Assembly: GCA_010206265.1 (NCBI GenBank)
Contig: VIQV01000029.1
Span: forward strand, 1-64,000
Length of the DNA stretch: 64,000 bases
Direction of reading: 5' to 3'
Source of the DNA: Lachnospiraceae bacterium MD329
GTDB lineage: Bacteria > Bacillota > Clostridia > UBA1381
Positions 1 to 64,000 of the stretch are shown here, one piece after another (within the stretch, counting starts at the first letter, position 1; each line of letters starts with the position of its first letter). The notes under the pieces are model-generated. The model was given only the letters and a program-made list of their open reading frames with translations. It did no database searches and was not told the DNA's origin. The position numbers were made by a program, and so were the translations under genes.

Positions 1-1
1 A

Positions 2-229
2 AAAGGCATAATACAAAGTATGTCAAGGAAAGGAAACTGTCTTGATAATTCTCTTGCAGAGAACTTTTTCAGTCATTTAAAATCGGAATTATTGTATCTG
101 GAGGAATTTGAAAGTATAGAGGAATTTAAAAGAGAACTCATTGCATATATAGACTACTATAATAACAAGAGGATTAAATCAAAACTGAAAATGAGTCCGG
201 TAGAATACAGATTAAAAAATACTGCATAA
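2..229 (+). pseudogene. IS3-family transposase, C-terminal end (cut by window edge)
   Basis: This frame is open to the left edge, so the gene begins outside the window. It encodes the last 75 residues of an IS3-type (IS150-like) OrfB DDE transposase. It reads [16 protein letters not shown], the block that leads to the catalytic glutamate (FFSHLKSE), and ends with the usual [18 protein letters not shown] tail. The enzyme would cut and join the ends of its insertion sequence. The element's right terminal repeat follows about 40 bases after the stop, so the visible 3' part looks intact. Whether the whole transposase is functional cannot be judged. Confidence 0.9.
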
Positions 230-237
230 ACAAAAAA

Positions 238-260
238 CTACAGCATAGCTGTAGAGTTTT
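238..260 (+). terminator. Hairpin terminator behind the IS transposase
   Basis: A perfect 7-bp stem (CTACAGC / GCTGTAG) with an ATA loop at 238-254 is followed by AGTTTT. It lies directly after the transposase stop and inside the IS, so it probably ends the transposase transcript. Confidence 0.55.
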
Positions 261-270
261 GCAACCGCTC

Positions 271-298
271 TTTTGTCCAACTTTTTGGGGTCAGTACA
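271..298. repeat. Right terminal inverted repeat of the IS3-type element
   Basis: The stretch ends ...CTTTTTGGGGTCAGTACA. On the opposite strand it starts TGTACTGACCCC, the usual form of IS3/IS150-group ends (TG...CA). The left copy lies outside the window, so a target duplication cannot be tested. The IS therefore ends at about 298. Confidence 0.75.
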
Positions 299-564
299 AG
301 GTTTGCAGCTATTTAAGCAAACTCAGACAAGCCGCCTTTAAAGCGGTAAGCCCCTTTCTTTCTTTTATTATATCCTAAAATAATATATTTGTCAACTTTA
401 ATATTCAATTCCTTATCAAATATATAAAAAAATAATGTCAATATTAATTCCTTTTCTATTATTCAAACTCAAAATTTTTTATCATTAATATTTAATAAAT
501 ACACAAAAAAATTGTCCCTGATAAAACATAAGTATCTAACAGTAACAATAATATATAAAAACAG
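299..564. other. AT-rich intergenic stretch right of the IS
   Basis: I see no gene here. A short minus-strand frame at about 357-313 reads KGAYRFKGGLSEFA followed by a stop. It has no start codon or ribosome binding site and may be a remnant cut by the IS. The rest is A/T-rich filler up to the ilvB promoter. Confidence 0.4.
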
Positions 565-593
565 TTGACAAGCGCAGGTTTCACTGATAAAAT
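565..593 (+). promoter_or_regulatory. Sigma-A-type promoter of the ilv operon
   Basis: TTGACA (565-570), a 17-bp spacer and TAAAAT (588-593) make a near-consensus promoter. Transcription would begin near 600 and leave a leader of about 195 nt before ilvB. Confidence 0.75.
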
Positions 594-599
594 AATATA

Positions 600-796
600 G
601 TACAATATTATTGTTGTACCCTGCGGCGGTTAAACAGAGCCGCTGCAACGGAGACACTATCGTTTCCAAAGGGCGTTATGCCTTTAGAAATAATTCGATT
701 TTCCACAAGACAATCTGATATGATGGTTCTTACTTTCGGCGCAAAAAAATCGGCGCCGTATACTTACTATATTAAATTTAAAAAGGAGGAATTTCT
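600..796 (+). promoter_or_regulatory. Structured 5' leader of ilvBNC with an upstream ORF
   Basis: Four hairpins can be drawn in order: GTACAA/TTGTAC (600-619), GCGGCGG/CCGCTGC (623-646), GGAGAC/GTTTCC (650-667) and AAAGG/CCTTT (668-685). An ATG at 678 inside the last hairpin opens a 40-codon frame. That frame ends TGA at 798-800 and overlaps the ilvB TTG start. No T-box signature (TGGTACCGCG-like) and no run of Ile, Val or Leu codons typical of a classical attenuator is visible. The role is inferred only from position and fold. Confidence 0.45.
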
Positions 797-800
797 TTGA
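678..800 (+). CDS. Possible 40-aa leader ORF coupled to ilvB
   Basis: The frame MPLEIIRFSTRQ...KKEEFL starts at an ATG preceded by AAAGGG and stops with a TGA that overlaps the ilvB TTG start codon (TTGA). Such an overlap permits translational coupling. The peptide resembles nothing I recognise and has no amino-acid run that would act as a ribosome-stalling sensor. It may be a chance frame, because the region also folds as RNA and carries the ilvB Shine-Dalgarno (784-789). Confidence 0.3.
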   Translation: MPLEIIRFSTRQSDMMVLTFGAKKSAPYTYYIKFKKEEFL

Positions 801-2473
801 GATTGACCGGTGCTGAAATGGCTGTAAAAGCATTGGAGAAAAACGGCGTTAAGGTTGTATTCGGGTACCCCGGAGCGGCAAACTGCCCGATTATAGACAA
901 GCTGTCCTTTTCTTCCATAAAGCATATTTTAACACGAAACGAGCAGGGCGCGGCGCATATGGCGTCGGGTTATGCGCGAGTTACAAAGCAGGCGGGCGTA
1001 TGTACTGCAACTTCCGGTCCCGGCGCAACAAACCTTATAACAGGTATTGCGACAGCATATATGGATTCAATCCCTATGGTTGCGCTTACAGGTCAGGTTA
1101 CGACAAAGCTTATCGGTAAAGACGCTTTTCAGGAGGTTGACATTACAGGTGCTACTCTTCCGTTTACCAAACACAGCTATCTTATAAAAGACGGGCTTGA
1201 TATTCCAAAAGTTGTAAACGAGGCGTTCCATATTGCAAATACAGGTCGTCCGGGTCCTGTGCTTATCGACTTCCCTATGGATATTCTGAAAGCTGAATTT
1301 GATTATCCCGACGAGGACGAAGAGGTTAATATCCGAGGTTACAAGCTTTTGGGTAAAGCTAACGAATCGCAGGTTAAAAAGGTTGCCGAGGCGGTAAAAG
1401 CCGCTAAAAAACCTGTAATTCTGGCAGGCGGCGGAATTGTCACTTCGGACGCTATGACAGAATTCCGTAAATTTGTTAAAGAAACAGATATTCCCGTTGT
1501 TTCAACAATGATGGGTATAGGTACAATACCAACCGACAGTCCGCGTTACTACGGTATGATTGGTTCACACGGCGTAAAGCGCGCTAATATGATTTTTAAC
1601 CGCGCTGACCTTGTAATCGTAATGGGTTCGCGTCTTGGTGACAGAACCGTCGCAAACGTAAAAGGACTTGAAGAAGGCAACAAACTGATACATATTGACA
1701 TTGACCCAGCGGAAATCGGCAAGAATACTCAGCCGTATATTCCTGTTGTGGGAGATATTAAAGATGTTCTTGAACAGCTTATTCCGCTGATTTCAGGCTA
1801 TAAGGCAGATAAATCGTGGATTGAGGAAACAGAAGAACTTCGTGACAGATTCACTTATAAACCTTTCAGTGACGATAACGGGTTTGTAAATCCGCGTTAC
1901 TTCCTGAATGTGCTGTCTGCAAAGACTAAATCAGACGTTTATCTGTCAACTGAGGTTGGACAGAACCAGATTTGGTGTGCAAACAACTTCACCTTTACAT
2001 CACCGCGTTCACTTCTGACGTCGGGCGGTTTCGGAACTATGGGTTACGGACTTCCTGCGGCAATAGGCGCGTCAGTTGCGGCAGAAGGTCAAAAGCCTGT
2101 CATTGCTGTAATGGGTGACGGAAGTTTCCAGATGGATTTACCTGAAATGGGTACAATGGCGCAGTGGGATATACCTGTAAAAATGGTACTGTTCCAAAAC
2201 AAGCGTCTTGGTATGGTTCACGAACATCAGTATTTATTGTATAAATCAAATTATCAGGCTGTAAATATTGACTGCGAACCTGACTTTGCAATGCTTGCCA
2301 AAGCATACGGTTTCGAGAGCGGCACTGTTACGGAAAACAGTAAAGTCGGCGAGGCAATTGATAAAATGATGTCGGCAGACGGTTCTTATCTGCTAATAGT
2401 AAATGTCAATCCGTTTGAGCCTACGGGCGACGCTCTTAACGAAACGACATTACCGCAAAAGGAGGATAAGTAA
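797..2473 (+). CDS. ilvB: Acetolactate synthase, large catalytic subunit
   Basis: This enzyme condenses two pyruvates, or pyruvate with 2-oxobutyrate, in the first common step of valine, leucine and isoleucine synthesis, using thiamine diphosphate. The 558-residue protein has the three expected domains: an N-terminal TPP domain with the catalytic Glu49 (TRNEQGAAHMASGYAR), a central domain, and a C-terminal TPP domain with the GDGSFQMD motif near residue 440. The active-site loop reads LGMVHEHQ rather than the usual LGMVRQWQ, a divergent form. The TTG start is supported by AGGAGG at 784-789. It overlaps ilvN's Shine-Dalgarno region, and the regulatory subunit gene follows after 1 base. Confidence 0.95.
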   Translation: MRLTGAEMAVKALEKNGVKVVFGYPGAANCPIIDKLSFSSIKHILTRNEQGAAHMASGYARVTKQAGVCTATSGPGATNLITGIATAYMDSIPMVALTGQVTTKLIGKDAFQEVDITGATLPFTKHSYLIKDGLDIPKVVNEAFHIANTGRPGPVLIDFPMDILKAEFDYPDEDEEVNIRGYKLLGKANESQVKKVAEAVKAAKKPVILAGGGIVTSDAMTEFRKFVKETDIPVVSTMMGIGTIPTDSPRYYGMIGSHGVKRANMIFNRADLVIVMGSRLGDRTVANVKGLEEGNKLIHIDIDPAEIGKNTQPYIPVVGDIKDVLEQLIPLISGYKADKSWIEETEELRDRFTYKPFSDDNGFVNPRYFLNVLSAKTKSDVYLSTEVGQNQIWCANNFTFTSPRSLLTSGGFGTMGYGLPAAIGASVAAEGQKPVIAVMGDGSFQMDLPEMGTMAQWDIPVKMVLFQNKRLGMVHEHQYLLYKSNYQAVNIDCEPDFAMLAKAYGFESGTVTENSKVGEAIDKMMSADGSYLLIVNVNPFEPTGDALNETTLPQKEDK

Positions 2474-2474
2474 T

Positions 2475-2975
2475 ATGGAGAAATATACATTATCCGTTCT
2501 TGTTGAAAATAATCCGGGCGTACTTTCGAGAGTTGTCGGTTTGTTTTCAAGACGCGGATTTAACATTCATTCACTTTCTGTCGGAACAACTCAGGACCCT
2601 CAGGTATCACGTATTACAATTGAGGTAAACGGCGACGCGGCAACAGTTGAACAGGTGTCAAAACAGCTTTCAAAGCTGATGGAGGTTATCAAACTGAAAA
2701 CTCTTCGTGACCACGAATTGGTAAAACGCGGTCTTGCGCTTGTTAAAATCAAAGTTTCACCAAAAACAAGAGGTGAAGTTATTGAGATAACCACTGTATT
2801 CAGAGCAAATATTGTTGATATTTCATCAAATACACTGACTGTTGAAATCACAGGTCACGACAGAAAAATCGGCGCGTTTATAGATATGGTTGAACCGTAC
2901 GGTATTGAAGAAATCGCCTGCACGGGTATGACGGCGCTTGAACGCGGCACAAACACTTTAAGACTTGACAAATAA
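2475..2975 (+). CDS. ilvN: Acetolactate synthase, small regulatory subunit
   Basis: This is the regulatory partner of IlvB; in this family it raises activity and gives feedback inhibition by valine. The 166-residue protein has an N-terminal ACT domain (YTLSVLVENNPGVLSRVVGLF, about residues 3-75) and the C-terminal small-subunit domain (KVSPKTRGEVIEI onwards). The chosen ATG at 2475 follows AGGAGGATAAGTAAT. A longer frame from 2403 would run into ilvB and adds no family sequence. It is the second gene of the ilvBNC operon. Confidence 0.95.
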   Translation: MEKYTLSVLVENNPGVLSRVVGLFSRRGFNIHSLSVGTTQDPQVSRITIEVNGDAATVEQVSKQLSKLMEVIKLKTLRDHELVKRGLALVKIKVSPKTRGEVIEITTVFRANIVDISSNTLTVEITGHDRKIGAFIDMVEPYGIEEIACTGMTALERGTNTLRLDK

Positions 2976-3056
2976 CTTAATTGCGCTGTCAGCGCAGGGA
3001 AATACTGTTAAATATTTAATTTATTTAATACAATAAAAATTCAAAGAAAGAGGTAA

Positions 3057-4085
<1,029 letters not shown>

Positions 4086-4097
4086 TTTTTACATAAT

Positions 4098-4126
4098 AAA
4101 AAACCGCTCACGAGAGCGGTTTTTTA
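4098..4126 (+). terminator. Terminator of ilvBNC
   Basis: The stem CCGCTC / GAGCGG with loop ACGA (4104-4119) is flanked by an A-run and followed by six T residues. It is a typical Rho-independent terminator 20 bases after the ilvC stop. Confidence 0.9.
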
Positions 4127-4191
4127 TTGCGTTTTAACTTTATTGTCAAAAAAGTAACAGACAAGAAATGATAATTTTGTATAAATTTTTA

Positions 4192-4220
4192 TTGATACGG
4201 CGCAGGGTATATGATATAAT
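4192..4220 (+). promoter_or_regulatory. Promoter of the Fe-S scaffold/GGGtGRT pair
   Basis: TTGATA (4192-4197), a 17-bp spacer and a perfect TATAAT (4215-4220) lie 45 bp ahead of the 4266 gene. Confidence 0.8.
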
Positions 4221-4265
4221 AGGAATAACGAGCGGTTTTCCGCATATAACGAAAGGAGTAATAGT

Positions 4266-4958
4266 ATGAAATATTCAGCAGAAGTAGAAAAGATGTGTCC
4301 TCTTGCAAAAGGTACATATCACGGTCCTGCTCCTATCCCTGAGGAGGGCAAATGGGTACAGGCTAAGGAAATAAAGGATATTTCCGGTTTGACACACGGT
4401 ATCGGCTGGTGCGCGCCTCAGCAGGGTACTTGTAAGTTAACATTAAATGTAAAAGACGGCGTTATTGAGGAGGCTCTTGTTGAAACAGTAGGATGTTCAG
4501 GTATGACTCACTCAGCGGCTATGGCGGCTGAAATCCTTATCGGCAAGACAATTCTTGAGGCACTTAATACTGACCTTGTTTGTGACGCTATAAACACAGC
4601 TATGAGAGAATTATTCTTACAGATTGTTTACGGACGTACACAGACTGCTTTTTCAGAAGACGGTCTGCCAATCGGCGCAGGTCTTGAGGACTTGGGCAAG
4701 GGCTTACGCAGTCAGGTTGGTACTACATACGCTACAAGTAAAAAAGGTCCTCGTTACCTTGAGCTTGCAGAAGGTTATATTACAAAAGTTGCAGTAGACG
4801 AGAACGATACTATTATCGGTTATAAGTTCGTTCACCTCGGTAAAATGATGGAAATGATTAGAAAAGGTGTTGACGCAAACGAAGCTTTGGAAAAAGCAAG
4901 CGGTCAATACGGTCGTGTTGATGATGCTGTAAAGCTTATCGACCCGAGAGAAGAATAA
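4266..4958 (+). CDS. NifU/IscU-like iron-sulfur scaffold family protein
   Basis: This 230-residue cytoplasmic protein belongs to the family annotated as iron-sulfur cluster assembly scaffold proteins. The NifU-N/IscU-like core is recognisable in GWCAPQQGTCKLTLNVKDGVIE and VETVGCSGMTHSAAMAAE. Cys11, Cys49, Cys56, Cys77 and Cys106 are possible ligands. It is longer than IscU (about 130 residues) and has its own C-terminal extension. The start follows GAAAGGAG. It is paired, with an 18-bp gap, with the GGGtGRT gene, an arrangement I recall from other anaerobic Firmicutes. Cluster binding is known for the scaffold family; for this protein it is inferred. Confidence 0.75.
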   Translation: MKYSAEVEKMCPLAKGTYHGPAPIPEEGKWVQAKEIKDISGLTHGIGWCAPQQGTCKLTLNVKDGVIEEALVETVGCSGMTHSAAMAAEILIGKTILEALNTDLVCDAINTAMRELFLQIVYGRTQTAFSEDGLPIGAGLEDLGKGLRSQVGTTYATSKKGPRYLELAEGYITKVAVDENDTIIGYKFVHLGKMMEMIRKGVDANEALEKASGQYGRVDDAVKLIDPREE

Positions 4959-4976
4959 TAAGGGAGGTAAACGATA

Positions 4977-5978
4977 ATGGCTTTATTTGAAAGTTATGAA
5001 AGAAGAATAGACCAAATCAATGCTGAGCTTAAAAAGCACGGTATCAATTCAATTGAAGAGGCAAAACAGATTTGTGATGAAAAAGGCGTTGACGCTTACG
5101 GTATCGCAAAGAGTATTCAGCCGATTTGTTTTGAAAATGCGGGCTGGGCTTACACAGTAGGCGCGGCAATCGCTATTAAAGACGGTGTTAAAACAGCGGC
5201 TGAGGCAGCTGAAAAAATCGGTCTTGGCTTGCAGTCATTCTGTATTCCGGGCTCTGTTGCAGACGACAGAAAGGTTGGTCTTGGTCACGGAAACCTTGGC
5301 GCAATGCTTTTGAGAGATGAAACAAAGTGTTTCGCATTCCTTGCAGGTCACGAGTCATTCGCGGCGGCTGAAGGCGCTATAGGTCTTGCAAACAGCGCAA
5401 ACAAGGCGAGAAAAGAACCTCTGCGCGTTATTCTTAACGGTCTTGGAAAGGACGCTGCAAAGATTATTTCAAGAATTAACGGCTTTACATATGTTCAGAC
5501 TAAGTTTGACTATTATACAGGCGAACTTAACGTTGTAGAAGAAATCGCTTATTCAAAAGGTGAAAGAGCAAAGGTTCGCTGCTACGGCGCGGACGATGTT
5601 CGTGAAGGTGTTGCAATTATGCACAAGGAGGGCGTTGATGTTTCTATCACAGGTAACTCAACAAACCCGACACGTTTCCAGCACCCTGTTGCAGGTACAT
5701 ACAAGAAGGAATGTATCGAGCAGGGTAAGAAGTATTTCTCTGTTGCGTCGGGCGGCGGTACAGGACGTACACTTCACCCGGACAATATGGCGGCAGGTCC
5801 TGCATCATACGGTATGACTGATACAATGGGCAGAATGCATTCTGACGCTCAGTTTGCAGGTTCTTCATCAGTTCCGGCACACGTGGAAATGATGGGACTT
5901 ATCGGCGCAGGTAACAACCCGATGGTTGGTATGACTGTTGCAGTTGCCGTTGCTATCGCTGAGGCAATGAATAAATAA
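4977..5978 (+). CDS. GGGtGRT family protein, unknown function
   Basis: This 333-residue protein is recognised by its family-naming motif GGGTGRT near residues 259-265, followed by LHPDNMAAGPASYGMTDTMGRMHSD. There is no signal peptide or clear transmembrane segment, although the glycine- and alanine-rich C-terminus (GLIGAGNNPMVGMTVAVAVAIAEAM) is hydrophobic. The family has no established biochemical role. Here it is co-transcribed with an Fe-S scaffold-like gene, and a strong hairpin terminator follows. The pairing suggests a linked function in cluster or metal handling, which is inference. The start has GGGAGG at about 8 bases. Confidence 0.85.
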   Translation: MALFESYERRIDQINAELKKHGINSIEEAKQICDEKGVDAYGIAKSIQPICFENAGWAYTVGAAIAIKDGVKTAAEAAEKIGLGLQSFCIPGSVADDRKVGLGHGNLGAMLLRDETKCFAFLAGHESFAAAEGAIGLANSANKARKEPLRVILNGLGKDAAKIISRINGFTYVQTKFDYYTGELNVVEEIAYSKGERAKVRCYGADDVREGVAIMHKEGVDVSITGNSTNPTRFQHPVAGTYKKECIEQGKKYFSVASGGGTGRTLHPDNMAAGPASYGMTDTMGRMHSDAQFAGSSSVPAHVEMMGLIGAGNNPMVGMTVAVAVAIAEAMNK

Positions 5979-5987
5979 TTGAGTTAT

Positions 5988-6020
5988 AAAAAAGTTGTTG
6001 CATTAAGCAACAACTTTTTT
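5988..6020 (+). terminator. Terminator after the GGGtGRT gene
   Basis: The stem GTTGTTGC / GCAACAAC with loop ATTAA is flanked by six A and six T residues. The A/T flanks make it usable on both strands, so it could also end the leftward small-gene pair beyond it. Confidence 0.9.
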
Positions 6021-6047
6021 ATTTGCAAATTATTCACAATACCGCTT

Positions 6048-6155
6048 TTATCCCCACACGTCATCGTGCGAGTATATCTCTCCGTCCTTGTATTCCTGTT
6101 CTCCTCTCATTATTGCACTTATTTCATCAGGCATAGGCAAAACTTCTTTTTCCAT
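6048..6155 (-). CDS. 35-aa antitoxin-like small protein
   Basis: This short gene encodes a protein that begins MEKEVLPMPDEI and ends KDGEIYSHDDVWG. It has GAGAGG 5 bases before the ATG. Its C-terminal pattern, an R-G-E-x-E-Y-x-x-G-E-x-x-S-H-D-D run, resembles the C-terminal tail found in several RelB/YefM-like antitoxins. It lies 37 bp downstream of a ribbon-helix-helix-like gene on the same strand. No toxin-sized gene is adjacent, so if this derives from a toxin-antitoxin pair the toxin is missing. The function is not known. Confidence 0.5.
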   Translation of the reverse strand: MEKEVLPMPDEISAIMRGEQEYKDGEIYSHDDVWG

Positions 6156-6192
6156 AATAACCTCTCATTTTCTAAAAAGTATATTTTAAATT

Positions 6193-6363
6193 TCATTCAT
6201 TATTTTCAAAAAAATCTTCTAAAATACTCACAACAATATTATTAAAACTTGTTTCATATTTCAATGCTGAATCATTTATTTTTTCTACTAATTCATTTTT
6301 TATGTATATGGTTCTATATTCCGCATCTACCTTCCTTCGGGTCGGTTTTGGTTCAAAACTCAT
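6193..6363 (-). CDS. Small ribbon-helix-helix-like protein (56 aa)
   Basis: The protein runs from MSFEPKPTRRKVD through EYRTIYIKNELVEKIND to SILEDFFENNE. A single beta-strand-like segment followed by two amphipathic helices fits the Arc/MetJ/CopG fold used by small repressors and antitoxins. The ATG at 6363 is preferred over an upstream ATG at 6393 because GAGGTG lies 7 bases before it. It forms a likely two-gene unit with the 35-aa gene downstream. The very AT-rich upstream region could hold its own operator. DNA binding is inferred from the fold pattern only. Confidence 0.6.
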   Translation of the reverse strand: MSFEPKPTRRKVDAEYRTIYIKNELVEKINDSALKYETSFNNIVVSILEDFFENNE

Positions 6364-6393
6364 AGTATCACACCTCAATATATCATCATTCAA

Positions 6394-6960
6394 ATCTTAA
6401 TTTATATTATAATTCAAATTTTATTTTTAAAGTATAGTAAAATTTTTTATCATAGTTTAAAATATATTAAAACTTATATCATAATTTAAAATATAACAAA
6501 AATTTTTACTATATTTTTCTATATGATTTTATAGTATAATATTTATGTAAATAAAAGAACAGATTTCAATCTGGGCTTGTATTTTACAAAAGGGACAAAA
6601 TTTTAAGTATTTTGATTATGACACTTTTTCTACCTCCTTTGTAGAATGGACATATTCATTATTCTTAATCTTTACCATTAAAAAATATTTATAAACCGGA
6701 TCCCGTAGGGGCGGATTTTATTCGCTCCTACAAGTCCCTTTTCATAGTTATTATATATTAATACTTTACTAAATGATATAATACAAATTAATATCAAAAT
6801 GTAATATAAACTAATATTAAAATATAATACTGCTATTTATAATGTGTACATTTGTATAAATATATAGCGTTACCCCTGTACTGCTAATTTGGCGCAGGGG
6901 TGGCGTAACACTCCCCCAAACAACAAATGAAAATTTTTTTACAAACTCAGGAGAAATTAT
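6394..6960. other. AT-rich intergenic region with two hairpin elements
   Basis: I see no gene here. The region contains degenerate AT-rich repeats (ATCATARTTTAAAATATA at about 6450 and 6478). It also holds a REP-like hairpin GTAGGGGCG / CGCTCCTAC (6705-6731) and an imperfect hairpin built on CCCCTG / CAGGGG with GTTA / TAAC arms (6869-6909). Confidence 0.5.
6705..6731. repeat. REP-like hairpin (GTAGGGGCG...CGCTCCTAC)
   Basis: A 9-bp stem with one G-U pair encloses a 9-base AT-rich loop. The GTAGGGGCG motif is familiar from small dispersed palindromic repeats in Firmicutes genomes. Only one copy is in this window, so dispersion cannot be tested here. Confidence 0.4.
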
Positions 6961-7386
6961 ATGATAAACTTATTAATTACAATAGTATTCTTAGGAATAC
7001 TTATAATTTTAGCTATACTCGCATTGATACATTCTGTAATCGTTTCAAAAACGCAGGAAGAAAGGTATCCATATACAACACTTGAAAATGAAGAAAAATC
7101 ACTGGGATTTTTTTTACCTTGTTTGGTACTTATCTTTTCACTGGGATTTTTTATTTACTTTTGTGCCGACATACCAAGCGCACGCAGCGGCGGAGAAGTA
7201 ATATATGTGGACGAGTTGCCCGACGTTATTCAGACATCTCACTATTCTCACATTTATTCAAAAAAATACCCCGAACTGAACGGTTTAAAAAACTTTAACC
7301 CATATAAATATGAAAAATATGGTCACTACCGCATACGCTATACAAAGCTTACAAAGCATTTTCTCGATATAGAAAAACTTGATTAA
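6961..7386 (+). CDS. Small membrane protein with two TM segments, unknown
   Basis: I do not recognise this 141-residue protein. It opens with a strong transmembrane helix (residues 2-27), then a short charged loop, and a second helix at about 48-69 (GFFLPCLVLIFSLGFFIYFCA). After these comes a soluble C-terminal domain rich in Tyr and Lys (HYSHIYSKKYPELNGLKN). AGGAGA 7 bases before the ATG supports the start. It stands alone between an AT-rich spacer and a terminator. Confidence 0.65.
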   Translation: MINLLITIVFLGILIILAILALIHSVIVSKTQEERYPYTTLENEEKSLGFFLPCLVLIFSLGFFIYFCADIPSARSGGEVIYVDELPDVIQTSHYSHIYSKKYPELNGLKNFNPYKYEKYGHYRIRYTKLTKHFLDIEKLD

Positions 7387-7417
7387 AAAACATCACCCAA
7401 TAAGGTGATGTTTTTTT
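7385..7417. terminator. Bidirectional terminator between convergent small genes
   Basis: The stem CATCACC / GGTGATG with loop CAATAA is flanked by six A and seven T residues. It serves the rightward 6961 gene and the leftward 7420 gene. Confidence 0.9.
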
Positions 7418-7419
7418 AA

Positions 7420-7638
7420 TTATATATCATAACCCTGATTGCGGTCGGACATATCCTCGATAACGTCGTCAAGCTGATACGGCGCAAGATTATGTTCATT
7501 AAAATACGCCGCCAGACGTTCAGCCTCTTCCCTGTTCGGTGAAACATCATTTTTGACTGTTCCGTCGTCGTGGCGTATGCCGTATGTTACTCCCTCTTTC
7601 TCATCAACCATTACTTTTGTCTCAATTACTGTGTACAT
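7420..7638 (-). CDS. DUF6514-like small protein
   Basis: This 72-residue soluble protein contains VTYGIRHDDGTVKNDVSPNR, then EEAERLAAYFNEHNLAPYQL, and ends with DDVIEDMSDRNQGYDI. The pattern TYGI...D.S...E...LA..FN...L...QL.DVIED matches what I recall of the small clostridial family DUF6514, whose role is unknown. AAAGGAAG lies upstream of the ATG. It is monocistronic, between a terminator and the spoIIE gene end. Confidence 0.6.
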   Translation of the reverse strand: MYTVIETKVMVDEKEGVTYGIRHDDGTVKNDVSPNREEAERLAAYFNEHNLAPYQLDDVIEDMSDRNQGYDI

Positions 7639-7782
7639 TATTATTTCTTCCTTTCTTGTAATTTTTTTACAGTGATTATTATAAATTCTAATTCCATAAA
7701 TGTCAATAGCTGTAAATAATATGTATAGGTAACGAAAATCAACTGTAAAAATTGTAATTAATTTACAAATATGTTACTGTTA

Positions 7783-10083
7783 TCAATTCTCGATAAGCCG
7801 TATCGCAGCAACAGTCATATCGTCCACGACCGCCTCACGGCTCTTTTTAACAGCAGTTTCAATAACCGCCTGTGCCAGTTCGTCCATCGTATCGCGCGGC
7901 ATTTGGATTTCCTTTTTCAGCCAGTCGGTGCGGACTGTTCCAAAGCCTGCCTCACTTATACCGTCGGTCATCATAATAATCGTATCTCCGTCCTGAAGAC
8001 GTTTAGTCTGGCTCTGTACCTTGATTTCCGACATCATTCCAACAGGAAGTGATACTGAAAAGACAGTTTCCACATTTGAGCCGTGAAGTACAATACTTTC
8101 CGCCCCTCCTATTTTATAAAACTCAGATACACCTGTCATAAGGTCGATACAAAGCAAATCCACCGTCGAAAAACATTCATAGTCAAGCCTCAGGCACAAC
8201 GCTGAATTTATCATATCAATAGCAGTTTTTACATTAAATCCCGATTGTAAAAACTCGCGTATCAATTTAAGCGTAATATGACTTTCGGTCATAGCACGCT
8301 TGCCGCTGCCCATACCGTCGGAAATTACTATATACTGCTTATAATCATCAGTAGTAAAGCTGTCAATACTGTCACCCGATACCTCGCTGAAGTCACGGCT
8401 TATCTGACGTACAGCCACCTCCGCAGTGTATTTCGCGCGTGAGGTAAAATGCATAAGTCCGCCTGCCTCGACACCTTCAAGCATCATCGGCGCGCAAAGT
8501 ATACTTTCCAGCACACCTTCTATTTTACCTGTTTCCGTACTCTTGTTCGCGTCAAGATACACTTCCATTCTACCGTGACCGCTCTCTATAACGCTTATCT
8601 CAAAAGCCGTTATTCCAATCTTGTCAAGCTCGCTGACAATATCCTCCTCGCAGTCCTCGCGGAATGCAAAACCCGCGGTTATTTCCTCTGACATATCCTC
8701 TAAAAGCTGTGCCGTTTCACGGTACTGCCGCGCCACGAGGTCGCGCCCTGTAACCGCCTCGCCCATATGTACAAGGTTTTTCTTGTAAAGCTCGTAAACG
8801 TGATTGAACTCGACAACGAACAGTTCACAACGCAGGCACTTTTCACGGAACGCGACAGGTACGGAGGTCAGCGTCAAAATACCGCGCGTTTCAATTGTGT
8901 CAAGCAATAGCATTATACTTCTGTAAGTACGCGTAAAATCCGACTGCCAGCACTTCGACGCGTTCGGACAGCCCTCACACACCCTGTCGGCAACCTCATC
9001 AAACAACGAGGCAACGTCCTTATTATATGCTTTCAGACGTTTTTCCGACGCGTTTTCAAAACACTCCTCCAAACTCTTAAACGCGCCTGCCGTTTTTTCA
9101 AGCTGCATTGCAAGATACTGTTTTATACGCACGTCGCTCAAAAGCGGCTCAATCCTGATTGAATGTGCAAACACAGCGTTTATAATATTATGCGCCCTGT
9201 TTGGAGTAAGAATAAACAAAAGCGCTCCGATAGCCGTTTCAATAATTGTAACAGGTAAAGTAAAGGTATTCCCTGCATACAACAGAGCCACCGCACTGCC
9301 GCCCAAAAAACCGATTGCAACGCCGAACCTGCCGAACGCTTTCAGCAAATTTCCGCACAAAGCGCTGATACCGTAAATACCCATTGTCACCACCGCCATC
9401 GGTGACGACATCGCCGACATAAATCCGATACACAATCCTCCGCTGCCTGCCGCGGCAAGCGACGTATGCAAAGCAATACACATTACCGCATACACTGACA
9501 CAATATTTGACAGACTTATTCCGAACGGCAATGTAATTCCCGAAAGACCCGTTATTATAACACCGATAGTCAGTGCAAGACTTATAAGCTCGTCCTGCGC
9601 CGCGTGGGTACGATTTTTCCTGTTACGCATAAGCGTATATGACTTTTTAAAAACTATGTACATCAGCGCCGCCGTTAACGCCTCAATAAACAGCATAAGA
9701 ATATCATAAAACCCGACAAAGCCGTAAATAAGAAACGTAAGTCCGCCTGCAATGACCGACGCTCCGCACACCGTTGCGTCTATAATATGGTTGTCCTTTG
9801 TCCTGAAACGCGTGTAAATCCAAAAAATAAGCGCAGCAATTATGTACTTCATCAACGCCGTACTTCCCAGCGCCGTTAAAAGAGCTATCGCCATAGCCGT
9901 TATTCCCAGATATGCAATACTTTTATCAAAGCACGCCGCAAAAAACGCAATTCCAAACGGGAACATTCCCAAAACCGACGCTCTCGACGCAAGCAGAAGT
10001 AAAAGACTCATACCTATATCACGCAGTACAGGCGCGCGCAATGTTTCAATATTTCTTTGTTCTTTAAGCTTGGGTTGACTCAT
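7783..10083 (-). CDS. spoIIE: Stage II sporulation protein E (phosphatase)
   Basis: In sporulating Firmicutes SpoIIE sits at the polar septum and dephosphorylates the anti-anti-sigma factor SpoIIAA, which frees sigma-F in the forespore. The 766-residue protein has an N-terminal half with about ten transmembrane helices (residues about 20-300), a regulatory middle region with a Cys cluster, and a C-terminal PP2C phosphatase domain. Its metal motifs are ISDGMGSGKRA, MTDGISEAG and VVDDMTVAAIRL. The Bacillus subtilis protein is slightly longer (about 827 aa). The start has GAGGAGA upstream. TATAAT and two 0A-box-like sites lie in the divergent promoter region. Confidence 0.95.
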   Translation of the reverse strand: MSQPKLKEQRNIETLRAPVLRDIGMSLLLLLASRASVLGMFPFGIAFFAACFDKSIAYLGITAMAIALLTALGSTALMKYIIAALIFWIYTRFRTKDNHIIDATVCGASVIAGGLTFLIYGFVGFYDILMLFIEALTAALMYIVFKKSYTLMRNRKNRTHAAQDELISLALTIGVIITGLSGITLPFGISLSNIVSVYAVMCIALHTSLAAAGSGGLCIGFMSAMSSPMAVVTMGIYGISALCGNLLKAFGRFGVAIGFLGGSAVALLYAGNTFTLPVTIIETAIGALLFILTPNRAHNIINAVFAHSIRIEPLLSDVRIKQYLAMQLEKTAGAFKSLEECFENASEKRLKAYNKDVASLFDEVADRVCEGCPNASKCWQSDFTRTYRSIMLLLDTIETRGILTLTSVPVAFREKCLRCELFVVEFNHVYELYKKNLVHMGEAVTGRDLVARQYRETAQLLEDMSEEITAGFAFREDCEEDIVSELDKIGITAFEISVIESGHGRMEVYLDANKSTETGKIEGVLESILCAPMMLEGVEAGGLMHFTSRAKYTAEVAVRQISRDFSEVSGDSIDSFTTDDYKQYIVISDGMGSGKRAMTESHITLKLIREFLQSGFNVKTAIDMINSALCLRLDYECFSTVDLLCIDLMTGVSEFYKIGGAESIVLHGSNVETVFSVSLPVGMMSEIKVQSQTKRLQDGDTIIMMTDGISEAGFGTVRTDWLKKEIQMPRDTMDELAQAVIETAVKKSREAVVDDMTVAAIRLIEN

Positions 10084-10112
10084 AACTGTTTCTCCTCTAT
10101 AAAATATCCTAT

Positions 10113-10178
10113 ATTATACCATTTCAGGAATAATAAACCTGTCATTTCCTGTTGTCGAAACACAAAAAATTTTCGACG
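10113..10178 (-). promoter_or_regulatory. spoIIE promoter with two Spo0A-box-like sites
   Basis: On the minus strand a perfect TATAAT (10118-10113) has no consensus -35 at 17 bp, as in activator-dependent promoters. An exact 0A box TGTCGAA lies at 10153-10159 (plus strand). A one-mismatch box lies at 10172-10178 (minus strand CGTCGAA). spoIIE is a known Spo0A target in Bacillus, so this placement fits, but binding is inferred. Confidence 0.55.
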
Positions 10179-10256
10179 GCAGGCTTTGACAAAATACGGG
10201 AAAATATGTTACAATATTCTTAAAGTGTAAATTATACGATAAGGGGGCAGATAAAA

Positions 10257-10730
10257 GTGAAAAGAGTTTTAATTTTTTCGGACAGTCACGGGAACACTAA
10301 CAGATGTCTGGATATAATACGTTCGGCTGAAAATGTAAGCGCCGTTATTCACGCAGGTGACTGTGTTGAGGACGCGGAGGATTTAAGCTATGTTTATCCG
10401 CAGATACCCGTTTATTATGTCAAGGGCAACAATGACTTTTTCACAAACGCTCCCTCGCATATGACTGTGATAATCGACGGTGTGAGGATTTTTATTTCAC
10501 ACGGTCACGAGGAGCGCGTCAAATACGAATCCGATTACAGAACCCTCCGCCTCAAAGCAAAAGAGGCAAATGCGGAAATGGCTGTATTCGGTCATACGCA
10601 TATTTCCCATATTTCATACGACGGCGGTATTACTATGGTAAATCCGGGAAGTATAACATTCGGAGCTACATATGCAGTTGCAGAAATTGAGGCAGGAAAG
10701 ATAAATGTAAAAATCGAAGAATATATATAA
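10257..10730 (+). CDS. YfcE/MJ0936-type metallophosphoesterase
   Basis: This 157-residue single-domain calcineurin-like phosphodiesterase carries the full metal-ligand set: DSH (Asp9, His11), GD (Asp35), GNND (57-60), SHGH (81-84) and GHTH (112-115). The family hydrolyses phosphodiester bonds with two Mn-type metals; the natural substrate is generally unknown. The GTG start at 10257 follows AGGGGGC. A TTGACA...TACAAT promoter (10186-10215) lies upstream, divergent from spoIIE. Confidence 0.88.
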   Translation: MKRVLIFSDSHGNTNRCLDIIRSAENVSAVIHAGDCVEDAEDLSYVYPQIPVYYVKGNNDFFTNAPSHMTVIIDGVRIFISHGHEERVKYESDYRTLRLKAKEANAEMAVFGHTHISHISYDGGITMVNPGSITFGATYAVAEIEAGKINVKIEEYI

Positions 10731-10741
10731 TGAATTTTTAC

Positions 10742-10770
10742 TTGTTATTATCGTAAAATTCCTGTATAAT
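10742..10770 (+). promoter_or_regulatory. Promoter of metF-metH
   Basis: TTGTTA (10742-10747), a 17-bp spacer and TATAAT (10765-10770) lie just ahead of metF. The 5' UTR of about 20 nt leaves no room for a SAM riboswitch. Confidence 0.65.
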
Positions 10771-10797
10771 ATATAAAAAATGGTAGGAGTTGTAAAA

Positions 10798-11664
10798 ATG
10801 TTTATAAAAGATATATTTAATTCAAAAAAGCCTGTGCTTTCGTTTGAAATATTCCCTCCGAAACAGGAATCAAAGGTTGAAGAGGTTGAAAAGGCAGTAA
10901 AGGAAATGGCTAATCTTCCTATTGATTATATGAGCGTTACATACGGCGCAGGCGGAAGTAATTCAAAAAATACGGCGCGTATAGCCTCGTACATGAAAGA
11001 TAACCTTTCGGTTACGTCGCTTGCACATCTGACGTGCGTCGCTAATACAAAAGATGATATTGAAAACATTCTTAATGAATATAAAAGTCTTGGTATTGAA
11101 AATATTCTTGCTCTGCGCGGAGATAAACCACGCGATTATGACGGCGAGCTTTTCCCCGGTTACTCCCACGCGTCCGAGCTTGCGGAGGCTATTAAAAAGC
11201 ACGGCTGTTTTTGTGTCGGAGGCGCGTGTTATCCCGAATGTCACCCCGATTCGCCCAACATTGACGTTGATATCGAAAACCTGAAAAACAAGGTGGACGC
11301 AGGTGTGGATTTTCTCGTAACTCAGATGTTTTTTGATAACAACGCATTTTACAATTTCCGCGATAAGATGATAAAAAAAGGTATTAACGTACCTGTAACG
11401 GCAGGTATTATGCCGCTTACAAACGCTGGTCAGATTCAGAGAATGGCAATTCTGTCGGGCGGCGCGTCAATGCCGTCAAAGTTTATGAAGATGATTTCAA
11501 GATATGAGGATAACCCTGCCGCACTTAAACAGGCAGGTATTGCATACGCGGTTGACCAGATTATTGAGCTTGTTTCAAATGACATAGACGGTATTCATCT
11601 GTATACAATGAACAAACCCGAAACGGCTGAAAAAATTGTGACGGTTATAAACAGTCTGTTTTAA
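10798..11664 (+). CDS. metF: 5,10-methylenetetrahydrofolate reductase
   Basis: MetF reduces methylene-THF to methyl-THF, the methyl donor for methionine synthase. The 288-residue TIM-barrel protein shows SFEIFPPKQE at its N-terminus with the conserved Glu, then TYGAGGS, NILALRGDKPRD and the FAD-contact block FLVTQMFFDN. The ATG at 10798 is chosen over 10780 because AGGAG lies 8 bases before it, and the upstream ATG sits in that site. The next gene, 21 bp downstream, is metH, its user, so the two form a functional operon. FAD binding is known for the family. Confidence 0.94.
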   Translation: MFIKDIFNSKKPVLSFEIFPPKQESKVEEVEKAVKEMANLPIDYMSVTYGAGGSNSKNTARIASYMKDNLSVTSLAHLTCVANTKDDIENILNEYKSLGIENILALRGDKPRDYDGELFPGYSHASELAEAIKKHGCFCVGGACYPECHPDSPNIDVDIENLKNKVDAGVDFLVTQMFFDNNAFYNFRDKMIKKGINVPVTAGIMPLTNAGQIQRMAILSGGASMPSKFMKMISRYEDNPAALKQAGIAYAVDQIIELVSNDIDGIHLYTMNKPETAEKIVTVINSLF

Positions 11665-11685
11665 TCGGCAGAAAGGACAATTCAT

Positions 11686-14097
11686 ATGACAAACATACGC
11701 GACCTTCTCGGAAAACGTCTGCTGTTTTTTGACGGCGGAATGGGAACAATGCTGCAGAAAAACGGGCTCGGAGCAGGCGAAATACCCGAACTTTTAAATC
11801 TCACCAATGCAGAACTGATTGAAAAAATCCATACAGAATACCTGCTTGCAGGTGCGGACATTATAACAACCAATACTTTCGGCGCAAATCCGCTTAAATC
11901 TGACGATATAGGCGAAAGCCTTGATATGATTATTGCGGCAGGAATAGGCATTGCCCGTAAAGCGGTTAATAATGTTCAGTCAGAAGAAAAACCACGTTTT
12001 ATAGCGTTTGATATGGGTCCCTGCGGACGTCTTTTGGAACCGCTGGGCGACCTGTCTTTTGACGAATGTTACAATGCGTTTAAACAAATTGCCGTAACTG
12101 CCGAAAAATGCGGCGCAGACCTTGTTATAATCGAAACAATGTCCGATACGCTTGAGGCAAAGGCGGCAGTGCTTGCAGTAAAGGAAAATACTAACCTGCC
12201 GATATTTGTTACAATGACGTTTGACGAAAGTTATAAAACGCTTACAGGCGGCGATGTGGCTGTAATGTCGGCAATTATGGAAGGACTCGGCGTTGACTGT
12301 GTTGGTATCAACTGCGGTCTTGGTCCCGAACAGATAGGCGATATGATGGAGCATTTAGCAGAGATTTCTTCTATACCTATTATGGCTCAGCCTAACGCAG
12401 GACTTCCGCAGATTGAAAACGGTAAAACAGTTTATAATGTTTCGGCAGAGGAATTTGGTGAACAGTGTGCGAAAATGGCGCGTTTCGGTGTTTCGGTTCT
12501 GGGCGGCTGCTGCGGTACCACTCCCGACCATATACGCGCGCTTATTGAAAAATGCGCTGATTACACACCAATCGTCGAAGAAAAAAATATAACGGTTGTC
12601 GCGTCATATTCAAAGACGGTCATACTCGGCAACGGACCTGTAATTGTCGGTGAACGCATTAACCCGACAGGTAAAAAGAAATTTAAAGAGGCGTTACGTC
12701 AGAACGATATAGACTATATTTTAAACGAGGCGTTTGCTCAGCGCGACGCAGGCGCGCATATACTTGACGTCAATGTGGGACTTCCCGAAATAGACGAGTG
12801 CGCGACAATGGAACAAGCCGTGAAGGCTATAAGCGCGGCTGTAAACCTGCCTCTCCAGATTGACAGCTCAGACCCTAAAACAATCGAACGCGCGCTGAGA
12901 ATTTACAACGGCAAACCTATGATAAATTCAGTAAACGGCAAAGAAGAAAGTATACGTGAAATAATGCCTATAGTACAGAAATACGGCGGTGTGCTCGTCG
13001 GACTTTGTCTTGATGAAAACGGTATTCCTCCCACTGCGGCAGAACGCGTCGAAATAGCGAAACGCATAAAAAAACGCGCGGCGGAATACGGAATCAAGCC
13101 GAAAAACCTTGTAATGGACGCGCTTACGCTTACTATTTCAGCCCAACAGAAGGAATCCGCGGAAACAATTAAGGCATTAAAACAGATTAAAGAAGAGCTT
13201 GGAATATGCACAACGCTCGGAGTATCAAATATATCCTTCGGACTTCCGCGCCGTGAAATTGTAAACGGTACGTTTTTTGCGCTCGCGCTTAACAACGGGC
13301 TTGACGCGTGTATTATAAATCCCTGCGCCGACGCAATGATTAACACCTACAGAGCGTTTATGGCGCTGTCCTGCTTTGACGCAGACTGTCAGGATTACGT
13401 CAGCGCGTATGCAGGAACAAAATCACAAACAACAGTGACCCGTGAAAATCAAACGGAGGAAAAGACTGACGGAGTAAATCCGCTTTTCGATATAATAATC
13501 AAAGGTTTAAAAGACCAGTCATATAATGAAACGGTAAAACAACTTGAAAATACAGACCCTATGGATATTATAAACAATATTCTTGTTGAGGCGTTAAATA
13601 CCGTCGGACGCGAATTTGAAAAAGGTACTATGTTCCTTCCTCAGCTTATGATGAGCGCGGAAACTGTTAAAAACTCGTTTGACGCGATAAAAGCGCATAT
13701 TGAAAAGTCGGGCAAAAAGCAGGAAAGCAAGGGCAAAATTGCCGTTGCGACAGTTAAAGGCGATATACACGACATTGGTAAAAATATTGTTAAGGTACTG
13801 CTTGAAAATTACGGCTACGACGTCTATGACCTCGGCAAGGACGTTGCGCCCGAAACGATAGTCAGCGCTCTTCGCGACAACGACATTCACCTATGCGGAC
13901 TGTCTGCGCTTATGACAACAACTGTTGTAAGTATGGAAGAAACCATAAAGGCTGTACGCGCGGCAGGGCTTGACGCGAAAATATGGGTAGGCGGCGCTGT
14001 ACTGACGCAGGAATATGCCGATATGATAGGCGCGGACAAATACTGTAAGGACGCATTATCGTCGGTAAACTACGCAAACGAATTTTTCGGAATATAA
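11686..14097 (+). CDS. metH: Cobalamin-dependent methionine synthase (short form)
   Basis: MetH moves a methyl group from methyl-THF through cobalamin to homocysteine. Domains in order are: a homocysteine/zinc domain (about 1-290; GINCG near 209 and GGCCGTT near 273), a pterin-binding domain (GERINPTGKKKF near 322 to about 570), a B12 cap, and a B12-binding Rossmann domain with the lower-axial GDIHDIGKN motif near residue 695. At 803 residues it ends there. It lacks the roughly 330-residue AdoMet reactivation domain of the E. coli enzyme. A separate activation protein is expected but not seen nearby. It follows metF. Confidence 0.94.
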   Translation: MTNIRDLLGKRLLFFDGGMGTMLQKNGLGAGEIPELLNLTNAELIEKIHTEYLLAGADIITTNTFGANPLKSDDIGESLDMIIAAGIGIARKAVNNVQSEEKPRFIAFDMGPCGRLLEPLGDLSFDECYNAFKQIAVTAEKCGADLVIIETMSDTLEAKAAVLAVKENTNLPIFVTMTFDESYKTLTGGDVAVMSAIMEGLGVDCVGINCGLGPEQIGDMMEHLAEISSIPIMAQPNAGLPQIENGKTVYNVSAEEFGEQCAKMARFGVSVLGGCCGTTPDHIRALIEKCADYTPIVEEKNITVVASYSKTVILGNGPVIVGERINPTGKKKFKEALRQNDIDYILNEAFAQRDAGAHILDVNVGLPEIDECATMEQAVKAISAAVNLPLQIDSSDPKTIERALRIYNGKPMINSVNGKEESIREIMPIVQKYGGVLVGLCLDENGIPPTAAERVEIAKRIKKRAAEYGIKPKNLVMDALTLTISAQQKESAETIKALKQIKEELGICTTLGVSNISFGLPRREIVNGTFFALALNNGLDACIINPCADAMINTYRAFMALSCFDADCQDYVSAYAGTKSQTTVTRENQTEEKTDGVNPLFDIIIKGLKDQSYNETVKQLENTDPMDIINNILVEALNTVGREFEKGTMFLPQLMMSAETVKNSFDAIKAHIEKSGKKQESKGKIAVATVKGDIHDIGKNIVKVLLENYGYDVYDLGKDVAPETIVSALRDNDIHLCGLSALMTTTVVSMEETIKAVRAAGLDAKIWVGGAVLTQEYADMIGADKYCKDALSSVNYANEFFGI

Positions 14098-14105
14098 ATA
14101 GATAT

Positions 14106-14137
14106 ATAGCGGAGATATTATTTCAATATCTCCGCTA
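14106..14137 (+). terminator. Terminator of metF-metH
   Basis: The stem TAGCGGAGATAT / ATATCTCCGCTA, followed by TTGTTT, ends the rightward transcript 9 bases after the metH stop. Confidence 0.8.
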
Positions 14138-14144
14138 TTGTTTA

Positions 14145-14396
14145 TCATAAGTCCCCATTGATACACTCTGTCATAAAATACATACATACCTTAAATCCCT
14201 TTTTAAAAGACTGAACATTTGATTCCGCCAAAGCACTGTTAAACATCGCCTCCATCCTCAGACCTTCTTTAGAATTTTTTTCTGACAGCGGATTTATATA
14301 TTTTTTGTTAAATGCTTCAACCTCCTGTATATCCTTACCAAACCTGCTATGAGAACTATATCCATCATATATAAAATCCAATATGCCTAAGTCCAT
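14145..14396 (-). CDS. 83-aa protein of unknown function
   Basis: I do not recognise this protein with confidence. It is soluble and helical: MDLGILDFIYDGY opens it, and FKKGFKVCMYFMTEC lies near the end. This layout recalls small phage-type proteins such as DUF6809, but the match is weak. AGGGGAGGTG 5 bases before the ATG is one of the strongest ribosome binding sites in the window. The gene lies directly downstream of a structured RNA with its own terminator (14431-14641), so its expression may depend on read-through. Confidence 0.6.
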   Translation of the reverse strand: MDLGILDFIYDGYSSHSRFGKDIQEVEAFNKKYINPLSEKNSKEGLRMEAMFNSALAESNVQSFKKGFKVCMYFMTECINGDL

Positions 14397-14430
14397 ATTA
14401 ACACCTCCCCTGAAAAATATTTTTATATAT

Positions 14431-14641
14431 TAAAAAAGCGCGACCACCGAAGCAATCGCGCCAAAAAACGCAAACTCCGATAGTCGCTAAACATATTTAA
14501 TGGAATAGATGTGTAATTCAATCTGCCCAAATGGAATTTGCATTTTTATCAAATTCTAAAGGCAGATTAAATATAAAAGGGTAAAAAAACCCATAAAAAC
14601 AAAAAACACACCCCATTCTCAAATTATTAAATACGTTTAGC
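14431..14641 (-). ncRNA. Candidate structured RNA (~210 nt) with own promoter and terminator
   Basis: The minus strand carries a promoter (TTTACA 14676-14671, 17-bp spacer, TATTAT 14653-14648) that would start RNA near 14641. That is the first base of a 16-bp closing stem, 14641-14626 with 14501-14486, having one G-U pair. Inside are an 11-bp helix with one bulge (14618-14607 with 14513-14503), a small GGGT/ACCC hairpin (about 14592-14580) and a long arm (14568-14561 with 14528-14520). The RNA ends in a GCGCGA/TCGCGC terminator with six U residues (14461-14431). It could be a 6S-like RNA, another ncRNA, or a riboswitch for the 83-aa gene. I cannot assign a family. Confidence 0.6.
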
Positions 14642-14700
14642 ATATTTATAATAACATATTATTTATCGAATGTAAAGACCATAATTATATTTTTATATAA

Positions 14701-14735
14701 AAAAAGTGTTTAGGACAAATCCTAAACACTTTTTA
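14701..14735. terminator. Bidirectional terminator downstream of the 3D-domain gene
   Basis: The stem GTGTTTAGG / CCTAAACAC with loop ACAAAT is flanked by A and T runs. It ends the leftward 14739-15710 transcript and isolates the ncRNA promoter from it. Confidence 0.85.
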
Positions 14736-14738
14736 ATA

Positions 14739-15710
14739 CTATTCCGCATAATATACATCTCTGTAAACCACACCAAGCGCCATTGCCATATCGTGGGTAG
14801 GCACTGCAACATCTATCTGATATTCCTCCAGACCCGAACCCGTATCCTCGGCGATACGGTAACCGTAGCCGTCAATATAAACATTCGCAAGCGGCGGTAT
14901 AACATTTGTATTTACCGCGATAGTCTGCCCCGGATTCATCTCGCCCGCCCAAGCGGTACGCGCGCCCCAGCCGCCGTTACATATCTCGCAGGGACAATAA
15001 TGCGTTATCTTAAACCTGCCTATATATTCGCCTACAACAGGCATTGCCTCACCGCTTTGGTTGGCTGCATACTCGCCCTCGCCGTGATTTGATATTATCG
15101 CAATACCATCAGGCTCAGCAACCGTTTCGGGCATTGACACGAATGCGCACAGCGTTTCCTGCGTCCAACCCACATTAAGACCGAACATCTCCATTGAATC
15201 CCTTACAGGCACCATAAGTGTTCCACCGTTTATCAGCACTGCCTGCGAAACCATCTCATACGGCTTTCCGATAGAAACGTTATCGCCCTCCGAATCAGTG
15301 AAATTATACCTTATAACAGCTCGGCTTGAATTAATACGCAGCGCCGCCGTTATGTTTTTCGGGGTCATTTCAAGTCCGAATCCGTTTACCTTGCTTATCG
15401 CCTCCGCCGCAAAGCGTTCAATCGGCTTGTCGGAATCAGCGTTAGGCGTAAGCGTTAAAATCGCCGTCTGCGTGGGCTGGTCCCACGTCACCTCCATACC
15501 TGCCGCCTCAGCCATTGCACGCGCAGGGATAAGAGTACGGCTGTCAAGCTGTATCGGTTTTACATCATCAAACGGCACATAGTCCGAACCCTCAGAGATT
15601 ACGCCGTCCATTCTTACCGATATATCATCATCTGCAAATACAATTCCTGTGTTTACCGTCAAAAGCGTAATAAGCGAAACCGCTGCAACAACTTTTGTTA
15701 TATTCCTCAT
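14739..15710 (-). CDS. Secreted protein: copper-amine-oxidase-like domain plus 3D domain
   Basis: This 323-residue exported protein has a signal peptide (about 1-26, cleaved near VFA-DD). Then come a copper-amine-oxidase N-domain-like module (LDSRTLIPARAMAEAAGMEVTWD, then INGGTLMVPVRDSMEMFGLNVGW) and a C-terminal 3D domain (about 225-320). In the 3D domain the three Asp-type positions are visible in IAEDTGSG, QIDVAVP and THDMAMALG. 3D domains occur in lytic-transglycosylase-like and spore-associated proteins such as YabE and YocH relatives, so a cell-wall role is likely. It is probably the last gene of a unit with the 364-aa and DUF815 genes. AGGAGG-type ribosome binding site. Confidence 0.85.
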   Translation of the reverse strand: MRNITKVVAAVSLITLLTVNTGIVFADDDISVRMDGVISEGSDYVPFDDVKPIQLDSRTLIPARAMAEAAGMEVTWDQPTQTAILTLTPNADSDKPIERFAAEAISKVNGFGLEMTPKNITAALRINSSRAVIRYNFTDSEGDNVSIGKPYEMVSQAVLINGGTLMVPVRDSMEMFGLNVGWTQETLCAFVSMPETVAEPDGIAIISNHGEGEYAANQSGEAMPVVGEYIGRFKITHYCPCEICNGGWGARTAWAGEMNPGQTIAVNTNVIPPLANVYIDGYGYRIAEDTGSGLEEYQIDVAVPTHDMAMALGVVYRDVYYAE

Positions 15711-15769
15711 TTGAAATATCCTCCTACTCTCTTTCTACAGATTCCTCTGTATTGGATTTGTTGAGTGTA

Positions 15770-16864
15770 TCATTCGTTGTAGTTATTATAAAGTATAAGT
15801 TCTGTTGTCACTCCGTCAACCATTCTTGCAAGCGCGTAATTATAAGTATTATCCTTGTCAAGCACAGCCGTTTCTTCACGGTCAAACATATTTTTCGGCA
15901 GTGTCGTTTCAATAGCGCTTATATCCTCTATTTCAACCGCATATTCCCTGCCGCTGACGTCGCAGGTATAAACAAGCGTATCACTTTGAACGTCAAGGTC
16001 AATCATTTCATTCTCATTCGCATTTTTGTTTATAAGCGTAAGCGTATTGCCGTGTTTTTGAGCAATGATTCCGAACGCGTATTGATATTTGTCCGACGGC
16101 GCTTTCTCACCGTATTTCACAAAATTCCACTTGCCTGCCACCTTACCGTTTGCGGCATACAGCTTTTCAAAATTTGTACCGTAGTCGTTATCTCCTGTTG
16201 CAATATCCTCGTCAGTCGGTCTGAATATAAAATCAACCGTTCTAATCTTATCGCCCGACACTGTAGCCGTCAGACAGATAACGTCGCCTTTTTCAAGGCT
16301 AAGCATTGATTTACCGACTAAGTCGGCATATCCCTCGGGAGCGGTTGCAATTGTCATATCCTCGTCGATTCTTACGGTCATTTCCTTACCGTTATAGAAT
16401 ACCGTTACAGCATAAAACGTATTGCTGTCACTGTCCGTATCTGTCGTTACGTCTTTTACAAGAGCCATTCCGCCAAAGGAATCAACCTCCCTTTCATAAA
16501 CTGACGGAAATCCTCTGTCTGCGGACGGCGTTGACGTCGGCTTAACAGTCGCCTCGGGTTTGTCCGTTTCAGACGGAGCAGGCGTCGGAGTTGACGCAAT
16601 CTCGTCCAAGACTATTGAACCGCCGTTACCACCCAGAAGATAGGCTTTTTTTACAAAACCGTCATACTGCGACGGTATTTCCTCGTTAAATTTACCGTCC
16701 TTCGCGTCTGCCGTTTTACAGTAAACAAGCTTACCGCTATTGTCAAAACAGCTTATTATTGCTTTTGCGCTGCCCTCGCCGTCAAAACTGACGGTTGACG
16801 CAAACGCGGTTGTCGTAAGCAGTGTTGCCGCGGCTAAAACTGCCGCCGTTATTTTTCTTTTCAT
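15770..16864 (-). CDS. Secreted protein with Pro/Thr linker, unknown
   Basis: This 364-residue exported protein begins with a signal peptide (about 1-22, ending TAFA). Next is a short module, SAKAIISCFDNSGKLVYCKT...YDGFVKKAYLL (about 33-78), then a low-complexity linker STPTPAPSETDKPEATVKPT (about 91-110). The remaining roughly 240 residues match no family I know; they look beta-rich with repeated YxVEIEDI/TVRIDED elements. The N-terminal module resembles the C-terminus of the LRR protein at 37836-39101. The gene lies 21 bp after the DUF815 ATPase gene on the same strand. Confidence 0.7.
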   Translation of the reverse strand: MKRKITAAVLAAATLLTTTAFASTVSFDGEGSAKAIISCFDNSGKLVYCKTADAKDGKFNEEIPSQYDGFVKKAYLLGGNGGSIVLDEIASTPTPAPSETDKPEATVKPTSTPSADRGFPSVYEREVDSFGGMALVKDVTTDTDSDSNTFYAVTVFYNGKEMTVRIDEDMTIATAPEGYADLVGKSMLSLEKGDVICLTATVSGDKIRTVDFIFRPTDEDIATGDNDYGTNFEKLYAANGKVAGKWNFVKYGEKAPSDKYQYAFGIIAQKHGNTLTLINKNANENEMIDLDVQSDTLVYTCDVSGREYAVEIEDISAIETTLPKNMFDREETAVLDKDNTYNYALARMVDGVTTELILYNNYNE

Positions 16865-16885
16865 TTTGCATATTCCTTTCTGTTT

Positions 16886-18031
16886 TTATTTTGAAACATA
16901 AGAGGTTACGAACTGCTTTGCACATCTTGCGCTGCGTCCGCCTCCGTAGTTCATTTGCCACACTACGGCTTTCTTTTCAATTTCACCGTTCATCTCAATA
17001 TTGTGTTTTTTGAGCATAGCAGAAACAATGTTCAGATACTCCTTTTGCGTCGGCGCCGAAAATACAAGACTTATTCCGAAACGCTCCGAAAGCGACAGTG
17101 TTTCCTGCATTTGGTCGTTTCTGTGTATTTCTCCGCCCTCCCTGTCAGACCAGTTCTCACGGATAAGATGTCTGCGGTTTGACGTTGCGTATATAAGTAC
17201 ATTTTCAGGGTTCGCCTGCAGCTGTCCCTCCATTGCGACCTTTAAAGCGCGGTATTCTGTTTCGTGCTTTTCGAATGTAAGGTCGTCCAGAAATATTATA
17301 TATTTATGCGGACTTTCCGCAAGCGCGCGTGTAAGCGACGGTATATCGGATATACAGTGCTTTGGCATTTCGATAATACGAAGTCCCTCGTCACAGAACA
17401 TATTCAAAAGCGCCTTTACCGAGGACGATTTTCCCGTACCTCTGTCGCCGAAAAGCAGTACATTATTCGCCGCTTTACCGTCCACAAACGCTTTTGTATT
17501 ATCAATCAGCATTTGTTTCTGATACTCTATGCCCACAAGGTCGTCAAACGTAATATTATCCGTTTCACCCACTCCCGTAAGCGAACCGTCATATTTAAAC
17601 GCGACGTATTTCGCGAGTATTCCGCTGCCGAGAGTTCTGTAATGACGGATAAGATTATCCAAAAGCTCATTTGCATTTTTTGAACCCGTAATAGCCTGTA
17701 TAGAATCTATGTATCCCTTGTAAAAACTGATTTTATTTCCTGACGGCGCATACTTTAACGGTATTGAAAACAGCTTGTAAATGTATTCAATATCCAAAAG
17801 CGCAAGCTTGTATAAATCATCGCCAATTGTTTTTCCTGCACGAGCCAGCCGTGAAAGTATATTCTCGTCGTTCGCCAGTCTTGACGCAACGTATTCCCTT
17901 ATAGCGCTGCTCGTAACCCCCTCGGTTTCTGAAAATTCTATTATACTTCTGAGCACCGTAACATTATTCTTTTCCATAACGCCCTGTATGCACGGGTCGT
18001 CCGATATCTTATTAAATATAATTAAATCCAC
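16886..18031 (-). CDS. DUF815-family AAA+ ATPase
   Basis: This 381-residue protein is of the DUF815 ATP-binding type. A helical N-terminal region (about 1-150) is followed by a AAA+ domain. The domain has Walker A GDRGTGKSS (195-203), Walker B YIIFLDDL (to Asp250) and sensor-like TSNRRHLI. The cellular role is not established; it resembles Clp/FtsH-class ring ATPases without a protease part. The GTG start at 18031 is supported by GGAGGG 8 bases upstream. It is first in a probable three-gene leftward unit with two secreted proteins. Confidence 0.85.
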   Translation of the reverse strand: MDLIIFNKISDDPCIQGVMEKNNVTVLRSIIEFSETEGVTSSAIREYVASRLANDENILSRLARAGKTIGDDLYKLALLDIEYIYKLFSIPLKYAPSGNKISFYKGYIDSIQAITGSKNANELLDNLIRHYRTLGSGILAKYVAFKYDGSLTGVGETDNITFDDLVGIEYQKQMLIDNTKAFVDGKAANNVLLFGDRGTGKSSSVKALLNMFCDEGLRIIEMPKHCISDIPSLTRALAESPHKYIIFLDDLTFEKHETEYRALKVAMEGQLQANPENVLIYATSNRRHLIRENWSDREGGEIHRNDQMQETLSLSERFGISLVFSAPTQKEYLNIVSAMLKKHNIEMNGEIEKKAVVWQMNYGGGRSARCAKQFVTSYVSK

Positions 18032-18132
18032 CGTTAATACCCTCCAAAAAATGTTCCTTACTTTTATTTTACCACATTATTTATGATTTTGCAACTCTTT
18101 AGGTTTGACGGTAAAAAATGCTTAAAAAGCAC

Positions 18133-18161
18133 TTGAATTATTCCCCGAAATTTAGTATAGT
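18133..18161 (+). promoter_or_regulatory. Promoter of the aldo/keto reductase gene
   Basis: TTGAAT (18133-18138), a 17-bp spacer and TATAGT (18156-18161) lie 38 bp before the ATG. Confidence 0.65.
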
Positions 18162-18198
18162 AGATAGTAAGTACTAACAGGAAAGGACGGATTTTATA

Positions 18199-19305
18199 AT
18201 GAAATACAGAACACTTGCGGGAGAAAAAGTATCAGTGCTCGGATTCGGCTGTATGAGGTTTCCGACAACCACTCAAAACGCCGCTGATATTGACGCGGAC
18301 AAGGCCGGTGAAATGCTCCGTTTTGCCGCGGAAAACGGCGTTAATTATTTTGACACCGCATACGTTTACCACGGCGGTGAAAGCGAAAGCTTTATCGGTA
18401 AGGCGCTTAAAGATTACCGAGAAAAAATCAATTTTGCAACAAAATGTCCCACCTGGCAAATAAAATGTGAGGAGGATTTTGAGCGTATACTGAACGAACA
18501 GCTTGAAAGCCTTCAAACAGACTACATAGATTTCTATTTAATGCACGCGCTTGACCGCGAACGTTTTAATAATATAGTCAAAAAATTTAACCTTATTGAC
18601 AAGCTTAACAAGGCAAAGGCAGACGGTAAAATCCGTCATATAGGCTTTTCTTTTCACGACAGCCTTGACGCGTTTAAGGAAATTGTTGACGCAAACCCTG
18701 CTTGGGAGTTTTGTCAGATTCAGCTCAATTATATAAACCTTGAATATCAGGCAGGAATTGCAGGACTGGAATACGCCCATAAAAAGGGACTGGACGTTAT
18801 AATTATGGAACCGCTTTTAGGCGGCAAGCTTGCAAATCCTTCAGAGCAGGTTCGAAAAACTCTGAGTGATGAAAAAACACCTGTAGAATGGGCGATGGAC
18901 TTTCTATGGAACAGAAAAGAAATATCTCTGCTTTTAAGCGGTATGGGAACAATGGAACAAATAGAGGCAAACATAGGCTATGCCGACAAAGCACAGGTTG
19001 GTATGCTTACTAAGGAAAATCTTGATATGCTGCTGCACACAAAAGAAATATTCGATACAATGGCGCTTGTGCCCTGTACAAAGTGCGCGTACTGTATGCC
19101 TTGCCCGTTCGGTCTTGACATACCCAAAACATTCGAGGCTTATAATGCTACCGCTTCACTCGGTATGGAAAAAGCAAAATCTATTTATTCAGAAATTAAA
19201 ACAAAAGCGGACAAGTGCAAAAAATGTAAGAAATGCGAAAAAGTCTGTCCGCAAAGTATACCAATCAGTGGTACAATGACAAAAATTGCAGAAGTATTTA
19301 AATAA
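18199..19305 (+). CDS. Aldo/keto reductase with C-terminal 4Fe-4S domain
   Basis: This 368-residue oxidoreductase has an N-terminal AKR TIM barrel (GFGCMRFPTT, then NYFDTAYVYHGGESE with the catalytic Asp-Tyr). Its C-terminal ferredoxin domain has two cysteine clusters, CTKCAYCMPCPFGLDIP (about 293-310) and CKKCKKCEKVCPQSIPI (about 336-355). The subfamily is common in anaerobes. It probably couples aldehyde/ketone or quinone-type reduction to ferredoxin or NAD(P)H, and substrates are not defined. It is cytoplasmic. GGAAAGGA precedes the ATG. The O-acylation genes follow after 26 bp on the same strand. Confidence 0.9.
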   Translation: MKYRTLAGEKVSVLGFGCMRFPTTTQNAADIDADKAGEMLRFAAENGVNYFDTAYVYHGGESESFIGKALKDYREKINFATKCPTWQIKCEEDFERILNEQLESLQTDYIDFYLMHALDRERFNNIVKKFNLIDKLNKAKADGKIRHIGFSFHDSLDAFKEIVDANPAWEFCQIQLNYINLEYQAGIAGLEYAHKKGLDVIIMEPLLGGKLANPSEQVRKTLSDEKTPVEWAMDFLWNRKEISLLLSGMGTMEQIEANIGYADKAQVGMLTKENLDMLLHTKEIFDTMALVPCTKCAYCMPCPFGLDIPKTFEAYNATASLGMEKAKSIYSEIKTKADKCKKCKKCEKVCPQSIPISGTMTKIAEVFK

Positions 19306-19331
19306 AAACAAAGACAGAGGAGGGATTATTT

Positions 19332-20720
19332 TTGGTTTTTTCAAGCCTGATGTTTATATGCATATTTTTACCTGCTGTTATTATTTCATATAACCTGTCA
19401 AAAAATATTACATATAAAAACACGGTACTGATTATCTCCTCCCTGTTTTTTTATGCGTGGGGCGAACCCGTATGGGTATTGCTTTTAATATTCAGCGCGC
19501 TTGTCGATTATATAAACGGTCTTATTATAGACCGTTATTACGCGCGCGTACAGTCAAAAGTTGCGCTCGGCGTTTCACTCGCGATAAATCTCGGACTTCT
19601 TGCCGCATTTAAATATTCGGGCTTCTTCACGGACACGATAAATTCGGTATTGCATACCGCAATACCGTCGCCGCGGTTTACTCTTCCGCTCGGCATTTCG
19701 TTTTACACCTTCCAGACGCTTTCATACACGATTGATATGTACCGAGGCAGAACGCGCGTGCAGAAATCGTTCCCCGCATTTCTGACGTACGTTTCTATGT
19801 TTCCGCAGCTTGTAGCAGGTCCGATTGTGCGCTATGACGCCGTATCCGCGGAACTTACAAAAAGGCGCGTCGGTGCGGACGACTTTGCATACGGCATAAA
19901 ACGCTTTACCGCTGGTCTTTGCAAAAAGGTAATACTTGCGAACAGTACAGGCGCTGTCGCGTCTATGATACTCGATACTACCCGTCTTACCGTAATGTCC
20001 TCGTGGCTCGGAATTATTATGTACACCTTCCAGATATATTTTGACTTTTCCGGTTACAGCGATATGGCGATAGGTCTTGGACGTATGCTCGGCTTTCACT
20101 TCGGAGAAAACTTTAATTACCCGTACATCTCGCGCAGTATTACTGATTTCTGGCGCAGATGGCACATATCGCTGTCGAGTTTTTTCCGTGATTATATTTA
20201 TATTCCGCTTGGCGGAAACCGTTACCGACCCATAATAAATATTCTTATTGTATGGCTTTTAACAGGTTTCTGGCACGGCGCAAGCTGGAACTTTGTTATC
20301 TGGGGTTTGTTTTACGGAATAATTTTATGTTTTGAAAAAACACGGCTCGGCAGTAGTTTCAGACGTTTACCTGCACCGCTCTGCTATATTTATACAATGC
20401 TTATAGTCACAGTCGGCTGGGCAATTTTCTATTTTACCGACCTCGGACAGCTCGGACTGTTTCTGAAAAGCGCGTTTGGCTCAGACGCAGCGCTGTATGA
20501 CCTTACCGCCGTTTCCACGCTTTACTCAAACATATGGCTCCTGCTTATCTGCACGGCAGCTGTAACTCCCGTACCTGCGGTCATATTTAAGCATATTTGC
20601 AAGCGTTCTGAAAAAACAGCGCTGATTTTAGAACCTGCGCTTGTCGTACTGGGACTTGGAATTTGCGTGATTTTAATTGTGGGACAAACCTATAACCCAT
20701 TTTTATATTTCAGATTTTAA
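19332..20720 (+). CDS. MBOAT-family O-acyltransferase (AlgI/DltB-like)
   Basis: This 462-residue polytopic membrane protein is of the MBOAT family, which passes acyl groups across the membrane onto cell-wall or exopolysaccharide acceptors. The conserved blocks DFSGYSDMAIGLGRMLG, ISDFWRRWHISLSSFFRDY and TGFWHGASWNFVIWG are present, the last with the active-site His near residue 315. The TTG start at 19332 has GAGGAGGGA upstream. It is followed by a DHHW/AlgX-like gene (21-bp gap) and an acyltransferase-3 gene, so it acts in a three-gene O-acetylation unit. The acceptor polymer is not shown by the sequence. Confidence 0.92.
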   Translation: MVFSSLMFICIFLPAVIISYNLSKNITYKNTVLIISSLFFYAWGEPVWVLLLIFSALVDYINGLIIDRYYARVQSKVALGVSLAINLGLLAAFKYSGFFTDTINSVLHTAIPSPRFTLPLGISFYTFQTLSYTIDMYRGRTRVQKSFPAFLTYVSMFPQLVAGPIVRYDAVSAELTKRRVGADDFAYGIKRFTAGLCKKVILANSTGAVASMILDTTRLTVMSSWLGIIMYTFQIYFDFSGYSDMAIGLGRMLGFHFGENFNYPYISRSITDFWRRWHISLSSFFRDYIYIPLGGNRYRPIINILIVWLLTGFWHGASWNFVIWGLFYGIILCFEKTRLGSSFRRLPAPLCYIYTMLIVTVGWAIFYFTDLGQLGLFLKSAFGSDAALYDLTAVSTLYSNIWLLLICTAAVTPVPAVIFKHICKRSEKTALILEPALVVLGLGICVILIVGQTYNPFLYFRF

Positions 20721-20741
20721 TGTATAAGGAGGTAAAAGCAT

Positions 20742-21923
20742 ATGAAAAACAAAGCTGTAATCATAGCTTTTTTTACGGTACTTGCCGCCTCGCTTATGCT
20801 GCTTATACTCCCTGCCGATACAGAAAGCGTAAAATCGGAAAACAGAGAAATGCAGTCTATGCCTTCTCTTAATTCCGAAACTGTATTTTCAGGAAAATTC
20901 TCCGAAGAATTTGAGGGCTTTCTCGGCGACCATACTGCGTTTCGTTCAACGCTTACTGCCGTTTCACGTTTCTTTGAAAAAAAACGCGGAGTAACGCCTA
21001 AAGACGGTAAAATAATTTCAACCAATAAGGATATAGGAACAGGCACAACACAGAAACAAACTCTGCTTTTGGCAAACAACGCTATAATGGAGATGTTTAT
21101 ACGAAATAAGAAGCAGGAAAAGGCGTATGCAGACGCGGTTAATATGTATGCTCAAAAACTGCCCGAAAACATAAAAATATACAGTATGCTTATTCCGACA
21201 CAGCTTGAATTTTGCGAACCGATTTATAAAAATTTACAGGACAGTCAGCTCGGCGCGATTGATTCTATCAATTCAATGCTCAGCGCGCGCGTTACGCCCG
21301 TAGACGCTTACGGAGCGTTAAGCGCTCACAGCGGCGAATATATCTACTTCCGCACAGACCACCACTGGACAACGCTCGGCGCATACTACGGCTACAGAGC
21401 GTTTATGGAAACGGCAGGCGGAGAAGCTGTTTTAAAGGATACCTTTGAAACGAATGAAATACGCAGCGTACTCGGCTATCTCTACGACCGCGCACCCGAA
21501 TCAGACACATACCCCGACACGCTTGAATGGTATAATATCGACCCTGAAAACAAAATCAGAACCGTTATGCACGATACTGACAAAAACGGTAAACTGACTG
21601 ATTATAAAGGCGTTATGTATGACCGACGCAAAGCAAATTACCTGTTCTTTTTCGGCAGCGACCACCCCGTTGTGGATATGACAAATACCGAAAATCCGAA
21701 CGGCAAAACAATTGTCGTTATAAAGGATTCATACGCGAACGTGTTTGCGCCGTGGCTGATTAAAAGCTACGGACGAGTAATACTGATTGACCCGCGTATT
21801 TATACAGGCACAATGGATAAAATTATATCAGAGTTCAGTCCTGACGAATTTCTCGTTATGAATTATATTTTTACCACGTCGTTTAAGGATTACACAGACT
21901 TAATGTTAAAGGGGGCTGTTTAA
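20742..21923 (+). CDS. DHHW/AlgX-like SGNH-type protein
   Basis: This 393-residue protein is anchored or exported through an N-terminal hydrophobic segment (about 5-24) and otherwise extracytoplasmic. It carries the family motif RTDHHWTTLGAYYGY (about 205-220), and a KDSYANVFAPWLI block contains the likely Ser nucleophile. Family members pair with MBOAT proteins and complete transfer of acetyl groups to secreted or wall polysaccharides. It overlaps the next gene by one base (TAATG), a sign of translational coupling. AGGAGG precedes the ATG. Confidence 0.85.
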   Translation: MKNKAVIIAFFTVLAASLMLLILPADTESVKSENREMQSMPSLNSETVFSGKFSEEFEGFLGDHTAFRSTLTAVSRFFEKKRGVTPKDGKIISTNKDIGTGTTQKQTLLLANNAIMEMFIRNKKQEKAYADAVNMYAQKLPENIKIYSMLIPTQLEFCEPIYKNLQDSQLGAIDSINSMLSARVTPVDAYGALSAHSGEYIYFRTDHHWTTLGAYYGYRAFMETAGGEAVLKDTFETNEIRSVLGYLYDRAPESDTYPDTLEWYNIDPENKIRTVMHDTDKNGKLTDYKGVMYDRRKANYLFFFGSDHPVVDMTNTENPNGKTIVVIKDSYANVFAPWLIKSYGRVILIDPRIYTGTMDKIISEFSPDEFLVMNYIFTTSFKDYTDLMLKGAV

Positions 21924-23011
21924 TGAAAGAAATTAAGCAATACAATTTTGCGGAAAACTGTTTCGACGTTCTCCGCCTCTACAGCGCGTTTTATGTAATG
22001 ACACTGCACATTATGCGGCACGTACGCTTACAGGAGGTTTCACATATATTCGATTGGTGGAACGGTGTTGTCGTACTGTTCTGCATAAGCGGATTTCTTA
22101 TACCCGCGTCAATGGAGCGCAGTAAGGGTATATGGGATTTTCTTAAAAAAAGAGTTCTCAGAATCATACCGTCAATGTGGGTATGTATAATTGTGGGAAT
22201 TGTTGTAGCGGCGCTTTTCTGCGGTTTTGTATTGGATAAGACATTTGTAAAATGGTTTATCGGTCAGCTTGTATTTATACGCGACCTGCCTCAGCCTGAT
22301 TTCATATCGTCATTCGGTATAGGTAATTTTCAGGCGAATTTATGGACAATGATTTTTACAGTGCAGTTTTATATCATAACCGCTCTTATTTACCGTTTCA
22401 TTAAAAACAGACGGCTCTGGGTCTGGATTACTGTACTTGCCGTGTCAATGCTGCTAAATCTCGCCGTACCGTATTTACAGGAAATACTTCCCGAAACAGG
22501 TCGGCTTATTGTATCACATTCGTGTATATCGTATTTTTATATTTATTTTGCAGGCTGGTTTATGTACCGATACCGTGATAAAATCCTGCCCGTTCTCGCT
22601 CATACAAAAATACTATGTGCCGTTCTGTTCATACTTCGCGCGATGTACTGCGAAAAATTCGGTGTGCGCATAGGCGAATATCAGGATATGGTGCAGATAA
22701 TTTTATTGTGTATGCTGACAATAGGTATCGGCTACAGCTTTGGAAAGATACGGTTTAAATTTGATTTGTCCTACGGACTGTATTTGTATCATATGATTAT
22801 AGTGGATATCTTTGTTCAGACAGGACTTGTGGGTAATATGAAATATGTTATAGCGGTTTATGCGCTTGCGCTTTTGTGCGCAGTAGTTTCACATTATCTT
22901 ATCGACGATACCATTACTCGCCTGTTTACAAAAAATCCTGTGAAATCGTCGGATACACCGCTTGCGCCTGAGCCTTCTCCGGCAGCGGACGACAGCGAAA
23001 GCGACTTTTAA
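21923..23011 (+). CDS. Acyltransferase family 3 membrane protein (OafA/YrhL-like)
   Basis: This 362-residue protein has about ten transmembrane helices and the acyltransferase-3 signature (FDVLRLYSAFYVMTLHIMRH with the conserved Arg and His; VVLFCISGFLIPASMER). The family O-acetylates sugars at the membrane. It has a hydrophilic, Pro/Ser/Asp-rich C-terminal tail (about 340-362). Its start overlaps the DHHW gene stop. With two acyl-transfer systems adjacent, the unit probably decorates one envelope polymer, which is inference. Confidence 0.85.
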   Translation: MKEIKQYNFAENCFDVLRLYSAFYVMTLHIMRHVRLQEVSHIFDWWNGVVVLFCISGFLIPASMERSKGIWDFLKKRVLRIIPSMWVCIIVGIVVAALFCGFVLDKTFVKWFIGQLVFIRDLPQPDFISSFGIGNFQANLWTMIFTVQFYIITALIYRFIKNRRLWVWITVLAVSMLLNLAVPYLQEILPETGRLIVSHSCISYFYIYFAGWFMYRYRDKILPVLAHTKILCAVLFILRAMYCEKFGVRIGEYQDMVQIILLCMLTIGIGYSFGKIRFKFDLSYGLYLYHMIIVDIFVQTGLVGNMKYVIAVYALALLCAVVSHYLIDDTITRLFTKNPVKSSDTPLAPEPSPAADDSESDF

Positions 23012-23018
23012 ATTTTGC

Positions 23019-23046
23019 TTGCTAATTTTATAAAAAATGTTATAAT
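23019..23046 (+). promoter_or_regulatory. Promoter of the FGGY kinase-araD unit
   Basis: TTGCTA (23019-23024), a 16-bp spacer and a perfect TATAAT (23041-23046) lie 34 bp before the ATG. Confidence 0.6.
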
Positions 23047-23080
23047 TAAAATATAAGTATATATTAAAAAGGAGGTTAAT

Positions 23081-24667
23081 ATGGATATTAAGAACGCAAT
23101 TAAAAACGGTAATACCACGCTTGGTATAGAGTTCGGTTCAACCCGTATTAAAGCTGTCCTTAACGATTCGGACAACAACCCGATAGCGTCGGGCAGTCAC
23201 GACTGGGAAAACCGTCTTGAAAACGGTATCTGGACATACTCTCTTGACGATATATGGTCGGGACTTCAGGACTGTTATTCAGACCTGACACAGAACGTAC
23301 AAGAAAAATACGGCGAGGATTTAACTACCGTTGGCGCAATTGGTTTCAGCGCAATGATGCACGGCTATATGCCGTTTGACAAGGACGGAAACCTGCTTAC
23401 GCCGTTTCGGACGTGGCGTAACAGTATCACTGCCAAAGCCGCGTCACAGCTTACGGAGCTTTTTAACTTCAATATCCCCGAACGCTGGAGTATAGCGCAC
23501 CTGTATCAGGCGGTATTAAACGGCGAAGAGCACGTTAAGGATATTACATATCTTACCACGCTTGCAGGTTATGTGCACTATAAACTGACAGGTGAATTTG
23601 TACTGGGCGTCGGAGAGGCATCGGGTATGTTCCCTATTGACAGTAAAACAAAAAACTACAATGCCGCAATGCTTGAAAAGTTCTCGGCGCTGGAGGACGT
23701 AAAAAAATATCAGTGGAGTATCTCAGAAATACTTCCGAAAGTTCTTGTCGCAGGAGATAAGGCAGGTATTCTTACTGCAGAAGGCGCAAAGCTCATTGAC
23801 AAATCGGGCAAGCTTCAGGCAGGAATACCGCTTTGTCCTCCCGAAGGCGACGCCGGTACGGGTATGGTCGCGACAAACAGTATAACAAAACGCACAGGCA
23901 ATGTTTCGGCAGGTACATCTGTATTTGCAATGATTGTGCTTGAAGAGGCTCTCAAAAAAGCGTATCCCGAAATTGACATTGTGACTACCCCGTCGGGCGA
24001 TGATGTCGCAATGGTGCACGTTAACAACTGTACGTCTGACCTTAACGCGTGGGTAAACATTTTCCGTGAATTTGCAGAGGCTGCAGGTGTTGAAATAAGT
24101 ACACCGAAACTGTATGATTTGCTTTACTTTAAAGCTCTTGAAGGCGACGCAGACTGCGGCGGACTTCTTTCCTATAATTATTTTTCAGGCGAAAACATTA
24201 CTCATATGAACGAGGGACGTCCGCTTTTTGTGCGTACTCCCGACAGTAAATTCAACCTTGCCAATATGATGCGTACACATTTATATTCCGCACTCGGCAC
24301 GTTAAAGCTCGGTATGGATATTCTTGCAGAGGAAAATGTTAAGCTTGATAAAATGTTCGGTCACGGCGGATTGTTTAAAACGAAGGACGTCGGACAAAAA
24401 TTTATGGCTGCCGCTCTTAATACGCCCGTATCACTTATGGAAACAGCAGGCGAAGGCGGCGCTTGGGGCATTGCAATTCTTGCGTCATATATGCTGTATA
24501 AACAAGACGGCGAAACACTTACCGATTTTCTTAACAACAGGGTGTTTAAAAACGGCAGCGTATACACTCTCGAACCTGATAAGAGTGATACAGACGGCTT
24601 TAATGAGTTTGCGAAACGCTATAAAAACGGTTTGCCGATAGAAAAGGCAGCTGTAGAGAATATATAA
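23081..24667 (+). CDS. FGGY carbohydrate kinase, probable L-ribulokinase-type
   Basis: This 528-residue sugar kinase shows [13 protein letters not shown] (phosphate 1), [13 protein letters not shown], a [14 protein letters not shown] block and the C-terminal adenosine motif [15 protein letters not shown] kinases phosphorylate pentoses or pentuloses in the cytoplasm. The sequence is not canonical AraB, but araD lies 14 bp downstream, so L-ribulose or a related pentulose is the likely substrate. That specificity is inferred from the neighbour. AGGAGG precedes the ATG. Confidence 0.82.
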
Positions 24668-24681
24668 CGGAGGAATAGAAA

Positions 24682-25371
24682 ATGTTAGAGGAACTGAAAA
24701 AACGCGTCTATGAGGCAAATATGCTATTGCCGCGTCACGGGCTTGTTACTTTTACTTGGGGCAACGTCAGTGAAATTGACCGTGAAACGGGATATTTCGC
24801 AATTAAGCCGTCAGGCGTGGATTACGACAAGTTAAAACCCGAAGATATGGTTATCGTGGACCTTAACGGCAACAAAATCGAAGGTAAGTACAACCCCTCG
24901 TCAGATACCGCAACGCACGTTGAGCTGTATAAGGCATTTACGAATATCGGCGGAATTGTACATACTCATTCACCGTGGGCAACAAGCTGGGCACAGGCAG
25001 GACGAGGTATCCCCTGCTATGGTACAACTCACGCCGACTATATGTACGGTGAAATACCGTGCGTAAGAAACCTGACAAAAGAGGAAATTGACGAGGCATA
25101 CGAAAAAAATACAGGTGTGCTTATCGCTGATTATTTCAACGGCAAAGATTATGAGGCTGTACCTGCAGTATTGTGCAAAAACCACGGTCCGTTCACTTGG
25201 GGCAAAGACGGTATGGAGGCAGTTCATAATGCGGTTGTACTTGAAGAAGTCGCAAAAATGGCAGTACATACCGAGGCTATCAATCCGAATGTAAAACCTG
25301 CTCCTCAGGAATTGCAGGATAAACATTATTACCGTAAACACGGCGCAAACGCCTACTACGGTCAAAAATAA
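24682..25371 (+). CDS. araD: L-ribulose-5-phosphate 4-epimerase
   Basis: AraD converts L-ribulose 5-phosphate to D-xylulose 5-phosphate, linking L-arabinose-type sugars to the pentose phosphate pathway. The 229-residue class II aldolase-fold protein has zinc ligands His94 and His96 (VHTHSPWAT) and His168 ([10 protein letters not shown]), and the substrate loop [11 protein letters not shown]. It is in operon with the FGGY kinase; no isomerase (AraA) is present here. CGGAGGA precedes the ATG. Confidence 0.92.
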
Positions 25372-25397
25372 AATATTTAAAAAGGAAGGTAAAAACA

Positions 25398-26156
25398 ATG
25401 ATTAAACAAATTTACACAAGAGCATTTAACATCTTAATGAAAATGCCGTTAAAACTATGGGGGCTTTCACTTTTAAGCGGATTTTTGACAATACTTGTCC
25501 TGATTTTCGGTTTTCTTCCCATAATCTCAATACCCGTTATAGTGACTTTAAACGCAGGTATGGCAGCTGTTTATCTTGACGGCTACAACGGTAAGGAAGT
25601 GTATTCGGACCAGCTGTTTTCAGGATTTAAGAATTTCGGACACGTTGCAGGCGGTATGTGCTGGAAATCACTATGGGTACTGCTATGGTTCCTTATTCCG
25701 ATTGCAGGTCCTGTAATCGCAATAATCAAATCTCTTTCTTACGCTTTTACACCGTATATTCTGACTCAGGAGCCTGAAATAAACGCTACAGAGGCTCTCA
25801 GAAAGTCAATGGAAAAGACAAACGGCTACAAAGCAAATATGTTCCTTGCAATAATAGTTCCTTCAATTGCCTTCGCAATGCTGTCAATAATACTTAACAC
25901 ACTGGCAATGATACCGTTTATCGGTATTCTGTTCGCGGCAGTTTCATTTATTGTATCACTTATATTTGCACTGTTTGCGCCTATGTTCTTTGGTCTTGTA
26001 GAGGCAGGATTTTATGATTATGCAAAAAGCAATGTATATCACGCGCCTGCCGTTAACAACATAAACGCGCCGAAGGTAACTTGTAAAGCCTGCGGACACG
26101 AAAATGTTGCAGGAACAAAATTCTGCGGTAAATGCGGAACAAAAATTGAAGAATAA
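25398..26156 (+). CDS. DUF975-like membrane protein with C-terminal zinc ribbon
   Basis: This 252-residue protein has four to six hydrophobic segments (about 20-60, 90-125, 145-200), including a charged TEALRKSMEKTNGYK loop typical of DUF975-type proteins. A C-terminal zinc ribbon follows: CKACGHENVAGTKFCGKCG (about 229-247, CxxC-x11-CxxC). The function is unknown. The fold suggests a membrane organiser or stress protein with a cytoplasmic metal-binding tail. It sits 26 bp after araD and ends at a strong terminator, so it may be co-transcribed without being part of sugar use. Confidence 0.75.
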   Translation: MIKQIYTRAFNILMKMPLKLWGLSLLSGFLTILVLIFGFLPIISIPVIVTLNAGMAAVYLDGYNGKEVYSDQLFSGFKNFGHVAGGMCWKSLWVLLWFLIPIAGPVIAIIKSLSYAFTPYILTQEPEINATEALRKSMEKTNGYKANMFLAIIVPSIAFAMLSIILNTLAMIPFIGILFAAVSFIVSLIFALFAPMFFGLVEAGFYDYAKSNVYHAPAVNNINAPKVTCKACGHENVAGTKFCGKCGTKIEE

Positions 26157-26162
26157 AAAACA

Positions 26163-26198
26163 GTAGGTAAGTCATAGACTTACCTACTTATTTTTTAC
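26163..26198. terminator. Bidirectional terminator
   Basis: The 11-bp perfect stem GTAGGTAAGTC / GACTTACCTAC with ATA loop (26163-26187) is preceded by an A-run and followed by TTATTTTTT. It separates the rightward kinase-araD unit from the leftward peptidase gene, whose stop codon lies in its tail. Confidence 0.88.
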
Positions 26199-27063
26199 AC
26201 ATTTCCGTTTGCACACATAAAATTATTTTTGCACATTCATCATATACACTGTCAAGCATATCCATAGACAGCGGATTTTTTCCATAACCCATTTCAACAG
26301 TAAAGCCTTCCTTTCCGAACTCGTCTATAAACCAGTCCTTACAGCCGCCGAAGGTTGCCGTACCTTCGGGCACACAAGCGCTGTAACCGCTTACTGCCGC
26401 CATTTTCTCGGCAATTTCGCGTGAACGCGCGCCCTCTTTACCGTTAAAGTCATAATATATCTCCCTTCCCTGACTATGAAAGGCAATAAGCATATCGGGC
26501 TTTTCTTTTCTTACGAATTCCGTGACAGCCCTTGTTTCAGGCTCCGATTCGGGAAACGCGCCCCCATATTTTGTAGCCGACGGTTTATCCTTAACCTGTT
26601 TCCACAATGCGTCAAAATTGTGGTTAATGTCAACACCGCGCGCGTTTGCCTGCCACGTCCCTGCAAAATCCTGTATACCTGTTTCTTTAATCAACTGACG
26701 GTGAAGTTTATCCGACACATCAATACCGTTTACAGCAATATCTACACCGTCCGGATTTATCATAGGCGCAATAAACAATGTTATCCTGTCATACAGCTTT
26801 CCGACGTCATACCCCAAAAGCGTTTCCGCTTTTGTCACTTTAGCTGCATATTCTTTAAGAAACTTTACCAGTACAGCCGCGGTCAGATATTCAAGACCGT
26901 GATATGCACCGCTTAAAAAAAGCTTGTATTTTCCCTCTCCGATTTTTACGCACGGAATACCGCGTCCCATAACGCTCTTGCCTATTTTTGACACATTTAT
27001 AATACTGTATCTCCCTGCCGCGGACGCAATTTCACAACACATTTTTGCATAATCATAACACAT
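26188..27063 (-). CDS. M14-family zinc carboxypeptidase/endopeptidase
   Basis: This 291-residue protein carries the M14 zinc site: His55 and Glu58 (HGLE) and His196 (AFHSQG). It also has the substrate-binding Arg142 (ANARGVDINHNFD) and the general base Glu257 (FTVEMGYG). Clostridial members of this type include gamma-D-glutamyl-L-diamino acid peptidases acting on wall peptides. No signal peptide is seen, so it may act on recycled muropeptides inside the cell. The ATG at 27063 has AGGGGTG 5-7 bases upstream; an upstream ATG (27093) lies inside a hairpin. It is the last gene of the zinc-uptake unit, and being a zinc enzyme this may not be accidental. Confidence 0.85.
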   Translation of the reverse strand: MCYDYAKMCCEIASAAGRYSIINVSKIGKSVMGRGIPCVKIGEGKYKLFLSGAYHGLEYLTAAVLVKFLKEYAAKVTKAETLLGYDVGKLYDRITLFIAPMINPDGVDIAVNGIDVSDKLHRQLIKETGIQDFAGTWQANARGVDINHNFDALWKQVKDKPSATKYGGAFPESEPETRAVTEFVRKEKPDMLIAFHSQGREIYYDFNGKEGARSREIAEKMAAVSGYSACVPEGTATFGGCKDWFIDEFGKEGFTVEMGYGKNPLSMDMLDSVYDECAKIILCVQTEMCKK

Positions 27064-27070
27064 TAAATCA

Positions 27071-27101
27071 CCCCTGATATGCTTATTACGCACATCAGGG
27101 G
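27071..27101 (-). promoter_or_regulatory. Hairpin that buries the peptidase ribosome binding site
   Basis: On the minus-strand RNA a 12-bp stem (CCCCTGATGTGC with GCATATCAGGGG, one G-U) ends 7 bases before the peptidase ATG. Its 3' arm contains the AGGGG Shine-Dalgarno. There is no U-run, so it is not a typical terminator. It could limit translation of the last gene. Confidence 0.5.
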
Positions 27102-27108
27102 TTTATGA

Positions 27109-27939
27109 CTATCTTCTTCTGCCGCGCAGGGCTATTGTAAGAATTATCAGTATTGCAACACCCAAAAGAACTATTGTTCCTCCAGGACGCAAATCGAGAT
27201 AATACGAAATGAACAGTCCTGAAATTGTAAATAATTCTGCAAATACCACCGACAGCCACACTGTCTGTTTATAGCTCTTGGCAACTGTCATTGCCGCCGC
27301 AACAGGTATAACAAGCAGTGATGAAATCATCAGCGCTCCGACAATTCTTGACGCGACAGATACAGTAACTGCCGTTAACAGCATAAGAACCAAATTGACC
27401 GCGCCCGTATTCACTCCTGCCAGCTTTGCCGATTCCTCGTCGAACGTAACAAAAAACAGTTCTCGGTATAAAAGAAATGAAACTATGATTACCACGGCCC
27501 CAAGCCCTATCGTAAGATACATTTCAAAATCAGAAATGGCGACGATAGAACCAAAAAGAAAACTGTTTAGATTTGCCGAGCCATTTGACACAAATCCCGA
27601 CAAAACTGCCGTCAGTCCTATTCCTGCCGACATTACAACAACCGTTGCAATCTCTGAATATTTCCCGAAAGCCTTTCTCAAAAGCTCTATTCCAAGCACG
27701 GCAAAAACCGAAAATACCACTGCGCCCAAAATCGGATTTATTCCGAATACAAGTCCTGCGGCAATACCTGCAAGCGCAGAATGTGACGTTGCGTCGCCTA
27801 TTGCCGAAAGACGTTTTAAAACTATCGGCGCGCCTATACACGGCGCAATTATACCTATTACCGCGGCTACAATAAATGCGCGCCTCATAAAATCATAAGT
27901 AAATATCTCAAGAATGATGATGACCCCGCTTTCCTGCAA
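27109..27939 (-). CDS. znuB: Zinc/manganese-type ABC transporter permease
   Basis: This 276-residue (or slightly shorter) protein with about eight transmembrane helices is of the ABC-3 family that imports Zn or Mn. It has the conserved KRLSAIGDATSHSALAGIAAGLVFG block. Its frame overlaps the 3' end of znuC. The annotated TTG at 27939 has no ribosome binding site; the family usually begins at ...LEIFTYDFMRRAFIVA, so the true start may be an internal non-ATG codon near 27915 or the ATG at 27888. It works with ZnuC and ZnuA. Confidence 0.9.
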   Translation of the reverse strand: MQESGVIIILEIFTYDFMRRAFIVAAVIGIIAPCIGAPIVLKRLSAIGDATSHSALAGIAAGLVFGINPILGAVVFSVFAVLGIELLRKAFGKYSEIATVVVMSAGIGLTAVLSGFVSNGSANLNSFLFGSIVAISDFEMYLTIGLGAVVIIVSFLLYRELFFVTFDEESAKLAGVNTGAVNLVLMLLTAVTVSVASRIVGALMISSLLVIPVAAAMTVAKSYKQTVWLSVVFAELFTISGLFISYYLDLRPGGTIVLLGVAILIILTIALRGRRR

Positions 27940-28642
27940 AAATATCGTTTATCTGGCTCATTGTGAGGTTGGCGCGGCTTACAAATTCACCGTTTCCGTG
28001 CTCGCAGAATATGAGCAGTTTGTCCGACACACGAACAAGCTCAGGTGTGTCGTGATTTGTCATAATTATTGTTATACCCTGCTTATTAAGCGAGGTTATT
28101 ATATCCATTATCTGTTTTACCGATTGTGCGTCAACGCCCACTGTCGGTTCGTCCATAAGCAAAAGTTCAGGGTCTGAAATTAACGCGCGCGCTATAAACA
28201 CGCGCTGCTGCTGTCCGCCCGACAGCTTTCCCACGCGTCTGTTTTCATAACCTGACAATCCTACCTTGCCGAGCACGTCGTCAAGCTTTTTTTTATCCTC
28301 TGAACCGTACCAGCCCCAGAATCCCTTTCGGCTGTAGAGGTTTGCCATTACAACCTCTTTCACTGTTGCAGGAAAATCACTGTTAAAGGAGCTTGCCTTC
28401 TGAGAAACATAACCGATTTTATGATTATCGCGAAAGCGCGATAAATCTTCACCAAAAAGCGTAATCTTACCTTTGCTGTAAGGCAGTATTTTCAGTATTA
28501 TTTTAATCAGGGTGCTTTTACCTGCGCCGTTTGCTCCGATTATTCCGAGAAAATCACCTTTATGCAAAGTAAAGCTTACATCACGCAAAACCGAAGTATC
28601 AGAATAATCAAAACTCAGATTTTCTACTTTTAAAATTTCCAT
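27908..28642 (-). CDS. znuC: Zinc-type ABC transporter ATP-binding protein
   Basis: This 244-residue ATPase subunit has Walker A GANGAGKST, Q-loop SQK, the signature LSGGQQQRV, Walker B LLLMDEPTVGVD and H-loop TNHD. It powers the ZnuB permease. The C-terminal GKRGHHHS could bind metal. It lies 2 bp after the DUF1275 gene and overlaps znuB, consistent with one operon. Confidence 0.93.
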   Translation of the reverse strand: MEILKVENLSFDYSDTSVLRDVSFTLHKGDFLGIIGANGAGKSTLIKIILKILPYSKGKITLFGEDLSRFRDNHKIGYVSQKASSFNSDFPATVKEVVMANLYSRKGFWGWYGSEDKKKLDDVLGKVGLSGYENRRVGKLSGGQQQRVFIARALISDPELLLMDEPTVGVDAQSVKQIMDIITSLNKQGITIIMTNHDTPELVRVSDKLLIFCEHGNGEFVSRANLTMSQINDIFAGKRGHHHS

Positions 28643-28644
28643 AT

Positions 28645-29298
28645 TTATTCCTCATTGATTAACATCATTATAAAGCTTACCGAAAGCAGCGCCGCACTTA
28701 CTGCAATTGCTTTTTCAGCCAGATATTCCACGCAGAAATTACCTATAACCGCACCTATAATAAACACCGCTATTATACCGAAAAATACGGCGGCTTTTTT
28801 TACCGCGTCACGGTTTCGGGTAAAGAAATAATCGCAGATCGACTGAGTAGCCATTCGAAGATTTCCTATACACATTGTCGTAGCCATACTGCTCCCCTGA
28901 ACCTTTCTGAAGGTTTCCACCTGCGCGCCGCATACAAGAGATGTCAGACTGTTTGCAGGCAGATTAAATCCGCGCGGTATAAACGCTACCCCCATAAGTA
29001 TCACAGCCTCCAGCAGAACTATAAGCTGACGCCAGTGAAAATGTTTTTTGTTGTTAAATTTAAACCGAATTATATCCGCCGCCGCAATTCCGGCTGCGAA
29101 CGCTATTACGGGACATATGTATTGCAGGGCAACGTGAAAATGCCCCGTTGTAAGATTTACACCGAACAGCAGAAGATTTCCCGTCTGTGCGTTGGCAAAC
29201 ACCTGTCCTCGGCACATATACGAATATGCGTCCATAAGACCGCCCGAAAGCGTCAAAATTGCAGTAAGTGCAAGTGATTCCGATATTTGTTTCTTCAT
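28645..29298 (-). CDS. YoaK/DUF1275-family membrane protein
   Basis: This 217-residue protein has six or seven helices and the DUF1275 pattern (SGGLMDAYSYMCRGQVFANAQTGNLLLFG near the N-terminus; RKVQGSSMATTMCIGNLRMA later). The function is unknown. It is tightly packed between znuA (3 bp) and znuC (2 bp), an unusual insertion in a metal-uptake operon, so it may aid the same transport process. Confidence 0.85.
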   Translation of the reverse strand: MKKQISESLALTAILTLSGGLMDAYSYMCRGQVFANAQTGNLLLFGVNLTTGHFHVALQYICPVIAFAAGIAAADIIRFKFNNKKHFHWRQLIVLLEAVILMGVAFIPRGFNLPANSLTSLVCGAQVETFRKVQGSSMATTMCIGNLRMATQSICDYFFTRNRDAVKKAAVFFGIIAVFIIGAVIGNFCVEYLAEKAIAVSAALLSVSFIMMLINEE

Positions 29299-29301
29299 AT
29301 A

Positions 29302-30138
29302 TTAAATTATCCTTTTCAGTTGATTTAAATTTTCACGCATTATTGTAAGATAATCTCTGTTTTCCCCGTCGCCCTCAAACGTATACAAAGGCAGCGCCTC
29401 AATATCCGCCTCCGACGCAACGATTCTTGCCATTTTATCACCCTCCAAAGGGTCATAGAAAATACAAGGCGCACCCTCATTTTTAATCTGTCCGACAACA
29501 GCCGCCATCTGTGCAGGGGAAGGGTCGCTTTCACCCGATATTCCCTCCAGAGCAATCTGTTCCATACCAAATTCCTCACACAAATATCCGTACGCGCCGT
29601 GAGTTACAAAAAGTTTTTTACCTCTAAGACCTGCATTTTCATATTCCTCCTCAAGCCTGTCAAGCTTTGATGTATACTCTGTCATACGGTCAAGATATTT
29701 CTGCGAATTTCCATTATCCGCTGTTGCAAATGCTTTATAAATTGATTCCATCTGCATTTGAGCGTTATAAAAATTAAGCCATATATGCGGGTCGCTTTCC
29801 GTACCGCTTAAATTCTCCGACGCGCACACTACCCGAACGGTTTCAGGAAGATTCGCCGCAACCTTTTCCGCCCAGCCGTCAATACCCCCGTTGTAAATAA
29901 ACACGTCCGCTTTACTCAGCCGCGCAATATCCGCCGCGGTAGGTTCAAAGTCGTGCGGCTCCGTACCCGTGGGCACTATGTTGTGTATATCAGCGTCGTC
30001 ACCGCCTATTGTACGTGCAAAATCATACATTGCATAAAAAGAAGTGTACACCTGCATTTTATCCGACTGTACTTCCACTGTTCCGCACGAGGTAAGCAGC
30101 AACGATAATATAATCAATATAGGAAATATCTTTTTCAT
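29302..30138 (-). CDS. znuA: Zinc-type ABC transporter substrate-binding lipoprotein
   Basis: This 278-residue lipoprotein has a signal and lipobox LLTSC (Cys18). Metal-ligand histidines are likely at His62 (EPHDFEP), His118 (DPHIWLNF) and His180 (FVTHGAYGYL), with an acidic fourth ligand near the C-terminus, as in cluster A-I zinc/manganese binders. The His-rich loop of proteobacterial ZnuA is absent. It delivers metal to ZnuBC. It is the first gene of the leftward unit znuA-yoaK-znuC-znuB-peptidase. Zn versus Mn cannot be settled from sequence. AAAGGAAT precedes the ATG. Confidence 0.92.
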   Translation of the reverse strand: MKKIFPILIILSLLLTSCGTVEVQSDKMQVYTSFYAMYDFARTIGGDDADIHNIVPTGTEPHDFEPTAADIARLSKADVFIYNGGIDGWAEKVAANLPETVRVVCASENLSGTESDPHIWLNFYNAQMQMESIYKAFATADNGNSQKYLDRMTEYTSKLDRLEEEYENAGLRGKKLFVTHGAYGYLCEEFGMEQIALEGISGESDPSPAQMAAVVGQIKNEGAPCIFYDPLEGDKMARIVASEADIEALPLYTFEGDGENRDYLTIMRENLNQLKRII

Positions 30139-30358
30139 TTTAATTCATTCCTTTCTACATTCTATAATACCACAAATTTACTGTAAAATCAATTCGTAAT
30201 TCTTATATTGTTTAGACAAAAACGTCACACTTTCTGCATTTTATCGCCCGTATGTGTCAGTATTGAGTAAAATCCTGTCGTATAGTGTACTGTTTTGACG
30301 GATTATGACACAATTTTAAAAAATCTTTAATGCCGGTATAGAAACGGTTTTATACTTA

Positions 30359-30487
30359 TTGACTTTTACTTGATTTACAATATAATTAAATATGCCCATT
30401 AATTATATATTTTTTATGGTACGGGCGGCGGCAATTTTTTGCCGTCCAAACAAAAAAACAAGCTATTTTCATAATAGCTTGTTTTTA
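30359..30487 (+). ncRNA. Candidate short rightward RNA (promoter plus terminator, no ORF)
   Basis: TTGACT (30359-30364), a 16-bp spacer and TATAAT (30381-30386) would start RNA near 30393. The transcript contains the GGCGGCAA/TTGCCGTC hairpin (about 30427-30446) and ends at a 10-bp terminator stem ACAAGCTATT/AATAGCTTGT (30458-30482) with TTTTT. This gives an RNA of about 95 nt. A second hairpin with a T-run (30494-30520) follows in the same direction. Confidence 0.4.
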
Positions 30488-30600
30488 TCTAAACAAATAC
30501 AGGGGGGAGTATTTGTTTTTGTCGGGGGGACCCTTGCCTTTGGGGAAGGCAAGGGCATATGAAAAAAAGGATGGTATCGGCTGTAAAAAACAGCCTCTCA
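30458..30600 (-). ncRNA. Candidate C-rich small RNA downstream of htrA
   Basis: Read leftward, a GGCTGT/ACAGCC hairpin (30594-30579) follows the htrA stop. Then come CCCTTGCCTT/AAGGCAAGGG with loop CCCCA (30555-30531), a single-stranded UCCCCCC (about 30529-30524) and CAAATAC/GTATTTG with loop UCCCCCCU (30515-30494). It ends with a perfect 10-bp terminator (30482-30458) and a U-run. Three unpaired C-rich motifs are the hallmark of Firmicutes small RNAs that pair with Shine-Dalgarno sequences. Whether it has its own promoter or is cut from the htrA 3' end is not clear. Confidence 0.45.
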
Positions 30601-30616
30601 ATTAAAACTGAATAGC

Positions 30617-31846
30617 TTAGTTATTATCCTCACTGTTCTCCGACAAGCGAACCTGTATTTCCATTGTTTCGCCGTCTCTGAGGATTTTAAAGGTTAAATA
30701 GTCTCCCGCTTTTTTCTTGTCGCGGATTTCATTAACCTCTTTTGACGAGGACACTTTCTGTCCGTCAACTTCCAAAATCATATCGTAAGGCTTAAGACCT
30801 GCCTCTTCAGCGCCGCTTCCTTCAGAAACAGCCCCGATAAACATTCCGTAACCTGTATCTCTTATTTCAATACCAACGAGCGGTCTGCCCGTAACATATC
30901 CCGATGACATAAGTTCGTCAATTATCGGTTTAGCCTCTGATATTGCTATTGCAAAACCCATACCCTCAACGCCTGTTGCGCCAAGTTTTACAGAGTTGAT
31001 TCCTATTACTTCGCCGTACTGATTTATCAGTGCTCCGCCTGAATTACCGTTATTTATTGCGGCGTCAGTCTGCAAAAGATTATATGTCCTGTTTTCTATA
31101 TTCATTGTTCTGTTTACAGCGCTTATAATTCCCTGTGTAACCGAACCCGAAAACTCCTGTCCCATAGGGTTACCGATTGCTATAGCGGTTTCACCGACCT
31201 GAACAGTTGTCGAATCACCAAGCGTCGCAACAGTAAGCTGAGTTGAACCCGGATCAATTTTGAGCACCGCAAGGTCTGTCTTTGTATCCTTACCGATTAA
31301 CTTTGCTGGAAATTCTTCTCCTGTATTAAGAATTACCGAGATTTCCGACGCACCGTCTATAACGTGCTGATTTGTTACGACATAGCCGTCATTCTGAAAT
31401 ATAATTCCCGAACCGCTTCCCTGTTCCACTGTCTGACCGTCCTTTGACGGGTCGCTGGAATAATAATATCTGCCTGTAAACGGGTCGTAGTATTTCTGTG
31501 ACTGAACAGTCGTCTTATTTATAACTCCGACTACGCTCGGACCAACCTGCTCGGCAATTTCAACAGTCGAAAGTACCTTCTTGCCGTTGTGATATGCAAC
31601 AGTCTGAGCGCCTGAACCGTTCTCCTGCTGTATCGCAGACTGATTCAAGGCAACCTGCGGAGCATTCTGTCCTGTCATATTATTTATTGTGTAATACATC
31701 GCCGTACCGAACACCGCGGCTGTAAATACGCTTGCCGCCAATGCCGAACATACGGCAGTGAGCCATAATTTTGGTTTTTTCTCTTTTTTTGGTTTATGAT
31801 TATAAACGATTAAGTCTGTAGACTCTGTATGAGGGTATTTTTTCAT
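30617..31846 (-). CDS. htrA: HtrA/DegP-like membrane-anchored serine protease
   Basis: This 409-residue envelope quality-control protease has a short cytoplasmic head, one transmembrane anchor (about 27-52), and a trypsin-like domain with His161 (TNQHVID), Asp191 (TDLAVLKI) and Ser269 (GNSGGAL). One C-terminal PDZ domain (about 300-400) carries GVEIRDTGYGM. It would degrade misfolded proteins outside the membrane. The ATG at 31846 is chosen because AGGAGG lies just upstream; a longer frame to 31957 lacks support. It is monocistronic, divergent from polA. Confidence 0.94.
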   Translation of the reverse strand: MKKYPHTESTDLIVYNHKPKKEKKPKLWLTAVCSALAASVFTAAVFGTAMYYTINNMTGQNAPQVALNQSAIQQENGSGAQTVAYHNGKKVLSTVEIAEQVGPSVVGVINKTTVQSQKYYDPFTGRYYYSSDPSKDGQTVEQGSGSGIIFQNDGYVVTNQHVIDGASEISVILNTGEEFPAKLIGKDTKTDLAVLKIDPGSTQLTVATLGDSTTVQVGETAIAIGNPMGQEFSGSVTQGIISAVNRTMNIENRTYNLLQTDAAINNGNSGGALINQYGEVIGINSVKLGATGVEGMGFAIAISEAKPIIDELMSSGYVTGRPLVGIEIRDTGYGMFIGAVSEGSGAEEAGLKPYDMILEVDGQKVSSSKEVNEIRDKKKAGDYLTFKILRDGETMEIQVRLSENSEDNN

Positions 31847-32027
31847 TTTGGTTTCCTCCTTGCTATAATACCACATTATCATTATTATCAAAATAACCGC
31901 ATTTAATACCGTTTTTTCACATAGCTCAATTTTGATTATGTATACATCATAAACCATACTTTTTAAGCTGGTATGAATTAGTTGTAAACAGAAATCGCAG
32001 ATTTTGTGAACAAATTATGAACAACAC

Positions 32028-32056
32028 TTGACAAATGGATATAAGAGGAATAAAAT
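32028..32056 (+). promoter_or_regulatory. Promoter of polA
   Basis: TTGACA (32028-32033), a 17-bp spacer and TAAAAT (32051-32056) place transcription about 35 bases before the polA ATG. Confidence 0.75.
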
Positions 32057-32096
32057 CTATGTAAATACAGATAATTTCCATAGAAAGGAATATATA

Positions 32097-34715
32097 ATGA
32101 AAAAATTACTCATAATTGACTCCAACAGTATATTAAACCGCGCGTTTTACGGTGTCCGTTATTTAAGCGCAAAGGACGGCACTCCGACAAATGCGATATA
32201 CGGTTTTTTAAATATACTTTTAAAGCTGATAAAGGAACAGGAACCTGACTATATCTGCGCGGCGTTTGATGTTAAAGCGCCTACGTTCAGGCATAAACAG
32301 TATGAGGGCTACAAGGCACAGCGTAAGCCTATGCCCGAAGGTCTTGCGGCGCAAATGCCGCTTGCAAAGGACGTTCTGCGCGCTATGGGCATTACGATTC
32401 TTGAAAAAGAGGGGTACGAGGCTGACGATATTATAGGTACGGTTGCGCGTATGTGCGAGGAGGACGGTATAAGCTGTTTTATCGCCACGGGCGATAAGGA
32501 CGATTTACAGCTTGCCAGCGATAAAACGCGCGTAATTCTGACCGTAACAAAATCAGGTTATAACGAAACAATTATATATGATGATACAGCAGTCAAAGAG
32601 CGTTATCACGTTACGCCGAAAGAATTTATCGATATTAAAGCTCTTATGGGCGACCCGTCAGATAACATTCCTGGTGTTAAAGGCATAGGCGAAAAAACGG
32701 CAATGAACCTTATTGAAAATCACCACAGTATTGAATACATCTACGACCATATAGATGAAATCGGTTTAAAAGGCGCAATGCTTCAAAAATTAAAGGATGG
32801 ACGCGATATGGCTTTTATGTCCAAAGAGCTTGCAACTATTGATATAAACACTCCGATTGAGTTTTCTGCGGACGACTGTATATTCAGCGGTTTTGAAAAC
32901 ACAGGAGAACTTTATGATATTCTGAAACGTCTGGAACTGAACAGTATTATAAAGAAATTGGACCTGACCTCAGACGAGAGCGGCGCGGCTGAAACAATTG
33001 ATATATTTGAAGGCTTTAATTATACAGACCTGTCGGATACTGCGTCATTAATGTGTCAGGGCAGTATTGCCGTCGTTTTGGACTTTACGGGAAATAATAT
33101 TTCCGCAATCGCATTCGCTCAGGGCAAAAACGCTTTTGTATGCGAGGGCGAAAACGCTTTTGACGCGGCTAAACAGATTTTTGAAAATGAAGAAATTCCT
33201 AAAATTACGTTTGATATAAAAGACGCAATGGTTAAATTAAACGGCAGAATTGAGTTTAAAAATATATGTGACGATACGGCAATCGCGGCATATCTTGTTG
33301 ACCCTGCCAGAAATGAATATACCATTGAAAAACTGTCAGAGGAGTATTTCGGCGCTACAATAGAGAAAACAGAAGTTAAGCAGATGTCACTGCTTGATGA
33401 GGAAGAAACCGACAGAGGCGAATATCTTGCAAAATGCGCCGCCGCATTATGGGCGTTAAATGAAAAAGCGGACGAAAAGATAAAAGAAAACGGTCAGGAA
33501 AAACTGTACCGAGAAATTGAACTTCCGCTTGTCAGAGTACTTTCACATCTTGAAATTAACGGTTTTCTTATAGACGACGCACAGCTAAAGGAATTTTCAC
33601 AAATGCTCGGGGCTCGGATTGACGCGCTGACAAAAGAAATATATTTACTTGCAGGTGAAGAATTTAACATCAATTCACCAAAACAGCTCGGCGTTATACT
33701 GTTTGAAAAACTTGAATTAAAGCCTGTCAAAAAGACAAAAACAGGTTATGCGACAAATGTAGACGTACTCGAAAAACTCAAGGATAAACACGCCATAATA
33801 GGCTTTTTAATGGAATACCGTCAGCTCACAAAACTCAAAAGCACCTACTGCGACGGTTTGGCGTCGGTAATAAATCCCGAAACAAAACGCATACACTCAG
33901 TATTCACACAAACTGTCACAGTTACTGGAAGACTTTCTTCAATAGAACCGAACCTGCAAAATATCCCTACACGTACAGAACTTGGACGCGAAATAAGAAG
34001 AATGTTTGTCGCGCCTGAGGACTATGTGCTTGTCGACGCGGACTATTCACAAATTGAACTGAGAGTTCTCGCGCATATCGCTAATGACGATACAATGATA
34101 AACGCATTTAAAAATAATGAGGATATTCACGCCGTTACCGCCTCTCAGGTACTCGGAATACCTTTAAGCGAAGTAACAAAAGAACAGCGTTCAAGCGCGA
34201 AAGCCGTTAATTTCGGTATTGTCTACGGAATAGGCGAATTTTCACTCGCGCAGGATTTGGGTATTTCGGTAAAAGAGGCAAAAGCATATATTGACGGATA
34301 CCTTGAAAAATATCACGGCGTTCGTGAATATATGGAAAGTGTGAGAGAACAAGCAAAAAAAGACGGTTGTGTTAAAACACTTATGAACAGAATACGTTAT
34401 ATCCCCGAACTTAAATCACCGAATTTCAATATACGTCAGTTCGGAGAACGCGTCGCGCTTAACACGCCTATACAAGGTACGGCGGCTGATATTATAAAAC
34501 TTGCAATGGTAAGAGTTGACGAACGTCTTATAAGAGAAAAACTCAAATCACGATTAATTTTACAGGTGCACGACGAACTCATAGTCGAAACCCACAAGGA
34601 CGAAATCGACATAGTAAAGCAAATACTTTCTGAGGAAATGCAGGGTGCAATGACCCTTAATGTACCGTTAAAGGTTGATATGTCCGAGGGACGCAGTTGG
34701 TTTGATGCAAAATAA
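32097..34715 (+). CDS. polA: DNA polymerase I
   Basis: This 872-residue family A polymerase serves Okazaki-fragment processing and repair. An N-terminal 5'-3' exonuclease domain (about 1-290; DSNSILNRAFYG, EADDIIGT, ATGDKDDLQL) is followed by a proofreading-like domain. That domain lacks the DxE metal motif (it reads VVLDFTGNN), so 3'-5' exonuclease is probably lost, as in many Firmicutes. The polymerase domain (about 470-872) has DYSQIELRVLAHI, RSSAKAVNFGIVYG and VHDELIVE. The ATG at 32097 has AAAGGAAT; the longer frame starts inside the promoter. A strong terminator follows. Confidence 0.96.
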   Translation: MKKLLIIDSNSILNRAFYGVRYLSAKDGTPTNAIYGFLNILLKLIKEQEPDYICAAFDVKAPTFRHKQYEGYKAQRKPMPEGLAAQMPLAKDVLRAMGITILEKEGYEADDIIGTVARMCEEDGISCFIATGDKDDLQLASDKTRVILTVTKSGYNETIIYDDTAVKERYHVTPKEFIDIKALMGDPSDNIPGVKGIGEKTAMNLIENHHSIEYIYDHIDEIGLKGAMLQKLKDGRDMAFMSKELATIDINTPIEFSADDCIFSGFENTGELYDILKRLELNSIIKKLDLTSDESGAAETIDIFEGFNYTDLSDTASLMCQGSIAVVLDFTGNNISAIAFAQGKNAFVCEGENAFDAAKQIFENEEIPKITFDIKDAMVKLNGRIEFKNICDDTAIAAYLVDPARNEYTIEKLSEEYFGATIEKTEVKQMSLLDEEETDRGEYLAKCAAALWALNEKADEKIKENGQEKLYREIELPLVRVLSHLEINGFLIDDAQLKEFSQMLGARIDALTKEIYLLAGEEFNINSPKQLGVILFEKLELKPVKKTKTGYATNVDVLEKLKDKHAIIGFLMEYRQLTKLKSTYCDGLASVINPETKRIHSVFTQTVTVTGRLSSIEPNLQNIPTRTELGREIRRMFVAPEDYVLVDADYSQIELRVLAHIANDDTMINAFKNNEDIHAVTASQVLGIPLSEVTKEQRSSAKAVNFGIVYGIGEFSLAQDLGISVKEAKAYIDGYLEKYHGVREYMESVREQAKKDGCVKTLMNRIRYIPELKSPNFNIRQFGERVALNTPIQGTAADIIKLAMVRVDERLIREKLKSRLILQVHDELIVETHKDEIDIVKQILSEEMQGAMTLNVPLKVDMSEGRSWFDAK

Positions 34716-34720
34716 ATTTA

Positions 34721-34757
34721 AAGGAGGTTGTTTTTAAAAACAACCTCCTTATTTTTT
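34721..34757 (+). terminator. Terminator of polA
   Basis: A perfect 15-base inverted repeat (AAGGAGGTTGTTTTT / AAAAACAACCTCCTT, 34721-34750) is followed by ATTTTTTTT. Confidence 0.9.
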
Positions 34758-36107
34758 TTATATTGTCAAAACACCTTCGTCGGATTCAATCAGCAAGAAA
34801 ATTTCTTCCTCACGTCCGTTATTCGCATTTACATAAATAATAAAGTTTCTGTCGTTAAACGCACCTTTAAATTCATAGCATAATACCTCGCGCATACTAT
34901 CCTTCGGTACAAGTGCAAGCTTTGTCGCGCTCACTTCAAGGTTAGTTGAAATCTTCTCACGAGCCTCTTCAACTGTCAATGACGCGCCGCTCAATTCACG
35001 TTCAGTATGATTCATAAGATAACCCTTTGTTTCAAGTCCGAGAATGTCGCCGTTATCCAGCGCAACACGAACCTTAACCAAATCACTGTAACAGGTAACA
35101 TTATCCTGAACATATGCGAAATTAATCGTAGCTACTCCGCCTGATTTCTCGTAATAGCTGTCCTGCATACTGTAGAAACCGTTCTTTTGCAGGAACTGCG
35201 CCGCTTTCTCCGTAGCCTCTTTAATGTCAAGCTGTTCGCCGTCCACATTACGATTATAAAGATAAGACAGAATATAACCGCCCTTTTTCGTAACGCTTAT
35301 TGAAATCTGTTCATTTTCGTTGTCACGGGCAAACGTATATGACGGAATAGCAGTATTTTCTGAAAGAGATTCAAAGACAAGGTCCTGACTGTTTATAAGT
35401 TCCTCTGCCTTTTGCAGCGCCTGTTCCTGAGAAACTTCTTCTGAATTTTTCAACATTTCAGGTTCACGGTTTACTATATGCTCTGAGAAAGGTCCGTCAT
35501 ATATAAGCGACGGATAATCCTCAAACGACTTTTCAACGTCCTCTAAATCTTCAAGTATGCTGTTTCCTGCCGCGTCAGCAACCTTTCCGCGTTTTTTCCT
35601 GTTAGTATCACTTATACGGATTTCACCGCTGTAAATCTGTTCTTCAATACCGGAAAGCGTATCTCTTAAATTTGCCGCATATTCGCCCAGTGACGCCAAA
35701 TCCTCATATTCCTGCTCGGAAATTTCCTCGCCGTTAATCATAGATTGTGATAAAACATATGTGTAGTCGCCGACCTGTGATAAAAATTTTGATGTGTTGT
35801 CAAGCTGTACCTCAGAAGTCGGCAATTGTCCCAGACACGACTTTGCCTCTGCCGCCTGACGGAATATATCGCTTGACAGCTTTGCAAGCTGCGCCGGACT
35901 TTTTGTAAGTTGTGTTTTACTCAAAAGCACGTCAATATCATCAACATATCCCACAAGCTCGTGGAACGCTCTGTTATAATGATTTTCTCCGTTTAGTTCA
36001 AGTGCTTTTGCGCTTTTCGTCGCAGTAAAGCCCCATATTATTGCGGCAACAAGTCCCGCAATTAAAATAGTATAGAGCCAGATGTGTATACTTCTTTTTT
36101 GTTCCAT
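34758..36107 (-). CDS. ypeB: Germination protein YpeB
   Basis: This 449-residue spore protein stabilises and localises the cortex-lytic enzyme SleB. An N-terminal membrane anchor (about 9-28) is followed by the helical YpeB domain (ELVGYVDDIDVLLSKTQ...). C-terminal PepSY-type repeats lie at about 215-449 (SQEQALQKAEELI; TEKAAQFLQKNGFYSM; TVEEAREKI). It lies 45 bp after sleB on the same strand, the conserved pairing. Forespore-specific (sigma-G) expression is known for the family; I could not identify a clear promoter. AAGGAGA precedes the ATG. Confidence 0.94.
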   Translation of the reverse strand: MEQKRSIHIWLYTILIAGLVAAIIWGFTATKSAKALELNGENHYNRAFHELVGYVDDIDVLLSKTQLTKSPAQLAKLSSDIFRQAAEAKSCLGQLPTSEVQLDNTSKFLSQVGDYTYVLSQSMINGEEISEQEYEDLASLGEYAANLRDTLSGIEEQIYSGEIRISDTNRKKRGKVADAAGNSILEDLEDVEKSFEDYPSLIYDGPFSEHIVNREPEMLKNSEEVSQEQALQKAEELINSQDLVFESLSENTAIPSYTFARDNENEQISISVTKKGGYILSYLYNRNVDGEQLDIKEATEKAAQFLQKNGFYSMQDSYYEKSGGVATINFAYVQDNVTCYSDLVKVRVALDNGDILGLETKGYLMNHTERELSGASLTVEEAREKISTNLEVSATKLALVPKDSMREVLCYEFKGAFNDRNFIIYVNANNGREEEIFLLIESDEGVLTI

Positions 36108-36152
36108 ACAAATTCTCCTTATACATTATAATAATTAAAATCTTTTCGAAAA

Positions 36153-36608
36153 TCAGCTGCAAAAACGATGTTTTCCTATTTTTACTATTAACGGACGCGA
36201 CCAAATCCATTTATTTGTTGCCGTATCGGGATTAAAATAATATATTGCTCCGCCTGACGGGTCCCAGCCGTTTAAAGCGTCGTTGCACGCCTTATATACG
36301 GTTGAATTTGTGTCAATCGGAACATTAATCTGACCGTCGCTTACAGCAGTAAATGCTCCGGGCTGATATATTACACCCGAAATTGTATTCGGAAATGACG
36401 AATGACGTACTCGGTTCAAAATAACCGCCGCCACTGCAACCTGACCTTCATACGGTTCACCTCTCGCCTCACCGTTTACCGCCCGCGCCAAAAGCTGCTT
36501 GTCATTTGCAGACGCGTTGACCGCATACACGTCCTCGTCGTTTGATAAATAACAAACCGCCGCCGTCACAAAAACTAACGCCAGCACGACGGAAAGTAAT
36601 TTTTTCAT
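36153..36608 (-). CDS. sleB: Spore cortex-lytic enzyme SleB-type hydrolase (short form)
   Basis: This 151-residue cell-wall hydrolase has a signal/anchor segment (about 2-22) and a Hydrolase_2 domain with the catalytic glutamate in ARAVNGEARGEPYEGQVAVAAVILNR and the GAIYYFNP block. It hydrolyses muramic-lactam-containing cortex peptidoglycan on germination. The N-terminal peptidoglycan-binding domain of Bacillus SleB (about 305 aa) is missing. It forms an operon with ypeB. A sigma-A-like TTGACA (36688-36683) with CATATT at 17 bp lies upstream; a sigma-G site was not evident. Confidence 0.9.
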   Translation of the reverse strand: MKKLLSVVLALVFVTAAVCYLSNDEDVYAVNASANDKQLLARAVNGEARGEPYEGQVAVAAVILNRVRHSSFPNTISGVIYQPGAFTAVSDGQINVPIDTNSTVYKACNDALNGWDPSGGAIYYFNPDTATNKWIWSRPLIVKIGKHRFCS

Positions 36609-36741
36609 ATCTACTCCTCCTTGTAATTTTTATAATAGTATTTCCAACTAAAGCTGTAAAATATGTATTAGAAACAAAAATGTGTCAATACTTAAAAATG
36701 AAACATATAAAATTAAACTACATAAAGCGAGGTAAAACAAT

Positions 36742-37371
36742 ATGAATAAACTAATCGGCGCATTTGCGGTCGCGTTGTGTCTTGGTATGGCAATTACAGC
36801 ATATTCGGATAATGTACAGGGTGACTTACAGCAGAATTTAATACGTCTGCATATAATTGCCGAAAGCGACAGCGAGGAAGACCAGTCTGTAAAATTGAAA
36901 GTTCGCGACGCGGTTTTAAAAAATGTCGGCGACAAACTTTCAGCCGACGGCAAAGACGAATGTAAAGAAGAAATAATAAATAATCTCGGTGAACTGGAAA
37001 ACATTGCAGACAATATACTTAAAGAAAACGGATTTAATTATACTTCACACGCTGAGTACGGAAAATTTTACTTCCCCGAAAAATCATATAAATCAATGAC
37101 TCTTCCGGCAGGAGAATATTACGGAGTACGGATTGTTTTAGGCAGCGGAGAAGGACATAACTGGTGGTGTGTAATGTATCCGCCGCTATGCTTTAAAGAG
37201 GGCGAGGAAGTAACGCTAAGCCGTGAAAGTGAAAAAATCCTTCGTGAAAAGCTCGACAGCGACACCTATGAAATAATTACAAAAAAGGATAATGAGGTTG
37301 TTGTTAAATTTAAAATAGTGGAAATAGTACAGGAGTTGAAAGAAAAAATTTCGAAAAAAAACGGTGGTTAA
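36742..37371 (+). CDS. spoIIR: Stage II sporulation protein R
   Basis: This 209-residue secreted signalling protein is made in the forespore under sigma-F; it triggers SpoIIGA to process pro-sigma-E in the mother cell. It has an N-terminal signal-like helix (about 3-20), the family block NLIRLHIIAESDSEEDQSVKLKVRDAVL, and GEGHNWWCVMYPPLCF. GCGAGG precedes the ATG. It is divergent from sleB-ypeB. A terminator overlaps its 3' end. Confidence 0.94.
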   Translation: MNKLIGAFAVALCLGMAITAYSDNVQGDLQQNLIRLHIIAESDSEEDQSVKLKVRDAVLKNVGDKLSADGKDECKEEIINNLGELENIADNILKENGFNYTSHAEYGKFYFPEKSYKSMTLPAGEYYGVRIVLGSGEGHNWWCVMYPPLCFKEGEEVTLSRESEKILREKLDSDTYEIITKKDNEVVVKFKIVEIVQELKEKISKKNGG

Positions 37372-37402
37372 AAATGAAATCATTCATTTTTAATCACCGT
37401 TT
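37354..37402 (+). terminator. Terminator overlapping the spoIIR stop
   Basis: The long inverted repeat AAAACGGTGGTTAAAAATGAA / TTCATTTTTAATCACCGTTTT has an ATCA loop and spans the last codons and stop of spoIIR. The T residues lie within the 3' arm and after it. Confidence 0.7.
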
Positions 37403-37447
37403 TCACAAGTTAAAAAACTATGACAGCTTTATTAGCTGCAGATTAAC

Positions 37448-37639
37448 TTACTTTAATCTGCTTTCGTAATCAGCAATCATCTTTTTAACCATCTGACCGC
37501 CAACTGAACCAGCCTGCTTTGCAGTAAGGTCACCGTTGTAGCCGTTCTTAAGAGTTACGCCTACCTCAGTAGCAGCCTCCATCTTGAACTTGTCCATAGC
37601 CTGTTTAGCCTCAGGAATTTGAATCTTGTTTCTGCTCAT
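37448..37639 (-). CDS. Alpha/beta-type small acid-soluble spore protein
   Basis: This 63-residue SASP coats and protects spore DNA and is degraded at germination. It shows the family features: KFKMEAATEVGVTL, which includes the germination-protease cleavage region (E-x-A in MEAATE), and GGQMVKKMIADYE. AGGAGGGAAA precedes the ATG. A hairpin that includes the stop (GCAGATTAA/TTAATCTGC, then AGCT/AGCT, to about 37415) ends the transcript. A dyad GTCGA...TCGAC lies at about 37690-37707 upstream. Confidence 0.95.
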   Translation of the reverse strand: MSRNKIQIPEAKQAMDKFKMEAATEVGVTLKNGYNGDLTAKQAGSVGGQMVKKMIADYESRLK

Positions 37640-37835
37640 TTCTTTTTCCCTCCTTAAAAACCAAAGTCCTTCATCTATATAAATTTTGTGTCGAATTGTA
37701 TCGACTACACTACTATTTTGTACACAGATGAAAATAATATTCCGAAAATTTAATAGTAATTTTTAACTGTATGATATTATTAATAATCAGGACAATAATT
37801 TTTAAAAAGTAAATTTGCTTATTTGCAGTAACCGT

Positions 37836-39101
37836 TTATTCTGTAAGGTTAAATTCCTTTGCCGTTTCGGTAAGCGGCTGAAGAGTTTTTGAAAAAACAA
37901 ATATTTTTGCAAAAGCGTCGTTTTCGGACTTCTTTACCGAAATATTTGTATTCCCTTCTAACGCAAGCGGCTGACAATTTACTGACAGCAAAATCCCCCC
38001 ATTATCATATACAGCCGCGTATACATAACAATTTTCATATGATATTGGTGTATCAATTTTAAAATTGTATGAATCATCCATCTCTGTTTTTGTTATTTCA
38101 GCTGTTATAATAGGTATTGGTGTTGGATTTGGTGTTGGTGCAAGTGATGAATTATAATTAATTTTTGCTTTTTTTAAACTTTCGTTATTAACATCAATAT
38201 ATACCTTATCCCAATCTGATTTAGTTCCACCATATTCAATAACAGATAAATTAAAACAACCTCTAAATGCATTTGATTCTACTCTAATTATACTCTTAGG
38301 AATAATTATTGTTCTTATACTTTCGCAATTATAAAAAGTGTCAACATTTATACTTTCAATACCATTACCCAATCTAACATTATTTAGATTAATACAGCTT
38401 TCAAATGCAGAATCTCCTATATTGGTCACACTATTAGGAAGAATTATATTTTCTAAATAATAGCACTTAGCAAATGAATACTCGCCAATAATCGAAACAC
38501 TATCAGGAATAACTATACCTTTTATGTTACTTGAATAAAACGTATATTTTCCAATACTGATAACATCATTAGGAATAATTATATTAGTCATTAATTTACC
38601 ATTTATATATAAATTATTTGTATAACAAAATGGGTTTGAGTAACCGTTACGAAAATCAATCTTACACCACGATGTAATATCTGAAATATATAAATTCTTT
38701 GGAATTATATTACTTCCTGAGCCACCACCACCCATACGACGAAAAGCATTAGCACCAATAATTTTTACACCTTTTCCCATTGTAATATTTTTCAAACCAA
38801 GACAGTTACGAAAAGCATCATCACCAATAATTTCTATGCTATCCGGAATTATAACGCTGGTCATTTCACAATTTTCAAATGCTCCATTGCCAATAATTGT
38901 TACAGGTAAATTATCAATTTCATTTGGTATAATGACTTCTGATGTAGAATAATCACAACCTGTAATAGTAATCTCACTATTACTATTAATAGTATAATAA
39001 AGATAATCAATATATTTTATATCATTTATAGCTGATACATTCGGTATAAACATTATAAGTATATGTAATATCAATGCCAATCCTATAATTCTTTTTTTCA
39101 T
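37836..39101 (-). CDS. Secreted BspA-type leucine-rich repeat protein
   Basis: This 421-residue surface or secreted protein has a signal peptide (about 1-24, ending VSA). About eight LRR_5-type repeats of the pattern VIIPDSIEIIGDDAFRNC/ IILPNSVTNIGDSAFESC lie at roughly 50-310. A PTPNPTPIP linker follows near 326, and a C-terminal module ends with IFVFSKTLQPLTETAKEFNL. BspA-like repeats mediate adhesion or protein contact in gut bacteria. The repeat region is more AT-rich than neighbours, which may indicate transfer. The C-terminal module resembles the N-terminal module of the 15770-16864 protein. It stands alone. Confidence 0.88.
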   Translation of the reverse strand: MKKRIIGLALILHILIMFIPNVSAINDIKYIDYLYYTINSNSEITITGCDYSTSEVIIPNEIDNLPVTIIGNGAFENCEMTSVIIPDSIEIIGDDAFRNCLGLKNITMGKGVKIIGANAFRRMGGGGSGSNIIPKNLYISDITSWCKIDFRNGYSNPFCYTNNLYINGKLMTNIIIPNDVISIGKYTFYSSNIKGIVIPDSVSIIGEYSFAKCYYLENIILPNSVTNIGDSAFESCINLNNVRLGNGIESINVDTFYNCESIRTIIIPKSIIRVESNAFRGCFNLSVIEYGGTKSDWDKVYIDVNNESLKKAKINYNSSLAPTPNPTPIPIITAEITKTEMDDSYNFKIDTPISYENCYVYAAVYDNGGILLSVNCQPLALEGNTNISVKKSENDAFAKIFVFSKTLQPLTETAKEFNLTE

Positions 39102-39242
39102 ACTTATTCCTCCATTAAATTTAATCTTTTATAAACAAAACTACACAAACTCTTATTATAATAATATTCGATAAAATATGTGGTGATTTTATTATATCAT
39201 ATTTTACCCGCAAATCAACAGTTATTTATATAATTTGTAATA

Positions 39243-39271
39243 TTGAAAAAATTGTCATATCGTGATATACT
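39243..39271 (+). promoter_or_regulatory. Promoter of the ClC-type gene
   Basis: TTGAAA (39243-39248), a 17-bp spacer and TATACT (39266-39271) lie about 20 bp before the ATG. Confidence 0.65.
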
Positions 39272-39289
39272 GATATGGGGTGTATAAAA

Positions 39290-40555
39290 ATGATAAAGGA
39301 AATAATATTACATAAAATAAAATCCGCGTCGGAATACATACTTGTATTTTTAAAATGGTCAGGTATATCAATTTTTATCGGTCTTATAGGCGGCTGTGTC
39401 GGGGCATTGTTTCACGCAAGCGTCAATGAGGCAAACATTATATTTTTTAAATATGACAAACTGATATTTCTTTTGCCTGTCGGCGGACTTTTGATAGTGG
39501 CTATGTACAAAAAAAGCAATATGCTCCATAACAAGGGCACTGACAGTATTCTCGCATCTATACGGAATGATACGCGTGTACCGTTTGCGCTTGCACCGCT
39601 TATATTTATAAGTACAGTTATAACCCACCTTCTCGGCGGCAGTGCAGGCAGAGAAGGGGCGGCGTTACAGCTTGGCGGAAGTATCGGTTCAAATGTCGGC
39701 AGACTTTTTCATCTTGATGAAAAAGATATTCATATTGTTATAATGTGCGGTATGAGCAGTGTATTTTCCGCACTTTTCGGTACACCGATAACTGCGGCGC
39801 TGTTTGCGCTCGGCGTAACAAGCGTCGGCATAATGTATTATTCGGGACTTGTACCGTGTCTTATATCATCTCTTACGGCATATCTGATTATAAAGCTTTT
39901 CGGAATTGCACCAACGCATTTTGACTTAATCTATACACCGTCCGCAAACCTGATAACTATTTTACAAACAATACTTATAGCAGTTTTATGCGCGGAACTA
40001 AGCATAATTTTCTGTACAGTAATGCACTATACGGCAAGATATTTAAAAATATGGTTTAAAAATCCGTATTTAAGAATAGTTGTCGGCGCGTTAGCCGTAA
40101 TCGCACTTACATATATTACAGGCACTCGCGACTATAACGGTTCTGGTATGTCTGTTATTGAAAATGCGGTTATAGGCGGTTATACAAAAAACTGGGCGTG
40201 GGCATTGAAAATCCTGTTTACGGCAATTACAATCGGCGCAGGATTTAAAGGCGGAGAAATTGTACCCACATTTTTCATAGGCGCAACATTCGGTTGCTTT
40301 ATCGCAAAACTTATCGGCATAACTCCCGGTTTCGGCGCGGCTGTTGGTATGATTGCAATGTTCTGCGGTGTTCTTAACTGTCCTGTCGCCGCAATTATTC
40401 TAAGCGTTGAACTGTTCGGTTCTGAGGGTTTTATACTGTTTGCAATAGCTGCAGGTGTAAGCTATATGCTTTCGGGATACTACGGACTTTACAGCACTCA
40501 AAAAATTATGTATTCAAAATTAAAGGCAGAATATATAAATCAGGATACAAAATAA
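39290..40555 (+). CDS. ClC-family chloride channel/antiporter
   Basis: This 421-residue polytopic protein shows ClC filter motifs: GGSAGREGAALQLGGSIGS (GxxGREG with the gating Glu; the usual GKEGP is varied), FSALFGTPITAALFALG, and GAGFKGGEIVPTFFIGATFG. It would move chloride or fluoride, possibly against protons. The class shown by GREGA is common in gut Firmicutes. The ATG at 39290 follows GGGGTG; an upstream ATG at 39275 overlaps that site. It is followed after 15 bp by the frameshifted permease-like gene. Confidence 0.88.
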   Translation: MIKEIILHKIKSASEYILVFLKWSGISIFIGLIGGCVGALFHASVNEANIIFFKYDKLIFLLPVGGLLIVAMYKKSNMLHNKGTDSILASIRNDTRVPFALAPLIFISTVITHLLGGSAGREGAALQLGGSIGSNVGRLFHLDEKDIHIVIMCGMSSVFSALFGTPITAALFALGVTSVGIMYYSGLVPCLISSLTAYLIIKLFGIAPTHFDLIYTPSANLITILQTILIAVLCAELSIIFCTVMHYTARYLKIWFKNPYLRIVVGALAVIALTYITGTRDYNGSGMSVIENAVIGGYTKNWAWALKILFTAITIGAGFKGGEIVPTFFIGATFGCFIAKLIGITPGFGAAVGMIAMFCGVLNCPVAAIILSVELFGSEGFILFAIAAGVSYMLSGYYGLYSTQKIMYSKLKAEYINQDTK

Positions 40556-40570
40556 ATAGGGGGTATTTAT

Positions 40571-41396
40571 ATGATTTTGGGTTATTCGGTTTATGAATTG
40601 CTGTGGCTCTTCTTTATCTATGCTTTTCTTGGCTGGTGTATTGAAGTAGGTTTTTGCGGATTGGAAATAGGTAAATTTGTAAACCGCGGTTTTTTAAACG
40701 GTCCGTTATGCCCGATATACGGCGTCGGCGCAGTTATTGTCATTTTATGCCTTACCCCGATAAGCCATAATGCTGTACTTCTGTTTTTCTGCACGGCGGT
40801 TTTAACGTCGGTTCTGGAGCTTGTAACAGGCTTTGTCCTCGATAAAATGTTCCGCGCCAGATGGGTGGGACTATTCAGATAAGCCGTTTAATATAGGCGG
40901 TTACATATGCCTTAAATTTTCGGTTTACTGGGGATTAGTGTGTATAGCGCTTATGCGCGGAATACACCCTGTTATATATGATGTAATAAAGCTTGTACCA
41001 TTTGTACTCGGAATAATTCTTTTGGTATTCTTCTCGGCAGTGTTTGTATGCGACGTTGTTATTACCGTTATTACTATTAAAAAACTGTCGCACCGTCTTG
41101 GAATAATGGACGAGCTTGCTCAGAAAATACACAATGTTTCTGATGAAATCGGAAGTCACGTTTATGAGGGGGTAAGCGCAGCAGCGAAAAAGGGAGAAGA
41201 ATTTTTCAACAGTGAACAGCTTGAAGAGCTAAGAGAAAAACATAAAAAAGAACTGGAAGAGCTTAAAGAAAAATACTCTTCCGTTACAAAGGAAAATCAT
41301 TTTTTCCAAAAACGTATTATAAAGGCATTCCCTAATATGCGTTCACACCGCCACAGCGAACAGCTTGATAAACTGAAAGCTAAATTTAAGAAATAA
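40571..41396 (+). pseudogene. Frameshifted CmpB-type (ABC transporter type IV) membrane protein
   Basis: The gene for a putative ABC-transporter type IV protein is split in two frames. The first (40571-40882) reads to DKMFRARW and then leaves the family sequence (VGLFR, stop). The second (from about 40865) resumes as WDYSDKPFNIGGYICLKFS. The family continues DKMFRARWWDYSDKPFN, so one extra G in the run at 40863-40865 explains the break. Joined, the protein would have about 274 residues: four or five TM helices and a long coiled-coil tail (EQLEELREKHKKELEELKEK). The change could be a real recent mutation or a base-call error. The function is unknown. Confidence 0.85.
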
Positions 41397-41424
41397 AAAA
41401 GCTGTCCAATGGACAGCTTTTTTT
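41395..41424. terminator. Bidirectional terminator
   Basis: The stem AAAAAAGCTGTCC / GGACAGCTTTTTT with AAT loop, followed by T residues, separates the rightward permease pseudogene from the leftward hisIE operon. Confidence 0.9.
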
Positions 41425-41427
41425 ATC

Positions 41428-42066
41428 TTACTTACGGCGTCTTTCCATTTCAGCATATATATCGTCCCACGTCATACCATTATCCACAAGCATAACCGTT
41501 AAATGGTATATAAGGTCGGAAACCTCATAACTGATTTCGTCCTTATCGCGGTTTTTACCTGCAATAACAACCTCTGCAGCTTCTTCACCAACTTTTTTAA
41601 GAATCTTATCCTCGCCCTTATCAAACAAGTAATTTGTATAACTGCCCTCTTCAGGATTTTCTTTTCTGTCAATAATAACTGCTTGTTCACGTTCAAATAT
41701 ATCTGACTTTGTTCTTTGTGCGGTATCCTCAATAATCTTTCCGTCCTCAATTTTTCTGAAGAAACAACTCCTGTTACCGGTATGACACGCCGCCCCGGCA
41801 GGATTAACAAGCAGCAGCAGGCAATCACAATCGCAGTCTACGCGTATTTCCTTAACATACATATAATTACCTGATGTTTCACCCTTAACCCATACAGCAC
41901 GACGGCTCCTTGACCAGAAAGTTGCTCTGCCGCTCTTTACTGTTTCTCTTATGGTATCCGCATTCATATAAGCGACCATAAGCACCTCGTTTGTTTCTAC
42001 GTTCTGTACAACGGCAGGGATAAGCCCTGACGCGTCAAACTTCAAAGTGTTTATAATTTCCTCCAT
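41428..42066 (-). CDS. hisIE: Bifunctional phosphoribosyl-AMP cyclohydrolase / phosphoribosyl-ATP pyrophosphatase
   Basis: This 212-residue fusion performs steps 2 and 3 of histidine synthesis. The HisI domain (about 1-108) has the [10 protein letters not shown] and [12 protein letters not shown] metal motifs. The HisE domain (about 115-212) has the [30 protein letters not shown] pyrophosphohydrolase helices. No other his gene is in the window. It is the last gene of the leftward ilvA operon, so the pathway is scattered. AGGAGGAAAT precedes the ATG. Confidence 0.95.
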
Positions 42067-42085
42067 TATGTATTTCCTCCTTACG

Positions 42086-42634
42086 TTATTTTAACTTCAT
42101 TAAATGCCAGTTTTTCGCCAAATAATCTATTCCCGAAATCACAGTAAACAAAACCGAAATCCAGATAAGCAAATCGGAAATCAATTGTGCCGGTACGCCC
42201 AGAAAACGTTCAGCGTGCAGCAAGAGCATTGTCGCTATGACTGCCGCCATCTGCGACACTGTCTTCAGCTTACCCCACATACTTGCTGCAACAACATTGC
42301 CGTCGCCTGCGGCAACAAGTCTGACACCTGCAACCATAAACTCACGTGTAAGCACTATCATAACCGCCCATACAGACATACGTTCATAATACATAAGAAT
42401 CAGAAAAGCCGCGGTTGTAAGCACCTTATCGGCAAGCGGGTCAACAAATTTACCGAAAGTTGTTATCTGATTATACTTTCTTGCAATATGACCGTCAACC
42501 GCGTCAGTGACTGACGCGAGCACAAACACACCGAGCGCCGCATAATGACACATGGTATTGTCTATCATAAACAGTACCATAAATACGGGCACAAGCAGTA
42601 CGCGTATCAATGTAATTTTATTTGCTGTATTCAT
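42086..42634 (-). CDS. pgsA: CDP-diacylglycerol--glycerol-3-phosphate 3-phosphatidyltransferase
   Basis: This 182-residue membrane enzyme makes phosphatidylglycerol phosphate. The CDP-alcohol phosphotransferase motif is complete: D-A-V-D-G-H-I-A-R then [13 protein letters not shown] (about 40-65). Four or five hydrophobic helices are present. It lies 2 bp after rimO and 19 bp before hisIE. The rimO-pgsA-recX neighbourhood is common in Firmicutes. Confidence 0.94.
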
Positions 42635-42636
42635 AT

Positions 42637-43959
42637 TTATATAACCCTCCCCGTTAAATCGTACTCGTCCGCATCAAGAATTTCGACGTTAAGTATATTG
42701 CCTTCACTTACCTCATTTTCCGTAGCAAAATATACCTTGCCGTCAACGTCTATGCTGTCGCCGCGGCTCCTGCCGTAAAACAAAAAGCTTTCCTCGTCAT
42801 AGCCTTCGGCGATTACTTCAAGCGTCTTTCCAAGCTTAGCGCGGTTAAGCTCAAGCGAAATACCCTGCTGGAGCGTCATAAGCTTATCAAGACGTTCATT
42901 TTTTATATCTTCATCAAGCTGACCCTCAAACTTTGCAGCAGGCGTATCCTCCTCCTGCGAATATGTAAACACTCCCATTCTGTCAAAACGAACCTTCTTT
43001 ACAAATTCATACAAATCATTAAACTGTTCTTCCGTTTCACCGGGGAATCCGACAATTATTGATGTTCTGATTGTACAGTCGGGCATTGCTTTTCGGATTT
43101 TTTCAATCTTTTTCAGTATTTCCTCCTGAGTTGTACGGCGTGCCATACGCCTGAGAATATCGTTATTCGCGTGCTGTATCGGCATATCTATGTAAGCGCA
43201 TATCTTTTTATAACGAGCCATTGTATCAATAAGACTGTCTGTAATAGCCTCCGGATAAAAGTAATGAACACGTATCCACTCTATTCCGTCTATACCGACC
43301 AATCCTCCAAGCAATTTATCAAGCGAATATTCACCGTACAAGTCCTTGCCGTAACGTGTAGTGTCCTGCGCTATTAAAATAAGCTCCTTAACACCGTTTT
43401 CCGCCAATTCCTCCGCCTCGCTGACAATATCCTCAATCTTTCTGCTGCGGAAACGTCCGCGTATAAGCGGTATAGCGCAGTAAGTGCAGTTATTGTCACA
43501 GCCGTCGGCAATTTTAAGATATGCTGTATACGGCGGTGTTGAAAGCACTCTCGGCAGCCGTTCTTCGGGGGTTCTGTCCCTATGACCGCATATAACTTTT
43601 TTCTCACCGTTGAATGCGTCACGGACAACCTCTGCAATCTTATCATAATCGCCCGTACCTACAATCGCGTCAACCTCAGGCAGTTCCTTTACAATGTCGT
43701 TTGCATAACGCTCTGCAAGACAACCCGTTGCAATCAGAAGTTTACAGCGTTCATTTTTATATTCAGCCATTTCAAGTATAGCGTCGATTGACTCCTGCTT
43801 TGCCTGCTCAATAAAACCACAGGTATTAACAATTATAACGTCCGCCTCTGACGGGTTGTATGTTATACTGAAACCATCATTCTGCAATATACCGAGCATT
43901 ATTTCAGCGTCCGTCTGATTTTTCGCGCAGCCGAGCGAAACAAGACCTATATTGTACAT
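42637..43959 (-). CDS. rimO: Ribosomal protein S12 methylthiotransferase
   Basis: This 440-residue radical-SAM enzyme adds a methylthio group to the conserved Asp of ribosomal protein S12. The N-terminal UPF0004 domain (SLGCAKNQTDAEIMLG, with further Cys in VNTCGFIEQA and TGCLAERY) binds one 4Fe-4S cluster. The radical-SAM domain holds CDNNCTYCAIP (about 152-162), and a C-terminal TRAM domain ends the protein. It sits between recX and pgsA, with gaps of 3 and 2 bp. Confidence 0.95.
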   Translation of the reverse strand: MYNIGLVSLGCAKNQTDAEIMLGILQNDGFSITYNPSEADVIIVNTCGFIEQAKQESIDAILEMAEYKNERCKLLIATGCLAERYANDIVKELPEVDAIVGTGDYDKIAEVVRDAFNGEKKVICGHRDRTPEERLPRVLSTPPYTAYLKIADGCDNNCTYCAIPLIRGRFRSRKIEDIVSEAEELAENGVKELILIAQDTTRYGKDLYGEYSLDKLLGGLVGIDGIEWIRVHYFYPEAITDSLIDTMARYKKICAYIDMPIQHANNDILRRMARRTTQEEILKKIEKIRKAMPDCTIRTSIIVGFPGETEEQFNDLYEFVKKVRFDRMGVFTYSQEEDTPAAKFEGQLDEDIKNERLDKLMTLQQGISLELNRAKLGKTLEVIAEGYDEESFLFYGRSRGDSIDVDGKVYFATENEVSEGNILNVEILDADEYDLTGRVI

Positions 43960-43962
43960 ATC

Positions 43963-44442
43963 CTACTCCTCGTAATCTATTTTTAATTCGTCTATACAAT
44001 TCTTTATATCGGAAAAACTATAACCTCTGTATATAAAATACCGTATACACTTATCAACATTTTTCTTTTCAAAATTACCGCCGAGTTTTTTTTCAACAAG
44101 CGGAATCAGCATTTCTTCATTATCGTCAAGCTCCGCAACTGCCTCTTCTATATATTCAGCGGCAATCCCCTTGGAATAAAGCTCGGATTTAATACGTCTT
44201 ATTCCGTATCGTTTAAGATTTTTTAAATCACGCGCTTTTTTTACGGCAAAACTACGGTCGTCCACAAATCCGTAATTACGGCAAAATTCAAGCACTTCCT
44301 CTATATTATTATCCTTCGCGCCCGCGCGTTTCAGCTTATCAGTAAGTTCACGCTCACTATGCGCGCGGAATTCCAAAAGCCTCAGCGCCTTATCCTTTGT
44401 CTGTTCAAAGGTAAGTTCTTTCTGTTCGTTATTGTATCTCAT
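43963..44442 (-). CDS. recX: RecX regulatory protein
   Basis: This 159-residue helical protein of the RecX family modulates RecA filaments. Three-helix repeats are recognisable: ALRLLEFRAHSERELTDKLKRAG, FVDDRSFAVKKARDLKNLKRYG and IRYFIYRGYSFSDIKNCI. It overlaps the HD-domain gene by 4 bases (ATGA). recA itself is not in the window. Confidence 0.88.
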   Translation of the reverse strand: MRYNNEQKELTFEQTKDKALRLLEFRAHSERELTDKLKRAGAKDNNIEEVLEFCRNYGFVDDRSFAVKKARDLKNLKRYGIRRIKSELYSKGIAAEYIEEAVAELDDNEEMLIPLVEKKLGGNFEKKNVDKCIRYFIYRGYSFSDIKNCIDELKIDYEE

Positions 44443-45626
44443 AGCGTAAAATACCCGAATAGTTTTCCGAAATCAATTCCGCCTATCACCTTATTTTTGT
44501 AACGTCCCGTCAAATGCTCGTAGCCCGACGCCATCTGCTCAGACCGTATGCCGTAATTAAGCGACATATACGCCTCAATATATGCAGAAAGATGGTCACA
44601 GCCTCGGATAATCTGACCGTCAACAGGATTGAATTTATCCTCGTTATATTTTTCATTTATTATCTCGGACGTTACCATATCAATATCACCGTCGTCTATC
44701 ACCTTTGAATCAAATTCATTTTGTGTATAGTATTCAATCTCACTTCTCCACGACGGCGGCAGCAGAGGATAAATTATTTCCCTCATCTGCTCGTCCTCAA
44801 TCTCACTTATAATACTGTCAAGCCCTTTAACACTGTTTTTTACAGGCGAAACAATATCTCTTGTCAATACTTCCGGCAGGTCGTGAAAAAGTCCTGCAAA
44901 AAAGTTATTGCTCAGACGTTTTCTGCACGGATTTGAAAGCTCCAGCGTCATAAAATATGAAAGTATTGCAACCACAAGCATATGTCCCATAACAAATGTC
45001 TGAGGCATTCTTACCGCCTTTGCCCATCTCTGCTGATACCTCAGCTTGCCTATAAGCGACAAAAACTGCTGTAAATACTCACTCCCTGCAAAGTACCTGA
45101 AACCTGCGAACGTATCACACGCGGCAAGTCCCTCTGTCATTTCACGTTTTACCTGTTCAATACCAAAAGTTTCGGTATTCATCGGATAAATTATTTTAAA
45201 TTCCCAATTACTCGCGTGATAATGCGCCGCTCTTAAAATCTGCTTTTCCAGAACCGCATAATTTTTATCTGTATAATACTTTTCCATTCTCTCAAAGAAA
45301 CCGCCGCCAACTCCGTCCATATGCTCACTAAGCTCGGACAATACCCAACGGTCAATCTGAAAACCCTTTTCCTTTACAAGCTTATGATAAATCGGAGGCT
45401 TAATATCCGTCATTACAATCCTATGAAAAAATTCAAAAATACCGCCCTCAATAAGTTTTATCATATCCACGCCGTCGCCCTCGCACTTTGCAAGTACATA
45501 TGCATAGAACATTTTATGCGCCTGTTTATCAAGCTCCGTAAAGCCTGTCCACGGACGTATATGGTCGTTCCATCGCTGTATTGACGCCGCCTCGTAAATT
45601 AACGAAATGAGTGATTTTTTTATCAT
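44439..45626 (-). CDS. HD-domain phosphohydrolase (YfbR-like)
   Basis: This 395-residue soluble protein has an HD-type metal site: GHMLVVAILSYFM supplies the first His, and FFAGLFHDLPEVLTRDIV holds the HD doublet and DLPEV block near residues 245-262. Related proteins are nucleotide or oligonucleotide phosphatases of the YfbR class, but this one is much longer and its substrate is unknown. It lies 7 bp after ilvA and overlaps recX by 4 bases. Confidence 0.8.
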   Translation of the reverse strand: MIKKSLISLIYEAASIQRWNDHIRPWTGFTELDKQAHKMFYAYVLAKCEGDGVDMIKLIEGGIFEFFHRIVMTDIKPPIYHKLVKEKGFQIDRWVLSELSEHMDGVGGGFFERMEKYYTDKNYAVLEKQILRAAHYHASNWEFKIIYPMNTETFGIEQVKREMTEGLAACDTFAGFRYFAGSEYLQQFLSLIGKLRYQQRWAKAVRMPQTFVMGHMLVVAILSYFMTLELSNPCRKRLSNNFFAGLFHDLPEVLTRDIVSPVKNSVKGLDSIISEIEDEQMREIIYPLLPPSWRSEIEYYTQNEFDSKVIDDGDIDMVTSEIINEKYNEDKFNPVDGQIIRGCDHLSAYIEAYMSLNYGIRSEQMASGYEHLTGRYKNKVIGGIDFGKLFGYFTL

Positions 45627-45633
45627 ATCTGCA

Positions 45634-46842
45634 TTATTCCTTTATAACTTCATATCCGTGCCGCTGAAGTGAATGTACTGTACGTTCTCCGTGCTCCGTA
45701 CCCCCCACCTCGCAGGCAATATGTATAATTGCCTCATTCGGGTCAAGGTCTGCGCTCCAGCGGTCATACTGTACCATTATTATATTCGCGTTTGCGTCAG
45801 ATAATACGCGCGAAAGATGTTCCAGACTTCCGGGAATATCCAAAAGCTTGGTTCGGAATTTCAGCTTTCGCTCACGTGTAACAAGACCTAAATCAATAAT
45901 TCTCTGGATAAAACTAACGTCAACGTTACCGCCTGACAGTACGCATACAACTTTTTTGCCCTTAACGTCCACCTTATTGTTAAGCACAGCCGCAAGCGGA
46001 GTTGCTCCTGCCGGTTCAACCACCTGTTTTGTTCTTTCAAGCAGTAACAGTATCGCCTCAGAGATTTCAGCGTCGGAAACAGTTACAATTGCGTCGGCAT
46101 ATTTATTAATTACCTTCATTGTATTTTCACCAGGTGTTTTTACCGCAATACCGTCCGCAATTGTGGTTACGCTATCTGAGCTTACCGCCTTATCCTTTTT
46201 AAATGACTGAGCAATTGCAGGCGCGCCCTCTGCCTGTACACCTACAATCTGTACGCGCGGATTTATCTGTTTAATACAAGCCGCAACACCTGAAAGAAGT
46301 CCGCCGCCGCCAACAGGTACAATAACCACATCAACTGTCGGCAAATCCTCCAGAATTTCAATACCTATTGTTCCCTGACCTGCCATAACCTCAAAATCGT
46401 CAAACGGGTGAAGGAACGTTGCACCTTCATTTTCCTGTATCTCAACCGCCTTGTTGTAAGCATCGTCATAACAGTCACCGTGAAGCACCACCTTTGCGCC
46501 GTAACCCTGAGTTGCGCTGACCTTTGCAATAGGTGTTGACTTTGGCATTACAATCGTTGCAGGGATTCCGTGGACGTGTGACGCGTAAGCAACGCCCTGC
46601 GCGTGGTTGCCTGCCGATGAAGCGACTGCCGAGGTGATTTCACCTCTCTCTACAAGCGCCGCAATTTTATTTGACGCTCCTCGTATTTTAAATGAACCTG
46701 TCTTTTGCTGGTTTTCAAATTTCAGGTAGACATCTCCGCCCGTCATATCTGAAAAAGTTTTTGACGATTCAATTTTTGTTCTATGAATTGTAGATTCCAG
46801 TCTTTTTGCCGCCAGTTCTATGTCCTTTAATTCTAAATCCAT
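45634..46842 (-). CDS. ilvA: Threonine ammonia-lyase (threonine dehydratase) with ACT domain
   Basis: This 402-residue PLP enzyme deaminates threonine to 2-oxobutyrate, the isoleucine precursor that IlvBN, encoded at the window's left end, would use. The PLP lysine is Lys52 (KTGSFKIRGAS), and the phosphate-binding glycine loop is VPVGGGGLLSG. A C-terminal ACT-like domain (about 325-402) suggests allosteric control. It is the first gene of a six-gene leftward operon. It may be catabolic (TdcB-type) or biosynthetic; the length fits the type common in Clostridia. Confidence 0.93.
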   Translation of the reverse strand: MDLELKDIELAAKRLESTIHRTKIESSKTFSDMTGGDVYLKFENQQKTGSFKIRGASNKIAALVERGEITSAVASSAGNHAQGVAYASHVHGIPATIVMPKSTPIAKVSATQGYGAKVVLHGDCYDDAYNKAVEIQENEGATFLHPFDDFEVMAGQGTIGIEILEDLPTVDVVIVPVGGGGLLSGVAACIKQINPRVQIVGVQAEGAPAIAQSFKKDKAVSSDSVTTIADGIAVKTPGENTMKVINKYADAIVTVSDAEISEAILLLLERTKQVVEPAGATPLAAVLNNKVDVKGKKVVCVLSGGNVDVSFIQRIIDLGLVTRERKLKFRTKLLDIPGSLEHLSRVLSDANANIIMVQYDRWSADLDPNEAIIHIACEVGGTEHGERTVHSLQRHGYEVIKE

Positions 46843-46943
46843 TTATGCTCAGTTCCTTTCCTATGTATCCTTATCTTATCATTTTAACACAAATACCGTT
46901 TTTTTTCAATAGGCTTTTACAAGAGTAACGAAAATCATAAAAA

Positions 46944-46970
46944 TGCGAAACCTTAAATTAAGGTTTCGCA
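46944..46970 (-). terminator. Terminator of pta-ackA
   Basis: The 13-bp stem TGCGAAACCTTAA / TTAAGGTTTCGCA is followed on the minus strand by a T-rich run. It lies 16 bases after the ackA stop. Confidence 0.85.
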
Positions 46971-46985
46971 TTAAATTTTTAAATT

Positions 46986-48179
46986 TTAGCCCTCAACAAG
47001 ACGCTGAGTATCAATAGCAATCATAAGTTCTTCGTTAGTCGGTATAACAAGTGTCTTTACCGCCGCTTCGTCAGCAGAAATATCTACTGTACCGCGTGTC
47101 CGGTTCTTCGAATCGTCGATTTTGACACCCATAAATTCAAGTCCATCAACGATAGCCGCACGGGTAGCCGCGTCATTTTCACCTACGCCGGCAGTGAATA
47201 CAACCGCGTCAACGCCGCCCATAGCAGCCGCATATGAACCGATATATTTCTTAACCTGATATGTGAACATATCAAGCGCAAGACGCGCACGGTCATTACC
47301 GTCATTTGCCGCCGCAGTCAGGTCACGGAAATCTGATGACACACCTGACACACCCTGAACACCGCTCTGCTTGTTCATAAGGCTGTCAACCTCTTTTGAG
47401 CTCATACCCTTGTTAATAAGGTATGTTACAACCGCAGGGTCCATTGAGCCTGTACGCGTACCCATCGGCACACCGTCAAGCGGTGTAAAGCCCATTGAAG
47501 TATCAACACACTTTCCTCCGTCAACCGCTGAAATTGACGAACCGTTGCCAAGATGGCAGGTGATAATTTTTAAGTCCTCAGGTTTCTTTCCGAGCACCTC
47601 GGCAGCCTTTTGTGAAACGTATTTGTGGCTTGTGCCGTGGAAACCGTATTTTCTTATTCTGTCTTTTTCATAGCACTCGTAAGGAAGAGCGTACATAAAT
47701 GCTTTTGCCGGCATTGACTGGTGGAATGCCGTGTCAAACACACCTACCATCGGAGTATTCGGCATAATCTTTTTACAAGCCTCTATACCGATAATATTCG
47801 GCGGATTGTGAAGCGGTGCAAGCGGTGTACACTTTTCAAGCGCTTTCATAACCGCGTCCGTTACCATACAGGAATCCGCAAATTCCTCTGCGCCGTGAAC
47901 AACTCTGTGACCTACCGCGCCGATTTCGTCCATTGACTTTATAACGCCGATTTTTTCGTCCACAAGCGCGTCGATAACCATTGCAATAGCGTCGCCGTGG
48001 TCTTTCATAGGCTTTTCGATTTTTGTCTTTTCGTCACGAGCTACGTTTGTATGCTGCAGGTTTGAACCATCAATACCTATTCTCTCACACAAACCCTTTG
48101 CCAAAACCTCGTGATTGTCCATATTAATAAGCTGATATTTCAATGATGAACTACCGGCATTTATAACTAAGATTTTCAT
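46986..48179 (-). CDS. ackA: Acetate kinase
   Basis: This 397-residue enzyme makes ATP from acetyl phosphate, the last step of acetate fermentation. It has the N-terminal [13 protein letters not shown], the [12 protein letters not shown] block, [28 protein letters not shown] and [10 protein letters not shown]. The ATG at 48179 has AAAGGAAT 8 bases upstream; the longer frame to 48269 adds non-family residues. It follows pta on the same strand after a 236-bp gap containing a long inverted repeat. Confidence 0.96.
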
Positions 48180-48326
48180 TGTTTTTATTCCTTTCTGTTT
48201 TCTTGCGATAATTTTGTCTTTAATTTTTAAAATTAATGACAATGCCATTTGATTTGCTATATCTCCCATAATACATCTCCGTCAATAATATAAAGGTGAT
48301 AGACGTGTCATAATAGCCTATACCAA

Positions 48327-48421
48327 ATTAAGGGGTAGATTGTGCGAATAAGCAATCTTTACGTACTAATGTACGCAAGGTTCGGAAAAAGTTGCTTAAG
48401 TGCGCAATATAGCCCTTAATT
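48327..48421. repeat. Long imperfect inverted repeat between pta and ackA
   Basis: The arms AAATTAAGGG (48327-48336) and CCCTTAATTT (about 48412-48421) enclose further pairing: TTGCTTA/TAAGCAA type arms and a GCGTAC/GTACG hairpin near the centre. The pta stop codon lies inside the right arm. On the minus strand this folds just after pta, so it may slow or partly end transcription before ackA. Alternatively it is a small dispersed palindromic element. Confidence 0.5.
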
Positions 48422-49414
48422 TTGAGCTTGAACGGCTGTGATTGCCACTACCCCCGCAATGTCGTCTGCCGAACAGCCTCGTGACAAGTCGTTTACAGGC
48501 TTTGCAATTCCCTGTAAAATCGGACCGTATGCCTCGGCTTTGGCAAGTCTTTGCGTCAGCTTGTAGCCGATATTGCCTGCGTCAAGGTTCGGGAATATAA
48601 GTACGTTTGCACTTCCTGCAACGTCTGACGACGGAGCCTTTGACTTCGCTACGCTGTCCACAATTGCAGCGTCAAGCTGTAATTCACCGTCAAGCTTTAA
48701 ATCAGGAGCTTTTTCCTTGGCAAGTCTTGTAGCCTCCTGCATTTTATCAACAAGCGGATTTTTCGCACTGCCGTATGTAGAATATGAAAGCATTGCAACT
48801 CTCGGTTCATCTTCTATAAGCTGTCTGTATGACTCTGCCGACGAAAGAGCAATTTCACTTACTTCGTCTGCTGTCGGGTCCTGATTAAGTCCGCAGTCAC
48901 CAAAAATGAACGTACCGTTGTTACCATATTCACAATTTGGAACATTTATAATAAAGAACGCAGATACAAGCTTTGTACCGGGCGCCGTTTTAAGTATTTG
49001 AAGTGACGGACGGATTGTATCGGCAGATGAATGAACCGCACCTGAAACCATACCGTCGGCGTCGCCCTGCTTAACCATCATAACCGCATAATATGACGGG
49101 TCTTTAATCGTTTCAGCAGCTTGTTCAGGCGTTATGCCCTTGCTCTTTCTAAGCTCATAAAATACGTTTGCGTATTCTTCGTTTTTAGCGCTGTTTTCAC
49201 TGTCAATAATTTCGATTCCTGCAATGTCCAGTCCTTCTGCCGCAGCAATTGCATTGATTTTATCGGGATTACCCACAAGAATAACCTTTGCATATCCTTC
49301 TTTTTTTACTGTTTCGGCAGCTTTAAGCGTGCGTATTTCCTCACCCTCGGCAAGAACAATGGTTTTAATGTCTTTTTTTGCTCTTGCTTTAAGCTGTTCA
49401 ATAAATGTACTCAT
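48416..49414 (-). CDS. pta: Phosphate acetyltransferase
   Basis: This 332-residue enzyme converts acetyl-CoA and phosphate to acetyl phosphate, the substrate of AckA. Family blocks include VLAEGEEIRTLKAAE, DADGMVSGAVHSSADTIRPSLQI, PTADEVSEIALSSAESYR and ANVLIFPNLDAGNIGYKL. The promoter TTGAAA (49480-49475), a 17-bp spacer and TATAAT (49457-49452) lies upstream. It forms a functional unit with ackA. Confidence 0.96.
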   Translation of the reverse strand: MSTFIEQLKARAKKDIKTIVLAEGEEIRTLKAAETVKKEGYAKVILVGNPDKINAIAAAEGLDIAGIEIIDSENSAKNEEYANVFYELRKSKGITPEQAAETIKDPSYYAVMMVKQGDADGMVSGAVHSSADTIRPSLQILKTAPGTKLVSAFFIINVPNCEYGNNGTFIFGDCGLNQDPTADEVSEIALSSAESYRQLIEDEPRVAMLSYSTYGSAKNPLVDKMQEATRLAKEKAPDLKLDGELQLDAAIVDSVAKSKAPSSDVAGSANVLIFPNLDAGNIGYKLTQRLAKAEAYGPILQGIAKPVNDLSRGCSADDIAGVVAITAVQAQN

Positions 49415-49451
49415 TACACATAACTCCTTTTTTTCTTGTTTTTCTTAGTCC

Positions 49452-49480
49452 ATTATATACCTTTTTCCGCATATTTTCAA
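49452..49480 (-). promoter_or_regulatory. Promoter of pta
   Basis: On the minus strand TTGAAA and a perfect TATAAT are spaced by 17 bp, about 38 bp before the pta ATG. Confidence 0.75.
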
Positions 49481-49494
49481 GGGAATATACAAAT

Positions 49495-50850
49495 TTATTT
49501 ACTTACTGACAATAATTTTTTACTTCTGAAATAAAACATAGTCGTTGTACAGGTTGCCGCGATTACATCGCTTACAGGCTCAGCCAAAAGCAGTCCCCAT
49601 ATACCCATACCCCCAACCTTAGGCAATATAAGCGCAAGCGGAAACAGAAGAATAACCTTTCTCAGACACGCCAAAAAGACTGATATTTTCGCCTCTCCGA
49701 GCGCAAGAAATGTCTGCTGACACGCGCTCTGAGCGCCCATTACAGCCATTCCGACAAGGAACAGACGCATTGTGTTTATGCCTATATTAATAAGCTCCGC
49801 GTCGTTTGTAAAAAGCCCCAGAAAGAACTTCGGAAACAACTCCACCATTCCGATAGCCGCGATTGAAAATGACAAATTAACAATAAACTGCACCTTAAAC
49901 GCTTTTTTCACACGTTGTAGATTTCCTGCACCATAATTGTAGCCGATAACAGGCTGTGCACCCTGTGAAAAGCCCTGCAGAGGCATCCATATAAGCTGTG
50001 TAAGACTAAATAAAATCGACATCAATGCTACATACAGGTCATTGCCGTATTTAAGCATACCGTTGTTAAACGTAAGCTGTATAAGACATTCTGTTACCTG
50101 CATTATAAACGGCGAAACACCTAATGATAAAATCGAAAAAACAATTTCTTTGACAGGTAAAAGATTTTTTAATTTAATTTTCAGAATAGTTTTCTTACCC
50201 GTCAGAAATTTCAGTACCCATAAACACGAAACCGCCTGTGAAATAACGGTTGCCAACGCCGCGCCTTTTACTCCCATACCGAATACATATATAAAAATCG
50301 GGTCAAGCACAATATTCAACACTGCGCCTATACATACCGTAAGCATACTTGTTTTTGTAAATCCCTGATTTGTAATGAACATATTAAGACCAAGCGCAAG
50401 CTGTACAAATATTGTACCGCAAAGATATATCGTAATATAGTCCGAGGCATAGCCTATTGTATCCTGACTTGCGCCGAACCGCATAAGTATCCGGTCCTTT
50501 GTCATCAGAAACACGACTGACAGCACAACTGAAAATATCAAAAGCAGCATTGTGGAGTTGCCGAGTATTTTTTCCGCTGTATCGTTGTTCTTCGCGCCCA
50601 TACTTACCGCCGCTCTTGACGCGCCGCCCATACCCGCGAGCATTGCAAACGCGGAAATCAATAATATTATCGGAAACGTTACCCCCAGACCGGCCAGCGA
50701 AAGCGAGCCTATTTCAGGGATACGTCCGACATATATTCTGTCTACTATATTATATAATAAATTTACAAGCTGTGCCAATACAGTCGGTATCGCCAGTTTA
50801 AAAATCAGCTTTGTTACAGGAGCTGTTTCAAGTGAATTATTGTTTTGCAT
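49495..50850 (-). CDS. MATE-family efflux transporter
   Basis: This 451-residue protein has about twelve transmembrane helices in two MatE repeats (LIFKLAIPTVLAQLVNLLYNIVDRIYVG at the N-terminus; a second repeat after about residue 235). The family exports drugs or other cations using Na or H gradients; the substrate is not predictable. It precedes pta on the same strand, but pta has its own promoter. AAAGGAAT precedes the ATG. Confidence 0.9.
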   Translation of the reverse strand: MQNNNSLETAPVTKLIFKLAIPTVLAQLVNLLYNIVDRIYVGRIPEIGSLSLAGLGVTFPIILLISAFAMLAGMGGASRAAVSMGAKNNDTAEKILGNSTMLLLIFSVVLSVVFLMTKDRILMRFGASQDTIGYASDYITIYLCGTIFVQLALGLNMFITNQGFTKTSMLTVCIGAVLNIVLDPIFIYVFGMGVKGAALATVISQAVSCLWVLKFLTGKKTILKIKLKNLLPVKEIVFSILSLGVSPFIMQVTECLIQLTFNNGMLKYGNDLYVALMSILFSLTQLIWMPLQGFSQGAQPVIGYNYGAGNLQRVKKAFKVQFIVNLSFSIAAIGMVELFPKFFLGLFTNDAELINIGINTMRLFLVGMAVMGAQSACQQTFLALGEAKISVFLACLRKVILLFPLALILPKVGGMGIWGLLLAEPVSDVIAATCTTTMFYFRSKKLLSVSK

Positions 50851-50870
50851 AATTACATTCCTTTCAATTT

Positions 50871-50901
50871 AAAAGCTGCCGCATATGCAGCAGCTTTTTT
50901 A
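50871..50901 (-). terminator. Terminator of the GH112 gene
   Basis: The stem AAAGCTGC / GCAGCTTT with an inner CATATG-containing loop and flanking A and T runs lies 4 bases after the GH112 stop. Confidence 0.65.
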
Positions 50902-50904
50902 CTG

Positions 50905-53049
50905 TTACAGTTGAACAATCTGAGTATCAAATGCGCCGAGCGTAACAGTCTTATCACCAAATTCGGTCTTAACCGTTGTCGTCTGCTCGGTATCGCTGTT
51001 ATTAATAACAACAAGCTGTTTTCCATCAGGATAGTATGCACATTCGCAGTAGAAATTATCAGTAATATAATTCTGGTCTGTACCCTCACCCGTCAAACAG
51101 AGGATAATATTCATAAGAGTTCTCGTATTTTCCTCGTTAGTTCTGAAGCTTGACATATACACACCCTTACCCTTGCCGAACGGGTGCATTGTAACGCATG
51201 GAATACCGTCCTTTGCCATAATTACGTTGGTAGTTTCGTCAGTGAGGTAAATACCCTTGTTTACCTTAAAGGAATCCTTATCATATACGCATTTACAGCC
51301 TGTTTCCTCAAACGTATATCTGCCGTGACAAATCTTTTCGCCTCTGTCCTCGTCAACGCCGAGAACGTGCGCCATTTTAAAGAATGTGTCGTTTCCGTCT
51401 ACTGCAGAAGGCTCATTTACGCCTATGAACACACCGCCGTTATATACCCATTCCGTCAGCTTTTCAATTACCTCACTGTCGTTCCAGCTTTCGCCGCCCG
51501 ACCACGCGCTACCTGCCGTACCTGCGTTTATAATAACGTCAAAGTCACTAAGACCGCGTTCTTTAAGCTCGTCAAAGCAAATAAACTCAACGTCAAACGG
51601 CATACCTGACAATGATTCGTTAATATTTATAAGGTCAACCTCAGGGTGCTCGTGATAATGACCCGAACACGTCCACGAACGCAATTTACCCCAGAAATGC
51701 AGAACCGCAATTCTCGGTTTCAGCACATACGGCTTACCTGCATTATGGAACTCTTTTATAAGTCTGAATTCGTCAGAAATCTTTTCTATATAGTCCTGAA
51801 AATCAGGGAAAGGAATTGTCAGCGACAAATATCCGCCAAGACCTATTCTGTCAATCTTTTCACGCAAAAGCGCACGGCGTACATTTTTCCAGTAGCCCTT
51901 TGCCTCTAATGTAGGATTACCGCCTTCCATAAAGGTCGGAGCGCCTCCAAGACCTACAGGGAACAAATACGGGTGAAGTCTTATTTCGTGAGTTTCAACG
52001 GCGTCAACACCTGCGCAAAGTCTGCATTCAAAACCGTTAAACACGCACTTTATAAGTCCGTCAAAACCAAACTCTTTAAATCTGTCGCTCCACCAAGGCT
52101 CAACGCCCACCCAGCTGTCATCATAGAAAACATATGCCTTTTTGCCGTATTGGTGTACAAGGTCAATAAGCTGTTTACCAAAGTCAACAACAAATTTATT
52201 GATGAAATCCATCCAATCAAGCTTTCTTTTGTTGCAGGGCATATGTCCTGCGTGAAGATTGCCTTTGTTGATAAAATCCTCAGAGGTAAGCGCGTATCCG
52301 TATTCCTTTTCAAATTCTTTAAGTGCAAGCGGCGATACCGTAAAATCATATGAAGCCCAGTCAGAGAAAAGATGACGGTTACGTTCGTTTGAACCCCAAA
52401 TCCATACAAAATTATAGAACATTGACGTAAAACGTACAACTGTTGTTGCCGGGTGTGTTTCACACCAGTTTTTAAGCCAGTCAAGCATATATTTTCTGGT
52501 TTCGGGATAACGCGGGTCAATCTGCATTAAATGCTCCTTGTCCCAGTTATTTGTTGTATGGTTGTACATAGAAATTTCTTCCCATATTCTGTACACAAGG
52601 AAATTAACCGTATACTTATGCCACGGAGTTATATTTTTTACAGTTACTTTACCGTCAGCATAAGACCAGTCCTTTATTTCCTCATTTGTTGTACGGTCAA
52701 ATACCTGCCAGTATTCAAGAGATTCTTTACTGTCATTTATTTTAAACTGTTCAGCAAAGAAATCTTTCATTAAATCAAACGTCAGCTCATTACTCTCGGC
52801 TACAACCGGATTTGTCATAAGGAAGGTTTGCTGTAATTTATCCGTATTTTGTTTTGCCCATTCATTATGGTCACGAATTATACAAATAGTTGAATAAATT
52901 CCGTAACCTGCATTTATAATTTCGGGCGAAAGTTCCGTACCGTCAGAATCTCTTATTACATCAGCACCCCATTTTTCCGCCATTTGGAGCGTTAATTCCT
53001 CATATCCGCTTTCACCGGGGAGTGTAAATCCACCTTTCGTTTTACCCAT
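50905..53049 (-). CDS. GH112 beta-galactoside phosphorylase
   Basis: This 714-residue cytoplasmic phosphorylase is of glycoside hydrolase family 112. It splits beta-galactosides with phosphate to give galactose 1-phosphate. The N-terminal barrel contains WGADVIRDSDGTELSPEI with the likely acid Asp, VRFTSMFYNFVWIWG and YDDSWVGVEP. The beta-sandwich and C-terminal regions follow. Known activities are lacto-N-biose/galacto-N-biose and galactosyl-1,4-rhamnose phosphorolysis; which applies here is undetermined. The ATG at 53049 follows AAAGGAGAGAG. No sugar transporter is adjacent. Confidence 0.9.
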   Translation of the reverse strand: MGKTKGGFTLPGESGYEELTLQMAEKWGADVIRDSDGTELSPEIINAGYGIYSTICIIRDHNEWAKQNTDKLQQTFLMTNPVVAESNELTFDLMKDFFAEQFKINDSKESLEYWQVFDRTTNEEIKDWSYADGKVTVKNITPWHKYTVNFLVYRIWEEISMYNHTTNNWDKEHLMQIDPRYPETRKYMLDWLKNWCETHPATTVVRFTSMFYNFVWIWGSNERNRHLFSDWASYDFTVSPLALKEFEKEYGYALTSEDFINKGNLHAGHMPCNKRKLDWMDFINKFVVDFGKQLIDLVHQYGKKAYVFYDDSWVGVEPWWSDRFKEFGFDGLIKCVFNGFECRLCAGVDAVETHEIRLHPYLFPVGLGGAPTFMEGGNPTLEAKGYWKNVRRALLREKIDRIGLGGYLSLTIPFPDFQDYIEKISDEFRLIKEFHNAGKPYVLKPRIAVLHFWGKLRSWTCSGHYHEHPEVDLININESLSGMPFDVEFICFDELKERGLSDFDVIINAGTAGSAWSGGESWNDSEVIEKLTEWVYNGGVFIGVNEPSAVDGNDTFFKMAHVLGVDEDRGEKICHGRYTFEETGCKCVYDKDSFKVNKGIYLTDETTNVIMAKDGIPCVTMHPFGKGKGVYMSSFRTNEENTRTLMNIILCLTGEGTDQNYITDNFYCECAYYPDGKQLVVINNSDTEQTTTVKTEFGDKTVTLGAFDTQIVQL

Positions 53050-53140
53050 ATCTCTCTCTCCTTTTTTGTTCATATTTACTAATTTTATTCTACCATAAAC
53101 TTATTAGCCTGTCAATTTATTTCGCTTTATTTACATAGCA

Positions 53141-53173
53141 AAAAACCGCCCTGTCCTGACAATGAGCGGTTTT
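53141..53173 (-). terminator. Terminator of the HIT gene
   Basis: The stem AAAACCGC / GCGGTTTT surrounds a 15-base partly paired loop just after the HIT gene stop, with A and T runs on the two sides. Confidence 0.75.
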
Positions 53174-53179
53174 ATGAAA

Positions 53180-53515
53180 TTAAAGGTCTGTATACAGTTT
53201 GCCTCCCAGAATATGAAAATGCAAATGCGGTATTGTCTGACCGCCATTTTTACCGCAGTTGTTTACAACTCTGTAGCCGTCAGCGGCAAAACCAAGCTCT
53301 TTTGCAATATGCGGAATTTTTTCCCATACAGCCGCAACATAGTTCGAGTTTTCAGCAGTAATTTCGTTTGCGCTTTCTATATGTTTTTTCGGTACTACGA
53401 CAATATGCTCAGGCGCCTGCGGCTCTATATCACGAAATGCCAGCACCATATCGTCCTCGTATACTTTTGTTGACGGAATATCACCGTCAATTATTTTACA
53501 AAATAAACAATCCAT
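53180..53515 (-). CDS. HIT-family nucleotide-binding protein (HinT-like)
   Basis: This 111-residue histidine-triad hydrolase acts on purine nucleoside phosphoramidates and related adducts. It has the N-terminal CLFCKIIDGDIPS zinc-type start, VPKKHIES, and the triad QTIPHLHFHILGG with the catalytic middle His. AGGAGGCGC precedes the ATG. It is monocistronic with its own terminator. Confidence 0.93.
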   Translation of the reverse strand: MDCLFCKIIDGDIPSTKVYEDDMVLAFRDIEPQAPEHIVVVPKKHIESANEITAENSNYVAAVWEKIPHIAKELGFAADGYRVVNNCGKNGGQTIPHLHFHILGGKLYTDL

Positions 53516-53586
53516 TATTGCGCCTCCTTTTTATTAATTAATAATATGTTAACACACTTCATCATTATTGTAAATACCTGCAAAAT

Positions 53587-53622
53587 AAAAAGGGTTATCG
53601 TTATTAAAAGATAACCCTTTTC
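53587..53622 (-). terminator. Terminator of the tail-fibre-like gene
   Basis: The stem AAAAGGGTTATC / GATAACCCTTTT with a 10-base loop lies 10 bases after the stop, making the gene monocistronic. Confidence 0.85.
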
Positions 53623-53631
53623 CGTTTGAAA

Positions 53632-54345
53632 TTACGGCATTTCCTTCCAGCCGCCGCTCTGTCCGCTGCTCAGCAGTCTGTAATATGATTTCATTGTAGC
53701 AAGATTTGTTGCAATTTGCAGTCTTTGCATAGATGTAACTTTTGTTACAAAAAGTATATATCTGATATAACCGTTTTCCATTGCGGTATCGTCGGGCGGT
53801 GCGTCTACCAGCGCACCATATGACGAACTTAACGAAAAGAACAGAGCCTGTGCATACGCGTTTTTAAAATTATTTTTACAATAGCTGTATGTTTCACTGT
53901 CACTCATATGATTTCTGATATAGCTCTGAACATTTTCGTCAATCTTATTCCACGTTACACTTCCGTTTACAATCTCAGTCGACGGAGGCGTGTCTATATA
54001 CTCCTGAAATTCCGTCAGCTTGTTTTGTAATTCAGTATCAAGCTTATCTCTCGTTACATTCCCGTTTTTAATATGAACCGTCTGAACCGCCTCAGGATAT
54101 ATCTTCGCAGATGAAACCGAATATTGGGACAGCTTTGACTGCGTAACGCTGTAATCCTCAATCTGGTCTGTACTGACCGCCGCATTATCAATATGCCTGT
54201 TTTTCACGCTCTTGTCTGAATGGTCAAGCGTCGCGCTGCTGCGGTGAGACTCAAAATTTGTGTTGATGGTAATAAAATTATCACGCACCAGTTTCCACCA
54301 GTTTTTCAGCAGTGTTTTTCCGTCAAAATTAAGCTTTAAATTCAT
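53632..54345 (-). CDS. Phage tail-fibre-like protein
   Basis: This 237-residue protein has short repeats of the form HIDNAAVSTDQIEDYSVTQSKL / HIKNGNVTRDKLD / NGSVTWNKID (about 50-145), typical of phage fibre shafts. The C-terminus, ...YYRLLSSGQSGGWKEMP, resembles fibre knob domains. No signal peptide is present. The ATG at 54345 has GAAAGGAAA upstream; a 54420 start would lie too close to the transcription start. The 5' UTR holds a GTCCGAA/TTCGGAC hairpin. The gene stands alone with its own promoter and terminator, opposite a repressor gene. No other structural phage gene is near. Confidence 0.65.
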   Translation of the reverse strand: MNLKLNFDGKTLLKNWWKLVRDNFITINTNFESHRSSATLDHSDKSVKNRHIDNAAVSTDQIEDYSVTQSKLSQYSVSSAKIYPEAVQTVHIKNGNVTRDKLDTELQNKLTEFQEYIDTPPSTEIVNGSVTWNKIDENVQSYIRNHMSDSETYSYCKNNFKNAYAQALFFSLSSSYGALVDAPPDDTAMENGYIRYILFVTKVTSMQRLQIATNLATMKSYYRLLSSGQSGGWKEMP

Positions 54346-54435
54346 TGTACATTTCCTTTCTCCATCAGTCGTCCGAACAGGGCCTTTCGGACAGCTGACT
54401 ATGCAATGCACCGTGTTCATTTAAAGCGTACTTAT

Positions 54436-54511
54436 ATTATAGTTCACTTTTAGCGAATTGTCAAGTGTTTTTTCAAAAAAACTTGATTTTTGTTTACTTT
54501 TAGTGTACAAT
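54436..54511. promoter_or_regulatory. Divergent promoters, each with an operator-like dyad in its spacer
   Basis: Leftward: TTGACA (54464-54459), 17 bp, TATAAT (54441-54436). Rightward: TTGATT (54483-54488), 17 bp, TACAAT (54506-54511). The spacers hold matching dyads centred 50 bp apart: TTCACTTTTAGCGAA (54443-54457) and TTTACTTTTAGTGTA (54493-54507). Between them lies a third dyad, CAAGTG...AACTTG with T/A tracts (about 54461-54486). The layout indicates that one repressor controls both genes. Confidence 0.75.
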
Positions 54512-54544
54512 ATTAATATAAATATTAGAATTGTGGTGATTTAT

Positions 54545-55186
54545 ATGGCTGCGGAAAATTTCAAAGAGATTTTCGCAAGAAATCTGAATTACTATATGAA
54601 AAAAAACAACATTAAACAGATTGATTTGGTCAACCGCTTTAATGTGAGCAAATCTACAGTATCGGGTTGGTGCAACGGCATTAAAATTCCGAGAATGGAT
54701 AAAATCGAACTGCTTTCCGAATTGTTCGGTATTTCAAAATCAGCATTGATAGAAGCTAAAGTTCCAAATAACGTAACACTGATTAATGATGAAAAATTAA
54801 TTGCCGTACCTGTAATTAAACAAGTCACCTTAGATAAAAACTGTTTTTCAGAAGATAATATTGCAGAATATAAATATATTTCAGCCGACGATATTACTGC
54901 TGACCAAAAATATGTATTTCTGCGTGTGAAAGGAGATAATATGTATCCCAATCTTATGGAAAATGACCTTGTACTTGTACGCTGTCAGGAATATGCGAAT
55001 AGCGGAGCAATTGTCGTTGCCGTCACAGACAGTGAAGGCTGGGTTGTAAAAAAGATTGTGAGCGGCAATAATTTTATTGAACTTCATTCAATAAACCCTA
55101 TGTATCCTGTCCGACGTTTTGAAAACGATGATATGACGCGCGTTCATATTTTCGGAACAGTATGCAGAGTTATAAGGGAATTTTAA
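54545..55186 (+). CDS. XRE/LexA-like repressor with degenerate S24 domain
   Basis: This 213-residue regulator has an N-terminal helix-turn-helix (about 9-63; QIDLVNRFNVSKSTVSGWCNG) and a C-terminal S24 peptidase-like domain (about 88-213). In self-cleaving relatives the site is A-G within a GRIAAG-type stretch and the nucleophile is Ser in GDSM. Here those positions read KQVTLD and GDNM (Asn132). Only the Lys (about 169, WVVKKI) remains, so self-cleavage is unlikely. The ATG at 54545 has weak GTGGTG; the upstream frame extension runs through the promoter. It probably represses itself and the tail-fibre-like gene. Confidence 0.85.
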   Translation: MAAENFKEIFARNLNYYMKKNNIKQIDLVNRFNVSKSTVSGWCNGIKIPRMDKIELLSELFGISKSALIEAKVPNNVTLINDEKLIAVPVIKQVTLDKNCFSEDNIAEYKYISADDITADQKYVFLRVKGDNMYPNLMENDLVLVRCQEYANSGAIVVAVTDSEGWVVKKIVSGNNFIELHSINPMYPVRRFENDDMTRVHIFGTVCRVIREF

Positions 55187-55197
55187 AAAACATTATA

Positions 55198-55236
55198 ATT
55201 AAACCGCCTGTTCAAAATTGAACAGGCGGTTTTGTC
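55198..55236. terminator. Terminator after the repressor gene
   Basis: The 12-bp stem AACCGCCTGTTC / GAACAGGCGGTT is followed by TTG and a T-rich stretch. It may also serve the leftward split-gene fragment. Confidence 0.85.
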
Positions 55237-55265
55237 TGTAAATATTTTAATCTTTTTTGCTCTTA

Positions 55266-55421
55266 TTAGCAGCAGCTGTCACAGCAGTCGCAGCAATCGT
55301 CGTCAGGCTCTGACGGGTCGTTCTGACCGCAGTCAAGAAATTCTCCCCTTTCCGGCGGGAAAAATTCATCAACCGGGAAATCTATGCGGTCAAACAAATC
55401 ACAAGGGTTATCGTCTGTTGC
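55266..55421 (-). pseudogene. C-terminal fragment of a split Cys-rich gene
   Basis: These 51 codons have no start of their own and read ATDDNPCDLFDRIDFPVDEF ... DDDCCDCCDSCC, then stop. They continue, in frame and at the shared GTTGC core, the middle fragment at 60344-60853 (reconstructed join ECVGA-TDDNPCDLF). The parent belongs to a conserved clostridial family of unknown function that I recognise from blocks such as EGLATFDKKVILFGSEGN and a C-terminal DPC-LF-FP--EF-PP stretch, usually with Cys clusters. The cysteines suggest disulfide or metal binding. The fragment is separated from the rest by the 4.9-kb element. Confidence 0.85.
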
Positions 55422-55443
55422 CGATACCCTTAATAGACCATAA
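55395..55443. other. attL-type junction of the 4.9-kb element
   Basis: The core GTTGC (55417-55421) joins gene sequence on the left to an element arm on the right. The arm 55419-55442 (TGCCGATACCC...GACCATA) is the inverted partner of 60318-60341 at the other end, with 20 of 24 positions matching. The likely crossover dinucleotide is GT (55417-55418). Confidence 0.8.
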
Positions 55444-55506
55444 TGACGAATCTGATAATATACTGTTTTTATTCTTCATATAGTATACAAGGAAGGTGGT
55501 GCGAAT

Positions 55507-55629
55507 ATGGCATATAATTACACTGTAAAGGTAAATTACAAAACGTGCGATGAACGGGAGCGGCGATACATTATTAATAAAAAACTAGCAGGCATCATAA
55601 ATTTAGCGATAAGCGCAAAACCAATCTGA
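55507..55629 (+). CDS. 40-aa protein ahead of the recombinase
   Basis: The protein starts MAYNYTVKVNYKTCDERERR and ends with a short amphipathic helix (AGIINLAISAKPI). GGAAGGTGGTG lies 6 bases before the ATG. The stop is 1 base before the recombinase ATG, which has no ribosome binding site of its own, so translation is probably coupled. A similar-sized ORF precedes the second recombinase. Possible roles are a directionality factor or simply a leader; neither is shown. Confidence 0.55.
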   Translation: MAYNYTVKVNYKTCDERERRYIINKKLAGIINLAISAKPI

Positions 55630-55630
55630 A

Positions 55631-57193
55631 ATGGATACGGCTGCAATTTACATACGTCTGAGTAAGGAGGACAACGGCAAAGGAAACGAAGAAAGCGAGA
55701 GTATTCAAAATCAGCGTATGATTTTGGACAATTACGCGGTAAATCAAGGCTGGTCGGTATATGACAGATATATCGACGAGGATTGGTCTGGAAGTGATAG
55801 GGGCAGACCTGAATTTCACCGTCTGATAAATGACGCTGAGGCAGGAAAATTTAATATTGTGCTTGTTAAGACACAAAGCCGTTTTGCGCGTGACAGCAAA
55901 TATATTGAGGATTATGTACATAACCTTTTTATGGAAAAGGGCATACGGTTTGTTTCTCTTGTTGATAACATAGATACAAATCAAGCCGGTTCAAAACTCA
56001 ACAGCCGTGTACACGCCATATTTGACGAGGAACAGCTTGATTTATTATCATCAAATATCCGCAGAAGCTTTGAAGAAAAGTCCAAACAAGGACAGTTTTT
56101 TGGTTCAATGCCTCCATACGGTTATAAGAAAGACCCTCAGAATAAAAATCATCTTATTATAGACAGCGAGGCAGCAAAAGTTGTACTCACTATTTTTGAA
56201 ATGACCGCGGCAGGGCATACATACCTTGAAATCGCTCAACATCTCAACCATCGGGGGTATCTGATTCCCTCCCAATATAAAAAACAGCAGGGATACAAGG
56301 TTGACGGAATGTATGACCGCCATATGAAGCTCGGCAAATGGACGCGCGATATTGTACGGACATTCCTGACAAACGAGGTTTACAGAGGAACAATTATCAA
56401 TCACAAAAGCACGGTTGTGAATTTCAGGACAAAAAAGAAACGCAATCTTCCAAAGGAATTTCACATCAAGGCAGAAAATATGCACGAATCAATCATTAAC
56501 GAGGAATTATGGAATAAAGTACAGAAAATCCGTAAAACACGTCGCAAGTCCGGAAACGGTGAGAACGGTAAAAAACACCCTCTTTCAGGCAAGGTATTTT
56601 GTAAAAAATGCGGCTCAAAAATGTACAAATGCAAATCCGGCGGTATTGAATACTTCCGCTGCTATAAAGCAAGCTCCACAGGAGAATGTGATAACAACAA
56701 ACGAATCAGACTTGATATTCTTGAAAGCATTATAATTGATAAAATTAATGAACTATTGTCAATGTATATAGACAGTGAATATTTAAGAAAAAACGTGACA
56801 GTTACAAACCATCTTGAAAATGAGCTTTCGGCTTGTATAAAACGAAAAAGTGATTTTGAAAAAGTATTGGAAAGCAAACGCGAAGGTTTAAAAAATTTGC
56901 TTAAAGCCTATACCGATAATGTTGTCGAACGCTCTATATATGAAGAAATGCAAAATGATTATTTGCGTGAGAAAAACGAATGCCAAAAGCATATTACAGC
57001 TATCGAATCGCAAATTGAATTAATAAAGCAGTCAGTGTTAAATCAGAAAGACAAAGAAAGTATTTTAAAAAAGTATACGCATATTGATACACTTACAATT
57101 CCAATTGTACAGGAATTTATTGATTCAATTATTATCAGTGAAGTAAGCAGTCAAAACGGTCAGAGAGATATTATTATAAATATGGCGGTATAA
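55631..57193 (+). CDS. Large serine recombinase (element 1 integrase)
   Basis: This 520-residue recombinase would integrate and excise the element by serine-mediated double-strand exchange. The resolvase catalytic domain (about 3-150) has Ser11 (IYIRLSKED) and the QSRFARD arginine block. The recombinase domain (about 160-290) starts PPYGYKKDP. A zinc ribbon has CKKCGSKMYKCKS and later Cys residues to CDNN (about 318-357). A coiled-coil region (about 390-490) is of the type that controls synapsis in phage integrases. It lies about 85 bp from the left att junction, the usual place. Its attP is the 24-bp-arm dyad formed by the element ends. Confidence 0.93.
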   Translation: MDTAAIYIRLSKEDNGKGNEESESIQNQRMILDNYAVNQGWSVYDRYIDEDWSGSDRGRPEFHRLINDAEAGKFNIVLVKTQSRFARDSKYIEDYVHNLFMEKGIRFVSLVDNIDTNQAGSKLNSRVHAIFDEEQLDLLSSNIRRSFEEKSKQGQFFGSMPPYGYKKDPQNKNHLIIDSEAAKVVLTIFEMTAAGHTYLEIAQHLNHRGYLIPSQYKKQQGYKVDGMYDRHMKLGKWTRDIVRTFLTNEVYRGTIINHKSTVVNFRTKKKRNLPKEFHIKAENMHESIINEELWNKVQKIRKTRRKSGNGENGKKHPLSGKVFCKKCGSKMYKCKSGGIEYFRCYKASSTGECDNNKRIRLDILESIIIDKINELLSMYIDSEYLRKNVTVTNHLENELSACIKRKSDFEKVLESKREGLKNLLKAYTDNVVERSIYEEMQNDYLREKNECQKHITAIESQIELIKQSVLNQKDKESILKKYTHIDTLTIPIVQEFIDSIIISEVSSQNGQRDIIINMAV

Positions 57194-57207
57194 GTCTTAT
57201 TTTTATG

Positions 57208-57245
57208 TTGTATTAATCTAACATTTATGCTATACTTAGATTAAT
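57208..57245 (+). promoter_or_regulatory. Promoter of the EamA gene with a 10-bp inverted repeat
   Basis: TTGTAT (57208-57213), a 17-bp spacer and TATACT (57231-57236) form the promoter. A perfect inverted repeat ATTAATCTAA (57212-57221) / TTAGATTAAT (57236-57245) has one arm in the spacer and one over the start point, as for an operator. Confidence 0.6.
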
Positions 57246-57269
57246 TAGTTATTGGGGAGGATATTACAA

Positions 57270-58193
57270 ATGAATCAAAACACACTCACAAAAACCCCTG
57301 TAGTATGCGCTCTTGCGATTTTATGCTGCATTCTATGGGGAAGCGCCACACCGTCAATAAAGATAGGTTATGAGCTTTTTAATATAGCGTCAGGTGATAC
57401 CGCGTCACAAATACTATTTGCAGGAATGAGATTTATTCTTGCAGGAATTCTGACCATTCTGTTTGGCAGTCTTTTGAGCAGAAAAGCGCTTGTTCCAAAA
57501 AAGAAATCCATTCCGTCTATTGTTAAACTTGCAATGGTACAGACTATTTTACAATATGTCTTTTTCTACATAGGTCACGCGCATACGTCAGGAGTTAAAG
57601 CGGCAATTATTAACGGCTCAAATGTATTTCTTTCAATACTGTTTGCAGTGCTGATTTTCAAATATGAAAAAATGACTTGGGTTAAGCTCATAGGCTGTAT
57701 AGCAGGATTTGCAGGGATTGTTATAATCAACCTTACGGGCGGCGGAATTGATATGAATATGTCGTTTCTCGGCGAGGGAGCAATACTCATTTCCGCTGCT
57801 GCATACGCGCTTTCATCAGGTATGATAAAAAAATATTCACAGGACGAAAACCCCGTAGTATTAAGCGGATACCAGTTTTTCCTCGGCGGCTTGGTTATGA
57901 GCATTGCAGGACTTATCGCAGGAGGTAAGGTTTCAGGTTTTACATTCAGCTCAACAATGCTGCTTATATATCTCGCAATGATTTCATCAGTAGCATATAC
58001 TGTATGGGGAGTATTATTAAAGCATAACCCCGTTGCGAAAGTTACTGTATTTGGGTTTACAAATCCTATGTTCGGTGTACTTTTATCCGCAATATTCCTC
58101 GGTGAAAAAAATCAGGCGTTTGGTATTCAGGGTATAATTGCGCTTGTGCTTGTATGCTTTGGAATATTTATTATTAACAAAGCAAAAAAATAA
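57270..58193 (+). CDS. EamA/DMT-family transporter
   Basis: This 307-residue membrane protein has ten helices in two EamA repeats (LAILCCILWGSATPSIKIGYE near the N-terminus; the second from about 165 onward with SAAAYALSSGMIKKYS). The family exports metabolites such as amino acids, purines or nucleosides; the substrate is not predictable. The ATG at 57270 has GGGGAGG 9 bases upstream. It is cargo of the element, with its own promoter and terminator (58204-58238). Confidence 0.9.
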   Translation: MNQNTLTKTPVVCALAILCCILWGSATPSIKIGYELFNIASGDTASQILFAGMRFILAGILTILFGSLLSRKALVPKKKSIPSIVKLAMVQTILQYVFFYIGHAHTSGVKAAIINGSNVFLSILFAVLIFKYEKMTWVKLIGCIAGFAGIVIINLTGGGIDMNMSFLGEGAILISAAAYALSSGMIKKYSQDENPVVLSGYQFFLGGLVMSIAGLIAGGKVSGFTFSSTMLLIYLAMISSVAYTVWGVLLKHNPVAKVTVFGFTNPMFGVLLSAIFLGEKNQAFGIQGIIALVLVCFGIFIINKAKK

Positions 58194-58203
58194 GTTATAG
58201 AAT

Positions 58204-58238
58204 AAGACTGTATCAATAATGGTACAGTCTTTATTTTT
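58204..58238 (+). terminator. Terminator of the EamA gene
   Basis: The stem AAGACTGTA / TACAGTCTT with a 10-base loop is followed by TATTTTTT. Confidence 0.8.
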
Positions 58239-58262
58239 TATAAAACAGCTATTGTATTTTAA

Positions 58263-58291
58263 TTGACTAAACGCGTAATTTATGATATATT
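58263..58291 (+). promoter_or_regulatory. Promoter of hpt-permease
   Basis: TTGACT (58263-58268), a 17-bp spacer and TATATT (58286-58291) lie before hpt. The leader of about 45 nt is too short for a purine riboswitch. Confidence 0.65.
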
Positions 58292-58340
58292 GTAATATAT
58301 CACAGAATGAGGTAAAAATATGTAAAAAAGGAGGGAAAAT

Positions 58341-58901
58341 ATGCAAATTGGAAGCATCGAGGAATTTCAAAGTAAAATCAAACGCGTTATTATCACAGAA
58401 GAAGAAATTAAATCAGCAGTAAAAAAAGCGGGGGCTATGATAAACTCATTATATGACGGAAAACCAATACTTCTCGTCAGTATACTAAAAGGCTCATTTG
58501 TATTTTTAGCGGATTTATGCAAACAGATAACTGTGCCTTGCGAAATAGGCTTTATGATAGCAAAAAGTTATTATGAAGGCACACAGTCATCAGGCATTGT
58601 TCGTATAAATATGGATTTAGAGCACGATGTCAGTAAATATAATGTGATTATTGTAGAGGACATAATAGACACGGGACGAACTCTAAGTGATGTGGTAAAA
58701 TTACTGAAATCAAGAAATCCTGCTTCTCTCAGGGTTATCACACTGCTGGACAAACCTGACAGACGGATAACTGACTTTAAAGCAGACTACTCGTTGTTCA
58801 CTATTCCGGATTATTTTGTAATAGGTTATGGTTTGGACTGTGGGGAATATTACAGAAATTTGCCATACATAGCGGAGTATTCAGAAGGAAAGGATGAATA
58901 A
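58341..58901 (+). CDS. hpt: Hypoxanthine(-guanine) phosphoribosyltransferase
   Basis: This 186-residue purine-salvage enzyme converts hypoxanthine or guanine plus PRPP to IMP or GMP. The PRPP loop is VEDIIDTGRTL (about 105-115); ILKGSFVFLADL and the C-terminal IPDYFVIGYGLDCGEYYRNLPYI are also typical. AGGAGGG precedes the ATG. It overlaps the purine permease gene by 8 bases, so uptake and salvage are coupled. It is element cargo; an hpt copy elsewhere in the chromosome would be expected but is not visible. Confidence 0.94.
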   Translation: MQIGSIEEFQSKIKRVIITEEEIKSAVKKAGAMINSLYDGKPILLVSILKGSFVFLADLCKQITVPCEIGFMIAKSYYEGTQSSGIVRINMDLEHDVSKYNVIIVEDIIDTGRTLSDVVKLLKSRNPASLRVITLLDKPDRRITDFKADYSLFTIPDYFVIGYGLDCGEYYRNLPYIAEYSEGKDE

Positions 58902-60267
58902 AATGTTTGAAAAGATGTTTAAATTAAAAGAAAACAAGACAAATACAAAAACAGAAATTATCGCAGGTATTACAACGTTTATGACTATGGCGTATATACT
59001 TGCGGTAAACCCAAGTATTTTATCAGAAGCAGGAATGGACAAAACTGCTGTTCTTATCGCAACATGTCTGGCGTCATTCGTAGGTACGGCGTGTATGGCC
59101 TTTATGGCAAACTTACCGTTTGCTCTGTCAGCCGGAATGGGACTTAACGCATTTTTCGCCTATACTGTCGTAATCGGATACGGATATCCGTGGCAGGTTG
59201 CACTGCTTGCAGTTTTTATTGAAGGACTGATTTTTATCGCTCTTTCACTTACCAAAGTACGTGAAGCTATATTTGATTCCATACCGCTGTCACTCAAAAA
59301 GGCAGTTTCTGTCGGTATAGGCTTGTTTATAGCATTTATAGGATTACAAAACTCAGGCTTGGTAATAAAAAATGATTCAACATTGGTTTCAATTATAAAC
59401 TTTACTGATAATTTTAATACAGCAGGTATAAGCGCACTGCTTGCAGTAATCGGCATTTTCATTACAGCTGTACTTTATATTAAGAGGGTAAAAGGTTCAA
59501 TTCTTATAGGAATTGTGGCAACGTGGCTTATTGGTATGCTTTGTCAGGTATGCGGACTTTATGTTCCTGCTCCGGACGCAGGATTTTACTCACTGTTTCC
59601 GACATTCCAGATGACAGACTTCTCAAAAATAGGTGAAACTTTCGGTCAGTGCTTTAATATAGATATGAACGGTGTCGGAATATTTAATTTTATCGTTGTT
59701 ATATTCTCATTTCTGTTTGTTGATCTTTTCGACACGCTCGGAACGCTTATCGGAGTAAGCACAAAAGCAGGTATGCTTGATAAAGACGGTAAACTGGCTA
59801 AAATAAAACCTGCATTGCTGGCAGACTCAATTGCAACTTCTGCAGGAGCAGTTTTCGGTACTTCAACAACTACGACATTTGTTGAATCCTCAGCAGGTGT
59901 TGCGGCAGGCGGACGGACAGGTCTGACCGCACTTACCACGGCAGTTTTGTTCCTTGTATCAATACTGTTCGCACCGATATTTACAGCCATTCCGTCATTT
60001 GCTACTGCGCCGGCGCTGATATTTGTAGGATTCCTTATGTTTACTACAATTTCAGAAATTAAACTTACAGATAACAATTATGCTTCAGCAATACCTGCAT
60101 ATTTATGTGTACTGGCTATGCCTATGTTCTATAGCATAGCAGAAGGTATTTCAATCGGTGTTATATCATATGTTCTGATTAACCTTGTATGCGGTAAGAG
60201 AAAGAATATAAATCTAATAATGTATGTTCTTGCGATATTGTTTATCTTAAAATACATATTCCTGTAA
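58894..60267 (+). CDS. NCS2/AzgA-type purine permease
   Basis: This 457-residue protein has about twelve helices and is of the AzgA (PbuG-like) branch that takes up hypoxanthine, guanine or adenine with protons. Marks are GITTFMTMAYILAVNPSILS near the N-terminus, SAGMGLNAFFAYTVV, and the GTSTTTTFVESSAGVAAGGRTGLTA block. The start overlaps the hpt stop; an ATG 9 bases later is an alternative. With hpt it forms a purine uptake-and-salvage cassette at the right end of the element. Confidence 0.92.
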   Translation: MNKMFEKMFKLKENKTNTKTEIIAGITTFMTMAYILAVNPSILSEAGMDKTAVLIATCLASFVGTACMAFMANLPFALSAGMGLNAFFAYTVVIGYGYPWQVALLAVFIEGLIFIALSLTKVREAIFDSIPLSLKKAVSVGIGLFIAFIGLQNSGLVIKNDSTLVSIINFTDNFNTAGISALLAVIGIFITAVLYIKRVKGSILIGIVATWLIGMLCQVCGLYVPAPDAGFYSLFPTFQMTDFSKIGETFGQCFNIDMNGVGIFNFIVVIFSFLFVDLFDTLGTLIGVSTKAGMLDKDGKLAKIKPALLADSIATSAGAVFGTSTTTTFVESSAGVAAGGRTGLTALTTAVLFLVSILFAPIFTAIPSFATAPALIFVGFLMFTTISEIKLTDNNYASAIPAYLCVLAMPMFYSIAEGISIGVISYVLINLVCGKRKNINLIMYVLAILFILKYIFL

Positions 60268-60274
60268 ACATAAC

Positions 60275-60314
60275 AAAAAAACTCCTGTGAATCATTGTAT
60301 CACAGGAGTTTTTT
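60275..60314 (+). terminator. Terminator of the hpt-permease unit
   Basis: The stem ACTCCTGTGA / TCACAGGAGT (60281-60309) is flanked by six A and five T residues. It lies 4 bp from the right att arm. Confidence 0.9.
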
Positions 60315-60317
60315 CTA

Positions 60318-60368
60318 TATGGTCTATTTAGGGCAGGGGCAGTTGCACCTACACATTCCTTCTGCGGA
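60318..60368. other. attR-type junction of the 4.9-kb element
   Basis: The arm 60318-60341 (TATGGTC...GGGGCA) is followed by core GTTGC (60342-60346) and gene sequence. It mirrors the left junction arm. The gene frame reads ECVGAT up to the core, then leaves the family sequence (APALNRPYRKN). Confidence 0.8.
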
Positions 60369-60853
60369 ATACAGAAATCGTATGAAGGAATAAGCAGCTG
60401 AACGTGTCTTTCAAGCTTAATGATAGAGAATACACCCAGTGAAACAAATACACGTTTCTGGTCGTTGCTTACAGCAAAGCTGTCATCAAAAACCCTGCAA
60501 ACCGAATCGGGGACAGAAGCAAGGTCAAAATCATCATCACAGCAGCACGACTTTTTATCACGAACGTCAACAAGCTTTGCGCCAAGTGCAATCGGGTCTA
60601 CAACCTCAACAATTGCGTGCGGCATATTTGTCTTTCTCCAAAGCTGAGGGTCGATTGCATTCTGCTTATACTTTGACTCAAACACCTTCGCATTACCCTC
60701 CGAACCAAACAAAATAACCTTTTTATCAAAGGTCGCCAGTCCTTCAACCTCTGTCGGACGAGCGCAGCCTGTGAATACTGCAAGAGTTATTTTAAAGAAG
60801 TACTTCAAATCTACCGAATAAAAACCTCTGTTAAACGGTACCGGTTCAATATC
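60344..60853 (-). pseudogene. Middle fragment of the split Cys-rich gene
   Basis: About 170 codons of family sequence run from DIEPVPFNRGFYSVDLKYFF through CARPTEVEGLATFDKKVILF, SCCCDDDFDL and VFVSLGVFSIIKLE to ECVGAT at the attR core. The family normally has a further N-terminal region of roughly 90 residues before this. Here the frame instead begins SHLYLII directly after the second recombinase stop, so a second interruption exists at about 60853-60887. Beyond the core, the frame runs about 35 nonsense codons into the 4.9-kb element. The function is unknown; the CCC and CC clusters could bind metal or form disulfides, as in coat-type proteins. Confidence 0.82.
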
Positions 60854-60887
60854 TAAGAAAATAATCAAGTACAAATGGGACAAATAT

Positions 60888-62480
60888 TTATTCCCATGCC
60901 CAAATTATTTTGAGTATTGGTTTTCCTGTCTTTTCATTTATTTCTCCAAACTCAATACGATCGACAAGATTGTCTATAATCTCGCGGTCTATATCCTTTT
61001 TGTTCAGAAATGATATTAATGATTTTTTTATGTTATCACGTTTTTGTACACTGTTTTTATTCTTCAGTTCCCGCTCAGTTTCTGAAATTCTATTACGAAT
61101 TTCATTTAGCCTGTCATTAAAACCTTTGTTATAGCTTAAATACTCTGCGACTGATATAATATCATTAAGTCTGTCACTGTAAAGATTCTTCTGATTGTTT
61201 AAAATTTTTTCTTCTTCCTTTTTTAAATTTGTCAACTCATTTACAAAAAAAATATTTTTATCATTGTGTTTATTTAAAAGTTCAATAACAAACTTATCAT
61301 CTAAATTATCAATAGCTATATTTTTTAATTCTTCGATGAGCTGTATCTGTAATGCTTCCATAATATAATCTATTCTTATATTTGGAGTAGGGCATCTGTT
61401 TTTCTCTGCATAAGAATATTTATCTCTGCAGCGTAAATATCCTATATGTCCGGCTTTAGATGATACCCCGTGATTTTTCTGCATTGGTTTTCCGCAGTAA
61501 TGACAAAACACCTTACCCGATAGTATATGTACTTTTCCTGTTCCTGCCGCTTTTCTGTGTTTTGACAAACGCGCACGTGTTTCTCCAAACACTTCACGAC
61601 TGACAATAGGCTCGTGCATATCCTTAATAATAATCCTGTTATTTTCCATAACCTTTTTTATTACTTTTGATTTATAACTGACTTTTTCTACTTTATGCTG
61701 AACAACATCACCACAATATACTTGATTATTTAATATATCACCTACAGTAGTTGTACTCCAACAACCTGTTTCATCGGGAGCATACATATATGTCTTTCTT
61801 AATCCGTCAAGTTCCTGTTGTTTTCTTGGATTAGGAATGCCTTTGTCATTAAGCATACGGCTTATTTTTGCCGCGCCATATCCTTCGCCATGCCATTCAA
61901 AAATTTGTTTAACAACAGGCGCAGTATTCGGATTTATAACAAGATGGTTTTTATTCTCTTTATCTTTTGAATATCCATATGGAGGAAAAGCCGCCAGAAA
62001 TTCTCCCTTTTCCATTTTGTGCTTAAAAACCGCTCTGATGTTTTCAGATAAATCCTCAAGATACCATTCGTTTATAAGACCATTTATTTGCCGCGCTTTT
62101 TTATTTCCTTTTATTTCGGTATCAGCATTGTCAATTAGACTTACAAATCTTATACCCCACTCGTAAAATCGACCATTTATATATTGTTCAATGACCTCCA
62201 TATTACGGCTGAAACGCGACTGACTTTTACACAGAATAATATCAAATTTCTTTTGTGAAGCGTCATTTATCATTCGATTAAACTCAGGACGGTCATTATC
62301 GCTTCCGGAATATGCTCCGCTGTAATCCTCATCACAATAAATGTTATAAATCTGCCATTGTCTGTCTGCGGCATAAGTAAAAAGCATTGATTTTTGATTT
62401 TGAATTGACTCACTCTCACGCTCCCCGCTGTATAAATCTTCTTTTGATAAACGTACATAAATAGCTACTGTATTTTTCAT
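60888..62480 (-). CDS. Second large serine recombinase
   Basis: This 530-residue recombinase has the same architecture as the first: catalytic Ser12 (AIYVRLSKED), CKSQSRFSRN, a recombinase domain (PPYGYSKDKENK), a zinc ribbon (CHYCGKPM ... CRDKYSYAEKNRCPTP, about 337-376) and a coiled-coil region. The ATG at 62480 has AAAGGAGG; the longer frame lacks support. Its stop lies about 35 bp from where the split gene resumes, so the junction of its element is at about 60853-60887. An ATGGGA...TCCCAT dyad (about 60876-60898) overlaps the stop and may be part of the att arm. The other end is outside the window. Confidence 0.93.
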   Translation of the reverse strand: MKNTVAIYVRLSKEDLYSGERESESIQNQKSMLFTYAADRQWQIYNIYCDEDYSGAYSGSDNDRPEFNRMINDASQKKFDIILCKSQSRFSRNMEVIEQYINGRFYEWGIRFVSLIDNADTEIKGNKKARQINGLINEWYLEDLSENIRAVFKHKMEKGEFLAAFPPYGYSKDKENKNHLVINPNTAPVVKQIFEWHGEGYGAAKISRMLNDKGIPNPRKQQELDGLRKTYMYAPDETGCWSTTTVGDILNNQVYCGDVVQHKVEKVSYKSKVIKKVMENNRIIIKDMHEPIVSREVFGETRARLSKHRKAAGTGKVHILSGKVFCHYCGKPMQKNHGVSSKAGHIGYLRCRDKYSYAEKNRCPTPNIRIDYIMEALQIQLIEELKNIAIDNLDDKFVIELLNKHNDKNIFFVNELTNLKKEEEKILNNQKNLYSDRLNDIISVAEYLSYNKGFNDRLNEIRNRISETERELKNKNSVQKRDNIKKSLISFLNKKDIDREIIDNLVDRIEFGEINEKTGKPILKIIWAWE

Positions 62481-62569
62481 AATGTATAATCCTCCTTTAT
62501 CAGAGAACTTCACATTCATTATCATATATAATCATACCATAGCATATATAATAACGCAAAAATAAAGTC

Positions 62570-62701
62570 CTATTTTTGAATTTTTTGATTTATTGTATTA
62601 AATACAGCTTGTTTTATCTTGTTTTGACTTTCATCTGAATGTATATCGATTTCTTCTCTGCTTTTGTTACAATGGATAATATCGACTTCTAATGCTTTCA
62701 A
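62570..62701 (-). CDS. 43-aa protein ahead of the second recombinase
   Basis: The protein starts MKALEVDIIHCNKSREE and ends with a helix (KIKQAVFNTINQKIQK). A TTG start with GAGGTG 6 bases upstream; an in-frame GTG three codons earlier is possible. It parallels the 40-aa ORF ahead of recombinase 1 in size, place and helical C-terminus. The role is unknown. Confidence 0.5.
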   Translation of the reverse strand: MKALEVDIIHCNKSREEIDIHSDESQNKIKQAVFNTINQKIQK

Positions 62702-62762
62702 AACACTCACCTCAGTTAAATTTATGAACTTTACAGATTGTACTATGATGTTTTTATGTCAT

Positions 62763-62794
62763 AAAAATACAGCGGAATTGCCGCTGTATTTTTT
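62763..62794 (-). terminator. Terminator of the helicase-nuclease gene
   Basis: The stem AATACAGCGG / CCGCTGTATT, flanked by A and T runs, lies 10 bases after the helicase stop on the minus strand. Confidence 0.85.
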
Positions 62795-62803
62795 AGTATC
62801 TTA

Positions 62804-64000
62804 TTAAGTATATTTTTCTATGATCTCAATCGCATCTGTCGATAAATTTGGATTTTCATATGTTATAATAAGCCTTCCGGGGAAATTTTTTTCATACCAT
62901 TTTAATTTTTTCTCCCAATGAACTTTATACTGCGGCAAATCCAATCTTCCTACATGCTCCCAATAATATGTTTCACCATGAAATTTAACTGTAAAATCGG
63001 GAAGATACATTGAGCCATCCTTGGCATATAACGGCTGTTCGTACTTAAACGAAACATCTTTTTGTGTCAGCATATTTGCAATTATTACTTCTGACTTAGA
63101 ACGCACAAAATATTCTGATAGTGTTGCCAATTTCTTTTCTGATTCATACCAATTCTGAATATATAATAAGTCCTTCGGAAGCGGCGCAAACTTGAATATT
63201 GAAGAATTTATCTTTTTTACGGCAGACTTTTCCATATGGCTCAATGTTGTAAGTGTTCCAATATCCTCCTGAAGAAAAATCGTTACTCTTTTTTGCGCTC
63301 TTGTAATAGCCGTATACAACAATTCCATTGAAAGCAAGTGGCTGTCACGCTTTGGAATTACGATATATACATAATCAAATTCAGAACCTTGAGATTTATG
63401 TACGCTTATAGCATATGCTAATTCAAGATTGTCTTCAACCTTCTGTTCAGGTAACCACCACCCGCGCTCATTTTTTCCAAATTTTTTACCATAACAATAA
63501 CTTAGATTTTTTCTGCTTTCATTTGAAAATTTTACTTGTAGTCTTTCAATTCTATTAATATACTTAAAGCTTTTATTTTTTATTTCAAAGGGATGCATTC
63601 CGGCAATGCCAATTTCTCCATTATAAATCTCTTTCTTTTCTATCTTTTTAGTGTCAAAATTATACGCAAATGTTATATCTGATTGTGGTCTGTTCCTAAT
63701 CTGAATTACCTTATCAAAATACGTAATTCCACCAAAAGTATATTTACTGCTCCAATAGCCATTAAATGTCTTTTGCATCAAAACATTTAATGCTTCCGTA
63801 CCATAAAATTCACCGCGATATGGAGATATTATCTGTATCGTTTCAGGATTTTGTTCACCATTCTGACCTTTAATCGCTTTGCTCCACAAAGTATGTAAAT
63901 CTGTTTCTTCAGATACATTAAGTCCTGTATAATCTTCCATGTCTTTTACTAAAACATCAGTCAAAACAGTTTCAAACTCGCTTTGATCTTTCCAGAAATA
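62804..64000 (-). CDS. RecD-like SF1 helicase with C-terminal nuclease-like domain (5' end cut)
   Basis: The frame is open to the right edge, so the N-terminal part, including Walker A, is outside. The visible 398 residues hold the SF1 C-terminal motifs: SPYRGEFYGTEALN, AYAISVHKSQGSEFDYVYIVIP (motif V-like) and LLYTAITRAQKRVTIFL (motif VI, UvrD_C_2/RecD type). A tail at about 300-395 reads SKSEVIIANMLTQKDVSFKYEQ, then LPDFTVKFHGETYYWEHVG. This matches a PD-(D/E)xK-like nuclease core (Glu, Asp, Glu-x-Val). Such fusions occur on mobile elements and in defence loci. It probably belongs to the second recombinase element. Confidence 0.8.
   Translation of the reverse strand, partial: YFWKDQSEFETVLTDVLVKDMEDYTGLNVSEETDLHTLWSKAIKGQNGEQNPETIQIISPYRGEFYGTEALNVLMQKTFNGYWSSKYTFGGITYFDKVIQIRNRPQSDITFAYNFDTKKIEKKEIYNGEIGIAGMHPFEIKNKSFKYINRIERLQVKFSNESRKNLSYCYGKKFGKNERGWWLPEQKVEDNLELAYAISVHKSQGSEFDYVYIVIPKRDSHLLSMELLYTAITRAQKRVTIFLQEDIGTLTTLSHMEKSAVKKINSSIFKFAPLPKDLLYIQNWYESEKKLATLSEYFVRSKSEVIIANMLTQKDVSFKYEQPLYAKDGSMYLPDFTVKFHGETYYWEHVGRLDLPQYKVHWEKKLKWYEKNFPGRLIITYENPNLSTDAIEIIEKYT

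Follow-up and report, generated by a model that had tools for sequence, protein, structure and literature searches.

Three site-specific recombinase elements divide a probable late mother-cell gene into four pieces in a Lachnospiraceae genome

Introduction

Why does a reading frame in a Lachnospiraceae genome begin in the middle of a conserved protein, next to a large serine recombinase, and where is the rest of the gene? The window, that is the whole stretch of 64,000 nucleotides analyzed here, corresponds to positions 1-64000 of contig C23 in a draft genome of 2.74 Mb (86 contigs), and the numbering of C23 continues that of the window. The original prediction was that one gene had been cut at two different sites by two independent recombinase elements, and that about 90 N-terminal residues were missing and would lie beyond the right edge. 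We examined the pieces of the gene, the elements between them, the same locus in related genomes, and the explanations that could account for such an arrangement.

Results

Four pieces of one gene

A search of the genome with an intact homologue found four co-oriented and ordered matches on the minus strand of C23, with E values of 2.8e-101, 1.1e-21, 8.5e-18, and 9e-10; chance is excluded by values in this range. The C-terminal piece 4 (ATDDNPCD...CC, 55266-55421, stop codon at 55266-55268) starts at a short core sequence at site C, and the middle piece 3 (DIEPVPF...KECVGAT, 60342-60854) runs from the core of site B to that of site C. The minus-strand frame of the latter between 60344 and 60853 reads DIEPVPFNRGFYSVD..., with the Asp codon of DIEPVPF at approximately 60851-60853. 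Two further pieces lie outside the window: piece 2 (67961-68080, about 38 residues) is 7.1 kb from piece 3, and the N-terminal piece 1 (105974-106072, start codon at 106072) is found about 38 kb past piece 2, behind a third element. The three elements A, B, and C each carry a short direct repeat at both ends, namely TGATAAG at site A (68074-68080 and 105974-105980), AGATAT at site B (60849-60854 and 67961-67966), and GCAAC at site C (55417-55421 and 60342-60346), and their removal restores the reading frame. When the four pieces are fused at the cores, a single 289-aa ORF with zero internal stops is obtained.

The abrupt start at DIEPVPF that had been noted was borne out, and intact homologues extend further upstream. 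Relatives retrieved with the fragment show that intact family members have approximately 270-300 residues and a cysteine-rich end, and that about 77 residues precede DIEPVPF; the missing N-terminus is real, but shorter than first guessed. As predicted, it is located beyond the right edge, although as two parts rather than one, and it was found there on the minus strand, in frame and with a mirrored arm, so that joining it restores the frame. No family member naturally starting at DIEPVPF was found: those that start there are split genes, as in G030, G057, and G063, where the gene is split at that codon and the N-terminal piece is located elsewhere in the genome. The edge of piece 3 at DIEPVPF is a true element junction, with AGATAT at both ends on the same contig, and similar arms occur at the identical codon in other genomes.

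Two small islands at sites B and C

Element C (55417-60346; 4,925 bp) has inverted-repeat arms around ATGGTCTAT and is a metabolic-cargo island. On its plus strand a 40-aa ORF (55507-55629) stands directly upstream of a large serine recombinase (55631-57193) with Pfam Resolvase, Recombinase, and Zn_ribbon domains, assigned by the tree below to the site C lineage. The cargo (57252-60267, plus strand) consists of an EamA transporter, a Hpt-like phosphoribosyltransferase, and a purine-type permease (Xan_ur_permease).

Element B (60849-67966; 7,112 bp), of which the window holds only the left part up to 64000, is a helicase island. Its large serine recombinase (60888-62525, minus strand; Pfam Resolvase, Recombinase, and zinc-ribbon) belongs by the tree to the site B lineage, and its stop codon is located about 35 bp from the gene fragment, as had been noted from the sequence. 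The proposal of a second independent element at a different site of the gene also holds, and the gene is cut by a third as well. A 43-aa ORF with a TTG start (62570-62701, minus strand) lies directly upstream of the recombinase. The cargo is a RecD2-like helicase of 1,236 aa (62804-66514, minus strand; the C-terminal part, 62804-64000, is in the window) and an AAA_14/DUF4143 ATPase (66504-67859, outside the window). No phage genes were seen in the content of element B or element C, and no free circular form of either was found in the IMG/VR scan with their recombinases.

The small ORF beside the recombinase is conserved in 6/6 B elements and in locus L306, which was not included in model building, and it is kept in 5/5 C elements examined. 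The 40-aa ORF of element C has no Pfam match, and the B and C small ORFs (about 40-50 aa) show no demonstrable relatedness to each other. By analogy with CD1234 and SprB, which are precedents for recombination directionality factors (RDFs) (PMC5025042), we propose that both serve as RDFs. No convincing sigma-E/K promoters were found upstream of the recombinases or the RDF candidates. Most B small ORFs are preceded by a conserved block, CATAGTACAATCTATAA...CATAAATTT (approximately 62700-62760 in the window, minus strand). The GTACAA within it is also the B arm motif, so the block may be a recombinase binding site; the CATAGTACAATCTATAA-like block was tried as a sigma-E or sigma-K promoter and shows no clear fit to either consensus. 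At L306 (IMG/VR 3300032167_007466, 109 kb) the site B recombinase adjoins the 5' gene piece and points the other way from the rest of the B elements observed, which a palindromic AT crossover would allow.

Recurrence of the interruptions in relatives

In the family to which the window belongs, 70 genomes were searched and 62 gave a convincing match. By our reading of the matches and junction sequences, the gene is intact in 29 and split in 30, while one genome is contaminated with many fragments and in two the gene is cut by contig ends. The elements are dispensable for the host, because roughly half of the family carry the gene uninterrupted. Insertions fall at five recurrent sites (A in 17 genomes, C in 12, B in 6, E in 5, and D in 1), at least two sites are occupied in eight genomes, and in G045 four occupied sites (A, B, E, and C) leave the gene in five pieces, of which the first is on a separate contig. 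In other families, sites B and E are again occupied. Wherever both sides of a junction were sampled, an in-frame join that fits the family alignment could be made, with profile score used to choose the best join. Element size at the gene ranges from 1.4 kb, with a recombinase of about 290 aa, to complete phages. Extra partial gene copies, mostly of the C-terminal part, were observed beside the main copy in G004, G002, G016, and G056, and are possibly paralogues or remnants.

A maximum-likelihood tree of 46 recombinases contains one clade per site, with 17 rows for A, 9 for B, 5 for C, and 7 for E. Clades A, C, and E and the core of B are supported at 99-100; when the distant B_G150 is included, the full B clade has 95/81. 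Site labels need the fewest possible changes on this tree, a number reached by 0 of 200 shuffles, and clade A includes the recombinase of the G000 prophage. A distinct recombinase lineage is tied to each of A, B, C, and E; site D was seen in one genome only. The closest recombinase pairs at three sites cross genera (G013/G020 at A, G044/G045 at C, and G000/G057 at B), which suggests horizontal movement between genomes with the site kept. The site A recombinases of G013 (L163) and G020 (L180), two genera, are nearly identical, likely the product of a recent transfer.

We lean slightly toward a class-wide reading of this pattern, in which at least four, and probably five, recombinase lineages have settled on different conserved codons of one late mother-cell gene that acts as a docking gene, with up to four elements stacked, giving a multi-"exon" gene that would undergo several programmed excisions in one terminal cell.

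Promoter, protein product, and selection on the pieces

A sigma-K-type motif, AC-N15-18-CATAnnnTA, is present no more than 110 bp upstream of the start in 75% of 77 non-redundant family members, compared with a mean of 1.3% and a maximum of 5.2% in shuffles. In the genome of the window the motif reads ACAC...CATATTCTA and lies some 50 bp before the start of piece 1. The gap of sigma-K promoters in B. subtilis is 14-16 nt, with which the gap of the family motif agrees (PMC517825). A genome search found sigK in one piece, above the family cut-off, together with other sporulation-type sigma factors and SpoIVA (spoIVA). The motif and these sporulation genes point to the interrupted gene as a sporulation gene.

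The intact protein is not matched by any Pfam model, and a TraV identity was rejected, its NCBIfam match being sub-threshold only. The AlphaFold model is beta-rich and partly confident (mean pLDDT 64.5); a Foldseek search against the PDB gave no credible match, so no function is drawn from the fold. From the promoter, the cysteine-rich ends, and the conservation, the product is probably a coat protein. Outside the window, at C23:106157-106834, the gene upstream of piece 1 encodes an Amidase_2 protein that may be an enzyme of the spore cell wall.

The split pieces are free of stops, and their pN is about 0.06-0.17 per site with synonymous change near saturation, as in intact genes; a dN/dS number is withheld because synonymous sites are saturated. 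Two congeneric genomes that share the A and C elements gave pN 0.068 and pS 0.60 for the middle pieces, and pN 0.009 and pS 0.39 for the C-terminal piece. If these insertions are shared by descent, the separated pieces are probably maintained for function; if they are recent, the measured constraint could predate them, a chance that the shared-element comparison lowers.

These values bear on the explanation that the gene is dead: a selfish hot spot with good attB sites into which elements have inserted, leaving decaying remnants whose function is never restored. The absence of some pieces from several draft assemblies would fit such decay, as would some element turnover and the transfer between genera seen in the near-identical A recombinases of G013 and G020. 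However, pieces up to 38 kb apart have acquired neither stops nor frameshifts, their amino-acid constraint is like that of intact genes, the promoter motif is kept upstream of the N-terminal piece, every pair rejoins in frame, and element A excises precisely, as seen in its free circle (below). We regard a dead gene as unlikely.

A prophage at site A and its free circle

Element A, between pieces 1 and 2, is 37,900 bp (37.9 kb) long. It encodes terminase, portal, head morphogenesis, major tail, tape measure, Dit, tail, holin, and endolysin proteins, a gene set that marks it as a siphophage-like prophage. The recombinase gene lies at C23:100043-101572; no RDF was recognized in the element. Both ends of element A align at about 100% to the metagenomic contig IMGVR_UViG_3300006217_000191 (37,979 bp). 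In this contig the ends meet at a single 7-bp core flanked by symmetric arms, an attP junction, and the contig carries a 77-bp direct terminal repeat. It represents the free circle that excision of element A should yield, and gives no indication of when excision took place. Other A-type prophages in IMG/VR carry matching gene pieces.

Phage induction outside sporulation is possible for element A, and the circle could stem from such ordinary induction. More generally, excision and reinsertion might take place in growing cells as active lysogeny without a tie to sporulation, the coat gene being repaired incidentally. A complete free circle in a metagenome and an integrated copy with a full structural gene set are what such a process would leave, and excised yin has likewise been found in every growth phase (PMC10747680). 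On the other hand, the target gene has a sigma-K-type promoter, so that its repair would be of consequence in the mother cell only, and no phage genes were seen in elements B and C. This explanation we also hold to be improbable. That chimeric joins placed unrelated elements inside one gene is a negligible prospect: nearly all the genomes are draft assemblies, mostly from metagenomes, but the same five sites, site-specific arms, and recombinase lineages occur in many independent assemblies, and the attP contig fits both ends of element A.

Discussion

Proposed explanation

The reading that we favor, and consider quite probable from the draft genome, is that a late mother-cell gene, probably for a spore-coat protein, lies in four pieces and is rebuilt by excision of elements A, B, and C at the time of sporulation. 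Each element would have entered the coding sequence at a dedicated attB, by means of its own large serine recombinase lineage. During sporulation an element-encoded RDF most likely switches each recombinase to excision at the short core. The terminal mother cell would then regain the complete 289-aa frame and transcribe it from the sigma-K promoter, while the spore chromosome would keep all three elements. Mother-cell timing, the excision of elements B and C, the RDF role of the small ORFs, and the coat function are all inferred.

Relation to known systems

The skin element in sigK of B. subtilis and C. difficile (CD1231/CD1234 in the latter) is a large serine recombinase element (PMC5025042). 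The likeness lies in an element inside a mother-cell sporulation gene whose excision restores the frame, with an element-encoded RDF in C. difficile. However, skin is one element in a sigma-factor gene, whereas in the present genome sigK is in one piece and three elements of three lineages sit in a gene with a sigma-K-type promoter. Closest to element A is the SP-beta prophage in spsM, a phage within a spore-envelope gene that is excised to rebuild the gene (PMC4191935); it is a single element in a different gene, whereas site A has a dedicated recombinase lineage. Elements B and C most resemble gin in the late mother-cell gene gerE, which is non-phage and carries three serine recombinases at one insertion site (PMC5595907). 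It measures 28.6 kb, in contrast to 4.9-7.1 kb with one recombinase each in the present case, and 1.4 kb at site E in relatives. The prophage-like yin in yabG interrupts a sigma-K target and has been reported for just a single strain (PMC10747680), and vfbin in spoVFB is, as cited in that report, a prophage-like element in a sporulation gene; both are single insertions, unlike the three stacked here.

The closest architectural precedent is found in the heterocyst interruption elements, where several elements can occupy one developmental gene: nifD of Rivularia is cut by four, and heterocyst recombinases mostly cluster by insertion site (PMC4874684). Those elements interrupt nitrogen-fixation and related genes of cyanobacteria, which are not endospore formers, and use both serine and tyrosine recombinases. 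Stacking and site-grouped recombinases were already known from heterocyst genes; what appears to be new is stacking in a sporulation gene. The literature searched, which left out most subscription journals and is weak evidence on this point, contains single insertions in sporulation genes and no stacked ones.

A late sporulation gene with three to four elements, each served by a dedicated recombinase lineage, suggests that genes of terminal cells are safe harbours for mobile DNA, and the evolution of gene-intervening elements becomes testable by comparison. The locus also offers four recombinase families, each matched to a site, together with their natural att sites and candidate RDFs. Splitting accounts for a conserved gene being easily missed or misannotated in genomes.

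Small site E elements were observed at loci L311, L312, L313, and L318. The one in G147 (L311, G147:C1:237000-241000) is 1.37 kb and encodes a GAF protein and a recombinase of about 290 aa, which has Pfam Resolvase and Recombinase only, without the zinc ribbon, and whose frame appears to end inside the host gene piece. Those in G168 and G219 are 2.34 kb and encode GAF, HAD hydrolase, and recombinase proteins. The 2.7-Mb genome G000 contains 22 PF07508 matches, several of them close together (C37 and C67), and other genes of G000 may be interrupted too.
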